DNA of 56,337 nucleotides from positions 1 to 56,337 of IMG/VR virus record IMGVR_UViG_3300033993_002821; one strand, 5' to 3'. Source of the stretch: a virus. The position numbers and the translations under genes were made by a program. This document shows positions 1-56,337 of the stretch, in pieces. The notes under the pieces are model-generated. The model did not search any database. It saw nothing but the letters and a program-made list of their open reading frames with translations, and had not been told where the DNA came from. The first letter of the stretch is position 1; the number at the start of each line of letters is the position of its first letter.

Positions 1-8151: not shown

Positions 8152-8451
8152 ATGCCAGCCGTCGCGCGGATCGGGGACGCCTTTGCAACGGGGCACGGGT
8201 GCGACACGGCCAGCGTGATTGCGGGCGGGTCCGGCACGGTCTTTGCCAACGGGATTGCCGCCTCGCGGCTGGGCGATCCTGGCGCGGTTCATACCTATCC
8301 GGTCGGATCGGTCTGCGTGCCCCATACCGTTGCCATCAGCGGAGCGTCGGGCACCGTTTACGCCAATGGCATCCGCCTTGCGCGCGTGGGCGACGCGATA
8401 GACGCCGGAGCAATCACAGCGGGGTCCGGCACCGTGTTTGCAGGCGGCTGA
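8152..8451 (+). CDS. PAAR-domain spike tip protein
   Basis: 99 residues, almost entirely a PAAR repeat protein: starts MPAVARIGD, followed by GSGTVFANGI, AVHTYPVGS, GSGTVYANGIRLARVGD and a final GSGTVFAGG. His and Cys residues at GHGCDT and CVPHT are candidates for the metal-binding site. PAAR proteins cap the gpV spike and sharpen it. Directly downstream of the spike gene, as expected. Confidence 0.9.
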   Translation: MPAVARIGDAFATGHGCDTASVIAGGSGTVFANGIAASRLGDPGAVHTYPVGSVCVPHTVAISGASGTVYANGIRLARVGDAIDAGAITAGSGTVFAGG

Positions 8452-8481
8452 TGTCTGGCCCGCCAAATTGAGGAAATGACC

Positions 8482-8766
8482 ATGACGACCGAAAATGAGT
8501 TCCGGGCCTATCTTGTCACGGAAAAGGCGGGGCGCTTTGTCGCGGGCCGCAACAACGTCGGGGTGGGGTCCGTGCTGACCTTGACGGCGCAGGAAGCGGA
8601 AGACGAGATTTTGCTGGGCACAATCGTGCCTGCCGAGACGGTCGATCCGGAGTCGGCAGAGGCAGGGGACGGAGGCCAGCACTCCGGACCAGCGCCGGAC
8701 AGTCGGGAGCCGACCGAGGGACAACCCAGGAAACGGGCCAAGACGGCCCGGAAACCGGCTGAATAA
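8482..8766 (+). CDS. Small hypothetical protein in the baseplate operon
   Basis: 94 residues from ATG 8482, chosen over ATG 8476 because the purine run GAGGA (8470-8474) is 7 bases from 8482 but only one base from 8476. The N-terminal half is ordered (FRAYLVTEKAGRFVAGRNN..LTLTAQEAEDEILLGTI); the C-terminal half is charged and low-complexity, ending in a Lys/Arg-rich tail. Small proteins with this layout occur next to PAAR genes in related prophages. Function unknown. Confidence 0.5.
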   Translation: MTTENEFRAYLVTEKAGRFVAGRNNVGVGSVLTLTAQEAEDEILLGTIVPAETVDPESAEAGDGGQHSGPAPDSREPTEGQPRKRAKTARKPAE

Positions 8767-8807
8767 CCGGCATGACCGAATGTCCGCCCTGGAGTGGCGG
8801 GGAACGC

Positions 8808-8832
8808 GGAGCGCGGCCCTGTGGCCCGCTCC
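8808..8832 (+). other. Small hairpin in the gap before the gpW-like gene
   Basis: GGAGCG-c-GGCC, a 4-base loop, then GGCCCGCTCC can fold with one bulged base. The 92-base gap from 8767 to 8858 otherwise holds only a 21-codon frame that I do not accept as a gene. Confidence 0.3.
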
Positions 8833-8858
8833 GTTGATCTTTCGCGGGGGGCGAAACC

Positions 8859-9269
8859 ATGGCCGACCTTTCGGCAAGCCCGTCTGTGGGCATTGACGCC
8901 GACACCGGGCGTCGGATCGAGGGCTGGCCGCATGTCGCGCAAAGCCTGCGCGACATTTTCCTGACCGGCTTCGGCGAACGGCTGATGCGGGAATGGTACG
9001 GCAGCTTCGTTCTTGCGGCTCTGGGGCGCAACATCACCGCCGAGGAAATGCTGCCGGTCATCGCCTCGATCACCTCGGCCATCGAGCAATGGGAGCCGCG
9101 CTATGTGGTGACGGGCGTCGAGATTGGCGGCACGATCCGGGACGGACGTCTGTCGCTGACCCTGACGGGAGAGTACCGCCCGCGCGCGCTTCTGGGCGAC
9201 GCCTCGGGCGACGAAGAACGGCAGGTCGTTCTGGCGCTGTCGCAATCGGGCATTTCGATGGAAGGGTAA
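8859..9269 (+). CDS. Baseplate wedge protein, gpW / gp25 family
   Basis: 136 residues. Contains the gp25-like core: GWPHVAQSLRDIFLTGFGERLM near residue 22, then AALGRNITAEEMLPVIASITSAIEQWEPR and a beta C-terminus (LSLTLTGEYRPRA). gp25-like proteins link baseplate wedges to the first sheath ring and trigger contraction. Followed by gpJ and gpI homologues in the P2 order. Confidence 0.9.
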   Translation: MADLSASPSVGIDADTGRRIEGWPHVAQSLRDIFLTGFGERLMREWYGSFVLAALGRNITAEEMLPVIASITSAIEQWEPRYVVTGVEIGGTIRDGRLSLTLTGEYRPRALLGDASGDEERQVVLALSQSGISMEG

Positions 9270-9272
9270 GGC

Positions 9273-10157
9273 ATGAGCGGAAGCATCGATCTATCGGCGC
9301 TGCCGATCCCCGATGTGCTTGAGACTTTGTCTTACGAGCAGATCGTCGCGGATATGAAGGCGGCGGTGGCAGCGGCAATGCCGGAAATGGCCCCCGTTCT
9401 GGCGCTTGAGGCGGAACCGGCGGTCAAGGTGCTGCAGGTCTGCGCCTATTTCGTGATGCTGACCCGCGCCCGCGTGAACGACGCGGCGCGGGCCGTCATG
9501 CTGGCCCATGCGACCGGGGCCGACCTTGAAAACCTCGGGGCGCTGTTTGACGTGGTCCGCCTTGTGACGGACCCGGGCAACCCCTCTGCGGTGCCGCCGG
9601 TTGCCCCGACCTTCGAGACGGACACGGCGCTTCGCGCGCGAATCCAACTAGCGCTGGAAGGCTTCAGCACGGCGGGGCCGCGCGGGGCTTATCTGTTCCA
9701 TGCGCTGTCCGCAGATGGAGCGGTCCTGGACGCCGCGCCGTCCAGCCCGTCTCCGGGCGATGTCCTGGTGACGATCCTGTCAAGGGTCGGCAATGGGACG
9801 GCAAGTGCGGCCCTGCTGGCGGCAGTGACGGCGGCGCTGAATGCCGATGATGTCCGGCCGCTCTGCGACAACGTCGTGGTGCAGTCGGCAGGGATCGTCA
9901 CCTATAGCGTGACTGCGCAGCTTGAGTTCTTTGACGGGCCGGACCAGACGGTCATTCTGACAGAGGCGCGTGCTTTGCTGGACGAGTATATCGCAGACTG
10001 CCGCCGGATTGGTCGGGCGGTGCGGCGTTCCGGAATCCTCGGTGCGTTGCATCGCAAAGGTGTTTCGCAGGTCACGCTGTCTTCGCCCTCGGCGGACGTC
10101 GTGCCAACGGCGACACAGGCGGCCTATTGCACCGCCATCAGCGTGACGGCGGCCTGA
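9273..10157 (+). CDS. Baseplate assembly protein J
   Basis: 294 residues, normal for P2 gpJ (about 300). Begins with the typical LSALPIPDVLETLSYEQIV and continues with DAARAVMLAHATGADLENLG, the family's signature region near residue 75, and AGPRGAYLFHALSADG-like sequence. It is a wedge protein that, with W and I, forms the baseplate arms. Starts 4 bases after the W stop. Confidence 0.92.
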   Translation: MSGSIDLSALPIPDVLETLSYEQIVADMKAAVAAAMPEMAPVLALEAEPAVKVLQVCAYFVMLTRARVNDAARAVMLAHATGADLENLGALFDVVRLVTDPGNPSAVPPVAPTFETDTALRARIQLALEGFSTAGPRGAYLFHALSADGAVLDAAPSSPSPGDVLVTILSRVGNGTASAALLAAVTAALNADDVRPLCDNVVVQSAGIVTYSVTAQLEFFDGPDQTVILTEARALLDEYIADCRRIGRAVRRSGILGALHRKGVSQVTLSSPSADVVPTATQAAYCTAISVTAA

Positions 10158-10174
10158 CACCGGGGAACATCACA

Positions 10175-10744
10175 ATGCTTGAGGAAGATGGATACCTGCC
10201 CCCGGAAGCGGGGCGGGCGGAAAAGGCATTGGCGGCGGGTGTGGCGATTGTTGCACAGGTGCCGGTGCCGAACGCCACGCTGTGGAACCCTGCCACCTGC
10301 CCCGCCGCGCTGCTGCCCTGGCTGGCCTGGGCATTGTCGGTGGATGAATGGGACGGCACCTGGCCGGAAGAGCGGCAGCGCGCGGTGATCGCCGCCTCGG
10401 TCGCGGTGCACCGGCGCAAGGGCACGCGGGGCGCGGTGATCGCAGCGCTGGCGGCGGCGGGATACGGCACGGCCACGCTGATCGAGCGGTTCGGGCGCGA
10501 CTTTTACAGCGGCGGCAAGCTGCACAACGGCAGCATCGACCATGCCCCGGCGGATCACTGGGCTGAATACCGGGTGACACTGACGCGGCCCATCACCAAC
10601 GCGCAGGCCGACCGGGTGCGCAGCATCCTGGCCGCCGTGGCCCCGCTGCGGTCACGGCTGAAGCTGCTGAGCTACGTGGCGGTGGCGAACCTTTACGACG
10701 CCGGTATCCGGCATGACGGCACATTCAACCATGGGGCGGCCTGA
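10175..10744 (+). CDS. Tail protein I (baseplate)
   Basis: 189 residues from ATG 10175; an upstream TTG at 10127 lies inside gene J and is less likely. Family features: NATLWNPATCPAALLPWLAWALSVDEWDG, then RRKGTRGAVIAALAAAG, both typical of P2 gpI. It joins the wedge to the tail fibre. The downstream fibre gene begins at the stop (TGATG). Confidence 0.9.
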   Translation: MLEEDGYLPPEAGRAEKALAAGVAIVAQVPVPNATLWNPATCPAALLPWLAWALSVDEWDGTWPEERQRAVIAASVAVHRRKGTRGAVIAALAAAGYGTATLIERFGRDFYSGGKLHNGSIDHAPADHWAEYRVTLTRPITNAQADRVRSILAAVAPLRSRLKLLSYVAVANLYDAGIRHDGTFNHGAA

Positions 10745-11448
10745 TGGCAAACCTGACCGAAAACCCGGCCGTCTTTGAAAGCGGCATCTACCAGATTGAA
10801 ACCACCGACCCGGTGCTGGGCGGCGTGCCGAACGTTGCCACGGGCGCGGGCATGTCGAACATCCCGCACCTGCAACTGGCCAACCGCACGGCCTTTCTGA
10901 AAAAGGTCATCGACGACACCGGGCTGGGCGCTGCGGCGGTGCCGCTGGTGACGCTGAACTCTGCCGCCGCGCGGCTGACGGGCAGCTATCGCTTTGCCTC
11001 GGGCGATGCGAACACGCCCGCGTCGGGCGTGGCGGGCACGGTCGAGGTGATTGCCGCCAGCGCCAGCGCGGTGAACCAGACGGCGATGGACAGCGCGTCG
11101 TCCCGCATGTTCACGCGGTTCTGGAACGGCACGGTCTGGTCGGCGTGGTCGGAAATCTGGCGCACCACGGGGGCGGCGGAAAGCCTGTCCACAATCGGGT
11201 GGCAACGCCTGCCGAGCGGGCTGATCCTGCAATGGGGCACGGCCACAAACTCTGTGACGCCTGGCAATCCGACCACCGTGGCTTTCCCGATAGCTTTCCC
11301 AAACAACGTTTTCGCCGTCGTGCCCGTGCCGATCACGACCAACACCAGCGGCGTCTCGGCGTGGAGCAGCAGCATCGCGACCGGCTCATTCACGATGCGA
11401 GCCTCGCTCGCAAGCCTTGGCGTGCAGTACATCGCAATAGGAAACTGA
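10744..11448 (+). CDS. Tail fibre protein with gp53-like C-terminal domain
   Basis: 234 residues, short for a fibre. The N-terminus (NPAVFESGIYQIETTDPVLGG) contains a conserved fibre-attachment pattern; the middle has FWNGTVWSAWSEIWRT, common in tail-fibre repeats; the C-terminus (GWQRLPSGLILQWGTA, then TVAFPIAFPNNVFAV) is the receptor-binding domain found at the end of many short fibres. It probably determines host range together with the adjacent chaperone. Confidence 0.85.
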   Translation: MANLTENPAVFESGIYQIETTDPVLGGVPNVATGAGMSNIPHLQLANRTAFLKKVIDDTGLGAAAVPLVTLNSAAARLTGSYRFASGDANTPASGVAGTVEVIAASASAVNQTAMDSASSRMFTRFWNGTVWSAWSEIWRTTGAAESLSTIGWQRLPSGLILQWGTATNSVTPGNPTTVAFPIAFPNNVFAVVPVPITTNTSGVSAWSSSIATGSFTMRASLASLGVQYIAIGN

Positions 11449-11449
11449 C

Positions 11450-11905
11450 ATGAGCACCCTCTTTTCCCCATCAACCGGATGGATCTACTCGACGGAGCTT
11501 CACGGCGGCGCAATCCCCGCCGACGCCGTGCCAGTCAGCGCCGAGGATTACGCGGCGCTGTTCGAAGGCCAATCGCAAGGCGCGCAGATCGTGCCCGGCC
11601 CCGGCGGTGCGCCGACCCTGCTTTGGCCCACCCCGCCCACGGCGGCGGAGCTGCTGGCGGCATGGCGCGCGGCCACGAAAGTTTCGGCCTTCCAGGCCAA
11701 GGGCGCCCTGCTGAACCGGGGCCTGCTGGATGAGGCCACCGCCGCCGCCACGGCGGCGGGCGGGCTGACCCTGCTGGCCTGGCAGACCGCCACCGAATAC
11801 GCCCGCCTGTCCCCCGCCATCGTCGCCCTGGCCCCGGCCATCGGCATCACGGACGCAGCTGATCTCGACGATCTGTTCCGCGAAGCCGCCCTCATTTCCG
11901 CCTGA
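11450..11905 (+). CDS. Tail fibre assembly chaperone, Tfa-like
   Basis: 151 residues, starting next to the fibre stop. It has the Tfa layout: an N-terminal domain ([20 protein letters not shown]), a linker with [13 protein letters not shown], and an Ala-rich helical C-terminal domain. Tfa proteins trimerise the fibre and may stay bound to it. Confidence 0.75.
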
Positions 11906-11975
11906 AATCGACGCAGGCGCGTTTCCGATAAGCGGACCCGCGCCGCCCCATCCGTTAAGCATAGGAGACCCGGCA

Positions 11976-13667
11976 ATGGCCGATCCAGTCTTTGGACTAT
12001 CCATCACGCGCGTCGATAATGAGCCGCGCTCTCCCGTCTGGTCCGACCTGTCGGTCCTTGGCATCATCGGCACGGCTCCGGCGGCGGATGCGCTGCTGTT
12101 TCCGCTGAACACGCCTGTCATGCTGTTTTCGGACGATGCGGCAATGCTGACCGCGCTGGGTGAGACCGGCACCCTGAGCGACGCGATCCGGCTGGTGAAC
12201 GCCCAGCTTGGAGAGTTCCAGGCCTCGGCCCGCGTCATTGTCGTGCGCGTGGCCGAAGGCGTGGACGCCAACGCGACCATCGCCAATATCGTCGGCAACG
12301 GCACGACCACCGGCCTTGCCGCCTTCCTAGACGCGGGCGAGTTGCTGGGCTACACGCCGCGCCTGCTGGCCGCCCCCGGCTTCACCTCGCAGACGCTGAC
12401 CGGTGTCGGCCCCATCACCGTCACGACGCCCGGCACCGGCTATACCAGCGCCCCCACCGTGACCTTGACCGGCGGCGGCGGCACCGGGGCTGCGGCGACG
12501 GCGACCGTCACGAATGGCGTGAGCGCCATCGCCGTCACGGCGGCGGGCACGGGATACACCACCGCGCCGACGGTCACGCTGTCGGCCCCTCAGACCCCAG
12601 GCGGCACGCAGGCCACGGCCACGGCCACGGTTTCGGGCGGCATCATCACCGGCTACACGATCACCAATCCGGGCAGCGGCTATACCTCTGCACCGACCGT
12701 CACCCTGTCGGGACCCGGCTCGGGCGGGGTCGGCACCGCATCGATCACGGGCCGCGTGTCGGCCATCACCGTGACCGCGCCGGGGTCGGGCTATACCTCG
12801 GCACCCACGGTCGGCTTTACCGGCGGCGCGGGCACGGGGGCGGCGGCTACCGCCACCACGGCCCTGCTGGCAAACGGGGTCTGTGCGGCCCTTCCGGCGA
12901 TCTGTTCGGCGCTTCTGGCCCATGCCGTTGTTGACGGCCCTGCCACCACGATGGCCGCCGCCCAGGCATGGCGCGGCACGCTTGCCTCGACCCGCGTCAT
13001 CGCCATCGACCCTGCGGTCAAGGTGCTTGAGGGGACGACGGTTGTGACGCAGCCCATGTCGCCCGCGATCCTTGGAATCGCGGTACGGCGCGATCACGAA
13101 AAGGGCGGGTTGCCGTTCCATTCCTGGGCGAACCAGCCGGTCTATGGCATCGTCGGGCCGTCGCGCCCGATCCGGTTCTCGCTGCTGGACGGCAACACCG
13201 AAGGCCAAAGCCTGCTGGCCGCCAATGTCGGTATCCTGATCCGGTCCGAGCGCGGGTCGGACGGCAGCCTGACGGACGGCGGGTTCACCTTCATCGGCAC
13301 CGACAACGCGGGCACGGATGACCTCTGGCGCTTCTACAACGTCACGCGCGGGCGCGATTTCATCCACCTTGCGCTGATCAAGACGCTTCGCTTCTACCTC
13401 GGGCGCTACAACATCACGAAGCAGACGGTCCAGGCCGTGCTGAACACGATGGAGACCATCCTGCGCGACCTGAAGGCGTCGGGGGCCATTCTTGGGTACA
13501 AGGTGGAATTCCGCGCCGACACGAATAGCCCTGAGAACATCCGGGCCGGGCGGATCGTGGTCAGCTTTGAGGCCGAAGAGGCCCCGGTGCTGCGCCACAT
13601 CGGAATCCAGAGCGCGCGCAGCCGCACGGCGGTCGATGCGCTGATCTCCGAACTGGCTGCGGCCTGA
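11976..13667 (+). CDS. Contractile tail sheath protein (gpFI family) with inserted repeat domain
   Basis: 563 residues, clearly longer than the P2 sheath (396). The start ([19 protein letters not shown]) and the C-terminal half ([54 protein letters not shown]) are typical sheath. After the family's APGFTSQ motif, residues about 142-296 are replaced by four copies of a 35-40 residue beta repeat, after which the sheath sequence resumes. The sheath surrounds the tail tube and contracts on infection. A hairpin and the tube gene follow. Confidence 0.92.
12399..12863 (+). repeat. Four-copy beta repeat inserted in the sheath
   Basis: Four imperfect copies carry the core [14 protein letters not shown] followed by a Gly/Ala/Thr-rich linker: [40 protein letters not shown]. 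They lie between APGFTSQ and [15 protein letters not shown], in the outward-facing part of sheath proteins as known from other phages. Confidence 0.85.
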
Positions 13668-13673
13668 CGACGG

Positions 13674-13698
13674 GCCGGGCGGCAGCACGCCGCCCGGC
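13674..13698 (+). terminator. Perfect 10-bp hairpin after the sheath gene
   Basis: GCCGGGCGGC (13674-13683), loop AGCAC, then the exact complement (13689-13698). There is no T-run after it. Its place mirrors the hairpin after the capsid gene. It probably acts as a processing or stability element between sheath and tube messages. Confidence 0.5.
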
Positions 13699-13743
13699 TC
13701 GCCTTCCCTCACCATTCCCCCATCCCTCGCAGGAGACACGACC

Positions 13744-14259
13744 ATGCTGATCATGGAGGCCGCCAACCTGTTCTGCGGCGACGACGACCCGACCGCGTCG
13801 AAGCACCTTACCCTGTCCGAACTCGCCCTGCCGGTGCTGCAGGAAATGTTCGCCGACCATCACGCGGGCGGGTCGCGCGTGCAGATCGAAATCCCCGTCG
13901 GCGTCCAGAAGCTGGAACCGACCTTCAAGCTGGTCGGCAACGATCCGGCGCTTCTGTCGATGTTCGGGCTTGGGTCGTCGGCAACCAAGAAGTTCACCGC
14001 CTATGGCGTTCTGCGCGACAAGCGGACGGGCGTGGCCCAGCAGGCCAAGGCCATCATGGAAGGCCGGCTCGGCAAGATCGAGGCCGAAACCTTCAAGCGC
14101 GGCGAGTTGCAGCACCACGACTATGCCATCAACGCTGTGGTTCACTATGAGCTGTGGATCAACAATGCCGAGAAGGTCTTCTGGGACTTCTTCTCTGCTG
14201 ACTGGCGGATCGACGGCGTGGCGCAGAACGCCGAAGAGCGCAGCCTGCTGAACATCTGA
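13744..14259 (+). CDS. Tail tube protein, gpFII family
   Basis: 171 residues, the usual length (P2 gpFII 172). Typical features: LIMEAANLFCGDD, SKHLTLSELALPVLQEM, GGSRVQIEIPVGVQKLEPTF and FTAYGVLRDKRTGVAQQAKA. It forms the inner tail tube. Position between sheath and tail chaperone genes is as in P2. Confidence 0.92.
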   Translation: MLIMEAANLFCGDDDPTASKHLTLSELALPVLQEMFADHHAGGSRVQIEIPVGVQKLEPTFKLVGNDPALLSMFGLGSSATKKFTAYGVLRDKRTGVAQQAKAIMEGRLGKIEAETFKRGELQHHDYAINAVVHYELWINNAEKVFWDFFSADWRIDGVAQNAEERSLLNI

Positions 14260-14270
14260 CAGGGCAGATC

Positions 14271-14612
14271 ATGATTGAAACAAACCGGCAGTTTCCGCTG
14301 GCCTTCCCTGTCGAGGTGGATGGCACGCGGTACGAAACCGTGACGCTGCACCGGGCGCGGGCGCGCGATCTGCGCGACATTGCCGTCCTTCGACGGTCTC
14401 TTGGCGAGGTTGAACAGGACGGCTTCGACCTGATGATCCAGACGCTGGCGGTTCTTGCACGCGTACCGGCGGCGGTGATCGAGGAAATGGACGGTCAGGA
14501 CTTCAACGACCTTTCCGAGGTCGTTGAGGATTTTTTGCCCGGCTCGGGTTCGATATCGACGACGACCCCGGGCGCTGGCGAAGCATCGTCGCCGACTGCG
14601 CCTTCTTCCTAA
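14271..14612 (+). CDS. Tail assembly chaperone E (zero-frame product)
   Basis: 113 residues. Starts with RQFPLAFPVEVDGTRYETVTLHRARARDLRD, the gpE/gp41-type chaperone domain seen between tube and tape-measure genes. The zero-frame C-terminus after residue 89 (PGSGSISTTTPGAG...) is low-complexity. The -1 frame at the same place is clearly conserved, so most of the meaningful tail is reached by frameshifting at 14531-14537. Confidence 0.82.
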   Translation: MIETNRQFPLAFPVEVDGTRYETVTLHRARARDLRDIAVLRRSLGEVEQDGFDLMIQTLAVLARVPAAVIEEMDGQDFNDLSEVVEDFLPGSGSISTTTPGAGEASSPTAPSS

Positions 14613-14710
14613 GTACGCCGATCACGGCATTCGATGACATGCCGTGGTCGGACGTCCTTGCATGGCATCAGGAGGCCATACGGCTGAACAACGCCAGAGC
14701 GCAAAGGTAA
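14271..14710 (+). CDS. E-E' fusion chaperone made by -1 ribosomal frameshift
   Basis: Join of 14271-14537 and 14537-14710. At GAT TTT TTG a -1 slip changes the frame; the new frame stays open for 57 codons and stops at TAA 14708-14710, 7 bases before the tape-measure ATG. The extension starts ARLGFDIDDDPGRW and contains FLSTPITAFDDMPWSDVL followed by AWHQEAIRLNN. This matches the known P2 gpE' pattern (a short helical segment with PW/PL-SEL and a W-H/R-x-x-A-x-x-L helix). Both products are expected to chaperone the tape measure during tail initiation. Confidence 0.87.
14531..14537 (+). promoter_or_regulatory. T TTT TTG slippery heptamer for -1 frameshifting
   Basis: The heptamer is phased X-XXY-YYZ relative to the E frame (GAT at 14529, TTT at 14532, TTG at 14535). 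It is the same sequence as the slippery site known for P2 E/E'. GC-rich sequence immediately follows. Confidence 0.88.
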
Positions 14711-14717
14711 GACAGAG

Positions 14718-16991
14718 ATGGCGATCCGGTCCTCAAGCATCATCGTTGAACTCCTGGACCGGGTGAGCGGCCCGGCCCGCCGCGCGGCAACGAGCCTGCG
14801 CGGGCTTGGCAAGAGCGCGCGCGACCTGCCCTCTGCGGTGAACGTTGGAACCCGCCTGGACGCCGCCATGGCGCGCAACGCGGCGGCGATGGGCCGTGCC
14901 CGGCTGGGCGTTGTGGACGCGGTTGCGACCTACTATGCGCTGGACGCGGCGATTGGCGCGCCAATCCGCACCGCCGCTGCCTTTGAGACGCAGCTGGAAG
15001 ACATCGGGCAGAAAGCCGGGATTCCGGTTGAGCAGTTTGCCGCGCTGGGCCGCCGAATCCAGCAGGTCGGGCGGGATACCAACCAAGCCTCGTCGCAAAT
15101 CGCCTCTGCCGTCGATGCTATGGCCTCGCGCGGGGCCGACATCGACACAGCGCTTACGGTTGCCAACCCCATCGGGAAAGCCGCCACGGCCTATCGGGCC
15201 AGCACCGAGGATATGGCCGCCGCCGCATGGTCTGCGGTCGATAACCTCAAGGTGCCCGCTGATCAGGTCGGCCGGGCTATCGACATGATGGCATTGACCG
15301 GCAAGGAAGGTGCCTTTGAACTGCGGGACATGGCGCAGTATTTCCCCGCGCTGGGCGCGGCCTATCAGGGGCTGGGCCAGAGCGGCGTAGAAGCCGTTGG
15401 CGACCTTGCCGCTGCGCTGCAGGTGGTGCGCAAGGGCACGGGCGACAGCGCCAGCGCGGCGACCAATCTGCAGAACGTCCTTCAGAAGATGAGGTCGCCC
15501 ACGACCGTCCGGGCCTTCAAGCGCATGGGCGTGTCCTTGGAGCAGGAACTGGCGGGCGCGGCAAAGCGCGGCCTTACCCCTATCGAGGCGATTGCCGACG
15601 TGACGGCAAAGACCTTGGACGGCGATCTGTCGAAGCTGGGCTACCTGTTCGAAGATGCACAGGTCCAGGCCGGGATGCGGTCGCTTATCCAAGGGATGGA
15701 CGAATACCAGCGCATCCGCGACAAGGCGTTCCGTTCAAAGGGCGTCGTTGACGCCGATTACAACCGCCGCATCGAGACCGCCAATGGGGCGATGGAGCGC
15801 TGGGCCGCGACGACAGAGCGGTTCCAGATCAGCATCGCGGCGGCGCTTCTTCCCGCGCTGTCCGACGTTCTGGATACGGTGACGCCGATGATCGACAAGA
15901 TCGGTGAGCTTGCGCAGGCGCATCCCGACCTTACCGAGAAGGCCCTGCTTGCCGCCGGGGCGCTTGTGTCGCTGAAGGTGGCGGCGGCGGGGCTCAGTTT
16001 CTTCAGTCTGCTGGGGAAAGGCGGGGCGCTGTCCATGCTGGCTGCGGGATTGAAGGGGGTTGGGGTTGCCGCTGCCGCGTCGGCAACCGTGGTAGAGACA
16101 TCTGCCGCGCGGATGAAGCGTGCCTTCGGTGTCGGGGGTCTGGGGCGGATGGCCCTGAAGGGCACCGCCATTGGAAGCGCCGTGTATCTGGGCCTTAGCC
16201 CCAAGCCCGCCAACGTCGGGCCGAACGGCGAAACCGAAGACCAGATGCTCGACAAAAGTACGGCTGTCATGGCCGCTCTTTCAGACGCGGAGCGGAAGGC
16301 GCTGCACGACGCGGAACAGGCCCGCGCGATGGCGGGTATCTCTGTTCCTTTGGTCGCGACTGACCGGCGCATTGCGAACCTGAAAGAAGACGCAGCTGCG
16401 CTGCGCGAGTACATCGCCGAAATCCAGGCCGAGATTGACAACGTCGGCATCGGGCCTTTGACCGACCAGCTGACCGCCCCGATGCGCCAAAGGCTGGACG
16501 CCGAACAGGCCAAACTTGACGCGGTGACGGCGGAACTGCAGGCGGTGCAGGCGGAGGTCGAGACGACCGGCTCGGCGATCAGCGGTCTGGCCGGGATCAA
16601 CCCCGCCATCCGGATTGACATGACCGCCCTGGACGCGGCGCTTCGGAAGGTTGTTCAAATCCGCGCCGGGCTGGGCGGGTTGGGCGGCACGCCGCCGTCG
16701 GACGGGACGAATGTGCCGGCGGGAGCGCGCGCCAAGGGCGGCCCGGTTTCGCCGGGCCGGACCTACCTGGTAGGCGAGAGGGGCCCGGAGCCGTTCACGC
16801 CTACGCGGTCGGGCTATGTGCATCCGGCGGGTGCGGGTCGCGGGTCAACGCCGGTGACCGTTGCCCCGGTCTTTTACATCACCGGAGGGTCCGGCGCGTC
16901 CGCCGAGACAATTGCGGACGAGGTGATGCGCCGAATGGAAAAGTCGGTTGCCGCCGGAATGCGCGGGGCAATGGCGGATGTAGGAGGCTAA
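14718..16991 (+). CDS. Tail tape measure protein
   Basis: 757 residues. Starts MAIRSSSIIVELLDRVSGPA, usual for P2 gpT-like proteins. The N-terminal third has the TP901-type core (DIGQKAGIPVEQFAALGRRI, ASRGADIDTALTVANPIGKA, EGAFELRDMAQYFPALGAAY). A hydrophobic block near residues 412-460 may enter the host membrane. A long coiled coil follows (REYIAEIQAEIDNV, MRQRLDAEQAKLDAVTAELQ). The C-terminus has KGGPVSPGRTYLVGERGPEPF, typical of tape measures. Its length sets tail length. Confidence 0.93.
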   Translation: MAIRSSSIIVELLDRVSGPARRAATSLRGLGKSARDLPSAVNVGTRLDAAMARNAAAMGRARLGVVDAVATYYALDAAIGAPIRTAAAFETQLEDIGQKAGIPVEQFAALGRRIQQVGRDTNQASSQIASAVDAMASRGADIDTALTVANPIGKAATAYRASTEDMAAAAWSAVDNLKVPADQVGRAIDMMALTGKEGAFELRDMAQYFPALGAAYQGLGQSGVEAVGDLAAALQVVRKGTGDSASAATNLQNVLQKMRSPTTVRAFKRMGVSLEQELAGAAKRGLTPIEAIADVTAKTLDGDLSKLGYLFEDAQVQAGMRSLIQGMDEYQRIRDKAFRSKGVVDADYNRRIETANGAMERWAATTERFQISIAAALLPALSDVLDTVTPMIDKIGELAQAHPDLTEKALLAAGALVSLKVAAAGLSFFSLLGKGGALSMLAAGLKGVGVAAAASATVVETSAARMKRAFGVGGLGRMALKGTAIGSAVYLGLSPKPANVGPNGETEDQMLDKSTAVMAALSDAERKALHDAEQARAMAGISVPLVATDRRIANLKEDAAALREYIAEIQAEIDNVGIGPLTDQLTAPMRQRLDAEQAKLDAVTAELQAVQAEVETTGSAISGLAGINPAIRIDMTALDAALRKVVQIRAGLGGLGGTPPSDGTNVPAGARAKGGPVSPGRTYLVGERGPEPFTPTRSGYVHPAGAGRGSTPVTVAPVFYITGGSGASAETIADEVMRRMEKSVAAGMRGAMADVGG

Positions 16992-16995
16992 GGCC

Positions 16996-17424
16996 ATGCT
17001 CATGATGATCGGCCCCGTGCGGCTGAAGATCGCCCCGTTCAACGCGACGGAGGCAACCTTTACGCACGGGGCGGATTTTGCCGAAAAGCCCGTCATGGGC
17101 ACGCGCCCCCCTTTGGAATATGTCGGCGACGGCAGCCAGTCCTGGACCATTGCCGCGCATCTTTTCCCGGAACGGTTCGGCGGCGAGAGCAACCTTGTCG
17201 TTCTCCGGGCAATCCGCGGTATCCCGCAATACATGATGCGGGGCGATGGGTCGGTCATGGGATGGGTCGTCATTTCCCAGGTCACCGAGCGGTCATCTTA
17301 CTTTGACAAGCGGGGCCGTGGCCGTGTGATCGACGTCGATATCACCCTGCGGCGGGCGAAAGCACCGAGTCCGGCCGGTTTCTTTGCGGCCCTCGCGCCC
17401 ATCTTCGGGGGGGTGATCGGATGA
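16996..17424 (+). CDS. Tail protein U
   Basis: 142 residues. gpU-family features: VRLKIAPFNATEATFTHGADFAEKP-type start, PPLEYVGDGSQSWTIAAHLFPERFGG, and SYFDKRGRGRVIDVDITLRR. The usual P2 order T-U-X-D is kept. gpU is needed for baseplate hub assembly. The first codons contain several Met residues, so the start could be 6-9 bases further in. Confidence 0.9.
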   Translation: MLMMIGPVRLKIAPFNATEATFTHGADFAEKPVMGTRPPLEYVGDGSQSWTIAAHLFPERFGGESNLVVLRAIRGIPQYMMRGDGSVMGWVVISQVTERSSYFDKRGRGRVIDVDITLRRAKAPSPAGFFAALAPIFGGVIG

Positions 17425-17654
17425 ACATCCTGACAACCGAGCGGATCGTTGTCTCCGGCGAAGACATCACCCTGTCGACGCTGATCTGGCGGCGCTTCCG
17501 GCGGCCCATGCCGGGGCTGGCGGAGCTGACCCTTGACCGCAACCCCGCCCTGTCGGGCCTTGGCGTGGTTCTGCCCGTCGGGACGTCTTTCGACCTGCCC
17601 ATCCCAATGACTGCAGACGAGCCGGAGACCCTTGAGGTCGTGCGGCTCTGGTAG
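17421..17654 (+). CDS. Tail protein X (LysM-like)
   Basis: 77 residues, overlapping the U stop by four bases. Short protein with the gpX pattern: DITLSTLIWRRFRRPMPGLAELTLDRNPAL, then VLPVGTSFDLP. It is a LysM-like hub protein. Confidence 0.88.
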   Translation: MNILTTERIVVSGEDITLSTLIWRRFRRPMPGLAELTLDRNPALSGLGVVLPVGTSFDLPIPMTADEPETLEVVRLW

Positions 17655-17666
17655 GAGCCACGGCCC

Positions 17667-18677
17667 ATGTCCGACCGCGCCCGCGTTGACCTGCTGATCG
17701 GCGGGGCCAGCATCTTTGCCGGGCTTGCCGAACGCCTGACGGCGGTTTCGGTGGCGCTGCACGGCGACGGGCGTGCCGACACGGCCTCAATCTCTCTGGA
17801 CGATTCCGGCGGGGTGATCGTGCTGCCAAAGGCCGGTGCCAAGCTGGTTGTTCAGTTGGGGTGGGCCGGTGCGGGGATTCGCCCGGTTTTCTCCGGTACG
17901 GTTGACGAGGTTCGCTCTACAGGTGGCCGGAGCGGCGGTCGGGTCCTGAGCATCACGGCAAAGGGGTTTGACGCCACGGGCGGAGCCAAGGGCCAGCAGC
18001 GCCGCGCGTGGGATGACAAGACCGTCAAGACCATTCTTACCGAGGCCGGCACGGCTGCGGGGATCACCGAGGTTTCGGTTGACCCTTCTTTGGCAGACCG
18101 GGCGATCAACTACTGGTCGATGCTGGACGAAAGCTTTCTGCACATGGGCCAGCGCCTTGCGCGCGAGATCGGCGGTCGTTTCCGGGTCCAGGGGAACGAG
18201 GCGGTCATGTCGTTGCGCGGCGCGGCCTATTCGCCGAGGGTGACGGCGGCCTACGGGATCAACCTGCATTCTTGGGACATTGCTCCGGTCCTGTCCCGGG
18301 ACCGCTTCGGCAAGGTCCGCGCGCCCTGGTACGACAAGGCGGCGGCGGCGTGGAAGCATGTCGAAGTCGAGACGGGGGTCGAAAGCGACGCCGTGGCCAC
18401 GTTGCGCGAGACAAGCACGACAGAGGCCGAGGCGCGCCGCCGCGCAGAAGCGCGGGCGGCCAGCATCAAGGAAGCGACAGGCGAGGGCTCGGTTCGGATC
18501 GAGGGGGACACCGGGGCGGTGCCGGACGCGATCTGCGTGCTGACAGGCGCGCGGCCCGGCGTGGACGGATCGTATCGCATCGCCGCCGTTACCCACAGCT
18601 ACAGCCGCGCAGGCGGTTTTACCACTGACCTTGACCTTGCGCAGCCGCAAGACGGATCGGGCGAGGACGACCGATAG
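17667..18677 (+). CDS. Baseplate hub protein D (late control gene D family)
   Basis: 336 residues. Belongs to the gpD/gp27-like hub family: RVDLLIGGASIFAGLAERLTAVSV, a Trp-containing WAGAGIRPVFSGTVDEV, KGFDATGGAKGQQRRAWDDKT and the C-terminal GVDGSYRIAAVTHSYSRAGGFTTDLDL. It connects the tail tube to the gpV spike and closes the tail operon before lysis genes. Confidence 0.92.
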   Translation: MSDRARVDLLIGGASIFAGLAERLTAVSVALHGDGRADTASISLDDSGGVIVLPKAGAKLVVQLGWAGAGIRPVFSGTVDEVRSTGGRSGGRVLSITAKGFDATGGAKGQQRRAWDDKTVKTILTEAGTAAGITEVSVDPSLADRAINYWSMLDESFLHMGQRLAREIGGRFRVQGNEAVMSLRGAAYSPRVTAAYGINLHSWDIAPVLSRDRFGKVRAPWYDKAAAAWKHVEVETGVESDAVATLRETSTTEAEARRRAEARAASIKEATGEGSVRIEGDTGAVPDAICVLTGARPGVDGSYRIAAVTHSYSRAGGFTTDLDLAQPQDGSGEDDR

Positions 18678-18693
18678 AGAAAGGTGCCGAAGC

Positions 18694-19023
18694 TTGGACC
18701 AGAATGACCCAAACCTGTTTCGAGAGGTATTCTCGCCGCTGGCCGTCACGCTTGCCTTCTTTGGCGGTCTGGGCGGGCTGATCCGCGCGCTTGTGCTGCG
18801 TGTGCGGGTTGGCGAAACGATCCGCGTGATCGTCGTCGGGGCGGGCACGGCTTTTGGTCTAGGGACCGTGTCGCCCTACGTCCTCCGGTTCCTGATCGGA
18901 GATCTGCCGCAGGGACTTGGGTCGGCCTTCGGAACGCTTTGCGCCTGCGCCTTTGTGGTCGGTCTGATTGCGGTGGCGCTGGTGGAGCGCCTGATCGCCC
19001 AGACAAAGGACCGTGCCCCATGA
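18694..19023 (+). CDS. Holin-like membrane protein
   Basis: 109 residues from a TTG at 18694 with AAAGG upstream; no ATG fits well. It has three strong membrane segments (about PLAVTLAFFGGLGGLIRALVL, VIVVGAGTAFGLGTVSPYVL, FGTLCACAFVVGLIAVALVE), a short charged N-terminus and a basic C-terminus. This is the topology of LydA-type phage holins. It is followed by a second small membrane protein and the endolysin. The holin role is inferred from topology and position. Confidence 0.6.
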   Translation: MDQNDPNLFREVFSPLAVTLAFFGGLGGLIRALVLRVRVGETIRVIVVGAGTAFGLGTVSPYVLRFLIGDLPQGLGSAFGTLCACAFVVGLIAVALVERLIAQTKDRAP

Positions 19024-19169
19024 CGGTAAAGCCCGACAATGGTCCGGCAGTTCCGCGGTTCTCGCTGCGTCGCGACAAGCGGAGTCCGAAATCTGATTTC
19101 TGGTACACGCTGGCTTGGGGTGGGGTCGTGGCGGCTGTGCTCTTCGCAATCCTTCCCGCAATCATGTGA
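19020..19169 (+). CDS. Small single-span membrane protein in the lysis cassette
   Basis: 49 residues. ATG overlaps the holin-like stop (ATGA). A basic, soluble N-terminal half (RFSLRRDKRSPKSD) is followed by one C-terminal membrane segment (FWYTLAWGGVVAAVLFAILP). It could be a second holin subunit or an antiholin; no family is recognised. Confidence 0.5.
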   Translation: MTVKPDNGPAVPRFSLRRDKRSPKSDFWYTLAWGGVVAAVLFAILPAIM

Positions 19170-19177
19170 GGACGCCA

Positions 19178-19699
19178 ATGCAGGTGAAACCGCTTCTCGA
19201 TTTTATCGCGGAACATGAATCCGAGTCTGCAGCCAAACGTCTAAATGTCAGCGCTTATAACGTGGTGTGGAACGGCATCCAGCCCAGGCATCGCCCGCCG
19301 AAACCTTTGTGCACCATGACCGTCGCGGAAGTCTTGGCGTGGCAGGATAGCATTGATCCGCTCTACCCCTCTGAGGCGGCGGGCCGCTACCAGATCATGG
19401 AAGACACGCTGCGTGTCACGGCTCTTGCCGCTGGCGTGAAACTGACCGACCGCTTTGATGAAAGAACGCAGGACAATCTGGCTGTGCATCTGATGCGGGG
19501 CAGGGGGCTGAACTTCTATCTCAATGGCGAGATCACCGCCGAACAATTCGCCAATCAACTCGCCCGTGAGTGGGCGTCCCTGCCGGTCGTGTCAGGCCGG
19601 AAAAAGGGTCGGTCTTTCTATGATGGTGACGGGCTGAACAAGTCGCTTGTGTCCGTGCAGCCGTTCCTTGCCGCAGTGCGCGCCATACTGCGCGGCTAG
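19178..19699 (+). CDS. Endolysin, lysozyme-like muramidase
   Basis: 173 residues from ATG 19178 (GTGAGGA upstream). Lysozyme-like fold features: LLDFIAEHESESAAKRLNVS, with a Glu in the AEHES motif as likely catalytic acid; SEAAGRYQIMEDTL, resembling the A-G-R-Y-Q conserved core of phage muramidases; and LAVHLMRGRGLNFYL. No signal peptide is seen, so release would depend on the holin. It cleaves host peptidoglycan at the end of infection. Confidence 0.78.
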   Translation: MQVKPLLDFIAEHESESAAKRLNVSAYNVVWNGIQPRHRPPKPLCTMTVAEVLAWQDSIDPLYPSEAAGRYQIMEDTLRVTALAAGVKLTDRFDERTQDNLAVHLMRGRGLNFYLNGEITAEQFANQLAREWASLPVVSGRKKGRSFYDGDGLNKSLVSVQPFLAAVRAILRG

Positions 19700-19756
19700 G
19701 GCCGGATCGATCATCGAACCTTATAGCGGCGGGCGTTTCAAAGAACGAGGTGTGAC

Positions 19757-20101
19757 ATGTCGGCTCTCGGGAAGAAGCTGCGAAAGGCCGATGGCGGCAT
19801 GGTGCTTTTCTGGTGTCCTGGATGTCGGAGCGGGCATCAGATTCGGGTCGACACGGCATTCGGGCCGGCCTGGGGCTTTAACGGTAGCGGTGACGCGCCG
19901 ACCTTTACGCCATCGGTGCTTGTCAAAGGCGCGCAGCGCCTGACTGAGGATGAGTATCAGCGCGTGATGGCTGGCGAGACCGTGAAGACTGACCCGCTCG
20001 TCTGCCACTCCTTCGTGACCGATGGTCGCATTCAGTTCCTTGACGACTGCACCCATGCGCTTGGCGGGCAGACTGTAGATTTGCCGGACTGGCCGCAATG
20101 A
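19757..20101 (+). CDS. DUF6527-like cysteine/histidine protein
   Basis: 114 residues. FWCPGCRSGHQIRVD, WGFNGSGDAPTFTPSV, CHSFVTDGRIQFLDDCTHALGGQTVDLP form a conserved pattern found in many phages near lysis or tail genes, sometimes labelled DUF6527. The spaced Cys/His residues (CPGC..H, CHSF, DCTH) suggest a metal site. Biochemical role unknown. It sits between endolysin and the spanin pair and overlaps the Rz start. Confidence 0.55.
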   Translation: MSALGKKLRKADGGMVLFWCPGCRSGHQIRVDTAFGPAWGFNGSGDAPTFTPSVLVKGAQRLTEDEYQRVMAGETVKTDPLVCHSFVTDGRIQFLDDCTHALGGQTVDLPDWPQ

Positions 20102-20409
20102 TCGGTTTCATCCTTCGCAACTGGCGTGTTGTCGCTGCCCTTGCCGCGCTGGTGGCGGCCTTCGTCGGCGGCTGGCAGGCGGGCAGCCAATACCAGACAA
20201 GCAGGTATCAGCGCGCCGAGCTGGCGCGCGCCGCTGAGACGGCGGCGCTGGCCGCCGACATCAACCGCGCCGAAGCCCGGCGGCTGGCCGCCGAAGCCGA
20301 AGCGGACGCAATTCTGAAGGGGGTTCAAGATGACGCGCGCACTGATCCTGATGGTGACCTGCCTGCTCTCGGCGTGCGGGACGCGCAACGACTTAACGCC
20401 ATCCGTTGA
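20098..20409 (+). CDS. Rz: Inner-membrane spanin subunit, Rz-like
   Basis: 103 residues. One N-terminal membrane segment (VVAALAALVAAFVGGWQAG) is followed by a charged helical region (AAETAALAADINRAEARRLAAEAEADAIL) and ends DPDGDLPALGVRDAQRLNAIR, common in Rz-like proteins of alphaproteobacterial phages. The i-spanin anchors in the inner membrane and contacts the lipoprotein spanin through the periplasm. The Rz1-like gene starts inside it in the +1 frame. Confidence 0.8.
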   Translation: MIGFILRNWRVVAALAALVAAFVGGWQAGSQYQTSRYQRAELARAAETAALAADINRAEARRLAAEAEADAILKGVQDDARTDPDGDLPALGVRDAQRLNAIR

Positions 20410-20578
20410 GTTGCTGCCCCCGTCGCTTTCGGCACCATGCGATGACCCGGTCTATGTGCCGGAGCGGGACATCACCCGAACCGAGACGGTCCTTCTGTGG
20501 ACGCGGGACCGGCGCGCGCTGACCGCCTGCAGCGCGCGCCACGACGGCCTTGTCGCGGCCCTGTCGGGGCCGCAATGA
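20330..20578 (+). CDS. Rz1: Outer-membrane spanin lipoprotein, Rz1-like
   Basis: 82 residues. Starts inside the Rz-like gene in another frame (ATG 20330) and runs past its end. It has a lipoprotein signal (RALILMVTCLLSAC, lipid-modified Cys16) and a Pro-containing mature part. Overlapped Rz/Rz1 genes are a hallmark of Gram-negative phage lysis. Together they fuse inner and outer membranes in the last step of lysis. Confidence 0.85.
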   Translation: MTRALILMVTCLLSACGTRNDLTPSVELLPPSLSAPCDDPVYVPERDITRTETVLLWTRDRRALTACSARHDGLVAALSGPQ

Positions 20579-20606
20579 CGCCAAGACACGACCCTATAGA
20601 AGACCA

Positions 20607-20646
20607 AAGCCCCCCGCCCGGTTCGCCGGTGCGGGGGGCTTTTTTG
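20607..20646 (+). terminator. Intrinsic terminator of the late operon
   Basis: AAGCCCCCCGC (20607-20617) pairs with GCGGGGGGCTT (20631-20641), and the loop can pair further (CCGG/CCGG). A T-run follows (20640-20645). It ends the long late operon and faces a convergent minus-strand gene. Confidence 0.92.
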
Positions 20647-20662
20647 CGTTTCCGGGGTTGGG

Positions 20663-20893
20663 TCAGGCCGTGGCGTCCTCAAGGTAGCTGAACACCTCGT
20701 CCAAGCTGTTGAAGGCATTCTCAAGGGCGTCGGCGGCTGCCTCTGACTGCTGCCCGCGCTCTGTCTGCTGTAAGCCTTCGGGCAGGTTGTCGAACGCCTC
20801 GCGTTCTTCGGAGGCAAGGCTTTCAATCTCGTCCTTCAGGACGCTGAGTTGCTCGCTGATTTTGCTGATCTGGGCGCGGCGTTCTTTGTTCAT
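20663..20893 (-). CDS. Small acidic helical protein under its own operator
   Basis: 76 residues from ATG at 20893 with GAGGA upstream; an earlier in-frame start is less likely. Highly charged and helical (AQISKISEQLSVLKDEIESLASEERE, AADALENAFNSLDEVFSYLEDA), with a short Gln-rich middle. A coiled coil is likely. No family function is known to me. It is a separate leftward unit, with a perfect 17-bp palindrome 55 bases before its start, so it is probably controlled by the phage repressor. Confidence 0.65.
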   Translation of the reverse strand: MNKERRAQISKISEQLSVLKDEIESLASEEREAFDNLPEGLQQTERGQQSEAAADALENAFNSLDEVFSYLEDATA

Positions 20894-20947
20894 GGTCTTT
20901 GTCCTCATCAATCCGGGCAGCAACCGCGCTGCCATGTGATAAAGATA

Positions 20948-20964
20948 GTTGGATTAAATCCAAC
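20948..20964. promoter_or_regulatory. Operator-like palindrome, copy 1 (perfect)
   Basis: GTTGGATTAAATCCAAC: two 8-base half-sites that are exact complements around one base. The same motif recurs at 30199, 35375 and 51640, with weaker copies at 29297 and 30158. It precedes the minus-strand gene at 20663-20893. Confidence 0.82.
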
Positions 20965-21006
20965 CTGCCAGAGGGGGGCGCAAAATTTCTCCAATGGAAT
21001 CGTGTT

Positions 21007-22620
21007 TCAAGCAGCAAACCGACCGAACGATATGGGGGGGAAGCGTGTGTAACGCCCCCTCGCCACCACCGTCCCCCCCCAATCTGCGGCCCCTTCGACG
21101 CCGATCAGGGCAGAGAGGTGGCCGATCACATCGACCTCAACCCGCCCGTCGGGCCGGTCGTGAACCACCACGCGGTCGATCAGGGCGCGGATGGCGTCGA
21201 TCACGTCCTTGTCCGTCTCGGGGTCCAGAGTGGTCAGGTGCGGGGCCGCCGCTGTCAGAAGGTCGGCATATTGGCGCAGGGCCGCCGGATGCAGCACGAC
21301 GATCTGTGCGTCGGGAGCCTCTGCCAGACGGGCCTTCGCCTCGGCCAGGTCGCGCCGGAGAGGCGCTATTTCGCGATCAAAGAAGTCTTCGTCCACGCGC
21401 CCGGCGATCAGGGCCTTGCGCAGCCGGTCAATCTCGCCTTCAACCTTGGCAACCGACCGTTCGGCTGCAGCCCGCGCCTTGGCGGTGCCGCGCCGGTCCT
21501 CCTGCTGTGCCTCGATGTAGTGCTCAAGCCATTCGGGCCTGCGCATCCGGTCGATCAGACCGGACACGACCGCCTTTTCGATCAGATCAAGCCGATAGGA
21601 CTTGGTGTTGGTGCAGCTTCCCGATTCCCGCATCGTGCTGCATTTGATCCGGATCGCGTCGCCCCTTCGGTCGTGCATGGTCATCCCGCCACCGCAGACA
21701 GGGCAGCGCAGCAATCCCGACAGGAGGCGCGTCCTGCGCCGCACGCCCACAGGCATGTCATGCGACCGCCCGGCCTTTTCCGCCTGTGCCCGCTGCCATT
21801 CGGGTGGCGGAATGATGGCAAGGTCCGGCACCTCTGCCACCTTCCATTCGCTTTCAGGATTGGCGCGGGGCACCCGCCTGCCGGTGTCCGGGTCGCGGAC
21901 CATGCGCGTCTTGTTCCAGACGATCCGGCCCGAATAAAGGGCGTTCAGGATGATCCCGTGGCCGCGCTGCTTATTGCCGTTGATCGTGCTGGCAGCCCAT
22001 TTTGCCCCGCGCGGGGCGGGTATGCCTTCGGCGTTCAGCCGGTTGGCAATGTCGCGCGGGGCCGCCCCGGCCAGATATTCGCAGAAGATGCGCCGGACAA
22101 TCTCTGCCTCGGATTCGCAGATTTCCAAGACGCCCGGATGACCCAAGACGGTGCGGTATCCGTAGGCGCGCCCCCCGGCATGCCGCCCGTCCTTGACCAC
22201 GGCGGCCAGACCGCGCCGGGTCTTGTGCCGCAGGTCGTTGATCCAGAGCGTTGAGACAAGGCCACGGATGCCGACCTGCAGCGCGTCGGCAAGGCCGTCA
22301 TGCACGGCCACGATTTGGATTCCCGCAAAGGTCAGGCGTTTGTGCAGCCCGGCCAGGTCTTCGGTGTCGCGGCTCAGGCGGTCGAGCGCCTCGACAACGA
22401 CGACGTCGAATTCGCCTGCTCGGGCGTCATGAAGGAGACGATGTAGCCCGTCGCGTCCGTGGGTGGTGGTGCCGCTGCGGGCGCGGTCGTGGTATCGGCC
22501 GACGACCTCAAGCCCGGTGCGCAGCGCGAAGTCTTCGCAGAGGGTGGTCTGATCTTCGACCGACCGGTCGTTTTGCAATTCAGTCGAGAATCGCGCGTAG
22601 ACAGCGGCCCGTCTTTGCAT
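21007..22620 (-). CDS. int: Large serine recombinase (integrase)
   Basis: 537 residues. N-terminal resolvase domain: AAVYARFSTELQNDRSVEDQ with catalytic Ser12, then GRYHDRARSGTT and VVVVEALDRLSRDTEDL. A recombinase domain follows (GGRAYGYRTV, NALYSGRIVWNKT). A zinc ribbon with CPVCGGGM and later paired Cys (C.TMRESGSC) precedes a coiled coil (residues about 385-435). This is the domain order of serine integrases, which recombine attP with a bacterial attB. It is the last gene of the leftward operon. A recombination directionality factor is not identified; the neighbouring HTH protein is a candidate. Confidence 0.92.
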   Translation of the reverse strand: MQRRAAVYARFSTELQNDRSVEDQTTLCEDFALRTGLEVVGRYHDRARSGTTTHGRDGLHRLLHDARAGEFDVVVVEALDRLSRDTEDLAGLHKRLTFAGIQIVAVHDGLADALQVGIRGLVSTLWINDLRHKTRRGLAAVVKDGRHAGGRAYGYRTVLGHPGVLEICESEAEIVRRIFCEYLAGAAPRDIANRLNAEGIPAPRGAKWAASTINGNKQRGHGIILNALYSGRIVWNKTRMVRDPDTGRRVPRANPESEWKVAEVPDLAIIPPPEWQRAQAEKAGRSHDMPVGVRRRTRLLSGLLRCPVCGGGMTMHDRRGDAIRIKCSTMRESGSCTNTKSYRLDLIEKAVVSGLIDRMRRPEWLEHYIEAQQEDRRGTAKARAAAERSVAKVEGEIDRLRKALIAGRVDEDFFDREIAPLRRDLAEAKARLAEAPDAQIVVLHPAALRQYADLLTAAAPHLTTLDPETDKDVIDAIRALIDRVVVHDRPDGRVEVDVIGHLSALIGVEGAADWGGTVVARGRYTRFPPISFGRFAA

Positions 22621-22749
22621 GTACCCAATCCATCATCAATCACGGCACCCGCCCCGCCCCGCCGCGCCACAAGCGCCTGCAGTGCCCGGATCAGGTCCGA
22701 GGCAAGGATACGCGGGACGGGCGGCATGTCCATCGGGGATTTCCGGCGA

Positions 22750-23004
22750 TCAGACCGAGGCGGCCGGATCGGTGAAAGTCATTTCGCCGACAACCACGCT
22801 GGTCTTGACCCCCAGAAACCGGGCGGCAAGGGCGATCTCGGCAATCGTGGCCTCGGCCTCCTTCCCGAGAATCCGGCGGACCCGGCGGGCGTCGGACCCG
22901 ATGGCCGCGCCCACCTCGGCCAGAGAGGCGTTCTTGAAGGCCATCAGGGCGGCAAGCCGGGTCGCAATCGTGTCGTTCACCGTGTCGATGTCAGGCGTCG
23001 TCAT
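22750..23004 (-). CDS. Small XRE-like HTH protein next to the integrase
   Basis: 84 residues from ATG 23004 (GGAGA 8 bases upstream). Residues about 26-70 (ASLAEVGAAIGSDARRVRRI, then EATIAEIALAARFLGVK) have the pattern of a Cro/CI-type HTH with a DNA-contact helix. The C-terminus is short. It may be a regulator of int or a recombination directionality factor. 129 bases with no convincing gene separate it from int. Confidence 0.6.
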   Translation of the reverse strand: MTTPDIDTVNDTIATRLAALMAFKNASLAEVGAAIGSDARRVRRILGKEAEATIAEIALAARFLGVKTSVVVGEMTFTDPAASV

Positions 23005-23081
23005 CTGAAAGATCTCCGTCTGGATGTTCGGGGCGGCGGGGGCCGGGTCATCCGGCCCGCCGCCGGTGCTGCGGCGCGGGG

Positions 23082-24209
23082 TCAGCCGTCCGACTGAAGG
23101 CTTTCGTCGGCCTCGGCCCAGCCATCGTTCCACGCGTCAAACAGGCGCTGGGACTTGCGCAGGTCGGCGGGGCAGGCCGTGGGCTTGCGGCCCGCCCTGC
23201 GCGCCGCGTCGCCCTGCTGCCGGGCGGCGGCAAGCTGTTCGTCGGTCACTGCCGGCTCTTCGCTTTCTGCCGCGTCCGGCGGGTCGCCGGGGCCGGGACC
23301 GGCGGTGTCCGCCGGGCCGTCTGGGGCGGGGCCAGGACCGGCCTGCGGTGCGGCCTGGGCGGCGTCGTGCGGCGCTTTGGCCTGCCCGGCAATCGCGGCC
23401 AGCTTGCCCGCCGTGCCGCGCGCCGCCTCGACCCCGGCCTTGGCGTCGGTCCTGGCGGGGAAATAATCCTCGACCGTCTGTTCGCCGGACTTGATCGCCT
23501 TGTACATCGCGCCGAGCGTGGCAATTTCGTCCAGCCCGATGTCGTCCAGACCGTCAACGTCCAGGCAGGCGAAAATCTGGTCCGGCACGATCCCCCAGGC
23601 TGCGAAGGCTTTAATCGCGTCGCCCCGGCGCACGGCAAGAGTCTTCACGTCGCCCGCGATCACGTTCTCTGCCGCGTCGTAAGCTTCGCGCCAAAGGGCT
23701 TTCGGCACGCCTTTCAGCACTGCCTCGCGCAGGGCGATGGAGCAGGCGGCGTTGCCGGTGACGATGATCATGTCGTCGTTGAACAGGCGACCGGTCTTGT
23801 CCACGATCCGGCGGCGAACGCGGGCGGTGCGCTTCATGCCCGATTGCAGGTCGACAAAAACGCCTTCGGCCTCAACGTATTTCTCGTGGCGGTTCACATC
23901 GACAACCCGGCTGCCAAGGTGGCAGTTGCCGTACTGGCTGGCGACGATCTCGGCGAAGCGGATGGACGGTCCCTTGATCGGTTTGCCGCCTCTCGGCAGG
24001 GCGTAAACGCATTCTTGGGCGGTTTCTTCGTCCAGCATGACAAGTTCAAGAATGTTGTTTTTCACCGCGACAAGCTGGCGGGGAAACTTCTTGGCGGTCG
24101 AGACCGCGCTGTCGATTTCGACCTGCGCCAGCCGGACGGCAAGGCTATCGGTGGTGTCGGAAAGCTGCGGCAGAGCGCCTGCGTCTGATGCGGGGACAAG
24201 GGTGTTCAT
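23082..24209 (-). CDS. Putative single-strand annealing / recombination protein with RMF-like tail
   Basis: 375 residues. Residues about 30-265 form a conserved phage core: CVYALPRGGKPIKGPSIRFAE, YGNCHLGSRVVDVNRHEKYV, RVRRRIVDKTGRLFNDDMII, GNAACSIALREAVLKGVPKA, WGIVPDQIFACLDVDGLDDI. This core is common in phages next to YqaJ-type nucleases, and an annealing (RecT-like) role is inferred from that context. Residues about 270-320 are a Pro/Ala-rich linker. The end (LAAARQQGDAARRAGRKPTA, then FDAWNDGWAEAD) looks like a ribosome-modulation-factor/CrpP-type segment. Confidence 0.55.
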   Translation of the reverse strand: MNTLVPASDAGALPQLSDTTDSLAVRLAQVEIDSAVSTAKKFPRQLVAVKNNILELVMLDEETAQECVYALPRGGKPIKGPSIRFAEIVASQYGNCHLGSRVVDVNRHEKYVEAEGVFVDLQSGMKRTARVRRRIVDKTGRLFNDDMIIVTGNAACSIALREAVLKGVPKALWREAYDAAENVIAGDVKTLAVRRGDAIKAFAAWGIVPDQIFACLDVDGLDDIGLDEIATLGAMYKAIKSGEQTVEDYFPARTDAKAGVEAARGTAGKLAAIAGQAKAPHDAAQAAPQAGPGPAPDGPADTAGPGPGDPPDAAESEEPAVTDEQLAAARQQGDAARRAGRKPTACPADLRKSQRLFDAWNDGWAEADESLQSDG

Positions 24210-24275
24210 GGAATTCCTTTCAGCAGGGAAAAGTGGGGGGCAGGGGCCGTGCTTTGCGGCCTCGGGGGGCTTGGG

Positions 24276-24509
24276 TCAGGCGATCAGGCGGCGAATGAGT
24301 GCTGCGACCTCGGCGACCGTCTTGGCGGATTCAAGATCGTCGTCGTAGATTTCGATGCTGAACTCTTCCTCAAGCGCCATCGTGATTTCGATGATGGCAA
24401 GGCTGTCAGCGCCGAGGTCGGCAAAGGATGCCGTGTCGGTCACTGCCCCCATGTCAATTTCGAGGTGGTCAGCGATGATCTTCTTCAGGCGGTCATCAAG
24501 GTCTTCCAT
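24276..24509 (-). CDS. Phage-encoded acyl carrier protein
   Basis: 77 residues, full ACP length. Acidic four-helix pattern with the 4'-phosphopantetheine motif LGADSL (Ser36), preceded by TASFADLG and followed by AIIEITMALEEEFSIEIYDD, all standard for ACP. AAGGA lies upstream. ACP carries acyl chains on a prosthetic group added by the host ACP synthase. No fatty-acid or polyketide enzyme is seen nearby, so its partner is unknown. It lies in the leftward operon next to recombination genes. Confidence 0.92.
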   Translation of the reverse strand: MEDLDDRLKKIIADHLEIDMGAVTDTASFADLGADSLAIIEITMALEEEFSIEIYDDDLESAKTVAEVAALIRRLIA

Positions 24510-24568
24510 TCTGCGGGTCCTTCTGTTTCGGGGAAGCGCGGGCGGGGCCGGTGGCGGCCCCGGGTGTG

Positions 24569-24844
24569 TCAGGGTTTGTCAGCTTCGGAGGCGTTCGCGG
24601 TGCCGCGAAAGGGCACGCTGACGGCGGGCGCATCTGGCAGGCTGGGCCCCTCGGGCACAGGGGGCGTCCCTGGCAGGTCAGGCTCGGCAATCAGGGCCAG
24701 CAGCTCCGTCGCCACCTTGAGCGACGTCTTGATTTCCTTGAGGTCGGTGGACGAGTAGATGCCGCCTGTCATCTGGCTGTTCGCTTCGGCGACGTGGCGC
24801 ATTGCAATACCGGCGATCCGGGGTGATGGAACGGAGTCGGGCAT
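24569..24844 (-). CDS. Hypothetical protein
   Basis: 91 residues from ATG 24844, preceded by AAGGAGG at 5-base spacing. Contains a helical middle (STDLKEIKTSLKVATELLALIAE) and a Pro-rich C-terminus. No motif recognised. Part of the leftward operon between the ACP and a small membrane protein. Confidence 0.55.
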   Translation of the reverse strand: MPDSVPSPRIAGIAMRHVAEANSQMTGGIYSSTDLKEIKTSLKVATELLALIAEPDLPGTPPVPEGPSLPDAPAVSVPFRGTANASEADKP

Positions 24845-24894
24845 GATGCCTCCTTGGTGGGTTGGGGACGGGGCCGGGAGGCCCCGCGCTGTGA

Positions 24895-24996
24895 TCAGGA
24901 AAGGAGGGCCGCCACCACGGCGGTCACAACGATGGCAGCGGCAATAATGGCAAGCGCCACCCATTCTCCGGCCGGGCCGATGGGGTCCTGGGGCAT
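24895..24996 (-). CDS. 33-residue membrane protein
   Basis: ATG 24996 overlaps the preceding stop (TGATG), giving translational coupling. Sequence: MPQDPIGPAGEW followed by a single membrane span (VALAIIAAAIVVTAVVAALL). Function unknown. Confidence 0.5.
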   Translation of the reverse strand: MPQDPIGPAGEWVALAIIAAAIVVTAVVAALLS

Positions 24997-25298
24997 CAGC
25001 GTCGCCCAGCGCCGACGCCGGGCAGGCCGCGCTGGCGGTGCCACTGCGCCTGCGGCATGCCGACGGGCATTTTCCGGGCGCGGCGGGCCGTCTGCCTGCG
25101 CACCTGCCGGGTGTCCGCCGCCTCGGGGGCCGCCGCAAGCCGCTTTGCCTGTGCGGCGCGCTGCGCCGCCTCCCGCGCGCGGGCGCGCTGGACGCCCGGC
25201 CTAGGCTTCGCCGATTTCGGCGAAGACCCGAAGGCCCCCGGATCGATCTTCATCATCCGGTTGAAGTTCCGGGCAAGACCGGCAAAGAACGCTTTCAT
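24996..25298 (-). CDS. Arg-rich hypothetical protein
   Basis: 100 residues, strongly basic. N-terminus is amphipathic (MKAFFAGLARNFNRMMKIDP); the rest is Arg/Ala/Gln-rich, with RAREAAQRAAQAKRLAAAPE. It may bind nucleic acid or membrane; no family recognised. Overlaps the upstream gene by four bases and the downstream start by one. Confidence 0.5.
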   Translation of the reverse strand: MKAFFAGLARNFNRMMKIDPGAFGSSPKSAKPRPGVQRARAREAAQRAAQAKRLAAAPEAADTRQVRRQTARRARKMPVGMPQAQWHRQRGLPGVGAGRR

Positions 25299-25642
25299 GC
25301 CGCGCCCCCGTCCCCGTCGCCGTCAACCTCGGCCTGCGGCTCTGCGCCGGGCAGCCGCTCGGCCGTTCCGGCGGGAACCGATCCGGCCTGCGTCGTGAAG
25401 CTGTGCAGCGTGCCCAGTGCCTCAAGCTGGCGTTTCAGATCGGCCACCCGTTCGGCCACCCGCGTCATGTGCCCGGGGTCGGTCATGTCGCTGAGAATCG
25501 CCGCGTTGACCGTCAGCCTCCCGCCCCGGATGGCCAGCGGCGTGGCCTTGCCGAAAATGAAGGGGCCAAGTTCGGCGCTGGCCGCAGGACCTGGGGTCCA
25601 GCTTGCGCCGATCTTGATGGCCTGTTCCGTCTTTCTGGTCAT
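25295..25642 (-). CDS. Hypothetical protein
   Basis: 115 residues. The N-terminal half appears ordered (KIGASWTPGPAASAELGPFI, then LAIRGGRLTVNAAI), followed by a helix (MTRVAERVADLKRQLEALGT) and an acidic Gly/Asp-rich tail. No recognised motif. Part of the leftward operon. Confidence 0.5.
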   Translation of the reverse strand: MTRKTEQAIKIGASWTPGPAASAELGPFIFGKATPLAIRGGRLTVNAAILSDMTDPGHMTRVAERVADLKRQLEALGTLHSFTTQAGSVPAGTAERLPGAEPQAEVDGDGDGGAA

Positions 25643-25672
25643 GATTTTCCTTTCTGGGGTGTGTCGCGCCGG

Positions 25673-26278
25673 TCAGGCGGCGGTTGGCCGGCTCTTGGCG
25701 TAGTGGACGGCGGGCGGGATCAGCCGCCCCAGCCGGATCACGTTCTGCAGGATCACCCGTGCGGCCTCGGCATCGGCCATGGCATCATGGGCAGCGGTGA
25801 TCGTGTGTCCGAAGAAGGCGGCGCTTTCGCGCAGGTTGGGGTAGCCGCGCTTGGCGGGCGTGAACCCGTCAACCTCTTTCATCGCCCGCTGGACGCAGGT
25901 CTGCAGGGTCCGATCGAACAGATCGGGCATTTGCGCGCGGCGCAGCTCGGCCCGCATCACCTTGCAGTCGAACTGCGCGTTGAAGGCGCAGATCGCAAAG
26001 CCCTGTTCGATGTAGCAGCTGTAGGCATCAAGGGCGGTCTTCACCGGCACGCCGTTGGCCTGCAGGAAGGCGTCCGTCAACCCGTTGATCCGCGCAGCCT
26101 CGGTGCCGTCCACGCTCCATCCGTCGGGACGGATGTAAAGTTTGTGCGCGGCACGCACGCCCCCCTCTTCGTCAGTCTGGATCATGGCAACGGAGCAAAG
26201 CCGGGGCTGGCCGTATCCGTCGGCGGGCTTTGAAAAGTCGAAAAGCCCATTCGTTTCGGTGTCGATTACCAGGTACAT
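25673..26278 (-). CDS. DnaQ-like 3'-5' exonuclease
   Basis: 201 residues from ATG 26278, chosen because AAAGGA is 6 bases upstream; longer in-frame versions lack this. DEDDh exonuclease motifs are present: LVIDTETNG (Exo I), CAFNAQFDCKVM (Exo II), and HDAMADAEAARVIL (Exo III, His and Asp). It degrades single-stranded or frayed 3' ends. Together with the YqaJ nuclease and annealing-like protein it forms a recombination set. Confidence 0.88.
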   Translation of the reverse strand: MYLVIDTETNGLFDFSKPADGYGQPRLCSVAMIQTDEEGGVRAAHKLYIRPDGWSVDGTEAARINGLTDAFLQANGVPVKTALDAYSCYIEQGFAICAFNAQFDCKVMRAELRRAQMPDLFDRTLQTCVQRAMKEVDGFTPAKRGYPNLRESAAFFGHTITAAHDAMADAEAARVILQNVIRLGRLIPPAVHYAKSRPTAA

Positions 26279-26339
26279 GCGCGGTCCTTTCATGGCGGCG
26301 CGGGTGAAAAAATCGGGGACAGGACAGGGGCGGCGCGGG

Positions 26340-27119
26340 TCAGCCCCGGAAGGTCGCTTTCGTGGAAAGGGCAAATGTGACGCCGGGCCAGGACGCGGCG
26401 TTCTTCTGAATCTTCACCATGCTGTTCAGGGCGGCCTCGACCGCGTCCCTTTTGAGGTATGGCCCGAGCACGCCCAGCGGTCCGATGGCCGCAATGTAAT
26501 CGTCGATCCGGGCGGTCCAGGTTTCGCGTGCGTCCCCGGAAATGCCGTTGCCGCGCACCGCCGCCAGTTCGGATGTGGACGCCGCTGCAACCCCGGCGGC
26601 GTGGTCGGCCTGTGCTTCCAGCTGCTCTGCCCGCGCCTCGGCCCGCCCGGCGGCTTCCGGGGTCTTTGCGGCTTCGGCCTTTTCGCGCTCTCTGTCGGCC
26701 CGTTCGCGCGCCTCCTGCTTTTCACGCTGGGCCTTGGCCCGCGCCTCGGCGGCCTGACGGCGCATGAACTCGTCGGCGGCGCGCTGCAGAGGTTCGGTCG
26801 CGTCGTCCAGCGCGGCACCGAAGCCTTTGAAAAAGGCGTCCAGCCGGCGCTTGCCGTCCAGCAGCGGGCGTCCTTCGGTTTCCCGCTCGGCCTCGATTTC
26901 CTTGAACAGGGCGCGGCATTCGACGATGTAGGTGCCGACGGCGATCTGCTGAGCCTCGGTATCGACCCTGGCGGGCAGCGTCCTGCCCCGCGCCACCAAG
27001 GCCTCGACGCGGGCGGCCAGATCGGCAAAGTCGGCCTCAAGCACGGTTTGAATCGGGGCCTTGTTCTGGCCGAAAATCTGATCGACCACGTGGGTCCGGG
27101 TCGCGGTAACAGCGTTCAT
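26340..27119 (-). CDS. Coiled-coil protein of the recombination operon
   Basis: 259 residues. N-terminal part (FGQNKAPIQTVLEADFADLA, then VDTEAQQIAVGTYIVECRAL) is conserved in phages beside YqaJ genes. Residues about 118-180 form a long charged coiled coil (EARAKAQREKQEARERADRE). The C-terminus (DDYIAAIGPLGVLGPYLKRD, ASWPGVTFALSTKATFRG) looks globular. Function unknown; a partner of the exonuclease or annealing protein is possible. Confidence 0.6.
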   Translation of the reverse strand: MNAVTATRTHVVDQIFGQNKAPIQTVLEADFADLAARVEALVARGRTLPARVDTEAQQIAVGTYIVECRALFKEIEAERETEGRPLLDGKRRLDAFFKGFGAALDDATEPLQRAADEFMRRQAAEARAKAQREKQEARERADREREKAEAAKTPEAAGRAEARAEQLEAQADHAAGVAAASTSELAAVRGNGISGDARETWTARIDDYIAAIGPLGVLGPYLKRDAVEAALNSMVKIQKNAASWPGVTFALSTKATFRG

Positions 27120-27134
27120 CTGCGGTTTCTCCTG

Positions 27135-28067
27135 TCAGGGGGTTCTGGGGTAGGTCAGCGCGCGGCAGACAGACGGCGGCGTGGTGGTGGCGGCCCGGCG
27201 GCGCGTGCGCCATTCGATCTTCCAGCCGCCCGCAATGTGGGCGACCGTGGCCACCCCCATTTTCGATTTGACCTCGGCGTCCACTGCCGCGATCCGCGCC
27301 TCGGCGGCGCGCTTGGCCTCGGTCGCCTCTTGCCGGGCAGCCAGCAGTTCGGGGATGCGGTTGTCGCCGGTCAGGTCAACCTCTTCGCCGTCATCGTGCC
27401 AAGGATAGAGGCGGTCCAGCAGGCGCGCGTCGCGGGCGTAATCCGGCACCGGTTCGCGGTCTTCGGCGATCATCTGCCAGAACGCTGCGGTGCGGTCCCG
27501 GATGGCGTCGATCACGCCGGGCACCAGCGGCACCTCGATCAGCGGCATGTCGATGCCGTGGCCGATCACCAGCGGGGCCACCATCGCAAACTGCGCGCCC
27601 ACAAGATGCGCCTCAAGCGTGGCCTGCAGCGCGATCCACAGCGGAACCTCGGGCTCGCCGTCCGCGTCCAGCCATTTGCGGCGGTAGGCCGATTGTTCGA
27701 CCGATTTGATCTGGACAACCCCGCGCCCCCGCTCGGGCGTGTCAACGATGACGTCCGGCGTTGCCCCCAGCCGGGCGTCCGGGTCGCGGTAATAGGTGTT
27801 GGCCCCGGCGTTGTAGGTCACCGTCCAATGCGGCATGTCCTGGCGGATCAGCTGCACCGCCACAGGTTCCAGAAGCCGCCCCCGGCGCATGGCCGGGCTG
27901 TCCTCGACCGAGGTTGGCAGCCGGCCTGTCTTGAGCGCCCAGAGTTCGTACTGCGTCATGTATTCATGAGCGTTGAAGAGCGCGCCGACGGTCGAGGCGG
28001 TCACGTCCTGCCCGCGCGCGCGCATCCACGCGGCGCGGTCGCGCGGGGTGATGACCTCGACGGTCAT
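27135..28067 (-). CDS. YqaJ-type viral recombinase exonuclease
   Basis: 310 residues. PD-(D/E)XK exonuclease related to lambda Exo: VTASTVGALFN, MRRGRLLEPVAVQLI, LGATPDVIVD and VVQIKSVEQ supply the expected Glu, Asp and Gln-x-Lys active-site residues. The C-terminal part (TEAKRAAEARIAAVDAEVKS) is helical. It makes 3' overhangs from double-stranded DNA for annealing. Start overlaps the upstream stop (ATGA). Confidence 0.88.
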   Translation of the reverse strand: MTVEVITPRDRAAWMRARGQDVTASTVGALFNAHEYMTQYELWALKTGRLPTSVEDSPAMRRGRLLEPVAVQLIRQDMPHWTVTYNAGANTYYRDPDARLGATPDVIVDTPERGRGVVQIKSVEQSAYRRKWLDADGEPEVPLWIALQATLEAHLVGAQFAMVAPLVIGHGIDMPLIEVPLVPGVIDAIRDRTAAFWQMIAEDREPVPDYARDARLLDRLYPWHDDGEEVDLTGDNRIPELLAARQEATEAKRAAEARIAAVDAEVKSKMGVATVAHIAGGWKIEWRTRRRAATTTPPSVCRALTYPRTP

Positions 28068-28420
28068 GCCAGCCCGCCCATGATGACAAACTCCCGGCTT
28101 TCGCCGTCCAGCAGATCACCATCGGGCGGAAAGGCCATCATGTCGGCATCGACCGGGTGGAGCGTGATCCGTTCGCGCCGGTCATGGTCATCGCCCAGCA
28201 GGTCGATCCGCACATCGACAGCAATGCCCTGCGGCGACACCAGCCGCTTGATCAGCGGCACCGAACACTGGTTGACGCTGTTGCTGTAGGTCACGATGGC
28301 CTTGCCGACCCCGTCATCCCGGATCGTGATTTCATCCGGCGGGGTGCAAGCGCTGCCGCCATAAGACTGGGCAAGGGCGGGGGCCGCAACGATTGCCGCA
28401 AGAAGGGCGCGGCGGATCAT
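28064..28420 (-). CDS. Secreted hypothetical protein
   Basis: 118 residues with a clear signal peptide (MIRRALLAAIVAAPALAQS). The mature part has two Cys (SACTPPDE, NQCSVPL) that may form a disulfide and is predicted beta-rich. Periplasmic location is inferred. Placement of an exported protein in an early operon is unusual; interference with superinfection is one possibility. Confidence 0.6.
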   Translation of the reverse strand: MIRRALLAAIVAAPALAQSYGGSACTPPDEITIRDDGVGKAIVTYSNSVNQCSVPLIKRLVSPQGIAVDVRIDLLGDDHDRRERITLHPVDADMMAFPPDGDLLDGESREFVIMGGLA

Positions 28421-28725
28421 GACAGCCCCCCCGCGCGGCGGGCCGCGTCTGTCCGGGCTTCCAGCCGAAGGTAGTCCAGCCTGTCGCGCAACTGCTGCTC
28501 TTCCCGGGCGGTGGCATGGGCAAAGCTGCAGATGCGGTCGGCCAGATCGTAAAGCTGTTCCGAGGTCAGCTTGTGGCCCTGCTTGGGGGCCGCAAGGCGC
28601 ATCAGGACAGCCGTGGCAACCAGACGCGCGGGAACCTCGTCAAGCTTTTCAGCTGCGGCTGTGACGGCATCAAGCGGGTGAGGCCGGGGGGGTGGCAGGG
28701 CACGGCGGCGGAAGAGGCGCAGCAT
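28417..28725 (-). CDS. Hypothetical helical protein
   Basis: 102 residues. Basic N-terminus (LRLFRRRALPPPRPHPL), then helices (AVTAAAEKLDEVPARLVATA, ADRICSFAHATAREEQQLRD). No recognised motif. Four-base overlap with the following gene and close coupling to the one before. Confidence 0.5.
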   Translation of the reverse strand: MLRLFRRRALPPPRPHPLDAVTAAAEKLDEVPARLVATAVLMRLAAPKQGHKLTSEQLYDLADRICSFAHATAREEQQLRDRLDYLRLEARTDAARRAGGLS

Positions 28726-28899
28726 TCAGCAGCCCTCCGCCGTGCAGGGGTGCAGCGCCGCGTGGGTGGCCCGCGTGACGGCGTTGTCAAGGAGGCGGGC
28801 AAAACAGACCGCCGCTGCCAGCGAAAAGATCAAAAGGGCACAGTTCCGCAGGCGAAGGCCGGTCGGTGCCGGGCGGGATTTGTGGCGGATGGCTGTCAT
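28726..28899 (-). CDS. 57-residue membrane protein
   Basis: Start at 28899 overlaps the upstream gene. A basic N-terminus (MTAIRHKSRPAPTGLRLRN) leads into one hydrophobic span (CALLIFSLAAAVCFARLL) and a Cys-ending tail (HPCTAEGC). Small inner-membrane protein of unknown role. Confidence 0.5.
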   Translation of the reverse strand: MTAIRHKSRPAPTGLRLRNCALLIFSLAAAVCFARLLDNAVTRATHAALHPCTAEGC

Positions 28900-29132
28900 G
28901 CGCCGGTCTCCATCTTTCTGACTTCGGTCAAGGATTCAGTCGCGGCGCTGATGGCGCGGGGCAAAAGCAGCCCGACGCTGTTCTCGCCAAATCCCTGCTG
29001 CAGCAGGGCCGCGCGGCAGAGGTCGCAGCTGCCAAGGTTGGCGCGGTTGATCAGAAGCGCCGAGGCCATTTGACCGACAAGAACGGCATGAACGGCGGCG
29101 CGAAGCGGGGCGGGGGCAGGGATAATCTTCAC
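28896..29132 (-). CDS. Hypothetical protein with GTG start
   Basis: 78 residues from GTG 29132 with GGAGA 6 bases upstream; a longer frame up to 29315 would run into the operator region. Starts VKIIPAPAPLRAAVHAVLV and has NLGSCDLCRAALLQQGFGE, whose C-x-x-C could bind metal. Coupled to the upstream small gene by a GTGA overlap. Function unknown. Confidence 0.5.
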   Translation of the reverse strand: MKIIPAPAPLRAAVHAVLVGQMASALLINRANLGSCDLCRAALLQQGFGENSVGLLLPRAISAATESLTEVRKMETGA

Positions 29133-29245
29133 TCGGTTTCTCCGGTTGCAAAAAGAACCGAGCTTGCGGATCGCGTTGACGATTTCAACCGCAGAGGGTG
29201 GCCGCAGCAGGTGCAGCCCTGACCGCCGTTCGAAATTCCGCACAT
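29129..29245 (-). CDS. 38-residue Cys-rich peptide, first gene of the leftward operon
   Basis: Possible gene MCGISNGGQGCTCCGHPLR..., ending in a TGA shared with the next GTG (GTGA). A GGGGGG purine run lies upstream. The C-x-C-C-x-H cluster could bind metal. Short length makes it uncertain, but it fills the gap after the promoter region. Confidence 0.4.
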   Translation of the reverse strand: MCGISNGGQGCTCCGHPLRLKSSTRSASSVLFATGETE

Positions 29246-29296
29246 TGTTGCCCCCCTTGAATCGCTCAACCCGTGGCCCGCAAAGCAGCAGTTGAT

Positions 29297-29355
29297 GTTG
29301 GGCATAATCCAACAATTTGCGCCGCGCAAGGGGTTTTATCCAACAAAAGTTGGAT
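29297..29355. promoter_or_regulatory. Operator region of the leftward operon
   Basis: 29297-29313 is GTTGGGCATAATCCAAC (13 of 17 match to the perfect palindrome). 29338-29355 is an inverted pair of half-sites, ATCCAAC AAAA GTTGGAT. Both lie upstream of the first leftward gene. A promoter is expected here, but no convincing -35/-10 pair is assigned. Confidence 0.6.
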
Positions 29356-29440
29356 GCGGTCCTGACGGGGGGGCATGTCGCGCGTGCGTGTGACGCCTGC
29401 GTGATTCGCGCGCGCGGGGTTTAGAAACAATCTATGTAAA

Positions 29441-29469
29441 GGGGGCAGACGCTTACCGCGTCTGCCCCC
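29441..29469 (-). terminator. Hairpin terminator after the repressor gene
   Basis: GGGGGCAGACGC (29441-29452), 5-base loop, exact complement (29458-29469). On the minus strand it is followed by TTTACATAG. It starts 26 bases after the repressor stop and is probably its transcription end. Confidence 0.7.
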
Positions 29470-29495
29470 GATTCAGGTGGATTTGTAGATCAGGA

Positions 29496-30110
29496 TTACA
29501 TGGTTCTGAGCTGCATGATCACCGGGCCAATCACTTCCGCGCGCGCGGTTTCGATCACCCCCGAGGGCAGATAAAGGGTTTCTCCATCAAACCGGCGGGC
29601 CGTGTATTCGATGTCGCCGCCCGGCTTCCGGCGGCGGACCACGACGATATCGCCCAGCCTAGGCGCGACTCCGGACACGCAAACCAGCACCGATGCGTCC
29701 TGGACCTGCAGGGCCTCGGCATGCGCGCCGATGACCAGAAACGCGTGCTGCTGATCAACGGGATAGCGGCTGTGCACGGGAATAGACGCGGGAAAGGGCA
29801 GCGGCGGTTGAACGTCACGCCAAGCGCCTTCTTCGCACACCCCTTCGATCTGAACCAGCGCGGCAGGCGTCTGAGGCGGCCCTGCCGCAAGGGCATCGAC
29901 TGTCGTTTGCAGGACCCGGGCGATGACAGGCATGTTGCGCTGCGACACCGCGTCTTTCTTTCCGCTGACAAATTCGTAAAGGTAGGTCGGGTTCAGGCCT
30001 TCGGCTTTCAGGCGATCCCGAACGACCGCCGATGACGGCTTCCATCCGAGAGCTTCAAGACGCGCGACGACGCGGTCGCGAACAGGGTTCTTCAGCACCA
30101 CAATCCTCAA
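29496..30110 (-). CDS. LexA/CI-like repressor with degenerate S24 domain
   Basis: 204 residues. The N-terminal 75 residues have an HTH (VVRDRLKAEGLNPTYLYEFV, then GKKDAVSQRNMPVIARVLQT). The C-terminal part keeps the S24/LexA fold layout (AFLVIGAHAEALQV, LGDIVVVRRR). The usual GDSM containing the nucleophile reads GAHA (residues 128-131), and the usual VKR around the catalytic Lys reads TARR (170-173). Self-cleavage therefore looks unlikely. It is flanked by palindromic operators on its 5' side and probably maintains lysogeny by binding them. Confidence 0.82.
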   Translation of the reverse strand: MRIVVLKNPVRDRVVARLEALGWKPSSAVVRDRLKAEGLNPTYLYEFVSGKKDAVSQRNMPVIARVLQTTVDALAAGPPQTPAALVQIEGVCEEGAWRDVQPPLPFPASIPVHSRYPVDQQHAFLVIGAHAEALQVQDASVLVCVSGVAPRLGDIVVVRRRKPGGDIEYTARRFDGETLYLPSGVIETARAEVIGPVIMQLRTM

Positions 30111-30157
30111 TCATCCAGCGACAAGCCTTTGCTTGTCAAAAACAGAATACGTTAACC

Positions 30158-30215
30158 GTAGGGAAAAATCCAACATTCATTTCCCTGCCCTCTTGCATAT
30201 TGGATTAAATCCAAA
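30158..30215. promoter_or_regulatory. Central divergent operators between repressor and rightward genes
   Basis: 30199-30215 is ATTGGATTAAATCCAAA (15 of 17 match); 30158-30174 is GTAGGGAAAAATCCAAC (13 of 17). The strong site is 15 bases before the rightward start codon. The arrangement is that of a lambda-like control region. The surrounding sequence is AT-richer than the genome around it. Confidence 0.75.
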
Positions 30216-30229
30216 TAGCCATTGTCGGC

Positions 30230-30601
30230 ATGGCACATGAGCAACACCCAAGACCGCTTGTCGAAACCGTGCGCGAACACATCGCGGCGATCTTTGCGGC
30301 ATACACGGCGGCAACCGGCACTCCACCCAGCGTTGCGTCAAAGCTGGTCTGTGGCGATCCGAAATTTCCGAAGTCCTATCTGCAGTTCAACATCTCGGTT
30401 GGGACTTATGACCGGTTCGTTTCCCGGTTCTCCGCCTGCTGGCCCGAGTGGGCCGACTGGCCCGCCGCAGTGCCGCGTCAGGCCCCGGCGCAGATCGGGG
30501 CCGCCGAACTGGACGCGATCCGCGCCCGGCAGCAGCGTGTTGCCCCGCCCCCTGTTCCGGGCCAGTGGCCCGCCGACATCCCCCAACCCAACGGCGCGTG
30601 A
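30230..30601 (+). CDS. First rightward gene, probable regulator
   Basis: 123 residues. Divergent from the repressor and adjacent to its strong operator, the position of cro. Sequence PLVETVREHIAAIFAAYTAA, SVASKLVCGDPKFPKSYLQF, TYDRFVSRFSACWPEWADWP resembles short proteins found at this place in related phages, whose end also reads WPE-x-x-x-WP. A HTH-like fold is possible. Role inferred from position. Confidence 0.5.
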   Translation: MAHEQHPRPLVETVREHIAAIFAAYTAATGTPPSVASKLVCGDPKFPKSYLQFNISVGTYDRFVSRFSACWPEWADWPAAVPRQAPAQIGAAELDAIRARQQRVAPPPVPGQWPADIPQPNGA

Positions 30602-30621
30602 GCGCCCGCATCGGAGGCAGC

Positions 30622-31041
30622 ATGGCCGACAAACTCAAGGCATCAAAAACCACACCCGAAAAGGGTGCGTCGCGGCTGGACGTGACCGCCCTGAAGCGGT
30701 GCATCGCCGAGATCAACAAACACAAGGAAAAGGCGTCGGAATACACCGGGCTGTCCGGGCAGGCGACGAAGACCGCCGTGGAAAACTACGGCTTCAACCG
30801 CAAGGCCCTGACCTTTGTGTCGGGCCTGCTGAAAAAGGAGCCGTCCGAGCAGCTTGAGGTGCTGGGCAGCATCATCAGCATGGCCGAAGCCCTGGGCATG
30901 TTTAAGCAGATGGACATGTACAACGACGCGATTGCGGCCATGCAGGCGGTGATCGATCAATCGACTGCGGGCGCGGCCCCGGCGCGTCCCGCCGGGGCGG
31001 CCACCGTTGCGGCGCTGGCCGCCGGTGCCCCGGTAAACTGA
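30622..31041 (+). CDS. Small helical protein, possibly DUF2312/GapR-like
   Basis: 139 residues from ATG 30622 (GGAGG upstream). Layout: helix with INKHKEKASEYTGLSG, then AVENYGFNRKALTFVSGLLK and MAEALGMFKQMDMY. This resembles the helix order of DUF2312/GapR DNA-binding proteins (a GFD-x-KALR motif then an ALGM helix), but the match is not strong. The C-terminus is Ala/Pro-rich. A DNA-binding role is tentative. Confidence 0.42.
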   Translation: MADKLKASKTTPEKGASRLDVTALKRCIAEINKHKEKASEYTGLSGQATKTAVENYGFNRKALTFVSGLLKKEPSEQLEVLGSIISMAEALGMFKQMDMYNDAIAAMQAVIDQSTAGAAPARPAGAATVAALAAGAPVN

Positions 31042-31115
31042 ACCCTGTCGGCCCCGCCGGGCATTGGGCGAGCGGGCCGACGGCAGAGGCGGCCTTTACA
31101 GGGGCCGCTTCGGAC

Positions 31116-31150
31116 GGGGGGAAGGGGTCCGCGCCCCTCCCCCCTTTCTT
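31116..31150 (+). terminator. Terminator-like hairpin
   Basis: GGGGGG-aa-GGGG (31116-31127) can pair with CCCC-t-CCCCCC (31134-31144), followed by TTTCTT. It lies in the 137-base gap 31042-31178. It may attenuate early rightward transcription. Two smaller GC stems lie just upstream. Confidence 0.55.
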
Positions 31151-31178
31151 CCCCGACACATGATGATTGAGGTGTTGC

Positions 31179-31490
31179 ATGTTCTGTCAGGTTTCCATCC
31201 GGGTGAACAACGGGGGCGCGCCGCGCGACGTGTGGTTCGCCGCCTGGACCGAAAATCCCACTTTGTCTGACCTCTTGCGCGAGATCCGCGAAGAGGGCGA
31301 TTGCCATCTGATCCGCTACGACACCCGCCCGGTGCAAGGCCGCCTGCGGGAGGTGACCGGCACATCCGAGACGATTCAAAGCCGGGAGTCGATCGTCAGC
31401 GTTTCCGAAATGCAGTTCGATCTGGTTGACCGCGCCGGGACCGTGCTGTTCGCCCGCGCCGTGCAGCCCGGCGCGGCGGACCGGCCATGA
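31179..31490 (+). CDS. Hypothetical protein
   Basis: 103 residues from ATG 31179 with TGAGGT upstream. Sequence FCQVSIRVNNGGAPRDVWFA, then DLLREIREEGDCHLIRYD and SIVSVSEMQFDLVDRAG. Mixed alpha/beta, no recognised motif. Its stop overlaps the RuvC-like start. Confidence 0.55.
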   Translation: MFCQVSIRVNNGGAPRDVWFAAWTENPTLSDLLREIREEGDCHLIRYDTRPVQGRLREVTGTSETIQSRESIVSVSEMQFDLVDRAGTVLFARAVQPGAADRP

Positions 31491-32011
31491 GCGGATCGGT
31501 CCTGTTTCTGGACCTTGCCACCCGCACCGGCTGGTGCGAGGGCGTGCCCGGCGAGACGCCCACCAGCGGCACGTTGCGGCTTGCGCCGGCCGGGTCTTCG
31601 CCAGCGGCGGTCTTTGGCGGGCTGGTGGCCTTTCTGGGCACGCGCCTGACCGCACTGCGCTACCGGGCTGTGGCCTATGAGGCCCCGATGGACCCGCGCC
31701 ACATGAAGACGAACATCAACACCGCGCGCGTGCTGCTGGGCATGCCTGCAATCGTCGAAGGTCTTGCGTACCAGACCGGCCATCACCGGCTGTTCGAGGC
31801 GAATGTCCATGACGTGCGCAAGCATCTGCTGGGCTACCGCCCGCAGGCCGGAGAGGCCAAGCGCGTGGTGATGGGGGCGCTGCGGCAGCTGGGCTTTGAT
31901 CCGCGCGACGACAACGAGGGCGATGCCATTGCCGGCTGGCTTTATGCCTGCGCGGTGCTTTCGCCGGGCACCGCAGCCGCCTCGACGCCGCTGATCGGGC
32001 GCAGGACGTGA
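31487..32011 (+). CDS. RuvC-like Holliday junction resolvase
   Basis: 174 residues, normal for RuvC (about 170). RNase H-like fold with the acidic residues in place: VLFLDLATRTGW (Asp9), VAYEAPM (Glu65) and DDNEGDAIAGWLYAC (Asp near 142). It resolves branched recombination or replication intermediates, fitting the recombination and packaging needs of the phage. Overlaps the previous gene by four bases. Confidence 0.8.
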   Translation: MSGSVLFLDLATRTGWCEGVPGETPTSGTLRLAPAGSSPAAVFGGLVAFLGTRLTALRYRAVAYEAPMDPRHMKTNINTARVLLGMPAIVEGLAYQTGHHRLFEANVHDVRKHLLGYRPQAGEAKRVVMGALRQLGFDPRDDNEGDAIAGWLYACAVLSPGTAAASTPLIGRRT

Positions 32012-32069
32012 CCGCCGGTCGGCGGGCCTGCGCCCGCCGCCGCACGCAGACGGATTGAAGGGGGCACCC

Positions 32070-34331
32070 GTGGGGTCGGGCAATCATCAGGGCGACCATT
32101 TTGCGGTTCACGCGGCGGCGGTCGCGCGCGATCTGTTCGGCGAGCCGAACAGGCAGCTTTCGACCAAGGACGAGCTGCGCTTTGGCACCCACGGGTCAAT
32201 GGCTGTCAACCTCAAGACCGGGGCGTTCTACGACCACCAGCACGGCGAGGGCGGCGGTGTTCTTTGGGCGATCGAGCGCGAGAAGGGGCAGACGGTTGCG
32301 GGCGGCAAGGCCATCGAATGGATGCGCGCGAACGGCTATGACGTGGAAGACACCCGCCCCGCCCCGCCGCCCCGGTCTGCGCCTGCGCGGCTGGACCCGG
32401 CGGGCAACTGGCTGCCGCAGCGCGTGCCCGACCACGGGTGCCTGACCAAGACCTACGATTACCGCGACGCGGCGGGCACGCTGGCCTATCAGGTTTGCCG
32501 GTATGATTGGACGGTCGATCCCGCAACCAATCCGAAGGGTCACGAAAAGACCTTTGTCCAGCGCCGCCCCGACGCGTCAAAGCCGAACGGCTGGGCCTAC
32601 AAGATGGAGGGGGTGACCTGGCTGCCCTACCGGCTGCCCGAGCTGCTGGAGGATATCCGGGGCGGGTATGAGATTTTCTTTGTCGAGGGCGAAAAGAAGG
32701 TCGACATGCTGCGGGAGCTTGGCGTGCCCGCGACCTGCAATCATGGCGGGGCGGGGAAGTTTCCCGAAGACCTGGTGCCGTGGTTCAAGGGGGCAAAGCT
32801 TGTTCAGATGCCCGACAATGATGATGCGGGCCGGGCGCATATGGACCTTGTTGCGCGCCGGGTTGCGCCGGTTGCGGCTTCGGTGCGGCGGCTTGATCTT
32901 CCCGGCCTGCCGCCGAAGGGCGGGGTCGATGACTGGCTGCCCGCCGGGGGCAGCGCCGACAAGCTGTATGACCTTGCGGCGGGGGCCGCGCCGTTCGAGG
33001 CCGCGCCGTACAAGAGCCTGTTCGGCGCGGTGCGCTGGCGCGATTTTGACGCCCCCGGCCCGACCTACGAATATCTGATCAAGGGCGTCTTGACCGAAAA
33101 CGAGATCAGCCTGCTGCTGGGCGAGAGCCAAAGCGGCAAGTCCTTTGTCGCGATTGACCTGGCCATGTCGGTTGCGCGCGGGGTGCCGTTCTTCGGGCAT
33201 CAGACGCGCCGGGGCGGGGTGATCTATCAGGCGGGGGAAAGCGCGACGGGCGTGCGCCGCCGCCGCTTCCCGGCCTATGCCCGGCATCATGACGTGCGGG
33301 GCGATGACCTGCCGGTGGTGCTGCTGGAACGGCCCGTGGATTTCTACACCAGCGACGATCAGGTCGATCAGTTCATCGAGGAATGCCGGCATTGGGCGAC
33401 AACCTTCCGTGATCCGCTGAAACTGGTGATCATCGACACCTTCAACCGGGCGACCCCGGGTGCCAATGAGAATGACGGCAAGGACATGGGCGTGGTGCTG
33501 GCGCGCTGCGACCGCATCCGGCGGGCCACGGGCGCGCATGTGATGCTGGTCCACCACCTGAATGCGGGCGGCACCAAGGCGCGGGGCCACACCAGCCTGT
33601 TCGGGAATGTCGAGAATGTCGTCACCGTCCGGCGCGTGCCGGATTCAAAGGATGCCGACGGGCGGCAGTTGCGCGAATGGGTGGTGTCCAAGGCCAAGGA
33701 CGGCGAAGACGGGATCACCCGGAAATTCGTGCTGCGGCAGGTCGAGATCGGCCGCGACGCCGAAGGTGACCCGATCACCTCCTGCGTGGCCCAGCAGCCC
33801 GAGGGCGCTGCGCCGGTGCCGGACGATCCCGAAGGCATCACGGTGGCCGGGGCGAATGCGACCATTCTTCGCGCGACCTATGAGGCGGTGCAGACAAAGG
33901 GCGTGATCGCGCCGCAATATCTTGGCCTGGGGCGCGGGGCGCTGGCGGTCGAAAAGCGCGACCTGCAGGCGATGATCAAGGCCACGCTGGACGCCAGCGA
34001 CGATGACGAGGACGGGCCGAAACCGCGCGACGGGGAATCGCCCGAGCAGGCCGAGGCGCGGTTCAAGAATGCCCGGCGGCAGCTGGTCAAGCGGGCGCGC
34101 GACTACCTCTATTCAAAGGGGGTTATCGGCCAGAAAGACGATTGGACCTGGTTCACCGGCAAGAAGGTGCGGGGCTTTGGCCCGCCGCCCGGACTGGGCG
34201 AGGAGGCGCAGCGCCGCGCCGACGGGCGCGGGCGCGGGCGCAGGCGGGGCGAGGGCGCCGAAGCGCCGCAGGCCCCGGCGGATGACCTGCCCTTCGATGT
34301 GCCCGACGAAAAACTGGACGGGTTCTACTGA
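32070..34331 (+). CDS. Primase-helicase (Toprim + RepA/RecA-like ATPase)
   Basis: 753 residues from GTG 32070, preferred over TTG 32055 because AGGGGG lies just upstream. N-terminal primase-like zone (DELRFGTHGSMAVNLKTGAF, GEGGGVLWAIER), then Toprim near residue 200 (IFFVEGEKKVDML, PDNDDAGRAHMD). A RecA-like helicase follows: Walker A LLGESQSGKSF near 350, Walker B LVIIDTFNRA near 452, HVMLVHHLNAGGTKARG-type sensor. C-terminus may be a winged helix. It is the likely replication initiator/primase-helicase. No DNA polymerase is seen, so host polymerase is presumably used. Confidence 0.87.
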   Translation: MGSGNHQGDHFAVHAAAVARDLFGEPNRQLSTKDELRFGTHGSMAVNLKTGAFYDHQHGEGGGVLWAIEREKGQTVAGGKAIEWMRANGYDVEDTRPAPPPRSAPARLDPAGNWLPQRVPDHGCLTKTYDYRDAAGTLAYQVCRYDWTVDPATNPKGHEKTFVQRRPDASKPNGWAYKMEGVTWLPYRLPELLEDIRGGYEIFFVEGEKKVDMLRELGVPATCNHGGAGKFPEDLVPWFKGAKLVQMPDNDDAGRAHMDLVARRVAPVAASVRRLDLPGLPPKGGVDDWLPAGGSADKLYDLAAGAAPFEAAPYKSLFGAVRWRDFDAPGPTYEYLIKGVLTENEISLLLGESQSGKSFVAIDLAMSVARGVPFFGHQTRRGGVIYQAGESATGVRRRRFPAYARHHDVRGDDLPVVLLERPVDFYTSDDQVDQFIEECRHWATTFRDPLKLVIIDTFNRATPGANENDGKDMGVVLARCDRIRRATGAHVMLVHHLNAGGTKARGHTSLFGNVENVVTVRRVPDSKDADGRQLREWVVSKAKDGEDGITRKFVLRQVEIGRDAEGDPITSCVAQQPEGAAPVPDDPEGITVAGANATILRATYEAVQTKGVIAPQYLGLGRGALAVEKRDLQAMIKATLDASDDDEDGPKPRDGESPEQAEARFKNARRQLVKRARDYLYSKGVIGQKDDWTWFTGKKVRGFGPPPGLGEEAQRRADGRGRGRRRGEGAEAPQAPADDLPFDVPDEKLDGFY

Positions 34332-34807
34332 TGCCGCAGGCCGGGCCGGTTGATCAGTGGACGCCAAAGCTGGTGCGCGAACGGCTGATCGAGGCCGCGA
34401 CCTGGGTGCGCTACTACGGCGGGCCGGTTGGCCCCGCCCCGATGCGTTCGGCGCTGCCCGGCTATGCCGTCTCGCTTGAGGATCACCTGGCCGAAGGCTG
34501 GGGCATTCCCGAGGTTGCCGGGAATGACGACGAGGCCGGGCGGCTGCAGCACATGCCGCTGCCCCCCGGCCCCGACCGGATCACCGCCCTTGAAGACGCG
34601 CTGACATGGGTCGGGCGCTATGTGGCGCGCGACCACCGCGTGCTGGCGCGGATTCTGCAGATGTGGATTCGCTGCCGGGTGTATCGCGGCAGCTTTGACG
34701 CGGTCTGCGCCGATCTGCGGATCAGCCGGGCGCATGCCTATGTGCTGCGCGACCGCGCGCTGGGTCTGATCGCGCGGGGCCTTGACGGCGAGGGGCACCG
34801 GCCATGA
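34331..34807 (+). CDS. HTH-containing protein, DUF6362-like
   Basis: 158 residues. Starts with WTPKLVRERLIEAATWVRYY and ends with an HTH-like part (RVYRGSFDAVCADLRISRAH, then AYVLRDRALGLIARGL). This pattern is found in small phage proteins following primase-helicase genes. DNA binding and a regulatory role are inferred. Start overlaps the helicase stop by one base. Confidence 0.5.
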   Translation: MPQAGPVDQWTPKLVRERLIEAATWVRYYGGPVGPAPMRSALPGYAVSLEDHLAEGWGIPEVAGNDDEAGRLQHMPLPPGPDRITALEDALTWVGRYVARDHRVLARILQMWIRCRVYRGSFDAVCADLRISRAHAYVLRDRALGLIARGLDGEGHRP

Positions 34808-35133
34808 CCCAGGAAACCGCCCCGGCCCCGCAGGCCGACGGGCCAGAGCCTGAGCCCGCGCCGAAGGCCCCGCAGAAGCCGCGCCCGAAGATGACGCTGG
34901 AAGAACAGGCGGTCTTTCTGGCGGGCATCCGGCACCGCTGCACGATGGCCACGGGCGACAGCGCGGGCCGGTTTGCCGGGGGCACGCATCTTTACCTGAC
35001 GGAAGACGACGTGCTGGCGCTGGAAACAATCGAACAATCGCTGACCGTGCTGGCGCTGCACCGGGCCGATGTGCTGGTGCGCGACAAGATCGGGCGCGAC
35101 CGGCGGGCGGGGTCCGGGGGCGGGCCGCGATGA
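34804..35133 (+). CDS. Hypothetical protein
   Basis: 109 residues. Pro/Ala/Glu-rich N-terminus (about 30 residues), then a helical domain (TLEEQAVFLAGIRHRCTMAT, DVLALETIEQSLTVLALHRA) and a basic Gly-rich end. No motif recognised. Overlaps both neighbours by four bases. Confidence 0.5.
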   Translation: MTQETAPAPQADGPEPEPAPKAPQKPRPKMTLEEQAVFLAGIRHRCTMATGDSAGRFAGGTHLYLTEDDVLALETIEQSLTVLALHRADVLVRDKIGRDRRAGSGGGPR

Positions 35134-35384
35134 ACCCCCGGCTTGAACTTTACCGCTCGGGCGGGTCGCTGGTGGTACGGCGGATTTTCGGCAAGGCGGG
35201 CCGCCGGACGGTGGTGATCGACCGCGCGCTGCGGGCGCGGCAGGCGGCGGTGCGGATGGCCGGGGCGGGCGCGGATGTGGCGACGATTGCGCGGACGCTG
35301 CACCGGTCGCGGGCCTTCGTGCGGCGGGCCGTGGCAAAAAAAATTGGTCCTTATCCAACTTTCTTGTTGCCAAAGTTGGATTAA
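35130..35384 (+). CDS. Small basic HTH-like protein
   Basis: 84 residues. N-terminal strands (LVVRRIFGKAGRRTVVI) and a C-terminal HTH-like stretch (AAVRMAGAGADVATIARTLH, then RSRAFVRRAVAKK). Its last codons (AAG TTG GAT TAA) are part of the operator copy at 35375. A DNA-binding role is plausible. Confidence 0.5.
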   Translation: MNPRLELYRSGGSLVVRRIFGKAGRRTVVIDRALRARQAAVRMAGAGADVATIARTLHRSRAFVRRAVAKKIGPYPTFLLPKLD

Positions 35385-35391
35385 ATCCATT
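35343..35391. promoter_or_regulatory. Operator-like pair before 35440
   Basis: 35375-35391 is GTTGGATTAAATCCATT (15 of 17 match). A weaker copy, ATTGGTCCTTATCCAAC (11 of 17), is at 35343-35359. The strong copy contains the stop codon of the preceding gene. A second rightward promoter under repressor control is implied. Confidence 0.68.
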
Positions 35392-35439
35392 ATTAATCGG
35401 GCAAGGGCAAATCGCCCGGCTGATTGAAGGATTGATGAG

Positions 35440-35688
35440 ATGAGCGAGACCGGAAGCTTCCACAGAGTGCACGCGCGCTTTGAAACCATGCAGAACCTTC
35501 TGAAAACCCTGCGGATTGACGAGGAAGACATTCGCAACGGCACCCGGCTTGCCGCCGATGCCGCGATTGTGCGGCAGAGCAGGGTTATTGAGAGCCTGTG
35601 CGAGATTTCCGCGGTGATGCAGGCCAAGGGTGACTTTGCTCTCATCGAAAATCTGCTGGCAGAGGCGGAGGAAGCAGCATGGAAATAG
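35440..35688 (+). CDS. Hypothetical helical protein
   Basis: 82 residues. First gene after the operator pair. Helical and acidic (HARFETMQNLLKTLRIDEED, RQSRVIESLCEISAVMQAKG). It overlaps the next gene by 10 bases. No family recognised. Confidence 0.55.
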   Translation: MSETGSFHRVHARFETMQNLLKTLRIDEEDIRNGTRLAADAAIVRQSRVIESLCEISAVMQAKGDFALIENLLAEAEEAAWK

Positions 35689-35981
35689 ACCTGACCAAGT
35701 TTCAATGGGCCATCGACTGGATGGACCGCGCCCTGCGCGAAACGCGGGAAACGCTGGCCGAGGCGGACGCAGACAAGCGCTACGCCGTGACCAGAGTCGC
35801 CTTTATGTACATTGCCACGCGCGCCAGATGTCTGCCGGACGGCGCATCCCTTCGGGCGAACGGGAACATCACCCAATTTGATTGGCAGGGCATCCGGGCC
35901 ATTGCCGGACTCGACCCGGACCTGACCTTGTTCGACGACTGGCTTGCCCTCGCCCGCAAGGCAGTGGGGGGTGCAGCATGA
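35679..35981 (+). CDS. Hypothetical protein
   Basis: 100 residues. Helical start (FQWAIDWMDRALRETRETLA) and an aromatic C-terminal part (ITQFDWQGIRAIAGLDPDLT, FDDWLALARKAV). No recognised motif. Coupled to both neighbours by overlap. Confidence 0.5.
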   Translation: MEIDLTKFQWAIDWMDRALRETRETLAEADADKRYAVTRVAFMYIATRARCLPDGASLRANGNITQFDWQGIRAIAGLDPDLTLFDDWLALARKAVGGAA

Positions 35982-36196
35982 GCGCCGACTGGTACGAGCG
36001 GCGTCACGAGTTGCGCCCCGGCATGGTGTTCCGCTCGTCGGATGAGTCTCTGGTCAAACTGGACAGACGAGTCCCCGGTGACGGCACAAAATGGTATGTC
36101 GCCGATTGGTCCTATGGGTCATGGGGCTTCTACGACAGCACCATCGAGCCGGGCGACCTTGTTGAGGTTGCAGATGACCCGCAGGCATCCGCATGA
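35978..36196 (+). CDS. Hypothetical small beta protein
   Basis: 72 residues from ATG 35978 (ATGA overlap). Aromatic, beta-like sequence (WYERRHELRPGMVFRSSDES, KWYVADWSYGSWGFYDSTIE). Function unknown. Confidence 0.52.
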   Translation: MSADWYERRHELRPGMVFRSSDESLVKLDRRVPGDGTKWYVADWSYGSWGFYDSTIEPGDLVEVADDPQASA

Positions 36197-36441
36197 CCAC
36201 CGACTGGACCCCGCCCGAAGACCGCATTGCGGACCTGATCAGCCGCTTCACGCCGCGCCAGCTTGCCATCGGCTACCTGCGGGCGCAGAGGCGCGCCCGT
36301 GAGGCCAACCTAGTGTCCGAGGTCATGAGCGGCCTTTCCGATGCGACCGTCTCTGTGGCGACGGGTGAGGCAAAAGCGGCCGAAGCCGCGCTTGACCGCA
36401 CCTTGGTGACGCTGCGCACCGCGAAAGAGGTGCTGGAATGA
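36193..36441 (+). CDS. Hypothetical helical protein
   Basis: 82 residues. Contains DRIADLISRFTPRQLAIGYL and a long C-terminal helix (GEAKAAEAALDRTLVTLRTA). No family recognised. Overlaps the previous gene by four bases. The following 175 bases (36442-36616) hold only a hairpin and a 22-codon frame. Confidence 0.5.
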   Translation: MTTDWTPPEDRIADLISRFTPRQLAIGYLRAQRRAREANLVSEVMSGLSDATVSVATGEAKAAEAALDRTLVTLRTAKEVLE

Positions 36442-36520
36442 CCCCCGCCATCCCCGTTGACCGTCGCGGCACAGCGACGTCCTGCGCCGGTTTCCCTCCC
36501 TGTTGACGGCGCGCACCTGC

Positions 36521-36554
36521 CCCCGGCGACCTCCTCCCCGCCGGGGGCCTTTTC
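36521..36554 (+). terminator. Terminator-like hairpin before 36617
   Basis: CCCCCGGC (36521-36528) pairs with GCCGGGGG (36541-36548) around a 12-base loop, followed by CCTTTT. It may separate the small-gene cluster from the SSB unit. Confidence 0.5.
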
Positions 36555-36616
36555 AGACCCCGCCATATCCGCCCGCCTCCCCCGTTTCCCAAGTTCCCTT
36601 CCGTTCGAGAGTGACC

Positions 36617-36898
36617 ATGACCAAGACCATCCACTTCAACACAGGCCGGGCCTACGGCCGACATGGCCAGCGCATCGCGGCCACCCTGCATCCGGACGGG
36701 CGCGTCACCTTTTCCGACCACGACCGGATGATCGACGGCGAGTTCAATCTTCCCGACCCGGCCCTGTTTTCCGAAGGCACGGTCCTGCGGCGCTATGACC
36801 GGGGGAATTACACGCCGTCGAAGGCCGCGCTTGAAAACGGGCTTCTGCCGGGCGGCTGCAATGCCCTGCCGGTCATCCCCGCGCCGGGGGGCGTGTGA
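36617..36898 (+). CDS. Hypothetical protein upstream of SSB
   Basis: 93 residues from ATG 36617. Sequence [20 protein letters not shown], then [20 protein letters not shown] and a Pro/Gly-rich end. Similar short proteins (TGRxYxxxGQ...) are widespread in phage early regions; function unknown. One base before the SSB start codon. Confidence 0.55.
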
Positions 36899-36899
36899 C

Positions 36900-37403
36900 A
36901 TGGCCGGTTCTGTCAACAAGGTTATTCTCGTCGGTCGCCTCGGGGGCGACCCCGAGGTCCGCTCGTTCCAGAACGGCGGCAAGGTGGTGAACCTGCGGGT
37001 CGCCACATCCGAAAGCTGGAAGGACAGGCAGAGCGGCGAGCGCAAAGAGCGCACCGAATGGCACAAGGTCTCAATCACGAATGAGTCCGCCGCGACGTTC
37101 GCCGAGCAGTATCTGCGCAAGGGGTCCAGGGTTTACATCGAAGGCCAGCTGGAAACCCGCAAATGGCAGGACCAAAGCGGGGCCGACCGCTATTCCACCG
37201 AAGTTGTGGTGCGCCCCTACAACGGGTCGGTCCTGTCCCTGGACAGCCGCAGCGACGGCGACGGGGCCGACCGCCGCGACGACAGCGACCGGGGCCGCGC
37301 GGCGCAGGGCGGATCGGCCGGGCGCGGGGCCGCAACCGGCGGCGCGCGCGGTGTCAGCGACCTGGACGACGAAATTCCTTTTGCGCCCGAGGTGCGGGCA
37401 TGA
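36900..37403 (+). CDS. ssb: Single-stranded DNA-binding protein
   Basis: 167 residues from ATG 36900. OB-fold typical of bacterial [72 protein letters not shown] Gly/Arg/Asp-rich linker follows. The tail has the DLDDEIPF tip used to recruit repair proteins, but here it is followed by six more residues (APEVRA), which could change tail function. It protects phage ssDNA. Confidence 0.93.
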
Positions 37404-37687
37404 GCGGATTCGAATTCAGCGCCGCGTTCCAGACCTACCGCGCCCGCGCCAAGCCGTCGCTGCCCGAAGACATGCGCCGCCTGATCGACGCGGCGGTGGC
37501 CGAGGGCCGGGTCACCAAGGTGCCCACCGGGGTCAGCGGCCTGCCCGGCTGCTTCTGGGACGGCGAGGCGCAGAACGGCAGCGGCATGCTGCGCCCGGTC
37601 AAGGCGCGCGGCTGGCGGAAAAGGCACAAGCCGTGGCCGGTGAAGGCGCTTTCTGCCCGGATTTTGGCTGCGGTGGAGGTGGCGTGA
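37400..37687 (+). CDS. Hypothetical basic protein
   Basis: 95 residues, ATGA overlap with SSB. Contains [20 protein letters not shown] and [15 protein letters not shown], ending with a basic [20 protein letters not shown]. No recognised family. Confidence 0.5.
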
Positions 37688-37986
37688 TGAAAAACGCAAA
37701 GATTATCAGGAGCGCTTTGCGAGAAATGGAGGCCGAGCTTTTGTCAGAGCGGAAGCGGGCAGACGATTTTGAAAACTCCCTTGAATGCCTCCAAGATGTA
37801 GAACGGCAGGTCGCTTACTTGGTCAGCCATCATCTCTTTATGCTGATGCATGAAATAAAGGATTTGGGATGGAATGAAGATCGAGCCCAAATCTACGATC
37901 TGATTAAGGCCCGTAGGGAGCCGTTCAATTTAATTCTTGCGAGCAAGCCTGATTACAATGTTCCCGCGCCGAGAGATGAAAAATGA
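37687..37986 (+). CDS. Hypothetical protein with AT-richer composition
   Basis: 99 residues. Helical, charged (IIRSALREMEAELLSERKRA) with HHLFMLMHEIKDLGWNEDRA. The coding sequence uses many A/T-ending codons, unlike its neighbours, which suggests recent acquisition. Function unknown. Confidence 0.55.
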   Translation: MKNAKIIRSALREMEAELLSERKRADDFENSLECLQDVERQVAYLVSHHLFMLMHEIKDLGWNEDRAQIYDLIKARREPFNLILASKPDYNVPAPRDEK

Positions 37987-38066
37987 CCGACCTTCTCGCC
38001 CCCCCCCTAAATCGCCACCTGGCGGCGAACCGGGGTCGGGACGCCTGGCAGGAGCGGGCGGCATGA
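37983..38066 (+). CDS. 27-residue peptide coupled at both ends
   Basis: Short gene (MTDLLAPPLNRHLAANRGRD...) whose start overlaps the previous stop (ATGA) and whose stop overlaps the helicase start (ATGA). The double coupling supports real translation, possibly mainly to couple the helicase gene. Function unknown. Confidence 0.42.
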   Translation: MTDLLAPPLNRHLAANRGRDAWQERAA

Positions 38067-39193
38067 CCGCGCATTGGTCGCCGCAGCAGGCCGGGGCGCT
38101 GGACGCCGTGGCGGCCTGGCACCGCGCGTACAGCGCGGGCGAACGGGTGCCGCAGGTGTTCCGGGTGTTCGGCTTTGCGGGGACCGGCAAGACCACGCTG
38201 GCGCGGCATTTCGCCTCGACCATCAAGGGCCGCACCGTCTATGCGGCCTACACCGGCAAGGCCGCGCTGATGATGCAGCGCAATGGCTGCGAGGGGGCCT
38301 CGACCATTCACGGGCTGATCTACCAGGTCAAGGAGCGGCCCGACGGGTCTGTCGAATTCGTGCTGGACCCCGAAAGCGCCGCCGCCGACGCGGCGCTGAT
38401 CGTGATCGACGAATGCTCGATGGTGGACGAGGAAATCGGCCGCGACCTGCTGTCCTACCGCCGGCCGATCCTTGTGCTGGGCGACCCGGCGCAGCTGCCC
38501 CCGGTGAAGGGCGCGGGCTATTTCACGGCGGCAACGCCGGACGTGATGCTGACCGAGATTCACCGGCAGGCGAAGGACAACCCGATCATCCGGCTTGCAA
38601 CCGCGTCCCGGCTGGGCGAGCGCCTTGCCCTTGGCGAATACGGGGCAAGTCAGGTCGTTGCACGCGGCGTCCTTTCGGGGGCCGAGGTGCTGCGGGCCGA
38701 CCAGGTGCTGGTGGGCCGCAACGACACCCGCCGCCAGTACAACGCCCGGATGCGGGGGCTGCGCGGCTTTTCCGGGCCGCTGCCCGATGCGGGCGACCGG
38801 CTGGTCTGCCTGAAGAACGACCGCAGCAAGGGCATCTTCAACGGCGGGCTGTTCCGGGTGACGCAGGTTCTGGAACCGGTTGCCACAAGGGGCCGCGACG
38901 CCGGGTTCATGAAGCTGCTGCTGGGCTCTGATGATTTTCCCGACCGGGCGGGGATCGAGGTGAAGGTGCACCGCGCCTTCTTTGACGGTGATCCGAACGC
39001 GCTGGACTGGACGGTTCTGCGCGGCAGCCAGCAGTTCGACTTCGGCTATGCCCTGACCTGCCACAAGGCGCAGGGCAGCCAATGGCCGGACGTGATTGCC
39101 TATGACGAAAGCGGGACGTTCCGCGAGGACTGGGCGCGCTGGCTTTACACCGCGATCACCCGCGCGTCCGAACGCATCACCGTGGTTCAGTAG
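38063..39193 (+). CDS. SF1 helicase, RecD/Dda-like
   Basis: 376 residues from ATG 38063. Motifs in order: FRVFGFAGTGKTTLA (Walker A), ALIVIDECSMV (Walker B), LVLGDPAQLPPV (motif III), HRQAKDNPIIRLA (motif IV), FDFGYALTCHKAQGSQWPDV (motif V) and LYTAITRASERITVV (motif VI). This is the Dda/RecD2-type ATP-dependent 5'-3' helicase, probably used for replication restart or recombination. Confidence 0.92.
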   Translation: MTAHWSPQQAGALDAVAAWHRAYSAGERVPQVFRVFGFAGTGKTTLARHFASTIKGRTVYAAYTGKAALMMQRNGCEGASTIHGLIYQVKERPDGSVEFVLDPESAAADAALIVIDECSMVDEEIGRDLLSYRRPILVLGDPAQLPPVKGAGYFTAATPDVMLTEIHRQAKDNPIIRLATASRLGERLALGEYGASQVVARGVLSGAEVLRADQVLVGRNDTRRQYNARMRGLRGFSGPLPDAGDRLVCLKNDRSKGIFNGGLFRVTQVLEPVATRGRDAGFMKLLLGSDDFPDRAGIEVKVHRAFFDGDPNALDWTVLRGSQQFDFGYALTCHKAQGSQWPDVIAYDESGTFREDWARWLYTAITRASERITVVQ

Positions 39194-39202
39194 GGGGCAG
39201 CC

Positions 39203-39382
39203 ATGATCCGACGCCTCAAGATTGCCGGCCTGATCCTTTGGGCCATTGCGCTGATCGTTCTGGGCGGCGCGGCGGATGCCGCCGCGCGCCTGACCCGCTC
39301 GTTTGCCCTGCGCGCCATCGCCGATGACCTGGGCGGGGCGCATGACAGAACCCTGATCAGGATTGAAGGACTGCTGAAATGA
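39203..39382 (+). CDS. 59-residue membrane protein
   Basis: One N-terminal membrane span (IAGLILWAIALIVLGGAADA) after a basic start (MIRRLK), then a helical tail (RSFALRAIADDLGGAHDRTL). Overlaps the next small gene by four bases. Function unknown. Confidence 0.52.
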   Translation: MIRRLKIAGLILWAIALIVLGGAADAAARLTRSFALRAIADDLGGAHDRTLIRIEGLLK

Positions 39383-39459
39383 TCGACACACCCCCGACCC
39401 AGGCCGAAGCCGAAGCCGAGCGACGCGCGCAAGCCCGCAAGATGAAAGGCGGTGAGTGA
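39379..39459 (+). CDS. 26-residue charged peptide
   Basis: ATG overlaps the previous stop; its TGA overlaps the next ATG (TGATG). Sequence MIDTPPTQAEAEAERRAQAR plus a basic end. A coupling peptide is as likely as an independent function. Confidence 0.4.
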   Translation: MIDTPPTQAEAEAERRAQARKMKGGE

Positions 39460-39668
39460 TGAAAGACCGAATCTTCTTTGCCTGTGTGTTCGCCTATGCG
39501 CTCTGCGCGGTCCTGACATTCGGCCATGCCGCTGCGAACACGGAATGCACTCGGGACAGGGTTCAAGAGTGCACTGAGGAGGCCGCGCTCAATGGCGCTT
39601 TGGCAGGCCTTGTCTGGCCGCTCTACTGGTCTTGGGTCGCGTTCGATGCGGATGGGCAGCATGGGTGA
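39459..39668 (+). CDS. 69-residue exported or membrane protein
   Basis: Starts MKDRIFFACVFAYALCAVLT, a signal peptide or membrane span, ending near HAAANTECTRD; a second hydrophobic stretch (ALAGLVWPLYWSWVAF) follows. Two Cys in ECTRDRVQEC may pair. Function unknown. Confidence 0.5.
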   Translation: MKDRIFFACVFAYALCAVLTFGHAAANTECTRDRVQECTEEAALNGALAGLVWPLYWSWVAFDADGQHG

Positions 39669-40578
39669 AGGCAGCGCAATCGAGTGGACCGACCACACCT
39701 TCAACCCGTGGACTGGCTGCACCAAGGTCAGCCCGGCCTGCGACCACTGCTATGCCGAAGGCTGGGCAAAGCGCAGCGGACATGTTGAATGGGGGCCGCA
39801 CGCCCCGCGCCGCCGCACGGCAGCCGCAACCTGGCAGGCCCCGCTGAAATGGAATCTGGCGGCGTCACAGGCCGGGCGTGCGCGGGTGTTCTGCGCCAGC
39901 CTTGCGGATGTGTTCGACAATCACCGCTCGATCCTGCCCGAATGGCGTGCGGAGCTGTGGCAGCTGATCGCCGCCACCCCGCACCTGGACTGGCTGCTGC
40001 TGACCAAGCGGCCCCAGAACATCGCGAAGATGCTGCCCCCGACATGGGGCAACGGCTGGCCGAACGTCTGGCTGGGCACGACCGTCGAGAACCAGACCGA
40101 GGCAGACCGGCGGATTCCGCACCTGCTGGCCACCCCTGCGGCGGTGCGGTTCCTCAGCGCGGAACCGCTGCTGGGGCCGGTGGCGCTGGACGCGATCCTG
40201 ACGCCGGACATGGGCATCTACGCTTTGACAGGCATAAGGTCAGACGGCAGAGGTCCTTCGGGGTTCAGTCGCGGCCCCCGTATTGACTGGGTGATCTGCG
40301 GCGGCGAAAGCGGCCCCGGTGCCCGGCCCATGCACCCTGACTGGGCACGGTCCCTGCGCGACCAGTGCGCAAGGGACCGCGTGCCGTTCTTTTTCAAGCA
40401 ACACGGAAAATGGCTGCATGAAAGCCAAGACCCGTATGGGTATTGGGATTGGTCCTACGCCGAAGATCGCGGGATTTTGCACTCATGGCCTGACAAAACC
40501 GACTCAATACCGCTTCGCGGTAAATCCGCCGGTCGCCTTCTGGACGGTCGCGAATGGAACGAGGTGCCAAATGGCTGA
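39661..40578 (+). CDS. DUF5131 (phage Gp37/Gp68) family protein
   Basis: 305 residues from ATG 39661. Conserved features: IEWTDHTFNPWTGCTKVSPA-CDHCYAE with Cys spaced C-x6-C-x2-C, VFCASLADVFDNH, LDWLLLTKRPQNI, NVWLGTTVENQTEADRRIP, RFLSAEPLLG, and WVICGGESGPGARPM. The three-Cys motif suggests an iron-sulfur, radical-SAM-like site, as proposed for this family; the reaction is unknown. The gene is followed at once by a DUF4326 gene. Confidence 0.82.
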   Translation: MGEGSAIEWTDHTFNPWTGCTKVSPACDHCYAEGWAKRSGHVEWGPHAPRRRTAAATWQAPLKWNLAASQAGRARVFCASLADVFDNHRSILPEWRAELWQLIAATPHLDWLLLTKRPQNIAKMLPPTWGNGWPNVWLGTTVENQTEADRRIPHLLATPAAVRFLSAEPLLGPVALDAILTPDMGIYALTGIRSDGRGPSGFSRGPRIDWVICGGESGPGARPMHPDWARSLRDQCARDRVPFFFKQHGKWLHESQDPYGYWDWSYAEDRGILHSWPDKTDSIPLRGKSAGRLLDGREWNEVPNG

Positions 40579-40897
40579 CAAGCCCAAACGCATCCAACTC
40601 TCGCGCCGCAAAGGCTGGCGGATGCCGCCGGGTGCGGTGAAGGTGGACCGGTCGGGCCAGAAGCGCTGGGGCAACCCGTTCCTGTGGTCGGGATACGGCA
40701 AGGCGCTGTCTGACGAAAACGGCGAGTCCCAGCGCGCCGCCGCCGTGGCCGACTACCGCCAGTGGATCATGCAGCCCGAACAAGCCCACCTGCGCGACGC
40801 GGCCCGCACCGAACTGCGCGGCAAAAACCTTGCCTGCTGGTGCCCTCCTGACCAGCCCTGCCACGCTGATGTTTTGCTGGAGCTTGCAAATGACTGA
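40571..40897 (+). CDS. DUF4326 family protein
   Basis: 108 residues. Conserved features: RKGWRMPPGAVKVDRSGQ, WGNPFLWSGYG, AVADYRQWIMQ and ELRGKNLACWCPPDQPCHAD. The C-x-C and C-H residues may bind metal. Function of the family is unknown. It overlaps the DUF5131 stop and the next start. Confidence 0.82.
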   Translation: MADKPKRIQLSRRKGWRMPPGAVKVDRSGQKRWGNPFLWSGYGKALSDENGESQRAAAVADYRQWIMQPEQAHLRDAARTELRGKNLACWCPPDQPCHADVLLELAND

Positions 40898-41228
40898 CCG
40901 CACAAAAGACCGACTCGCGCGCGATCTTCGCGCCATCGCTGAAACCGCCCCACCCGAAAAATCAAGCATCTATCGCGCCCTTGCGGATCGTGCCGCGACC
41001 GGCGAGTTTGATGATTTCTCCAGCGTCCATTTCTGCGGGCCAACCGCCCTCTATCAAGCCCTGATCGGCCACGGATTGCAAAAATTCGCAAGGCGGGTGG
41101 CAGAAGGCGAATATGACGCCACCCGTGAGGAAAGCGACGAGTGGGCCAACTCGCCCGAAGGCCGCGAAGCAATGAAGGAATTTACGCCAGAACAGCGGGC
41201 CAGTCTGTTTGGAGTTTACGACGCATGA
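40890..41228 (+). CDS. Hypothetical protein
   Basis: 112 residues from ATG 40890. Helical, with SSIYRALADRAATGEFDDF and HFCGPTALYQALIGHGLQKF. Ends FGVYDA. No recognised motif. Overlapping start with the previous gene and ATGA with the next. Confidence 0.52.
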   Translation: MTDRTKDRLARDLRAIAETAPPEKSSIYRALADRAATGEFDDFSSVHFCGPTALYQALIGHGLQKFARRVAEGEYDATREESDEWANSPEGREAMKEFTPEQRASLFGVYDA

Positions 41229-41806
41229 CTGACCTCCCCCCGCCTTACCCCTTGCTCTGGCCCGAAGGCCAGCGGCGCACCGGCAGGCCCGGCGAGGCGC
41301 AATTCCGCACCACACGCCATCAGGCGATCCAGAACGTCGAAAAGTCGCTTGAAGATTTCGGGCGCGACAGCGGCATCCGCGTGGGCGGCGTGCAGATTAC
41401 CTCCAGCGTCGCGGGCCTGCGGAGCGTCGAACCGGTCGATCCAGGCGTGGCGATCTGGTTTTTATGGGATGGCGACCTGCGCTGCATCGCGGTGGACCGC
41501 TACAGCAAGGTCGAGTGGAATTTGCAGGCAATCCACCATGTTCTGGAAGCCGACCGCACGAAGATTCGACACGGCGGGCTGGAAATGGTGCGCGCCGCCT
41601 GGCGCGGCCTCACGCTGGCCCTGCGCGCCCCCGGCGACCGGCCCTGGCACGAGGTGCTGGGCGTTCCCGCCACCGCCACCGCTGACCAGATCGACGCCGC
41701 CTGGAAGGCCCGCGCCCGCGATCTGGCAGCGCGCGGCGACGAGGTGCAGATGAAAGAACTGAACGTGGCGCGGGACAAGGCAAAGAAGGAGCGCGGCAAT
41801 GGCTGA
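41225..41806 (+). CDS. J-domain-like phage protein
   Basis: 193 residues from ATG 41225. The N-terminal and central domain (RTTRHQAIQNVEKSLEDFGR, VGGVQITSSVAGLRSVEPVD, GVAIWFLWDGDLRCIAVDRY) is conserved in phages. The C-terminus has a DnaJ-like helix pair (PWHEVLGVPATATADQIDAA and WKARARDLAARGDE) but no HPD tripeptide between them, so stimulation of DnaK by the usual mechanism is doubtful. Role unknown. Confidence 0.65.
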   Translation: MTDLPPPYPLLWPEGQRRTGRPGEAQFRTTRHQAIQNVEKSLEDFGRDSGIRVGGVQITSSVAGLRSVEPVDPGVAIWFLWDGDLRCIAVDRYSKVEWNLQAIHHVLEADRTKIRHGGLEMVRAAWRGLTLALRAPGDRPWHEVLGVPATATADQIDAAWKARARDLAARGDEVQMKELNVARDKAKKERGNG

Positions 41807-41909
41807 CCGCAATGAGTCCCATCAGATTGAGGTGACCAACAATCTGATGGGAAAGCCGGTGGATCACATACAGCGCCACCATTTGCGCAGCATCAGGAAA
41901 AAGGTTTGA
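41799..41909 (+). CDS. 36-residue hypothetical protein
   Basis: Overlaps the preceding stop by 8 bases and ends 3 bases before the next ATG. Sequence MADRNESHQIEVTNNLMGKP followed by a His/Arg-rich end. The tight packing supports it; function unknown. Confidence 0.45.
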   Translation: MADRNESHQIEVTNNLMGKPVDHIQRHHLRSIRKKV

Positions 41910-41912
41910 GGG

Positions 41913-42119
41913 ATGGCTGACGAACACCAGATCACGCGCGGGGCAGACCTGACGGAGGCAGACATCGACCTTCTCGCAGCCGATGCGATTGCGGTCAGCT
42001 GGTGGTGCATGCGCAACCGGATCAAGCGCTTGGACCAGCAAGCGCAGGTGCGCGAGGCCCTGCGCGCGCGGCTGGGCCGCCGCCCGCTGGTGATCGGGAA
42101 GACCGAGGAGGAAAGATGA
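41913..42119 (+). CDS. Hypothetical protein
   Basis: 68 residues. Acidic start (DEHQITRGADLTEADIDLLA), then WWCMRNRIKRLDQQAQVREA and a basic RLGRRPLVIGKTE end. Overlaps the next gene by four bases. No recognised family. Confidence 0.5.
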   Translation: MADEHQITRGADLTEADIDLLAADAIAVSWWCMRNRIKRLDQQAQVREALRARLGRRPLVIGKTEEER

Positions 42120-42394
42120 CGACACTCACCGAGCGTGACGCAGAGTTGCTGGCGGCGGGGCAGGCAAGGAAAATGCCGGTTTCCGGCGATGACGTTCAAC
42201 TTCTCGACGACCTTCACCAGAAAGGGCTGGTTGTTCTGTCCGGTGCGCGACCGGTTTGTTTCAAGACGACCGGTGACGGCCATGCCGCCCTGGCCCGCTA
42301 TCGGGCGGCCACCGCCAGCAAAGACTTTTCCGGGATCACCGCCGCCGAGGTTAACGAATGGCTGGCTACCCTGCCGCCCTGGGGGGAACCATGA
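42116..42394 (+). CDS. Hypothetical protein, possible winged-helix
   Basis: 92 residues. TLTERDAELLAAGQARKMPV, DDVQLLDDLHQKGLVVLSGA, RPVCFKTTGDGHAALARYRA. The helix-helix-strand order with FKTTGDGHAAL resembles small phage winged-helix proteins; not certain. Confidence 0.45.
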   Translation: MTTLTERDAELLAAGQARKMPVSGDDVQLLDDLHQKGLVVLSGARPVCFKTTGDGHAALARYRAATASKDFSGITAAEVNEWLATLPPWGEP

Positions 42395-42753
42395 CCCTGA
42401 GCCTCGCCCTGGCACTCACCTGCGCCCTGCTGTCCGTCACCGACGGCGACACAATCCGCGCCGCCTGCCCGGACCCGGTGATCATCCGCATCGCCAATAT
42501 CGACGCGCCCGCAGGCGCCGATTGCCCCCGTGACGCCGCGCGCTCTGCCGATACCCTGGCCGACCTGCTGACCGGCACGATCACGGTGCAGCCGCTTTAC
42601 CTCGACCGCTGGGGTCGCACCGTGGCCACCGTCACCGCGCAGGGCCAAGACGTTGGGCAGACCCTGCTGGACGCCGGAGCTGCGAAGAAATGGCCGCACG
42701 ACAGCAAGGGCCGCGCGCAGCAGCCCAGGCCGAAATGGCGGGGGTGCAGATGA
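42391..42753 (+). CDS. Thermonuclease-like (SNase) protein
   Basis: 120 residues from ATG 42391. SNase-domain pattern: VTDGDTIRAACPDPVIIRIA, NIDAPAGADCPRDAARSADT, LYLDRWGRTVATVTAQGQDV, GQTLLDAGAAKKW. The hydrophobic start (MTLSLALALTCALLS) may be a signal peptide, so the nuclease may act outside the cytoplasm. The usual R-x-x-x-D-A-P and D-x-x-G-R motif regions are present in altered form. Substrate unknown. Confidence 0.72.
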   Translation: MTLSLALALTCALLSVTDGDTIRAACPDPVIIRIANIDAPAGADCPRDAARSADTLADLLTGTITVQPLYLDRWGRTVATVTAQGQDVGQTLLDAGAAKKWPHDSKGRAQQPRPKWRGCR

Positions 42754-43259
42754 CCCCGACCTACCGCCGCGCGCTGGCCGAATTCCGCGCCGCCGGGATC
42801 GACATTCTTGTCATCCCCGGCCCCGGCCAGGTGACGGGCAAGGCATTTGCCCGGCCCGCCGATCCGGAAGAATCGCCGCAGCGCACCAGGCTTTACGTCA
42901 CGATTCAGGGGTCCACCTTCAGCGGCCTGTGGCTGTTCGTCCTTCTGCACGAGGTGGCGCACCATTCGATGGGCCACACAACCGTCCGTACCACCGTGCC
43001 TGTCTGGCAGCAGGAATACGATGCCGATCAGGAAGCCCTGCGCCTGCTGGCCGGGTGGCAGCCCGCCGCCCTGCCGCGCTGTGAGGCCGCATCAAAGCAG
43101 CACATCCGGCCCCGGCTGCAGGCAATGATCAATGCCGAAATCTGGAACCACGTCGACGGCGACATTGCCCGCTGGGCGGGCTGCACCTTACCCCCGGAGT
43201 ATCACGAATGGAGGGCCGACATGGCAGCGGGTGCCCCGTCGGTAGATTTGGAGTTCTGA
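42750..43259 (+). CDS. HExxH metallopeptidase-like protein
   Basis: 169 residues from ATG 42750. Contains LFVLLHEVAHHSMGHTT, a zinc HExxH motif, followed by VPVWQQEYDADQEALRLLAG, where an acidic third ligand is likely. The layout recalls ImmA/IrrE-type or similar small phage peptidases. No HTH is fused. A substrate such as a repressor is possible but unproven. Confidence 0.65.
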   Translation: MTPTYRRALAEFRAAGIDILVIPGPGQVTGKAFARPADPEESPQRTRLYVTIQGSTFSGLWLFVLLHEVAHHSMGHTTVRTTVPVWQQEYDADQEALRLLAGWQPAALPRCEAASKQHIRPRLQAMINAEIWNHVDGDIARWAGCTLPPEYHEWRADMAAGAPSVDLEF

Positions 43260-43300
43260 CTGCACCCCGACCGCCTTTTCCCCGTTTCAAGGAGTAACCA

Positions 43301-45478
43301 GTGAACGACATGACCTTCGACGGGCCTTTGCCCCTGATCATCGACAGCTTTGCCGGGGGCGGCGGGGCCTCTACCGGCATCGAACTCGCCCTTGGCCGGT
43401 CGCCCGACGTGGCGATCAACCACAACGCCGCCGCCCTGGCCCTGCACGCGGCCAACCACCCCGAGACGCTGCACCTGGACAGCAACATCTGGGATGTGGA
43501 GCCGCGCGCCGTCACCAAGGGCCGCCGGGTCGGCCTGCTCTGGGCCTCGCCCGATTGCAAGCACTTCTCCAAGGCCAAGGGCGGCGCGCCGCGCGACCGT
43601 AACATCCGGGATCTGGCGTGGGTCGTGGTGCGCTGGGCGGAAGAGGTGAAGCCCGACGTGATCCTGATGGAGAATGTCGAGGAATTCCAGACCTGGGGAC
43701 CGATCGACAACGAAGGCCAGCCGATCAGGGAATTCGCCGGGCAGACCTACGAGCTTTGGGTCAGGCGTCTTCGGGCCGCCGGATACCGGGTGCAATGGCG
43801 CGAGCTGCGCGCCTGCGATTACGGCGCGCCCACGATCCGCAACCGCTACTTCCTTGTGGCGCGGCGCGATGGGCGGCCCATCGTCTGGCCGAAGCCCACG
43901 CATGGCGATCCGAAATCGGACGCGGTGAAGAAGGGCCGGCTCAAGCCGTGGCGCACCGCCGCCGAATGCATCGACTGGTCGGTGCCCTGCCCGTCGATCT
44001 TCGACAGTGCCGAACAGATCAGGTCCACGCTGGGGCTGGCGGCAAAGCGCCCGCTGGCCGACAACACGCTGGCCCGGATCGCGCGCGGGATGAAGCGCTA
44101 TGTGATCGAGGCCGAGCGCCCCTTTCTGGTCAACCTCACGCACGGCGGGCGCACCGAGGATGTGGCCGAGCCGTTCAAGACGATCACCGGGGCGCACCGG
44201 GGCGAAAAGGCGCTGGTGGCCCCGTCGATCACGCGGTTCAACGGCGGGGCCACGGGCAGCGCGATGGATGATCCGATGCCGACGGTGACCGCGAATAGCT
44301 GGATCAGGAAGCCGGGCGGGGCCGCCCCGCTTGGCCTATTGGCCCCGTCGCTGGTCAGCGTGGCGCATGGCGACAGCGGCGGGCGGCTGGAATACCCGCT
44401 GACAGACCCCTACGGCGCGGTGACCGCGGGGGGCATCACCCACGCGCTGGTGGCCCCGGTCCTGACCTATGCCCAGCAGGGCGGGGCTACCCGGTCGCCG
44501 CAAAGCCCGCTGCACACCGTCACCGCCTCGGCCAAGGATCAGAACGCGGTGATCCTGCCGACCCTGATCCAGACCGGCTATGGCGAGGCTCCGGGCCAGG
44601 CCCCCCGCGCGCTGGATATCGGCCAGCCCCTTGGTACGGTCGTGGCGGGCGGGGTGAAGCACGCGCTGATTGCCACCACGATCATGGGCTGCGGCGGGCG
44701 GGCGGCGCAAAGCCGTCCGCGCGGGATCGACGAGCCGACCGCCACCGTCACCGCCAAGGCCGATGCCTGCGCCGCCGTCGCCTTTCTTGCCCAGCACAAC
44801 ACCGGAGTTACCGGGCACGACGCGCGCGAGCCGCTGTCAACCGTCACCGGGGCCGGGTCGCACCAGCAGCCGGTCGCGGCCTTCATTGCCCGGCATTTCG
44901 GGGCCAGCATCGGACATTCCGCCGGGGCACCGCTTGGAAACGTGACGGCGGACGGGGGCGGCAAGAGCAGCCCGGTCGCGGCCTTTTTCGCCAAATACTA
45001 CGGTACCGGCGACGGCGCGCGGCAGGACGAGCCGATGCACACCGTCACCACGAACGACCGCTTCGGCCATATGCAGGCCGTGCTGGCCTGCCCGCCCTTC
45101 GGCCCCGAGCATGAGGCCCGCGCCCGCGAGGTGGCCGAATTCCTGCGCGCGCACGACGCCTGGCACGGCGGCGAGTTCGTGACGCTGACCATCGACGGCG
45201 GCACCTTTGTGGTGGTTGACATCGGGATGCGCATGCTGACGCCGCGCGAGCTGTTCCGGGCGCAGGGCTTTCCCGAGGATTACGTGATCGAAGGGGTCTG
45301 GGAAGAGCGGGGCGGCGACTGGCACTGGCGGCCCTTCGCCAAGGATGTGCAGGTCGGATGCTGCGGCAACTCGGTGTGCCCGCCGCTGGTCGACGAGCTG
45401 GTGCGCGCCAACTGCGGGCATCTGGTCACCGACGCCGCGCGGGCCGTGCCTGCGGGGCAGGAGGCCGGGCATGCCTAA
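43301..45478 (+). CDS. DNA cytosine-C5 methyltransferase with repeat-array recognition region
   Basis: 725 residues from GTG 43301 (AAGGAGT upstream). MTase motifs: IIDSFAGGGGASTGIELALG (I), LLWASPDCKHFSKAKGG (IV region, with PDC instead of the usual PCQ), VILMENVEEFQ (VI), and DYGAPTIRNRYFLVARR (VIII). Residues about 285-610 are a series of degenerate repeats with P-x-x-TVT-A-G-G-x-x-HALVAP. Motifs IX-X follow (DIGMRMLTPRELFRAQGFPE, VGCCGNSVCPPLVDELV). It probably protects phage DNA from host restriction. Confidence 0.87.
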   Translation: MNDMTFDGPLPLIIDSFAGGGGASTGIELALGRSPDVAINHNAAALALHAANHPETLHLDSNIWDVEPRAVTKGRRVGLLWASPDCKHFSKAKGGAPRDRNIRDLAWVVVRWAEEVKPDVILMENVEEFQTWGPIDNEGQPIREFAGQTYELWVRRLRAAGYRVQWRELRACDYGAPTIRNRYFLVARRDGRPIVWPKPTHGDPKSDAVKKGRLKPWRTAAECIDWSVPCPSIFDSAEQIRSTLGLAAKRPLADNTLARIARGMKRYVIEAERPFLVNLTHGGRTEDVAEPFKTITGAHRGEKALVAPSITRFNGGATGSAMDDPMPTVTANSWIRKPGGAAPLGLLAPSLVSVAHGDSGGRLEYPLTDPYGAVTAGGITHALVAPVLTYAQQGGATRSPQSPLHTVTASAKDQNAVILPTLIQTGYGEAPGQAPRALDIGQPLGTVVAGGVKHALIATTIMGCGGRAAQSRPRGIDEPTATVTAKADACAAVAFLAQHNTGVTGHDAREPLSTVTGAGSHQQPVAAFIARHFGASIGHSAGAPLGNVTADGGGKSSPVAAFFAKYYGTGDGARQDEPMHTVTTNDRFGHMQAVLACPPFGPEHEARAREVAEFLRAHDAWHGGEFVTLTIDGGTFVVVDIGMRMLTPRELFRAQGFPEDYVIEGVWEERGGDWHWRPFAKDVQVGCCGNSVCPPLVDELVRANCGHLVTDAARAVPAGQEAGHA

Positions 45479-45836
45479 ACTGACCTGGCAAAGCGCCTTT
45501 TCCTGCTGCCCGCCGATCCGCGACGGCGGCACCATGGATTCCTGCCTGCTGGGCGCGGTCGAGGTGGGGCGGGTCCAGAAGATCGGCAACCGGGGGGCGT
45601 GGATATGCTGGCTGCCCGGTGCCAGCGGCCAAAGCTACGCGGGGTGGAAGGACGCCAAGGATTGGCCTGCCGCCCGCGCCGCCCTTGCCGCCCGCGTATC
45701 CCTGTTTCTGGACGCCGCCGGGCTTGACGCCCGCGACAGCGCGGCAAGGCCGCCCGCGCCCGCAATCCCGCCCCTTGGCACCACGCCCACGGGCGCTGCA
45801 ACCCAACCTGATCTGTTTGAAGAGGCTCGCCCGTGA
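45471..45836 (+). CDS. Hypothetical protein between two methylases
   Basis: 121 residues. Contains FSCCPPIRDGGTMDSCLLGA, GRVQKIGNRGAWICWLPGAS and a Pro-rich, disordered end. Similar to short phage proteins found beside methylases; no activity known. Overlaps both neighbours. Confidence 0.5.
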   Translation: MPKLTWQSAFSCCPPIRDGGTMDSCLLGAVEVGRVQKIGNRGAWICWLPGASGQSYAGWKDAKDWPAARAALAARVSLFLDAAGLDARDSAARPPAPAIPPLGTTPTGAATQPDLFEEARP

Positions 45837-46456
45837 CCCAGAACACATCCTCCGCCGTCATGGCCCAGCGCCGCGAACCCAAAGACAGCCTGGACGATTT
45901 TCCGACCCCGCCCTGGGCCACCCGCGCGCTGTGCGAATTTCTGCTTGAGCATGGCCTGATCTGGCCCGGCATGTCGGTGCGGGAACCGGCGGCAAACCGG
46001 GGCCACATGGCCCGCGCGCTGGGCGAATACTTTTCGCGCGTGATCGCCTCGGACGTGGCCGATTATGGGGCGGGCTTTCCGATCGACGATTTCCTGATGC
46101 CCGGCAATCTGGAAACCGCGCATTGGACGATCACCAACCCGCCGTTCCGGCTGGCCGAAGAATTTCTGTTCCGGGCGTTGCAGACGACTCGCCATGGTGT
46201 GGCCCTGCTGGGCCGCACGTCTTTCCTTGAGGGGATCGGCCGCCATGAACGGGTCTTCAGTCAGGCCGCGCCGGATCACGTCCTACAGTTTTCGGAAAGG
46301 GTGGTGATGCACAAGGCCAGGCTGTCAAAAGACGGCAGCACGGCCACCGCCTATTGCTGGCTGATCTGGCGGAAGGACGGCAACAACGCGGGAAGCACAC
46401 TGCACTGGACCGGCGTCTGCCGCAGCAGGCTTGAGCGGCCCGGCGACTATCCCTGA
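45833..46456 (+). CDS. DNA adenine methylase-like protein
   Basis: 207 residues from GTG 45833 (GTGA overlap). Features: DSLDDFPTPPWATRALCEFL, VREPAANRGHMARAL (SAM-site-like), VIASDVADYG and WTITNPPFRLAEEFLFRAL with the NPPF motif of N6-adenine methylases. A clear G-x-G is not seen, so binding mode is less certain. Last gene of the rightward cluster; converges on the lipoprotein gene. Confidence 0.72.
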   Translation: MTQNTSSAVMAQRREPKDSLDDFPTPPWATRALCEFLLEHGLIWPGMSVREPAANRGHMARALGEYFSRVIASDVADYGAGFPIDDFLMPGNLETAHWTITNPPFRLAEEFLFRALQTTRHGVALLGRTSFLEGIGRHERVFSQAAPDHVLQFSERVVMHKARLSKDGSTATAYCWLIWRKDGNNAGSTLHWTGVCRSRLERPGDYP

Positions 46457-47127
46457 GGCCCGGCATTGAGCGCGGCGATGAACAGGCGCGCGCCCTTGGC
46501 AAAGGCCGCATTGGCCACATCGGACCCGGACACCGTAATTTCGCCGCGCCGCGCCAATTCAATATCCGACGGGAACGGGTAGGGATTGCCATCGACAAAG
46601 ACATTGGCGACAGAGACCGAAAGTGCCTTTGGGGTGTCATTGATGATTCTTGCCGACACCGTAAAGCCCTGCGATCCGATCTGGTTCTGCAAATCCTCCG
46701 GGATGGAATTGAACAGCGCGGCCAGCGTCGTGTCATTGGAATGGATTTCGATAAAGGTTGTGTCCTTTTCCTGGAAGATTCCGACATAGACCGGCTTCAG
46801 GCTGTCAGACTTTCCGTTCGCCAGCTCTGCCACCATCTGCGTTTCGACATCGAAATCGGCAAAAGTCCTGAATTCCACCTCGCGGCAGCCGGAATAGGTC
46901 GCGGCGGTAAAATGGGCGGACAGCGGCCCCGTTAAACTGTCAGCGGCCTTCTGGCATTCGTTCTGCGACGGAACCTCGAAGGCCAGCCGCATGGCGGCGG
47001 GAAGGGCGGCAGACCCGTCCCGGATCGCCCGAACGTCGGAGAGATAGATGTCGCTCAGGACATCAACCTGGCACCCGGCCAGGGCAACCGGCGCGCAGAG
47101 CGCCACCACGCGAAAGGCATGCACCAT
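46447..47127 (-). CDS. Antisense lipoprotein gene
   Basis: 226 residues from ATG 47127. Lipoprotein signal peptide (FRVVALCAPVALAGC, lipid-modified Cys about residue 19). The mature part is beta-rich, with YSGCREVEFRTFADFDVETQ, KDTTFIEIHSNDTTLAALFN, and ARIINDTPKALSVSVANVFV. It is the only long minus-strand gene in the right half and overlaps the methylase end by 10 bases. It is probably expressed from the prophage and may alter the cell surface (superinfection exclusion); not proven. Confidence 0.72.
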   Translation of the reverse strand: MVHAFRVVALCAPVALAGCQVDVLSDIYLSDVRAIRDGSAALPAAMRLAFEVPSQNECQKAADSLTGPLSAHFTAATYSGCREVEFRTFADFDVETQMVAELANGKSDSLKPVYVGIFQEKDTTFIEIHSNDTTLAALFNSIPEDLQNQIGSQGFTVSARIINDTPKALSVSVANVFVDGNPYPFPSDIELARRGEITVSGSDVANAAFAKGARLFIAALNAGPQG

Positions 47128-47188
47128 AGGAAACCCCCTGAATGCCCACCGGCCCCGGCGGGCGTTACACAGCGTTACATCCATCAAA

Positions 47189-47359
47189 TGTCACGCAATG
47201 TCACGTTTTTCCCGACAGCCTGCCCGTGACGGGCGAAAATGCGTCACGATCCGGCCAACTGCCGGAAAAATTCCTTTAATTGCAGCGGGCAGGGCCAGAG
47301 AACGTGACATTCCAAAAGAATTTGTCACGAAATGTCACGCGATGTCACGCGATGTCACG
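47189..47359. repeat. TGTCACG iteron-like repeats with 10-bp spacing
   Basis: TGTCACG occurs at 47189, 47199, 47323, 47333, 47343 and 47353, and in reverse at 47303. Within each group the copies are exactly 10 bases apart (consensus AATGTCACGC/GATGTCACGC). Spacing of one helical turn puts all sites on one DNA face, as for a replication initiator or multimeric regulator. Confidence 0.85.
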
Positions 47360-47610
47360 CGATGTTGGCCGAAAACAAGTGTCTTATCCGAAAACATGAA
47401 TGTTGCATTTTTTGGCCGCGCGCGAAAAACCGGCCTAAGCCCCTTGTCCAAAAATCCAAATATGACCGAATCCACCCCTCGCGCCGCCCGCGCCGTGGCG
47501 GCCCCTCACGCAGTTGTGATTGGACGAAAACCAACTTAAAGGGCTGTTCTTCGCGTCGTGGGGACCCCGTGTGCGCGGATTTTCCCTCTTCCCTTGTTGA
47601 GTCAACTGAG

Positions 47611-47640
47611 GAGAGAAAGACGTTCCAACGTCTTTCTCTC
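47611..47640. repeat. Perfect 14-bp inverted repeat
   Basis: GAGAGAAAGACGTT, 2 bases, then its exact complement; flanking CTGAG and CTCAG extend it imperfectly. On the plus strand CTCTCC follows; no T-run. The very short loop favours a DNA site or mRNA cruciform over a typical terminator. Confidence 0.8.
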
Positions 47641-47704
47641 TCCTTCTCAGACAGAACTCTGAACTTCTCATCACCCTGAAATCATCAGTCAGAGGTCCGC
47701 GCGC

Positions 47705-48265
47705 ATGGACGGGATGAAGATTATCACCCGAACGGACGACGACGCCCTGATCTCCTTCGAAGCCGCTGTGTATCGCGTAGGCCAAGGCAGCGCCCGCAAA
47801 GCCTTTTCCCGCGCCATGAACCATGAAGGCCGAAAGGGCACCACCGCGCTGAAACGCACGCTGCGTAAAACCACGTCGATCAAGATCAGCCACATCAATG
47901 AGGCAATCTCTTTCCACCCGGCCTCGAAATACACGCTCAAGACAATCGTTCGCGGAATTCATCGACCCATTTCTTTGCGATACTTCGGACCACGGCAATT
48001 TAAATACGGGGTGCGGGCAAAGGTCTGGGGGCGGGCGCAAAGATATAAGGGCGCTTTCATTGTCCGGTCTCTCGGCGGCGGCGTCTTCAAAAACACGGGC
48101 GGGTTCAATGAAAAGTCCCGCCGCAACAATGCCATCGAAAAGCTTTGGGGGCCGATCATTCCGAAAGAAATGATCACCCCGGAAGTCGAGGCCGCCTTTC
48201 TTGCCCCGATGAACAATGTAGCCGACCGCGCCGCCCACGAGCTGAGCCGCATCCTCGCCCGCTGA
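47705..48265 (+). CDS. Prophage minor tail protein Z (GPZ)-like protein
   Basis: 186 residues from ATG 47705 (ATG 47714 also possible). Family features: AFSRAMNHEGRKGTTALKRT, SLRYFGPRQFKYGVRAKVWG, YKGAFIVRSLGGGVF and IEKLWGPIIPKEMI. GPZ-like proteins act in tail completion or the head-tail neck. It lies about 14 kb along the circle from the other neck genes, at the start of the late operon. Confidence 0.8.
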   Translation: MDGMKIITRTDDDALISFEAAVYRVGQGSARKAFSRAMNHEGRKGTTALKRTLRKTTSIKISHINEAISFHPASKYTLKTIVRGIHRPISLRYFGPRQFKYGVRAKVWGRAQRYKGAFIVRSLGGGVFKNTGGFNEKSRRNNAIEKLWGPIIPKEMITPEVEAAFLAPMNNVADRAAHELSRILAR

Positions 48266-48607
48266 AACGTCCAAACACACCCGAACGGCGTCCCTTCCCT
48301 GCACCCTGCAGGCCGGGAGGCTACGGGGAATCTGCCCCCGCCCCCCCCTCCCCTTAGGGACCGGTTGCCGACCCCCCTCCTGCGGGCGAGCGCGGCCCCG
48401 GGTTTTGGGCGTTTTTTGCATTTTGCAAAACGGGTTTTGATTTGGCCTCTCGGGGCCGAAAGCCCTTCCGTAACCGGGAGGCGTCGGGTCGCGCCAACGA
48501 CCTTCTGCACGGGGCCGATTGTTGAGGCCGACCCCGCCGACCATGTTCTCGCTCTTGGCCGCTCCCACCCGTCGACGGGCAGCGGCGTTATGGGGCGATT
48601 CTGAAAG
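48266..48607. other. 342-bp non-coding region before the ParB-like gene
   Basis: No supportable gene. It contains the direct repeat CGGGTTTTG (48399-48407 and 48431-48439) flanking a T-rich stretch and the palindrome TTTTGCAAAA (48421-48430), plus long C-runs. This could be a promoter, packaging or protein-binding site. Confidence 0.55.
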
Positions 48608-49408
48608 ATGACGAAGGAAAATTTCCAACGGCCCGCCGGGTCTGTGATAACCGTCGCGTTGCGGCGGGCTGACGAACTTGTGCCCTATGGGCGCAACAGC
48701 CGGGTTCACAGCGACGAGGCTGTTGCCAGGCTGGTTCGGATCATCGGCGAGATGGGCTGGACATCGCCCATCCTGACCGACGCGGAAAGCATCGTTGCCG
48801 GGCACAAGCGCCGCCTTGCGGCCCTGTCAATCTATGGCGCGGGCGGGACAATCCGCTTGCCGGGCGGCCAGGTGCTGCCCCCCGGCTTGGTGCCGGTGAT
48901 CGATGTGACCGGCTGGACCGAGGCGCAGCGCCGCGCCTATGTGATTGCGGACAACCAGACCACGCTGGAAAGCGAATGGGACGGCGATCTGCTGCGGCTG
49001 GAACTGTCCTGGCTGTCGGAGCAAGACGGGTTCGATATGGACCTGACGGGCTTTGACGGCGATGCGCTGGCCGCCGCGCTTGCCGTTTCGGACGGCAGCC
49101 CGGATCAGGGACAGCCGGATGATCCGCTGCGGGTCAGCCTTGCCGACCGCTTCGGTGTGCCGCCGTTTTCGGTGCTGTCAGCGCGCGATGGCTGGTGGCA
49201 GGATCGCAAGCGCGCCTGGTTGCGGCTTGGGATCATGTCGGAGCTGGGCCGGGGTGCGGCGACAATCAACGACGCGGCCCCCGGCGGGTCGGCGCGGCCC
49301 CTTGACCGCCAGCGGGCGGCAAAGGCCTCACCTGGCGGAAGTCCGAGACCGTCGGCAAACTATGGGCAGTCCAGGGCACGCGGCGATGGCCGTGGCCGGG
49401 AGGTCTGA
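48608..49408 (+). CDS. ParB-like (ParB/sulfiredoxin fold) protein
   Basis: 266 residues. N-terminal ParB-like domain: RRADELVPYGRNSRVHSDEA, RLVRIIGEMGWTSPILTDAE, IVAGHKRRLAALSIYG, VPVIDVTGWTEAQRRAYVIA, DNQTTLESEWD. The C-terminal half has a GVPPFSVLSARDGWWQDRKR segment common in phage ParB-like proteins and a disordered tail. In phages such proteins accompany DNA methylases; partition is unlikely as no ParA is present. Nuclease or modification-partner role is inferred. Confidence 0.82.
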   Translation: MTKENFQRPAGSVITVALRRADELVPYGRNSRVHSDEAVARLVRIIGEMGWTSPILTDAESIVAGHKRRLAALSIYGAGGTIRLPGGQVLPPGLVPVIDVTGWTEAQRRAYVIADNQTTLESEWDGDLLRLELSWLSEQDGFDMDLTGFDGDALAAALAVSDGSPDQGQPDDPLRVSLADRFGVPPFSVLSARDGWWQDRKRAWLRLGIMSELGRGAATINDAAPGGSARPLDRQRAAKASPGGSPRPSANYGQSRARGDGRGREV

Positions 49409-49411
49409 CCG

Positions 49412-50404
49412 ATGCCGAAGACTCAGGGCACAACCTTTGACAACCAGGCCGGGCTGACGGCCATTCAGAAACAGGGCCGACGCCGGAAGGCAAATGCGGA
49501 ACCTGCCGGGGGCGGGGGCGGGGGATGGGCGGCGCACAACCGCAAACAGGCGGAGCGGCGCGCGGCGCTGCAGCGCGACATCCTGCCGGGTGGCCTGACC
49601 TTTCATCCGATTGAGAGCTTCGACGGGGCCGGTCGCGCGATTACGGGCACATCGGTCTTTGATCCGGTGCTGTGCGAACTGGCCTATCGGTGGTTCTGCC
49701 CGCCGGGCGGGCTGGTGCTTGACCCGTTCGCGGGCGGATCGGTGCGCGGGATTGTGGCGAGCAAGCTGGGGCGCGGGTATGTCGGTCTAGATCTGCGATC
49801 TGAGCAGATCGAGGCAAACCGGCAGCAGGCAGATGCCATTTGCACTGATGGGCCCTTTCCCGTCTGGCATGTGGGCGACAGCCGCGACATTGGCGTGATT
49901 GCCGCCGGGGTGCAGGCGGATTTCCTGTTTTCCTGCCCGCCTTATGCCAACCTTGAAGTCTATTCGGACGATCCGGCAGACCTGTCAACCATGGCCTATC
50001 CGGCCTTCCGGGAAGCATATTTCGCGGTGGTCGCCGGAGCGGCAAAGCTGCTGAGGCCCGACCGCTTCGCCTGCTTTGTGGTCGGCGAGGTCAGGGGCAA
50101 GGACGGTGCCTATCTGGGTTTCGTGCCGGATACGGTTGAGGCATTCCGCCGGGCCGGGCTGACCTACTACGGCGAGGCGATCCTTGTGACGGCGGCGGGT
50201 TCGCTGCCGATCCGGGCAGGCAAGCAGTTCGAGGTGGCGCGCAAGTTCGGCAAGACCCACCAGAATGTGCTGCTGTTCGTGAAGGGGGACGCGCGGGCGG
50301 CGACGGCCGCCGTCGGCCCGGTGGAAGCGGGACCCTTCGATGACGAAACGACCGATGACGGTTTGATCAACCCATGGGGCGACGAGGACGATGCAGACCC
50401 TTGA
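49412..50404 (+). CDS. Site-specific DNA methyltransferase (amino-MTase)
   Basis: 330 residues, starting 4 bases after the ParB-like stop. SAM motif LVLDPFAGGSVRGIVASKLG, then YVGLDLRSEQIEAN, and the catalytic FLFSCPPYANLEVYSDD (CPPY, in place of DPPY/SPPY). HQNVLLFVKGD near the end is frequent in phage methylases of this type. Target base (adenine-N6 or cytosine-N4) cannot be told. ParB-like partner upstream; PP-loop gene downstream overlaps by 14 bases. Confidence 0.84.
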   Translation: MPKTQGTTFDNQAGLTAIQKQGRRRKANAEPAGGGGGGWAAHNRKQAERRAALQRDILPGGLTFHPIESFDGAGRAITGTSVFDPVLCELAYRWFCPPGGLVLDPFAGGSVRGIVASKLGRGYVGLDLRSEQIEANRQQADAICTDGPFPVWHVGDSRDIGVIAAGVQADFLFSCPPYANLEVYSDDPADLSTMAYPAFREAYFAVVAGAAKLLRPDRFACFVVGEVRGKDGAYLGFVPDTVEAFRRAGLTYYGEAILVTAAGSLPIRAGKQFEVARKFGKTHQNVLLFVKGDARAATAAVGPVEAGPFDDETTDDGLINPWGDEDDADP

Positions 50405-51416
50405 GCAATCTGCCGCGAATGGGGCGCTGGCCGACGTGGCGGCGCGCCTGTTTGCCTGGGGGTCGCAATGGCCTTTGCCCGAATTGGCGGACGTGCCCCC
50501 GCTTTGGCAGGGCTTCGTTGGCAGGGTCGGGTTCTTCTGCGGTGTGGACGCCAAAGCAACGGGGGCGGGCTATCCCGCCCCCTTGTCCCGGCGGCTTGAT
50601 CAGCGCCGCGTGGTCGTTCTGTTTTCTGGCGGAAAAGACGGTCTGGCGACGGCGCTCAAACTTCGATCTGACGGGCTTGTTCCCGTCCTTCTGCATGTGC
50701 GCGGGATAAACGGGGCGGCCTATGCCCACGAGGCGCAGGCAGCCCGGCGGGTGGCCGATGTTGCTGGCTTTGCGTTCCGCGAATTGCGGGTCGTCCTGCG
50801 GGGGAAGTCAGATCACACTGAGAACCCCGCCAAAAATCTGGTGCTGGCTTGTCTGGGCGCGTCTCTTGCCGTGCAATGGGGGGCCGGCACCGTTGCCCTT
50901 GGACTGCTGTCCGAGGACACCGAAAGCACAAACCCGCGGTGCGGCCTGTCTGACAACATCACGGTGTCGGTGTTCGGGTTTGCAGCGATTGAGGCGATGA
51001 CGCCGGGCCTTCGCGTGATCCCGGCAACGATGCCGAACGACAGTGCCTCGATTGCGCGGGTCTGGCACGATTGCCCGGCGGCTTTGCCCGAAATATCGTC
51101 TTGCATGGCGGGCGCGCGATTCAAGGCAAAGCTGCACCGGACGAACAACACGAAATTCCGGGCGGGCCTGCTGCCCGGACGGTGCGGCAGTTGCTACAAA
51201 TGCGCGCTGGAATCCATCACCTTGGCGGCGCTTGAGGGGCGGGTGCTGCCATCCGAATGGGCTGCCCATTGCGTGGAGAAACTGCGTCGGGGTGCACAGA
51301 TCGTTTCCGGGTCGGCGGCCCTGCCGTCGGAGGCAAAGGCTTTCGACATGTTCATGTCTGATGCGGTGCCCTGGCGGGCGGCGCTGGGCCTTACGGCAGC
51401 CGATAGCGCGACTTGA
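50391..51416 (+). CDS. QueC-like PP-loop ATPase
   Basis: 341 residues. PP-loop motif VVLFSGGKDGLATALKL (residues 79-84 SGGKDG; QueC has SGGxDS). Further on: VLLHVRGINGAAYAHEAQAA, TVALGLLSEDTESTNPRCGL, NDSASIARVWHDCPAAL, and Cys at 238, 265, 268 and 271 (GRCGSCYKC), resembling the zinc site of QueC. These enzymes adenylate an acid or amide for base or tRNA modification. No QueD/QueE or DpdA is seen. Its place with methylases suggests DNA modification. Confidence 0.72.
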   Translation: MQTLEQSAANGALADVAARLFAWGSQWPLPELADVPPLWQGFVGRVGFFCGVDAKATGAGYPAPLSRRLDQRRVVVLFSGGKDGLATALKLRSDGLVPVLLHVRGINGAAYAHEAQAARRVADVAGFAFRELRVVLRGKSDHTENPAKNLVLACLGASLAVQWGAGTVALGLLSEDTESTNPRCGLSDNITVSVFGFAAIEAMTPGLRVIPATMPNDSASIARVWHDCPAALPEISSCMAGARFKAKLHRTNNTKFRAGLLPGRCGSCYKCALESITLAALEGRVLPSEWAAHCVEKLRRGAQIVSGSAALPSEAKAFDMFMSDAVPWRAALGLTAADSAT

Positions 51417-51618
51417 GCGCGTCAATTCCGCTGCGGATCAGCGCCTCGGGGTCTTTGCCGATACTGCGGTAGAAGCGCGGGTTAAGGCCCGCCTCATGTG
51501 CCCGGACGATTGCGGCGGCATGATCGCCGAGGTCGGGAAAGCGGGCTGCGATGCGGAGTGCCAAGGTCCAATCGCCTGACGCGGCGGCAGCCTTAAGCTT
51601 TGAAATTTTCGTTTCCAT
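51391..51618 (-). CDS. Small leftward gene under an operator, between late genes
   Basis: 75 residues from ATG 51618. METKISKLKAAAASGDWTLA, then LRIAARFPDLGDHAAAIVRA and HEAGLNPRFYRSIGKDPEAL: two helical repeats, basic end. Related short proteins occur alone or in pairs in alphaproteobacterial prophages. It overlaps the end of the QueC-like gene on the other strand by 26 bases. An operator copy lies 22 bases upstream, so repressor control is likely. Confidence 0.6.
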   Translation of the reverse strand: METKISKLKAAAASGDWTLALRIAARFPDLGDHAAAIVRAHEAGLNPRFYRSIGKDPEALIRSGIDALKSRYRLP

Positions 51619-51639
51619 CCAGACACCTATCGCTCTTCT

Positions 51640-51656
51640 ATTGGATTTAATCCAGC
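51640..51656. promoter_or_regulatory. Operator-like palindrome between 51618 and the terminase
   Basis: ATTGGATTTAATCCAGC, 15 of 17 matches to the perfect site with T at the centre. Divergent: 22 bases before the minus-strand gene and 36 bases before the small-terminase ATG. Confidence 0.78.
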
Positions 51657-51691
51657 TTGGGTCAGGTGCCAAGCCAGCACGCGGCGAGGAC

Positions 51692-52204
51692 ATGGCAGAA
51701 AAACCGGAAGGCCAGGCCCCAACAGGCGAGATCACCACCGAACAGGCCGGGCGGCTGCTTGAGCTGACCGCAGAGCGCGTGCGGCAGCTGATCAAATCGG
51801 GCCATATCGAAAAGACGCGGCACGGGCATACGACGCTGGTGTCGGCGGTGCGCGGGTACATCCGGTTCCTGAAGGAGGCGGCAAGCGAGCGGACGCAGAA
51901 CGCATCCGAAAACCGGGTCCGCGATGCGCGGGCGCGGGAAATCGAACTGCGGCTGGCTCGGGACTCGCGCGACCTGATCCCGCAGGAAGAGGCGCTGCTG
52001 GCCATGACGATGCTGACCACCTTTGTGGCGCAGCAGTTCCAGGGCCTGCCCGCCCGGATCACGCGGGACTTGGCCCTGCGCAGGACAATTGAGGCCGAGC
52101 TCCATGGCGCGCAAGAAACCATCGCCGCAGCACTCGGAAAACTGTCGGGCTTTGTTCAGGACGGCGGCGATCCTCCTGAAACCCTCGCCAAAGGCTTATC
52201 CTGA
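51692..52204 (+). CDS. Terminase small subunit (Nu1-like)
   Basis: 170 residues from ATG 51692. N-terminal winged helix like lambda Nu1: GEITTEQAGRLLELTAERVR, QLIKSGHIEKTRHGHTTLVS. A helical C-terminal part (DARAREIELRLARDSRDLIP) provides oligomerisation. It recognises the packaging site and recruits the large subunit. It overlaps the large-subunit start by about 100 bases. Confidence 0.83.
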   Translation: MAEKPEGQAPTGEITTEQAGRLLELTAERVRQLIKSGHIEKTRHGHTTLVSAVRGYIRFLKEAASERTQNASENRVRDARAREIELRLARDSRDLIPQEEALLAMTMLTTFVAQQFQGLPARITRDLALRRTIEAELHGAQETIAAALGKLSGFVQDGGDPPETLAKGLS

Positions 52205-54149
52205 CGAATGGGGCGCGGCGAACCGGACCTATCCGGCGACGACCGGATGGCCGGGGCCGCGCAACCCGAACCTGACGGGGTATATGATTCCCTTCGGTCG
52301 GGCGATCCATGACGGGCGCTACAAGCGCGTCGTTGCGGTGACGGCGGCACAGTCCGGCAAGACCGAGACCTTTCTGGACATCATCGGGTCCCGGCTGGAC
52401 CAGCGGCCCGCGCCGATCCTTTACGTCGGCCCGTCGCAGGATTTTGTCACCGACCAGTTTGAGCCGCGCCTGATGGGCCTGCTGGACGAGGCCCCGACGC
52501 TGGCCGCCAAGGTCGCGCGGGGGAAGGCCAGCAAGAAGACGCAGAAATGGATTGCCGGTGTGAAGGTCCGCCTCGGTTTTGCCGGGTCGTCGACCAGCCT
52601 GAAATCCGACAGCTTTTCCCTTGGTCTGGTGGACGAGTACGACGAAATGACCGCCAATATCCGAGGCCAGGGCGACCCCTTGGGACTGGCGGATGCGCGC
52701 GGCGAAACCTATGCGGATTTCGTCATCGCCGTTACCTCCACCCCGTCGCGCGGGATGCTTGATACGGAGATTGATCCTGTCAGCGGGCTGGAGTTCTGGA
52801 AGCCCGGCGATCTTGAGACGGTCGAAAGCCCGATCTGGCGGCTGTGGCAGGCGGGGACGCGGCATCACTTTGCCTGGCCCTGCCCGCATTGCGAGGCGCA
52901 TTTCGTGCCGATGCGCAAGCATCTGAAATGGCCGAAGGGGTCAACGCCGTCGCAGGCGCTGCGGTCGGCCTATGTCGAGTGCCCGCAGTGCGGCGGCGTG
53001 ATCGAGGACTATCACAAGCCCGCCATGATCGCGGGCGGGGTGCAGATCGCGCCGGGGCAGACGATTGACGACGCGCGCAACTGCGTGAACGAGCCGGATG
53101 TGACGACCTGGTCTTGCTGGACAAGCGGGCTTTGCAGCCCCTTTGTGACCTTCGGCCAGCGGGCGCAGAAGCTGCTGGATGCGATGGCGACCGGCGAGGC
53201 CGATAAGGTTCAGACCGTCGTCAACGCATCCTTCGGAGAGTTGCACAGCCTGGTATCAGCCGACGAGCGCCCGACTTTTGAGGCGGTTCGCGACCGGGCT
53301 GCGGGAAACCCGTATCGGGCGGGAGACGTCCCTGCAGAGGCGTCCCGGTTTGTCATGGCCGTGGACGTGCAGAAGTTCTCGCTGTTCTGGACAGTGCGGG
53401 CCTTTGGCGCGCGCGGCACCAGCTGGAACGTCGCGCATGGGCAGCTTTTCGGGCCAACCGACCAGGATCAGGTCTGGGATGATCTGGCCGACCTGATGCT
53501 GTCCCCGATCGGCGGCGTGCATGTCGAAAAGGTGGGCGTCGATTCCGGGTTCCGGCCCGGCAAAAAAGACGCGGTGCCGGAACACAAGGTCTATGAGTTC
53601 GCGCGCCGCTACCCTTGGCTGGTGATCCCGACCAAGGGCAAGGACGTGCAGAACCCGCCCTACAGGATCAGCCAGATTGAGGTGAAACCCGACGGGCGCA
53701 AAACGGTCTATTCGATCCGGCTGGCCTGGCTGTCGTCGGACTTCTTCAAAAGCCTGTTCCTGTCGCGGCTGGCCCTGCCGGCCGGGCAGCTTGGGGCATT
53801 CTATCCGCATTCGGATGTCGATGACGATTACTGCAAGCAGCTTGTCAGCGAGGTGCGGGTCATCGAGGACGGCAAGCCAAAATGGGTGCAGACGTCTAAG
53901 GACAACCACTTTCTGGACTGCGAAGCGATTTGCGAGGCCATGGGCTATGCGCTCAACGTCCAGCGGATTCCGGATATAAAGGTGCTGCATGACGGGCCGG
54001 CCCGAGACGGGCCGGGGCCGGACCCCGGCCTGCAGTATGGCGACGCAGAGGATGCCCCACTGCCGCAGCCTGTGCCGCAAGGCAATTCGGACGCGGCACC
54101 GCGCACCAGGGCGCGCTTTTCCGGGCTTGGCGCGCGGCTGAACCGGTAG
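52104..54149 (+). CDS. Terminase large subunit, GpA family
   Basis: 681 residues from ATG 52104 (longer frame begins 52023). ATPase: VVAVTAAQSGKTETFLDIIG (Walker A like), FSLGLVDEYDEM (Walker B), TSTPSRG (motif III). A zinc ribbon (WPCPHCEAHF / VECPQCGGVI) is typical of lambda gpA. Nuclease region: VMAVDVQKFSLFWTV, VGVDSGFRPGKKDAV, and DNHFLDCEAICEAMG. It pumps DNA into proheads and cuts it. GpA-type terminases usually go with lambda-type capsid genes, as here. Confidence 0.93.
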   Translation: MARKKPSPQHSENCRALFRTAAILLKPSPKAYPDEWGAANRTYPATTGWPGPRNPNLTGYMIPFGRAIHDGRYKRVVAVTAAQSGKTETFLDIIGSRLDQRPAPILYVGPSQDFVTDQFEPRLMGLLDEAPTLAAKVARGKASKKTQKWIAGVKVRLGFAGSSTSLKSDSFSLGLVDEYDEMTANIRGQGDPLGLADARGETYADFVIAVTSTPSRGMLDTEIDPVSGLEFWKPGDLETVESPIWRLWQAGTRHHFAWPCPHCEAHFVPMRKHLKWPKGSTPSQALRSAYVECPQCGGVIEDYHKPAMIAGGVQIAPGQTIDDARNCVNEPDVTTWSCWTSGLCSPFVTFGQRAQKLLDAMATGEADKVQTVVNASFGELHSLVSADERPTFEAVRDRAAGNPYRAGDVPAEASRFVMAVDVQKFSLFWTVRAFGARGTSWNVAHGQLFGPTDQDQVWDDLADLMLSPIGGVHVEKVGVDSGFRPGKKDAVPEHKVYEFARRYPWLVIPTKGKDVQNPPYRISQIEVKPDGRKTVYSIRLAWLSSDFFKSLFLSRLALPAGQLGAFYPHSDVDDDYCKQLVSEVRVIEDGKPKWVQTSKDNHFLDCEAICEAMGYALNVQRIPDIKVLHDGPARDGPGPDPGLQYGDAEDAPLPQPVPQGNSDAAPRTRARFSGLGARLNR

Positions 54150-54180
54150 CGCGCCACCCCCTTACCCAGGAGATATGACG

Positions 54181-54624
54181 ATGTCGAAATCAGACGCCTT
54201 TGAGGCGGCGCTGCTTGATCTGCTGTTTCTGAATATCGCGATGCCCAACATTGGCGATGCGGCAGGCCTGCGCGCGACAACGACCGCCGGGCAGCTGTTC
54301 TTTTCGCTGCATACCGCCGATCCGGGCGAGGCCGGGGCGGCGCAGACCACGAACGAGGTATCCTACACCGGATACGCCCGCATCGGCGTGGCGCGTGGGG
54401 CGGGGGGGTTTGTCAGGTCCGGGAACGTGGTTACCCCGGTTGCAAACGTGGATTTCGCCGGGTCTACCGGCGGGTCTGGCAACGCCACGCATTTTGCCAT
54501 CGGGACCGCCGCGACCGGGGCGGGCATGATCCTTTACAAGGGCGCGATAACCCCGACCATCGCCTTCGCGCCCGGCTCCTCGCCGCCCCGGATTCTGTCG
54601 TCAACCTCCGTCACGGAGGACTGA
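54181..54624 (+). CDS. Phage structural (tail-fibre-like) protein
   Basis: 147 residues from ATG 54181, 7 bases after AGGAGA; ATG 54175 is too close. Features common in a widespread phage protein family: LFFSLHTADPGEAGAAQTTN, EVSYTGYARIGVARGAGGF, FAGSTGGSGNATHFAIGTAA, GMILYKGAI. Beta-rich. The place just after the terminase suggests a virion component. Confidence 0.65.
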   Translation: MSKSDAFEAALLDLLFLNIAMPNIGDAAGLRATTTAGQLFFSLHTADPGEAGAAQTTNEVSYTGYARIGVARGAGGFVRSGNVVTPVANVDFAGSTGGSGNATHFAIGTAATGAGMILYKGAITPTIAFAPGSSPPRILSSTSVTED

Positions 54625-54627
54625 GGG

Positions 54628-55071
54628 ATGTGGCAGGTTTGGCGCGCCTTCTGGGCCGAACTCAACACCCCTGACCGGTTTGAGGGCAAACCCTACATCG
54701 GGTTCATAAACCAGGTCGGTCACATCTCGCTGGGGCGGTATGCCGCCGAGACGGTCGGTTCGATGTGGCATCAGACCGCCGGAACAATGCCGAATCTGTG
54801 GGCCGTCGCCGTCGCCTTGACCGGGCTTTACGCCGTGCTGATCGAGCTTGTGAAGCAGAAATGGGCCGGAGTCGACACGGTCAATGACAGCGGATTTTTT
54901 GCCTTGGGGGCATTTTATCTGCCGCTTGCCATGAGCCTGACCCCCTCGGGTCGGTGGTTTCGCGTTGGTGACTGGTCGTTTGGCAATCTGGTCTGGCTGG
55001 CCTGCGTCGCGCTGGCGCTGGCGCTGTACGTCTGGCCCCGCGCGAGGCGGGCTTTTGGGGGTGAGAAATGA
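54628..55071 (+). CDS. Membrane protein between terminase and portal
   Basis: 147 residues with about three membrane spans (NLWAVAVALTGLYAVLIELV; FFALGAFYLPLAMSLTP; LVWLACVALALALYVWP). N-terminus is Trp/Tyr-rich (MWQVWRAFWAELNTPDRF). No family recognised. It might be a superinfection or packaging-related membrane protein; a second holin cannot be excluded. Confidence 0.5.
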   Translation: MWQVWRAFWAELNTPDRFEGKPYIGFINQVGHISLGRYAAETVGSMWHQTAGTMPNLWAVAVALTGLYAVLIELVKQKWAGVDTVNDSGFFALGAFYLPLAMSLTPSGRWFRVGDWSFGNLVWLACVALALALYVWPRARRAFGGEK

Positions 55072-55601
55072 CGCCAGAACAGAAGCTGGAACTGGAACTG
55101 AAAGTCGCGGAACCGCAATTCGCTGGCCCGCCGCGCATGCCGGAAGACCGTGTGGCGGAAATCCTGAACACGCCTGACCCGCAATTGCCCCCGGTGCTGA
55201 CCAAAATCACAGGGCGGGAACTGGCAGAGGTGCCTGCATGGACCGGTGAGTTGGGGCTTCTGCGGATTGTGGCGAAGACAGGGATTGTTCCCGCGTCCAG
55301 GCACCCGAGCGGGTTTGCAACGCCGGTGCCGGAAGATGGTGCGGTCGCAATCGAAACCTTGCTGGATGCCGTGGAGCGCAACCTGACGCTGGACCTTTTG
55401 CAACCGGTGCCGGAAGGCGCACCGACACCGGTTGTCCTGCTGACGGGCATGCTGACCGGGATTGAAGCAATGGGGCTGCTGTCGGCAGGTACCAAAGCCG
55501 CAATCATGGCAAGAACGACAAAGCTACAATCATGGGCGGAGTCGAAAGAAATCGGCTTTGTGACGGCCAGAATGGTCGGGCTGGCGCGGGGGGATGAATA
55601 A
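55068..55601 (+). CDS. Hypothetical protein
   Basis: 177 residues, overlapping the previous gene by four bases. Mainly helical: QKLELELKVAEPQFAGPPRM, AVAIETLLDAVERNLTLDLL, VVLLTGMLTGIEAMGLLSAG. No motif recognised. Part of the small structural cluster between terminase and portal. Confidence 0.5.
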   Translation: MTPEQKLELELKVAEPQFAGPPRMPEDRVAEILNTPDPQLPPVLTKITGRELAEVPAWTGELGLLRIVAKTGIVPASRHPSGFATPVPEDGAVAIETLLDAVERNLTLDLLQPVPEGAPTPVVLLTGMLTGIEAMGLLSAGTKAAIMARTTKLQSWAESKEIGFVTARMVGLARGDE

Positions 55602-56014
55602 TGGCCGTCGCAAAATGGAGCGCCTTCGAATCTGAGACGGTCAACCTGGCCGGTACGGCGCTGGATTCAAAGGCGAACGGCACAACAACATTCGTTGTCG
55701 ATCTGGACAATACCTCTGCAAGAAACCTTTACGCCAGCTTCTTTGCCATCTTTGGGTCAATCACCCCGGCTGCGGGGGGCAGCGTCACGCTGAGCCTGCG
55801 GCGCAAGCGCGGCGCGGCCTATGCCGAAAACCCGTGTGAACAGGTCACATCCGGCGTCACCGGCACAGGCGCGCGGTCCTTTTCGCTGGAGTTCGCCATG
55901 CGCCTGCCGGGGCCGGGGGTCTATGGCCTGTATTTCACCAATACCCTTGGCGTCAGCACGGCGGCCAGCGGCAATTCTTTGGTGCGGTCTGACTTCAACG
56001 AAGATGTGACCTGA
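55601..56014 (+). CDS. Beta-rich hypothetical structural protein
   Basis: 137 residues. AVAKWSAFESETVNLAGTAL, NLYASFFAIFGSITPAAGGS, VTLSLRRKRGAAYAENPCE, LPGPGVYGLYFTNTLGV. The pattern suggests a small beta-sandwich virion protein. Its stop overlaps the ATG of the junction-crossing gene. Confidence 0.5.
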   Translation: MAVAKWSAFESETVNLAGTALDSKANGTTTFVVDLDNTSARNLYASFFAIFGSITPAAGGSVTLSLRRKRGAAYAENPCEQVTSGVTGTGARSFSLEFAMRLPGPGVYGLYFTNTLGVSTAASGNSLVRSDFNEDVT

Positions 56015-56337
56015 TGCCGCGCGCGGTTGGGCTGGACCGGTCATACCGGGAGGCGCGCGATCAGCGGCGGCTGTGGTCGCCGGAAGAACTGCGCCCGATT
56101 GCGTGGTACGACGCATCTGACCTTTCGACGCTGACGCTTGGTGCCAGCGGCATTACCGCATGGCGCGACAAACTCGGAAGGTCGGCCTTGAACCTGACCG
56201 CAACCGGCAATCCGGGGCTGGCTGCAGTCAACGCGCCTCCGGTGTCCTGGACGCCGCTGCCGGTTGTAGTTTTCAATGGCACCAGCCACCTTATGACCGG
56301 CGCGGCGATCAGCAATTACGCCCCGACCACAGGGTTT
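56014..56337 (+). CDS. LamG/jelly-roll-like structural protein, 5' part (continues at base 128)
   Basis: Starts at ATG 56014 and runs off the right end in frame. After the 127-bp overlap the frame continues at 128 and stops at 649. N-terminus MPRAVGLDRSYREARDQRRL, then IAWYDASDLSTLTLGASGIT and AWRDKLG, a signature often seen at the start of LamG-like phage proteins. See the 3' part at 2-649. Confidence 0.62.
   Translation, partial: MPRAVGLDRSYREARDQRRLWSPEELRPIAWYDASDLSTLTLGASGITAWRDKLGRSALNLTATGNPGLAAVNAPPVSWTPLPVVVFNGTSHLMTGAAISNYAPTTGF
56211..56337. repeat. Right copy of 127-bp terminal direct repeat
   Basis: Identical to 1-127. Its length and the in-frame join point to a circular assembly end. 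Confidence 0.95.

Follow-up and report, generated by a model that had tools for sequence, protein, structure and literature searches.

What is a QueC-like PP-loop enzyme doing between a DNA methyltransferase and the packaging genes of a virus? The question is raised by a complete virus record of 56,337 bases (hereafter the window), in which the ORFs for a ParB-like protein, a methyltransferase (MTase) and a PP-loop protein, all in the same direction, occupy positions 48608-51416. The original prediction saw in them a tightly packed trio placed before the packaging genes and possibly devoted to a form of DNA hypermodification outside the deazaguanine pathways.

Organization of the locus

The ORF gaps and the terminase matches bear out the description of the trio. 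The MTase gene (49412..50404, + strand, 330 aa) starts 3 bases past the stop of the ParB-like gene (48608..49408, + strand, 266 aa), and it is overlapped by 14 bases by the PP-loop gene (50391..51416, + strand, 341 aa). The terminase small subunit gene (TerS; 51551..52204, + strand; PHROG 57, E 1e-11) comes next and forms the right-hand border of the slot that will be discussed below. The longest ORF for the large subunit (TerL; 52023..54149, + strand) matches Pfam GpA_ATPase (E 7e-46) and GpA_nuclease (E 3e-39); its real start is probably downstream of 52023.

The ParB-like protein was recognized by PHROG 15396 (E 2.7e-45), PHROG 498 (E 5.7e-40) and a ParB HMM, with a ParB/Srx-like domain encoded at about 48668-49264 (+ strand); despite the strength of the PHROG 15396 match, Pfam ParB_N did not match it. 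The second protein resembles DNA methyltransferases of the N6A/N4C class (Pfam N6_N4_Mtase, E 3e-8; PHROG 12517, E 9e-94). Its motifs are in the order X - I - IV, motif I being FAGGSVRG (residues 106-113, 49727..49750, + strand) and motif IV CPPY (residues 175-178, 49934..49945, + strand). PHROG 498, which consists of ParB-MTase fusions, matches both genes (E 5.7e-40 and 1.2e-68, respectively); together they are therefore a split form of this known phage family.

The PP-loop protein has the fold of QueC but is not QueC

Sequence comparisons with the PP-loop protein gave a mixed picture. The match to the QueC Pfam was weak (E 0.002, below cut-off), phmmer with the single sequence found nothing significant in the PDB, and the best profile match among solved sequences was TtuA (E 1e-9), over the PP-loop part only. 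An AlphaFold2 model built on a 16-sequence alignment had a pLDDT of 90 and was used for Foldseek searches. The top PDB matches were QueC (1.4e-6, 2pg3) and Cap9 (2e-5), with TtuA ranking after them (1.4e-3); the comparison with QueC and TtuA, which the original prediction had suggested, thus comes out on the side of QueC. The model aligned with 3bl5 at a TM(target) of 0.72, and in the viral structure library its nearest matches were phage QueC proteins.

The features conserved in the family alignment are an SGGKDS loop, NPxKN, the Asp of YxxSD, an SC pair and RCGSCYKC. The loop of the window protein, SGGKDG (residues 79-84, 50625..50642, + strand), deviates from the usual SGGKDS by its last residue. 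The NPAKN motif (residues 145-149, 50823..50837, + strand) is the counterpart of VPxRN in QueC; P146, K148 and N149 are invariant in 17/17 sequences. The QueC-like Cys cluster that had been noticed in the window protein is a family trait, since C238, C265, C268 and C271 are all invariant. The four residues, arranged as C238...C265-GS-C268-YK-C271 (51102..51203, + strand), form a presumed metal (zinc) site.

The QueC signature has been defined experimentally, with the Tyr of YxQxHxxE and the Arg of VPxRN being essential (PMC13329287). The PP-loop family shares with QueC (PF06508) the fold, the SGGxDS loop, P-x-K/R-N, a conserved Asp near the place of YPDC and the SC plus CxxCxxC metal site. It differs from it on several counts. 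YxQxHxxE is replaced by GxNxxxPxE, of which only the Asn and the Glu are conserved; VPxRN is replaced in 17/17 sequences by N/H/V-P-x-K-N, which lacks the essential Arg; of YPDC only the Asp (D188) is invariant; and the zinc motif of QueC, C(x)8CxxCxxC, has C(x)25-27CxxCxxC as its counterpart (C(x)26 in the window). The residues of the CDG pocket are absent, there is an N-terminal extension, and the partner is a DNA MTase. Given that the loop and the general layout of the metal site persist, but that the family has another Cys spacing and has lost YxQxHxxE, YPDC and the VPxRN Arg, we consider the protein to be of QueC fold without being QueC. It likely retains ATP-dependent activation of a carboxylate, on another substrate than that of QueC.

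The PP-loop gene is conserved together with ParB and MTase genes

A scan of IMG/VR, with an alignment of the window protein and of its relative from Staphylococcus phage Alsa_1 as query, returned 22 PP-loop loci, 16 of them distinct. Alsa_1 was the only annotated phage with a relative (tblastn, single sequence). No relative was found in plasmids with the single sequence, nor in a first scan of genome contigs, and an alignment-based scan on one short motif retrieved one bacterial MAG contig only among about 85,000 bacterial and archaeal genomes. As judged by this one-motif scan, the family is rare and almost confined to viruses.

The PP-loop gene directly adjoins ParB and MTase genes at 13 of the 16 distinct loci, the exceptions being L096, L103 and L107. 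This adjacency is not circular, because the loci were collected with the PP-loop sequence alone. The genes are thus co-conserved, and independence of one another, which would have spoken against the original prediction, is not what the loci display. SET-domain and radical-SAM genes were also seen as neighbours at some loci, too few to make them core parts.

A slot for exchangeable partners between the MTase and the terminase

Three further scans raised the number of MTase relatives to 268 sequences (loci and window, redundant), and the slot between MTase and terminase was inspected for 192 non-redundant MTases. It contained an S-adenosylmethionine decarboxylase (SAMDC) for 51 of them, a PLP-dependent fold-type II enzyme (PF00291) for 29, a minimal PLP protein (cl19) for 25 and the PP-loop protein alone for 13. 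PP-loop and cl19 genes were found together for nine MTases, and Alsa_1 combines PLP and PP-loop genes. No partner was present for 60 MTases, and the remaining four are truncated by the end of their contig. SAMDC never co-occurred with PP-loop, PLP or cl19 genes among the 192. The PP-loop gene is not always a simple alternative to the others, since it accompanies cl19 in nine MTase lineages and PLP in Alsa_1. Neighbouring genes of the cassette are separated by median gaps of -4 to -20 bases, the start codon of one overlapping or adjoining the stop codon of the one before. A SAM synthetase gene lies directly upstream in six PP-loop and seven SAMDC loci.

The cl19 protein (about 170 aa, encoded beside PP-loop genes) looked like a novel family, with no Pfam match and a weak profile comparison with the PLP family (28%), until its AlphaFold2 model was found to match fold-type II PLP enzymes at 1e-5. 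The PAPS-reductase gene of phage ZS04 belongs to another PP-loop family, PF01507.

Among named phages, the slot is of the SAMDC type in Croceibacter phage P2559S and of the PLP type in Erythrobacter phages R6L and ZS04 and in Microcystis phage Mae-JY30. The SAMDC of P2559S, SpeD, is encoded directly after its ParB-MTase and was demonstrated by complementation to be a genuine AdoMetDC (PMC9992855). For some other SpeD homologues of phages, the substrate is arginine or ornithine and not SAM (PMC10407285). Most phage SAMDC genes are found in cyanophages, apparently without a ParB-MTase.

Exchange of the slot content is visible between related genomes. The window and Mae-JY30 are 66% identical for ParB, 74% for the MTase and 59% for TerL, and have a PP-loop gene and a PLP gene, respectively, in the slot. 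Similarly, the order metK-ParB-MT-SAMDC-TerS of locus L126 differs from the metK-ParB-MT-PP-TerS order of L108 and L141 by the exchange of a single gene; metK, ParB-MTase and TerS are 59-71% identical between the SAMDC and PP-loop versions, as compared via L117, a locus with the same gene order as L126 and nearly identical flanks. Fifteen changes of the PP label are needed along the MTase tree, and well-supported branches force at least four (PP alone). The MTase itself can be interrupted: PLP domains (in Pam4 and ZS04) and PP-loop genes (in L094 and L099) share a single site of insertion, which lies past motif I and before motif IV, at position 68-71 of the model. Given the co-conservation and the swaps, the three genes of the window very probably constitute one functional unit.

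MTase motif I varies with the class of partner

Letters 4 and 7 of motif I were found to track the partner class. Position 7 is Phe in 49 of the 51 MTases accompanied by a SAMDC, and a basic residue in 131 of the 137 MTases without it (truncated loci left out). One of the two SAMDC exceptions is L117, where the SAMDC lacks 14 residues including the catalytic Ser; this deletion, seen in a single contig, may be an assembly error. Sign tests of motif I versus SAMDC, corrected for ancestry, gave p = 1 and p = 0.25, with few independent events and hence low power. If position 7 contacts the cofactor, a basic residue that might meet the carboxylate would have been lost in the MTases for which decarboxylated SAM is expected, in line with the role proposed below for the SAM arm.

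A tentative mechanism

A family of PP-loop genes, co-conserved with ParB-MTases and exchanged with other genes at a single slot and a single point of insertion, can be read directly from the sequences. From there we infer which chemistry the partners might have in common. SAMDC acts on the carboxylate of the amino-acid arm of SAM, the substrates of PLP enzymes are alpha-amino acids and those of QueC-fold ligases are carboxylates. With these substrates, and with a SAM synthetase gene upstream, the 3-amino-3-carboxypropyl arm of SAM is the simplest common denominator. For fold-type II PLP enzymes, activity on SAM is not an established reaction.

We tentatively propose, as a reading that is quite possible without reaching the probable, a modular phage cassette for DNA modification in which the ParB-MTase transfers a SAM arm whose head is tailored by the slot enzyme. 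The ParB-like and CPPY proteins would act together as a DNA alkyltransferase that evolved from an N6-adenine/N4-cytosine methyltransferase; SAM, or a derivative of it, would donate a group from its 3-amino-3-carboxypropyl arm, and the acceptor would be the exocyclic amino group of a base. Before or after transfer, the slot enzyme would tailor the amino-acid head of the arm: the carboxylate would be removed in the SAM decarboxylase version, the alpha carbon would be the point of attack in the PLP versions and, in the phage studied here, the QueC-fold ligase would adenylate the carboxylate, which would end as an amide or as a conjugate with an amine. The product would shield the phage DNA from restriction. 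As 60 of the 192 MTases have no partner, their basic activity may be plain methylation.

The genes point to DNA hypermodification, probably with a group more elaborate than methyl, and the locus, which is real and recurrent, is probably an undescribed variant of SAM-derived phage DNA modification. The original prediction of a route other than deazaguanine, in which the ATPase activates a group, remains the best-supported reading in its general form. It placed that group on a base; the exchange of the PP-loop gene for other partners points instead to the SAM side chain, and not to a pre-existing base substituent, as the target. A wider generalization, namely that ParB-MTases are the side-chain transferases of a widespread hypermodification class, each with a swappable tailoring enzyme (SAM decarboxylase giving aminopropyl, PLP enzyme, or QueC-fold ligase giving amide), and that the AdoMetDC genes beside them serve DNA modification rather than polyamine synthesis, is more doubtful than the cassette itself.

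Alternative explanations

The MTase might merely methylate, the PP-loop, PLP and SAMDC genes being independent accessory genes lodged in a tolerant slot before the terminase. This would account for the partnerless MTases and for the unrelated small ORFs that are often present before TerS. It fits poorly with the fact that few kinds of enzymes fill the slot, repeatedly and mostly exclusively, with overlapping or abutting start and stop codons, and it predicts neither the interruption of the MTase by PLP and PP-loop sequences nor the variation of motif I with the partner. We regard it as unlikely.

A carboxymethyl route, in which the MTase uses carboxy-SAM from a host CmoA and generates N6-carboxymethyl-adenine or N4-carboxymethyl-cytosine, which the PP-loop ligase then amidates, is a further alternative; its adenine product would be the N6-carbamoylmethyl base made by Mom of phage Mu. 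The scheme is a direct analogue of CmoX/CmoY (see below), and the reaction of QueC joins a carboxylate and ammonia (PMC13329287). However, a search with TIGR00740 found no CmoA-like gene in the 26 PP-loop virus records (the window and 25 related ones), no N6A/N4C carboxymethyltransferase associated with CmoA has been found (PMC12783734), and the SAMDC, PLP and SAM synthetase genes at the same positions are left unexplained. These points make the carboxymethyl route rather improbable.

Slightly less credible still is an action of the partners on the SAM pool, by conversion of SAM to decarboxylated SAM or to another derivative, so that host defences depending on SAM are starved or inhibited, with the MTase as a separate anti-restriction tool. 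Phage SAM lyases are known anti-defence tools and P2559S does possess a genuine AdoMetDC, but the SAM synthetase genes directly upstream in six PP-loop and seven SAMDC loci suggest the opposite of depletion, and the way in which the MTase is fused or split speaks for direct coupling.

Thiolation of a base or of the backbone in the manner of TtuA or DndC, with an iron-sulfur centre held by the Cys cluster, is very unlikely: TtuA is the best profile match among solved sequences, but the structure is far closer to QueC, the four-Cys C(x)26CxxCxxC arrangement resembles the zinc site of QueC and not the three-Cys cluster of LarE, and no sulfur-donor gene was seen. Finally, hardly any credence can be given to insertion of a deazaguanine into DNA, the PP-loop protein being a QueC that makes preQ0 or an amide from host CDG, because, in spite of the QueC fold and the phage QueC proteins among its structural neighbours, the canonical residues are not conserved and, as the original prediction had it for the window, neither QueD (PF01242) nor TGT/DpdA-type (PF01702) genes were found in the 26 records, some of which are fragments and where a divergent DpdA could escape detection.

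Relation to known systems

For the SAM-arm cassette proposed here, the closest characterized logic is, by analogy, that of CmoA/CmoX/CmoY from Synechococcus phage S-B43, where carboxy-SAM supplies the carboxymethyl group that a C5-MTase homologue installs, and glycine is added by a ligase of the asparagine-synthetase type (PMC12783734). In both cases an MTase homologue and an ATP-dependent amide ligase would elaborate a SAM-derived group, with ParB domains nearby; the authors of that study noted that ParB domains, to which they assigned no function, are frequent, and saw no counterparts of the N6A/N4C type (PMC12783734). The differences are that CmoX is a C5-cytosine enzyme using carboxy-SAM whereas the MTase of the window is of the N6A/N4C type and without CmoA, and that the ligase is an asparagine synthetase homologue in CmoY but has the QueC fold in the window.

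Cap9 of type IV CBASS, second to QueC in the structural search, and QatC are QueC-fold ligases that modify proteins by joining a carboxylate to an amine. In contrast to these systems, no cyclase or Qat partner genes were seen with the PP-loop gene of the window, and the canonical QueC pocket, kept by Cap9, is lost in its family.

Relative to the fusions of PHROG 498, genes 1 and 2 of the window are the split form, and a PP-loop, PLP or SAMDC partner joins the unit. Our literature searches, which did not extend to preprints and subscription journals, found neither a description of a functional partner of this family nor a publication that associates ParB-MTases with QueC-like, PLP or SAM decarboxylase partners; priority is therefore unproven. 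The phage class 1b AdoMetDC (SpeD), which fills the partner slot in 51 of the 192 relatives and is absent from that of the window, was earlier read as part of polyamine metabolism (PMC9992855). If the proposed scheme is correct, SAM decarboxylases acquire a new role beside ParB-MTases, and a common, unexplained ParB-MTase family gains a testable chemistry. Phages would then alter the decoration of their DNA by single-gene swaps in the race against restriction, and enzymes moving non-methyl groups from natural SAM derivatives would become tools for modifying DNA. The scheme can be tested in sequenced phages with named hosts, i.e. P2559S, R6L, ZS04, Mae-JY30 and Alsa_1, which between them carry the SAMDC, PLP and PLP plus PP-loop versions of the slot.

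Partner genes in the relatives

In Staphylococcus phage Alsa_1 (L001), the PP-loop gene (L001:7541-8561) appears to be broken, its PP-loop-bearing N-terminal part being absent or split, and the PLP-enzyme gene behind it is a full-length open frame. When compared with its L126 counterpart (L126:7487-7771), the SAMDC (S-adenosylmethionine decarboxylase) gene of the phage locus L117 (L117:7277-7519) was found to lack, in frame, 14 residues, the catalytic Ser among them; it adjoins an MTase of the kind found elsewhere with the PP-loop gene. The flanks of the two loci are 96-100% identical, and L117 is possibly a recombinant or an assembly error.

Some of the partnerless ParB-MTases are followed by a second, small MTase-like gene (L013:1026-1649, L033:2073-2699 and L007:5141-5782), which is a candidate for a further partner.

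Other neighbouring genes

Radical-SAM-like genes lie directly 3' of the PP-loop gene in L098 (6822-7613), L103 (6372-7523) and L107 (4536-5654), the last two having no adjoining ParB-MTase. SET-domain genes (protein lysine methyltransferase-like) are found closely 3' of PP-loop or MTase genes at L079:2371-2976, L092:3769-4374 and L094:7439-7990.

Many relatives carry, between the MTase and TerS (terminase small subunit) genes, a small conserved minus-strand protein, cl5. In the window, a minus-strand reading frame (51391-52122) resembles cl5 in its C-terminal part and overlaps the TerS gene. Two additional DNA methyltransferases are encoded upstream: one (43301-45478) is a C5 enzyme of 725 aa with a repeat-like middle and an SPDC motif, and the other (45833-46456) belongs to PHROG 799. 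A DUF5131 protein (phage Gp37/Gp68 family) is encoded at 39526-40578.
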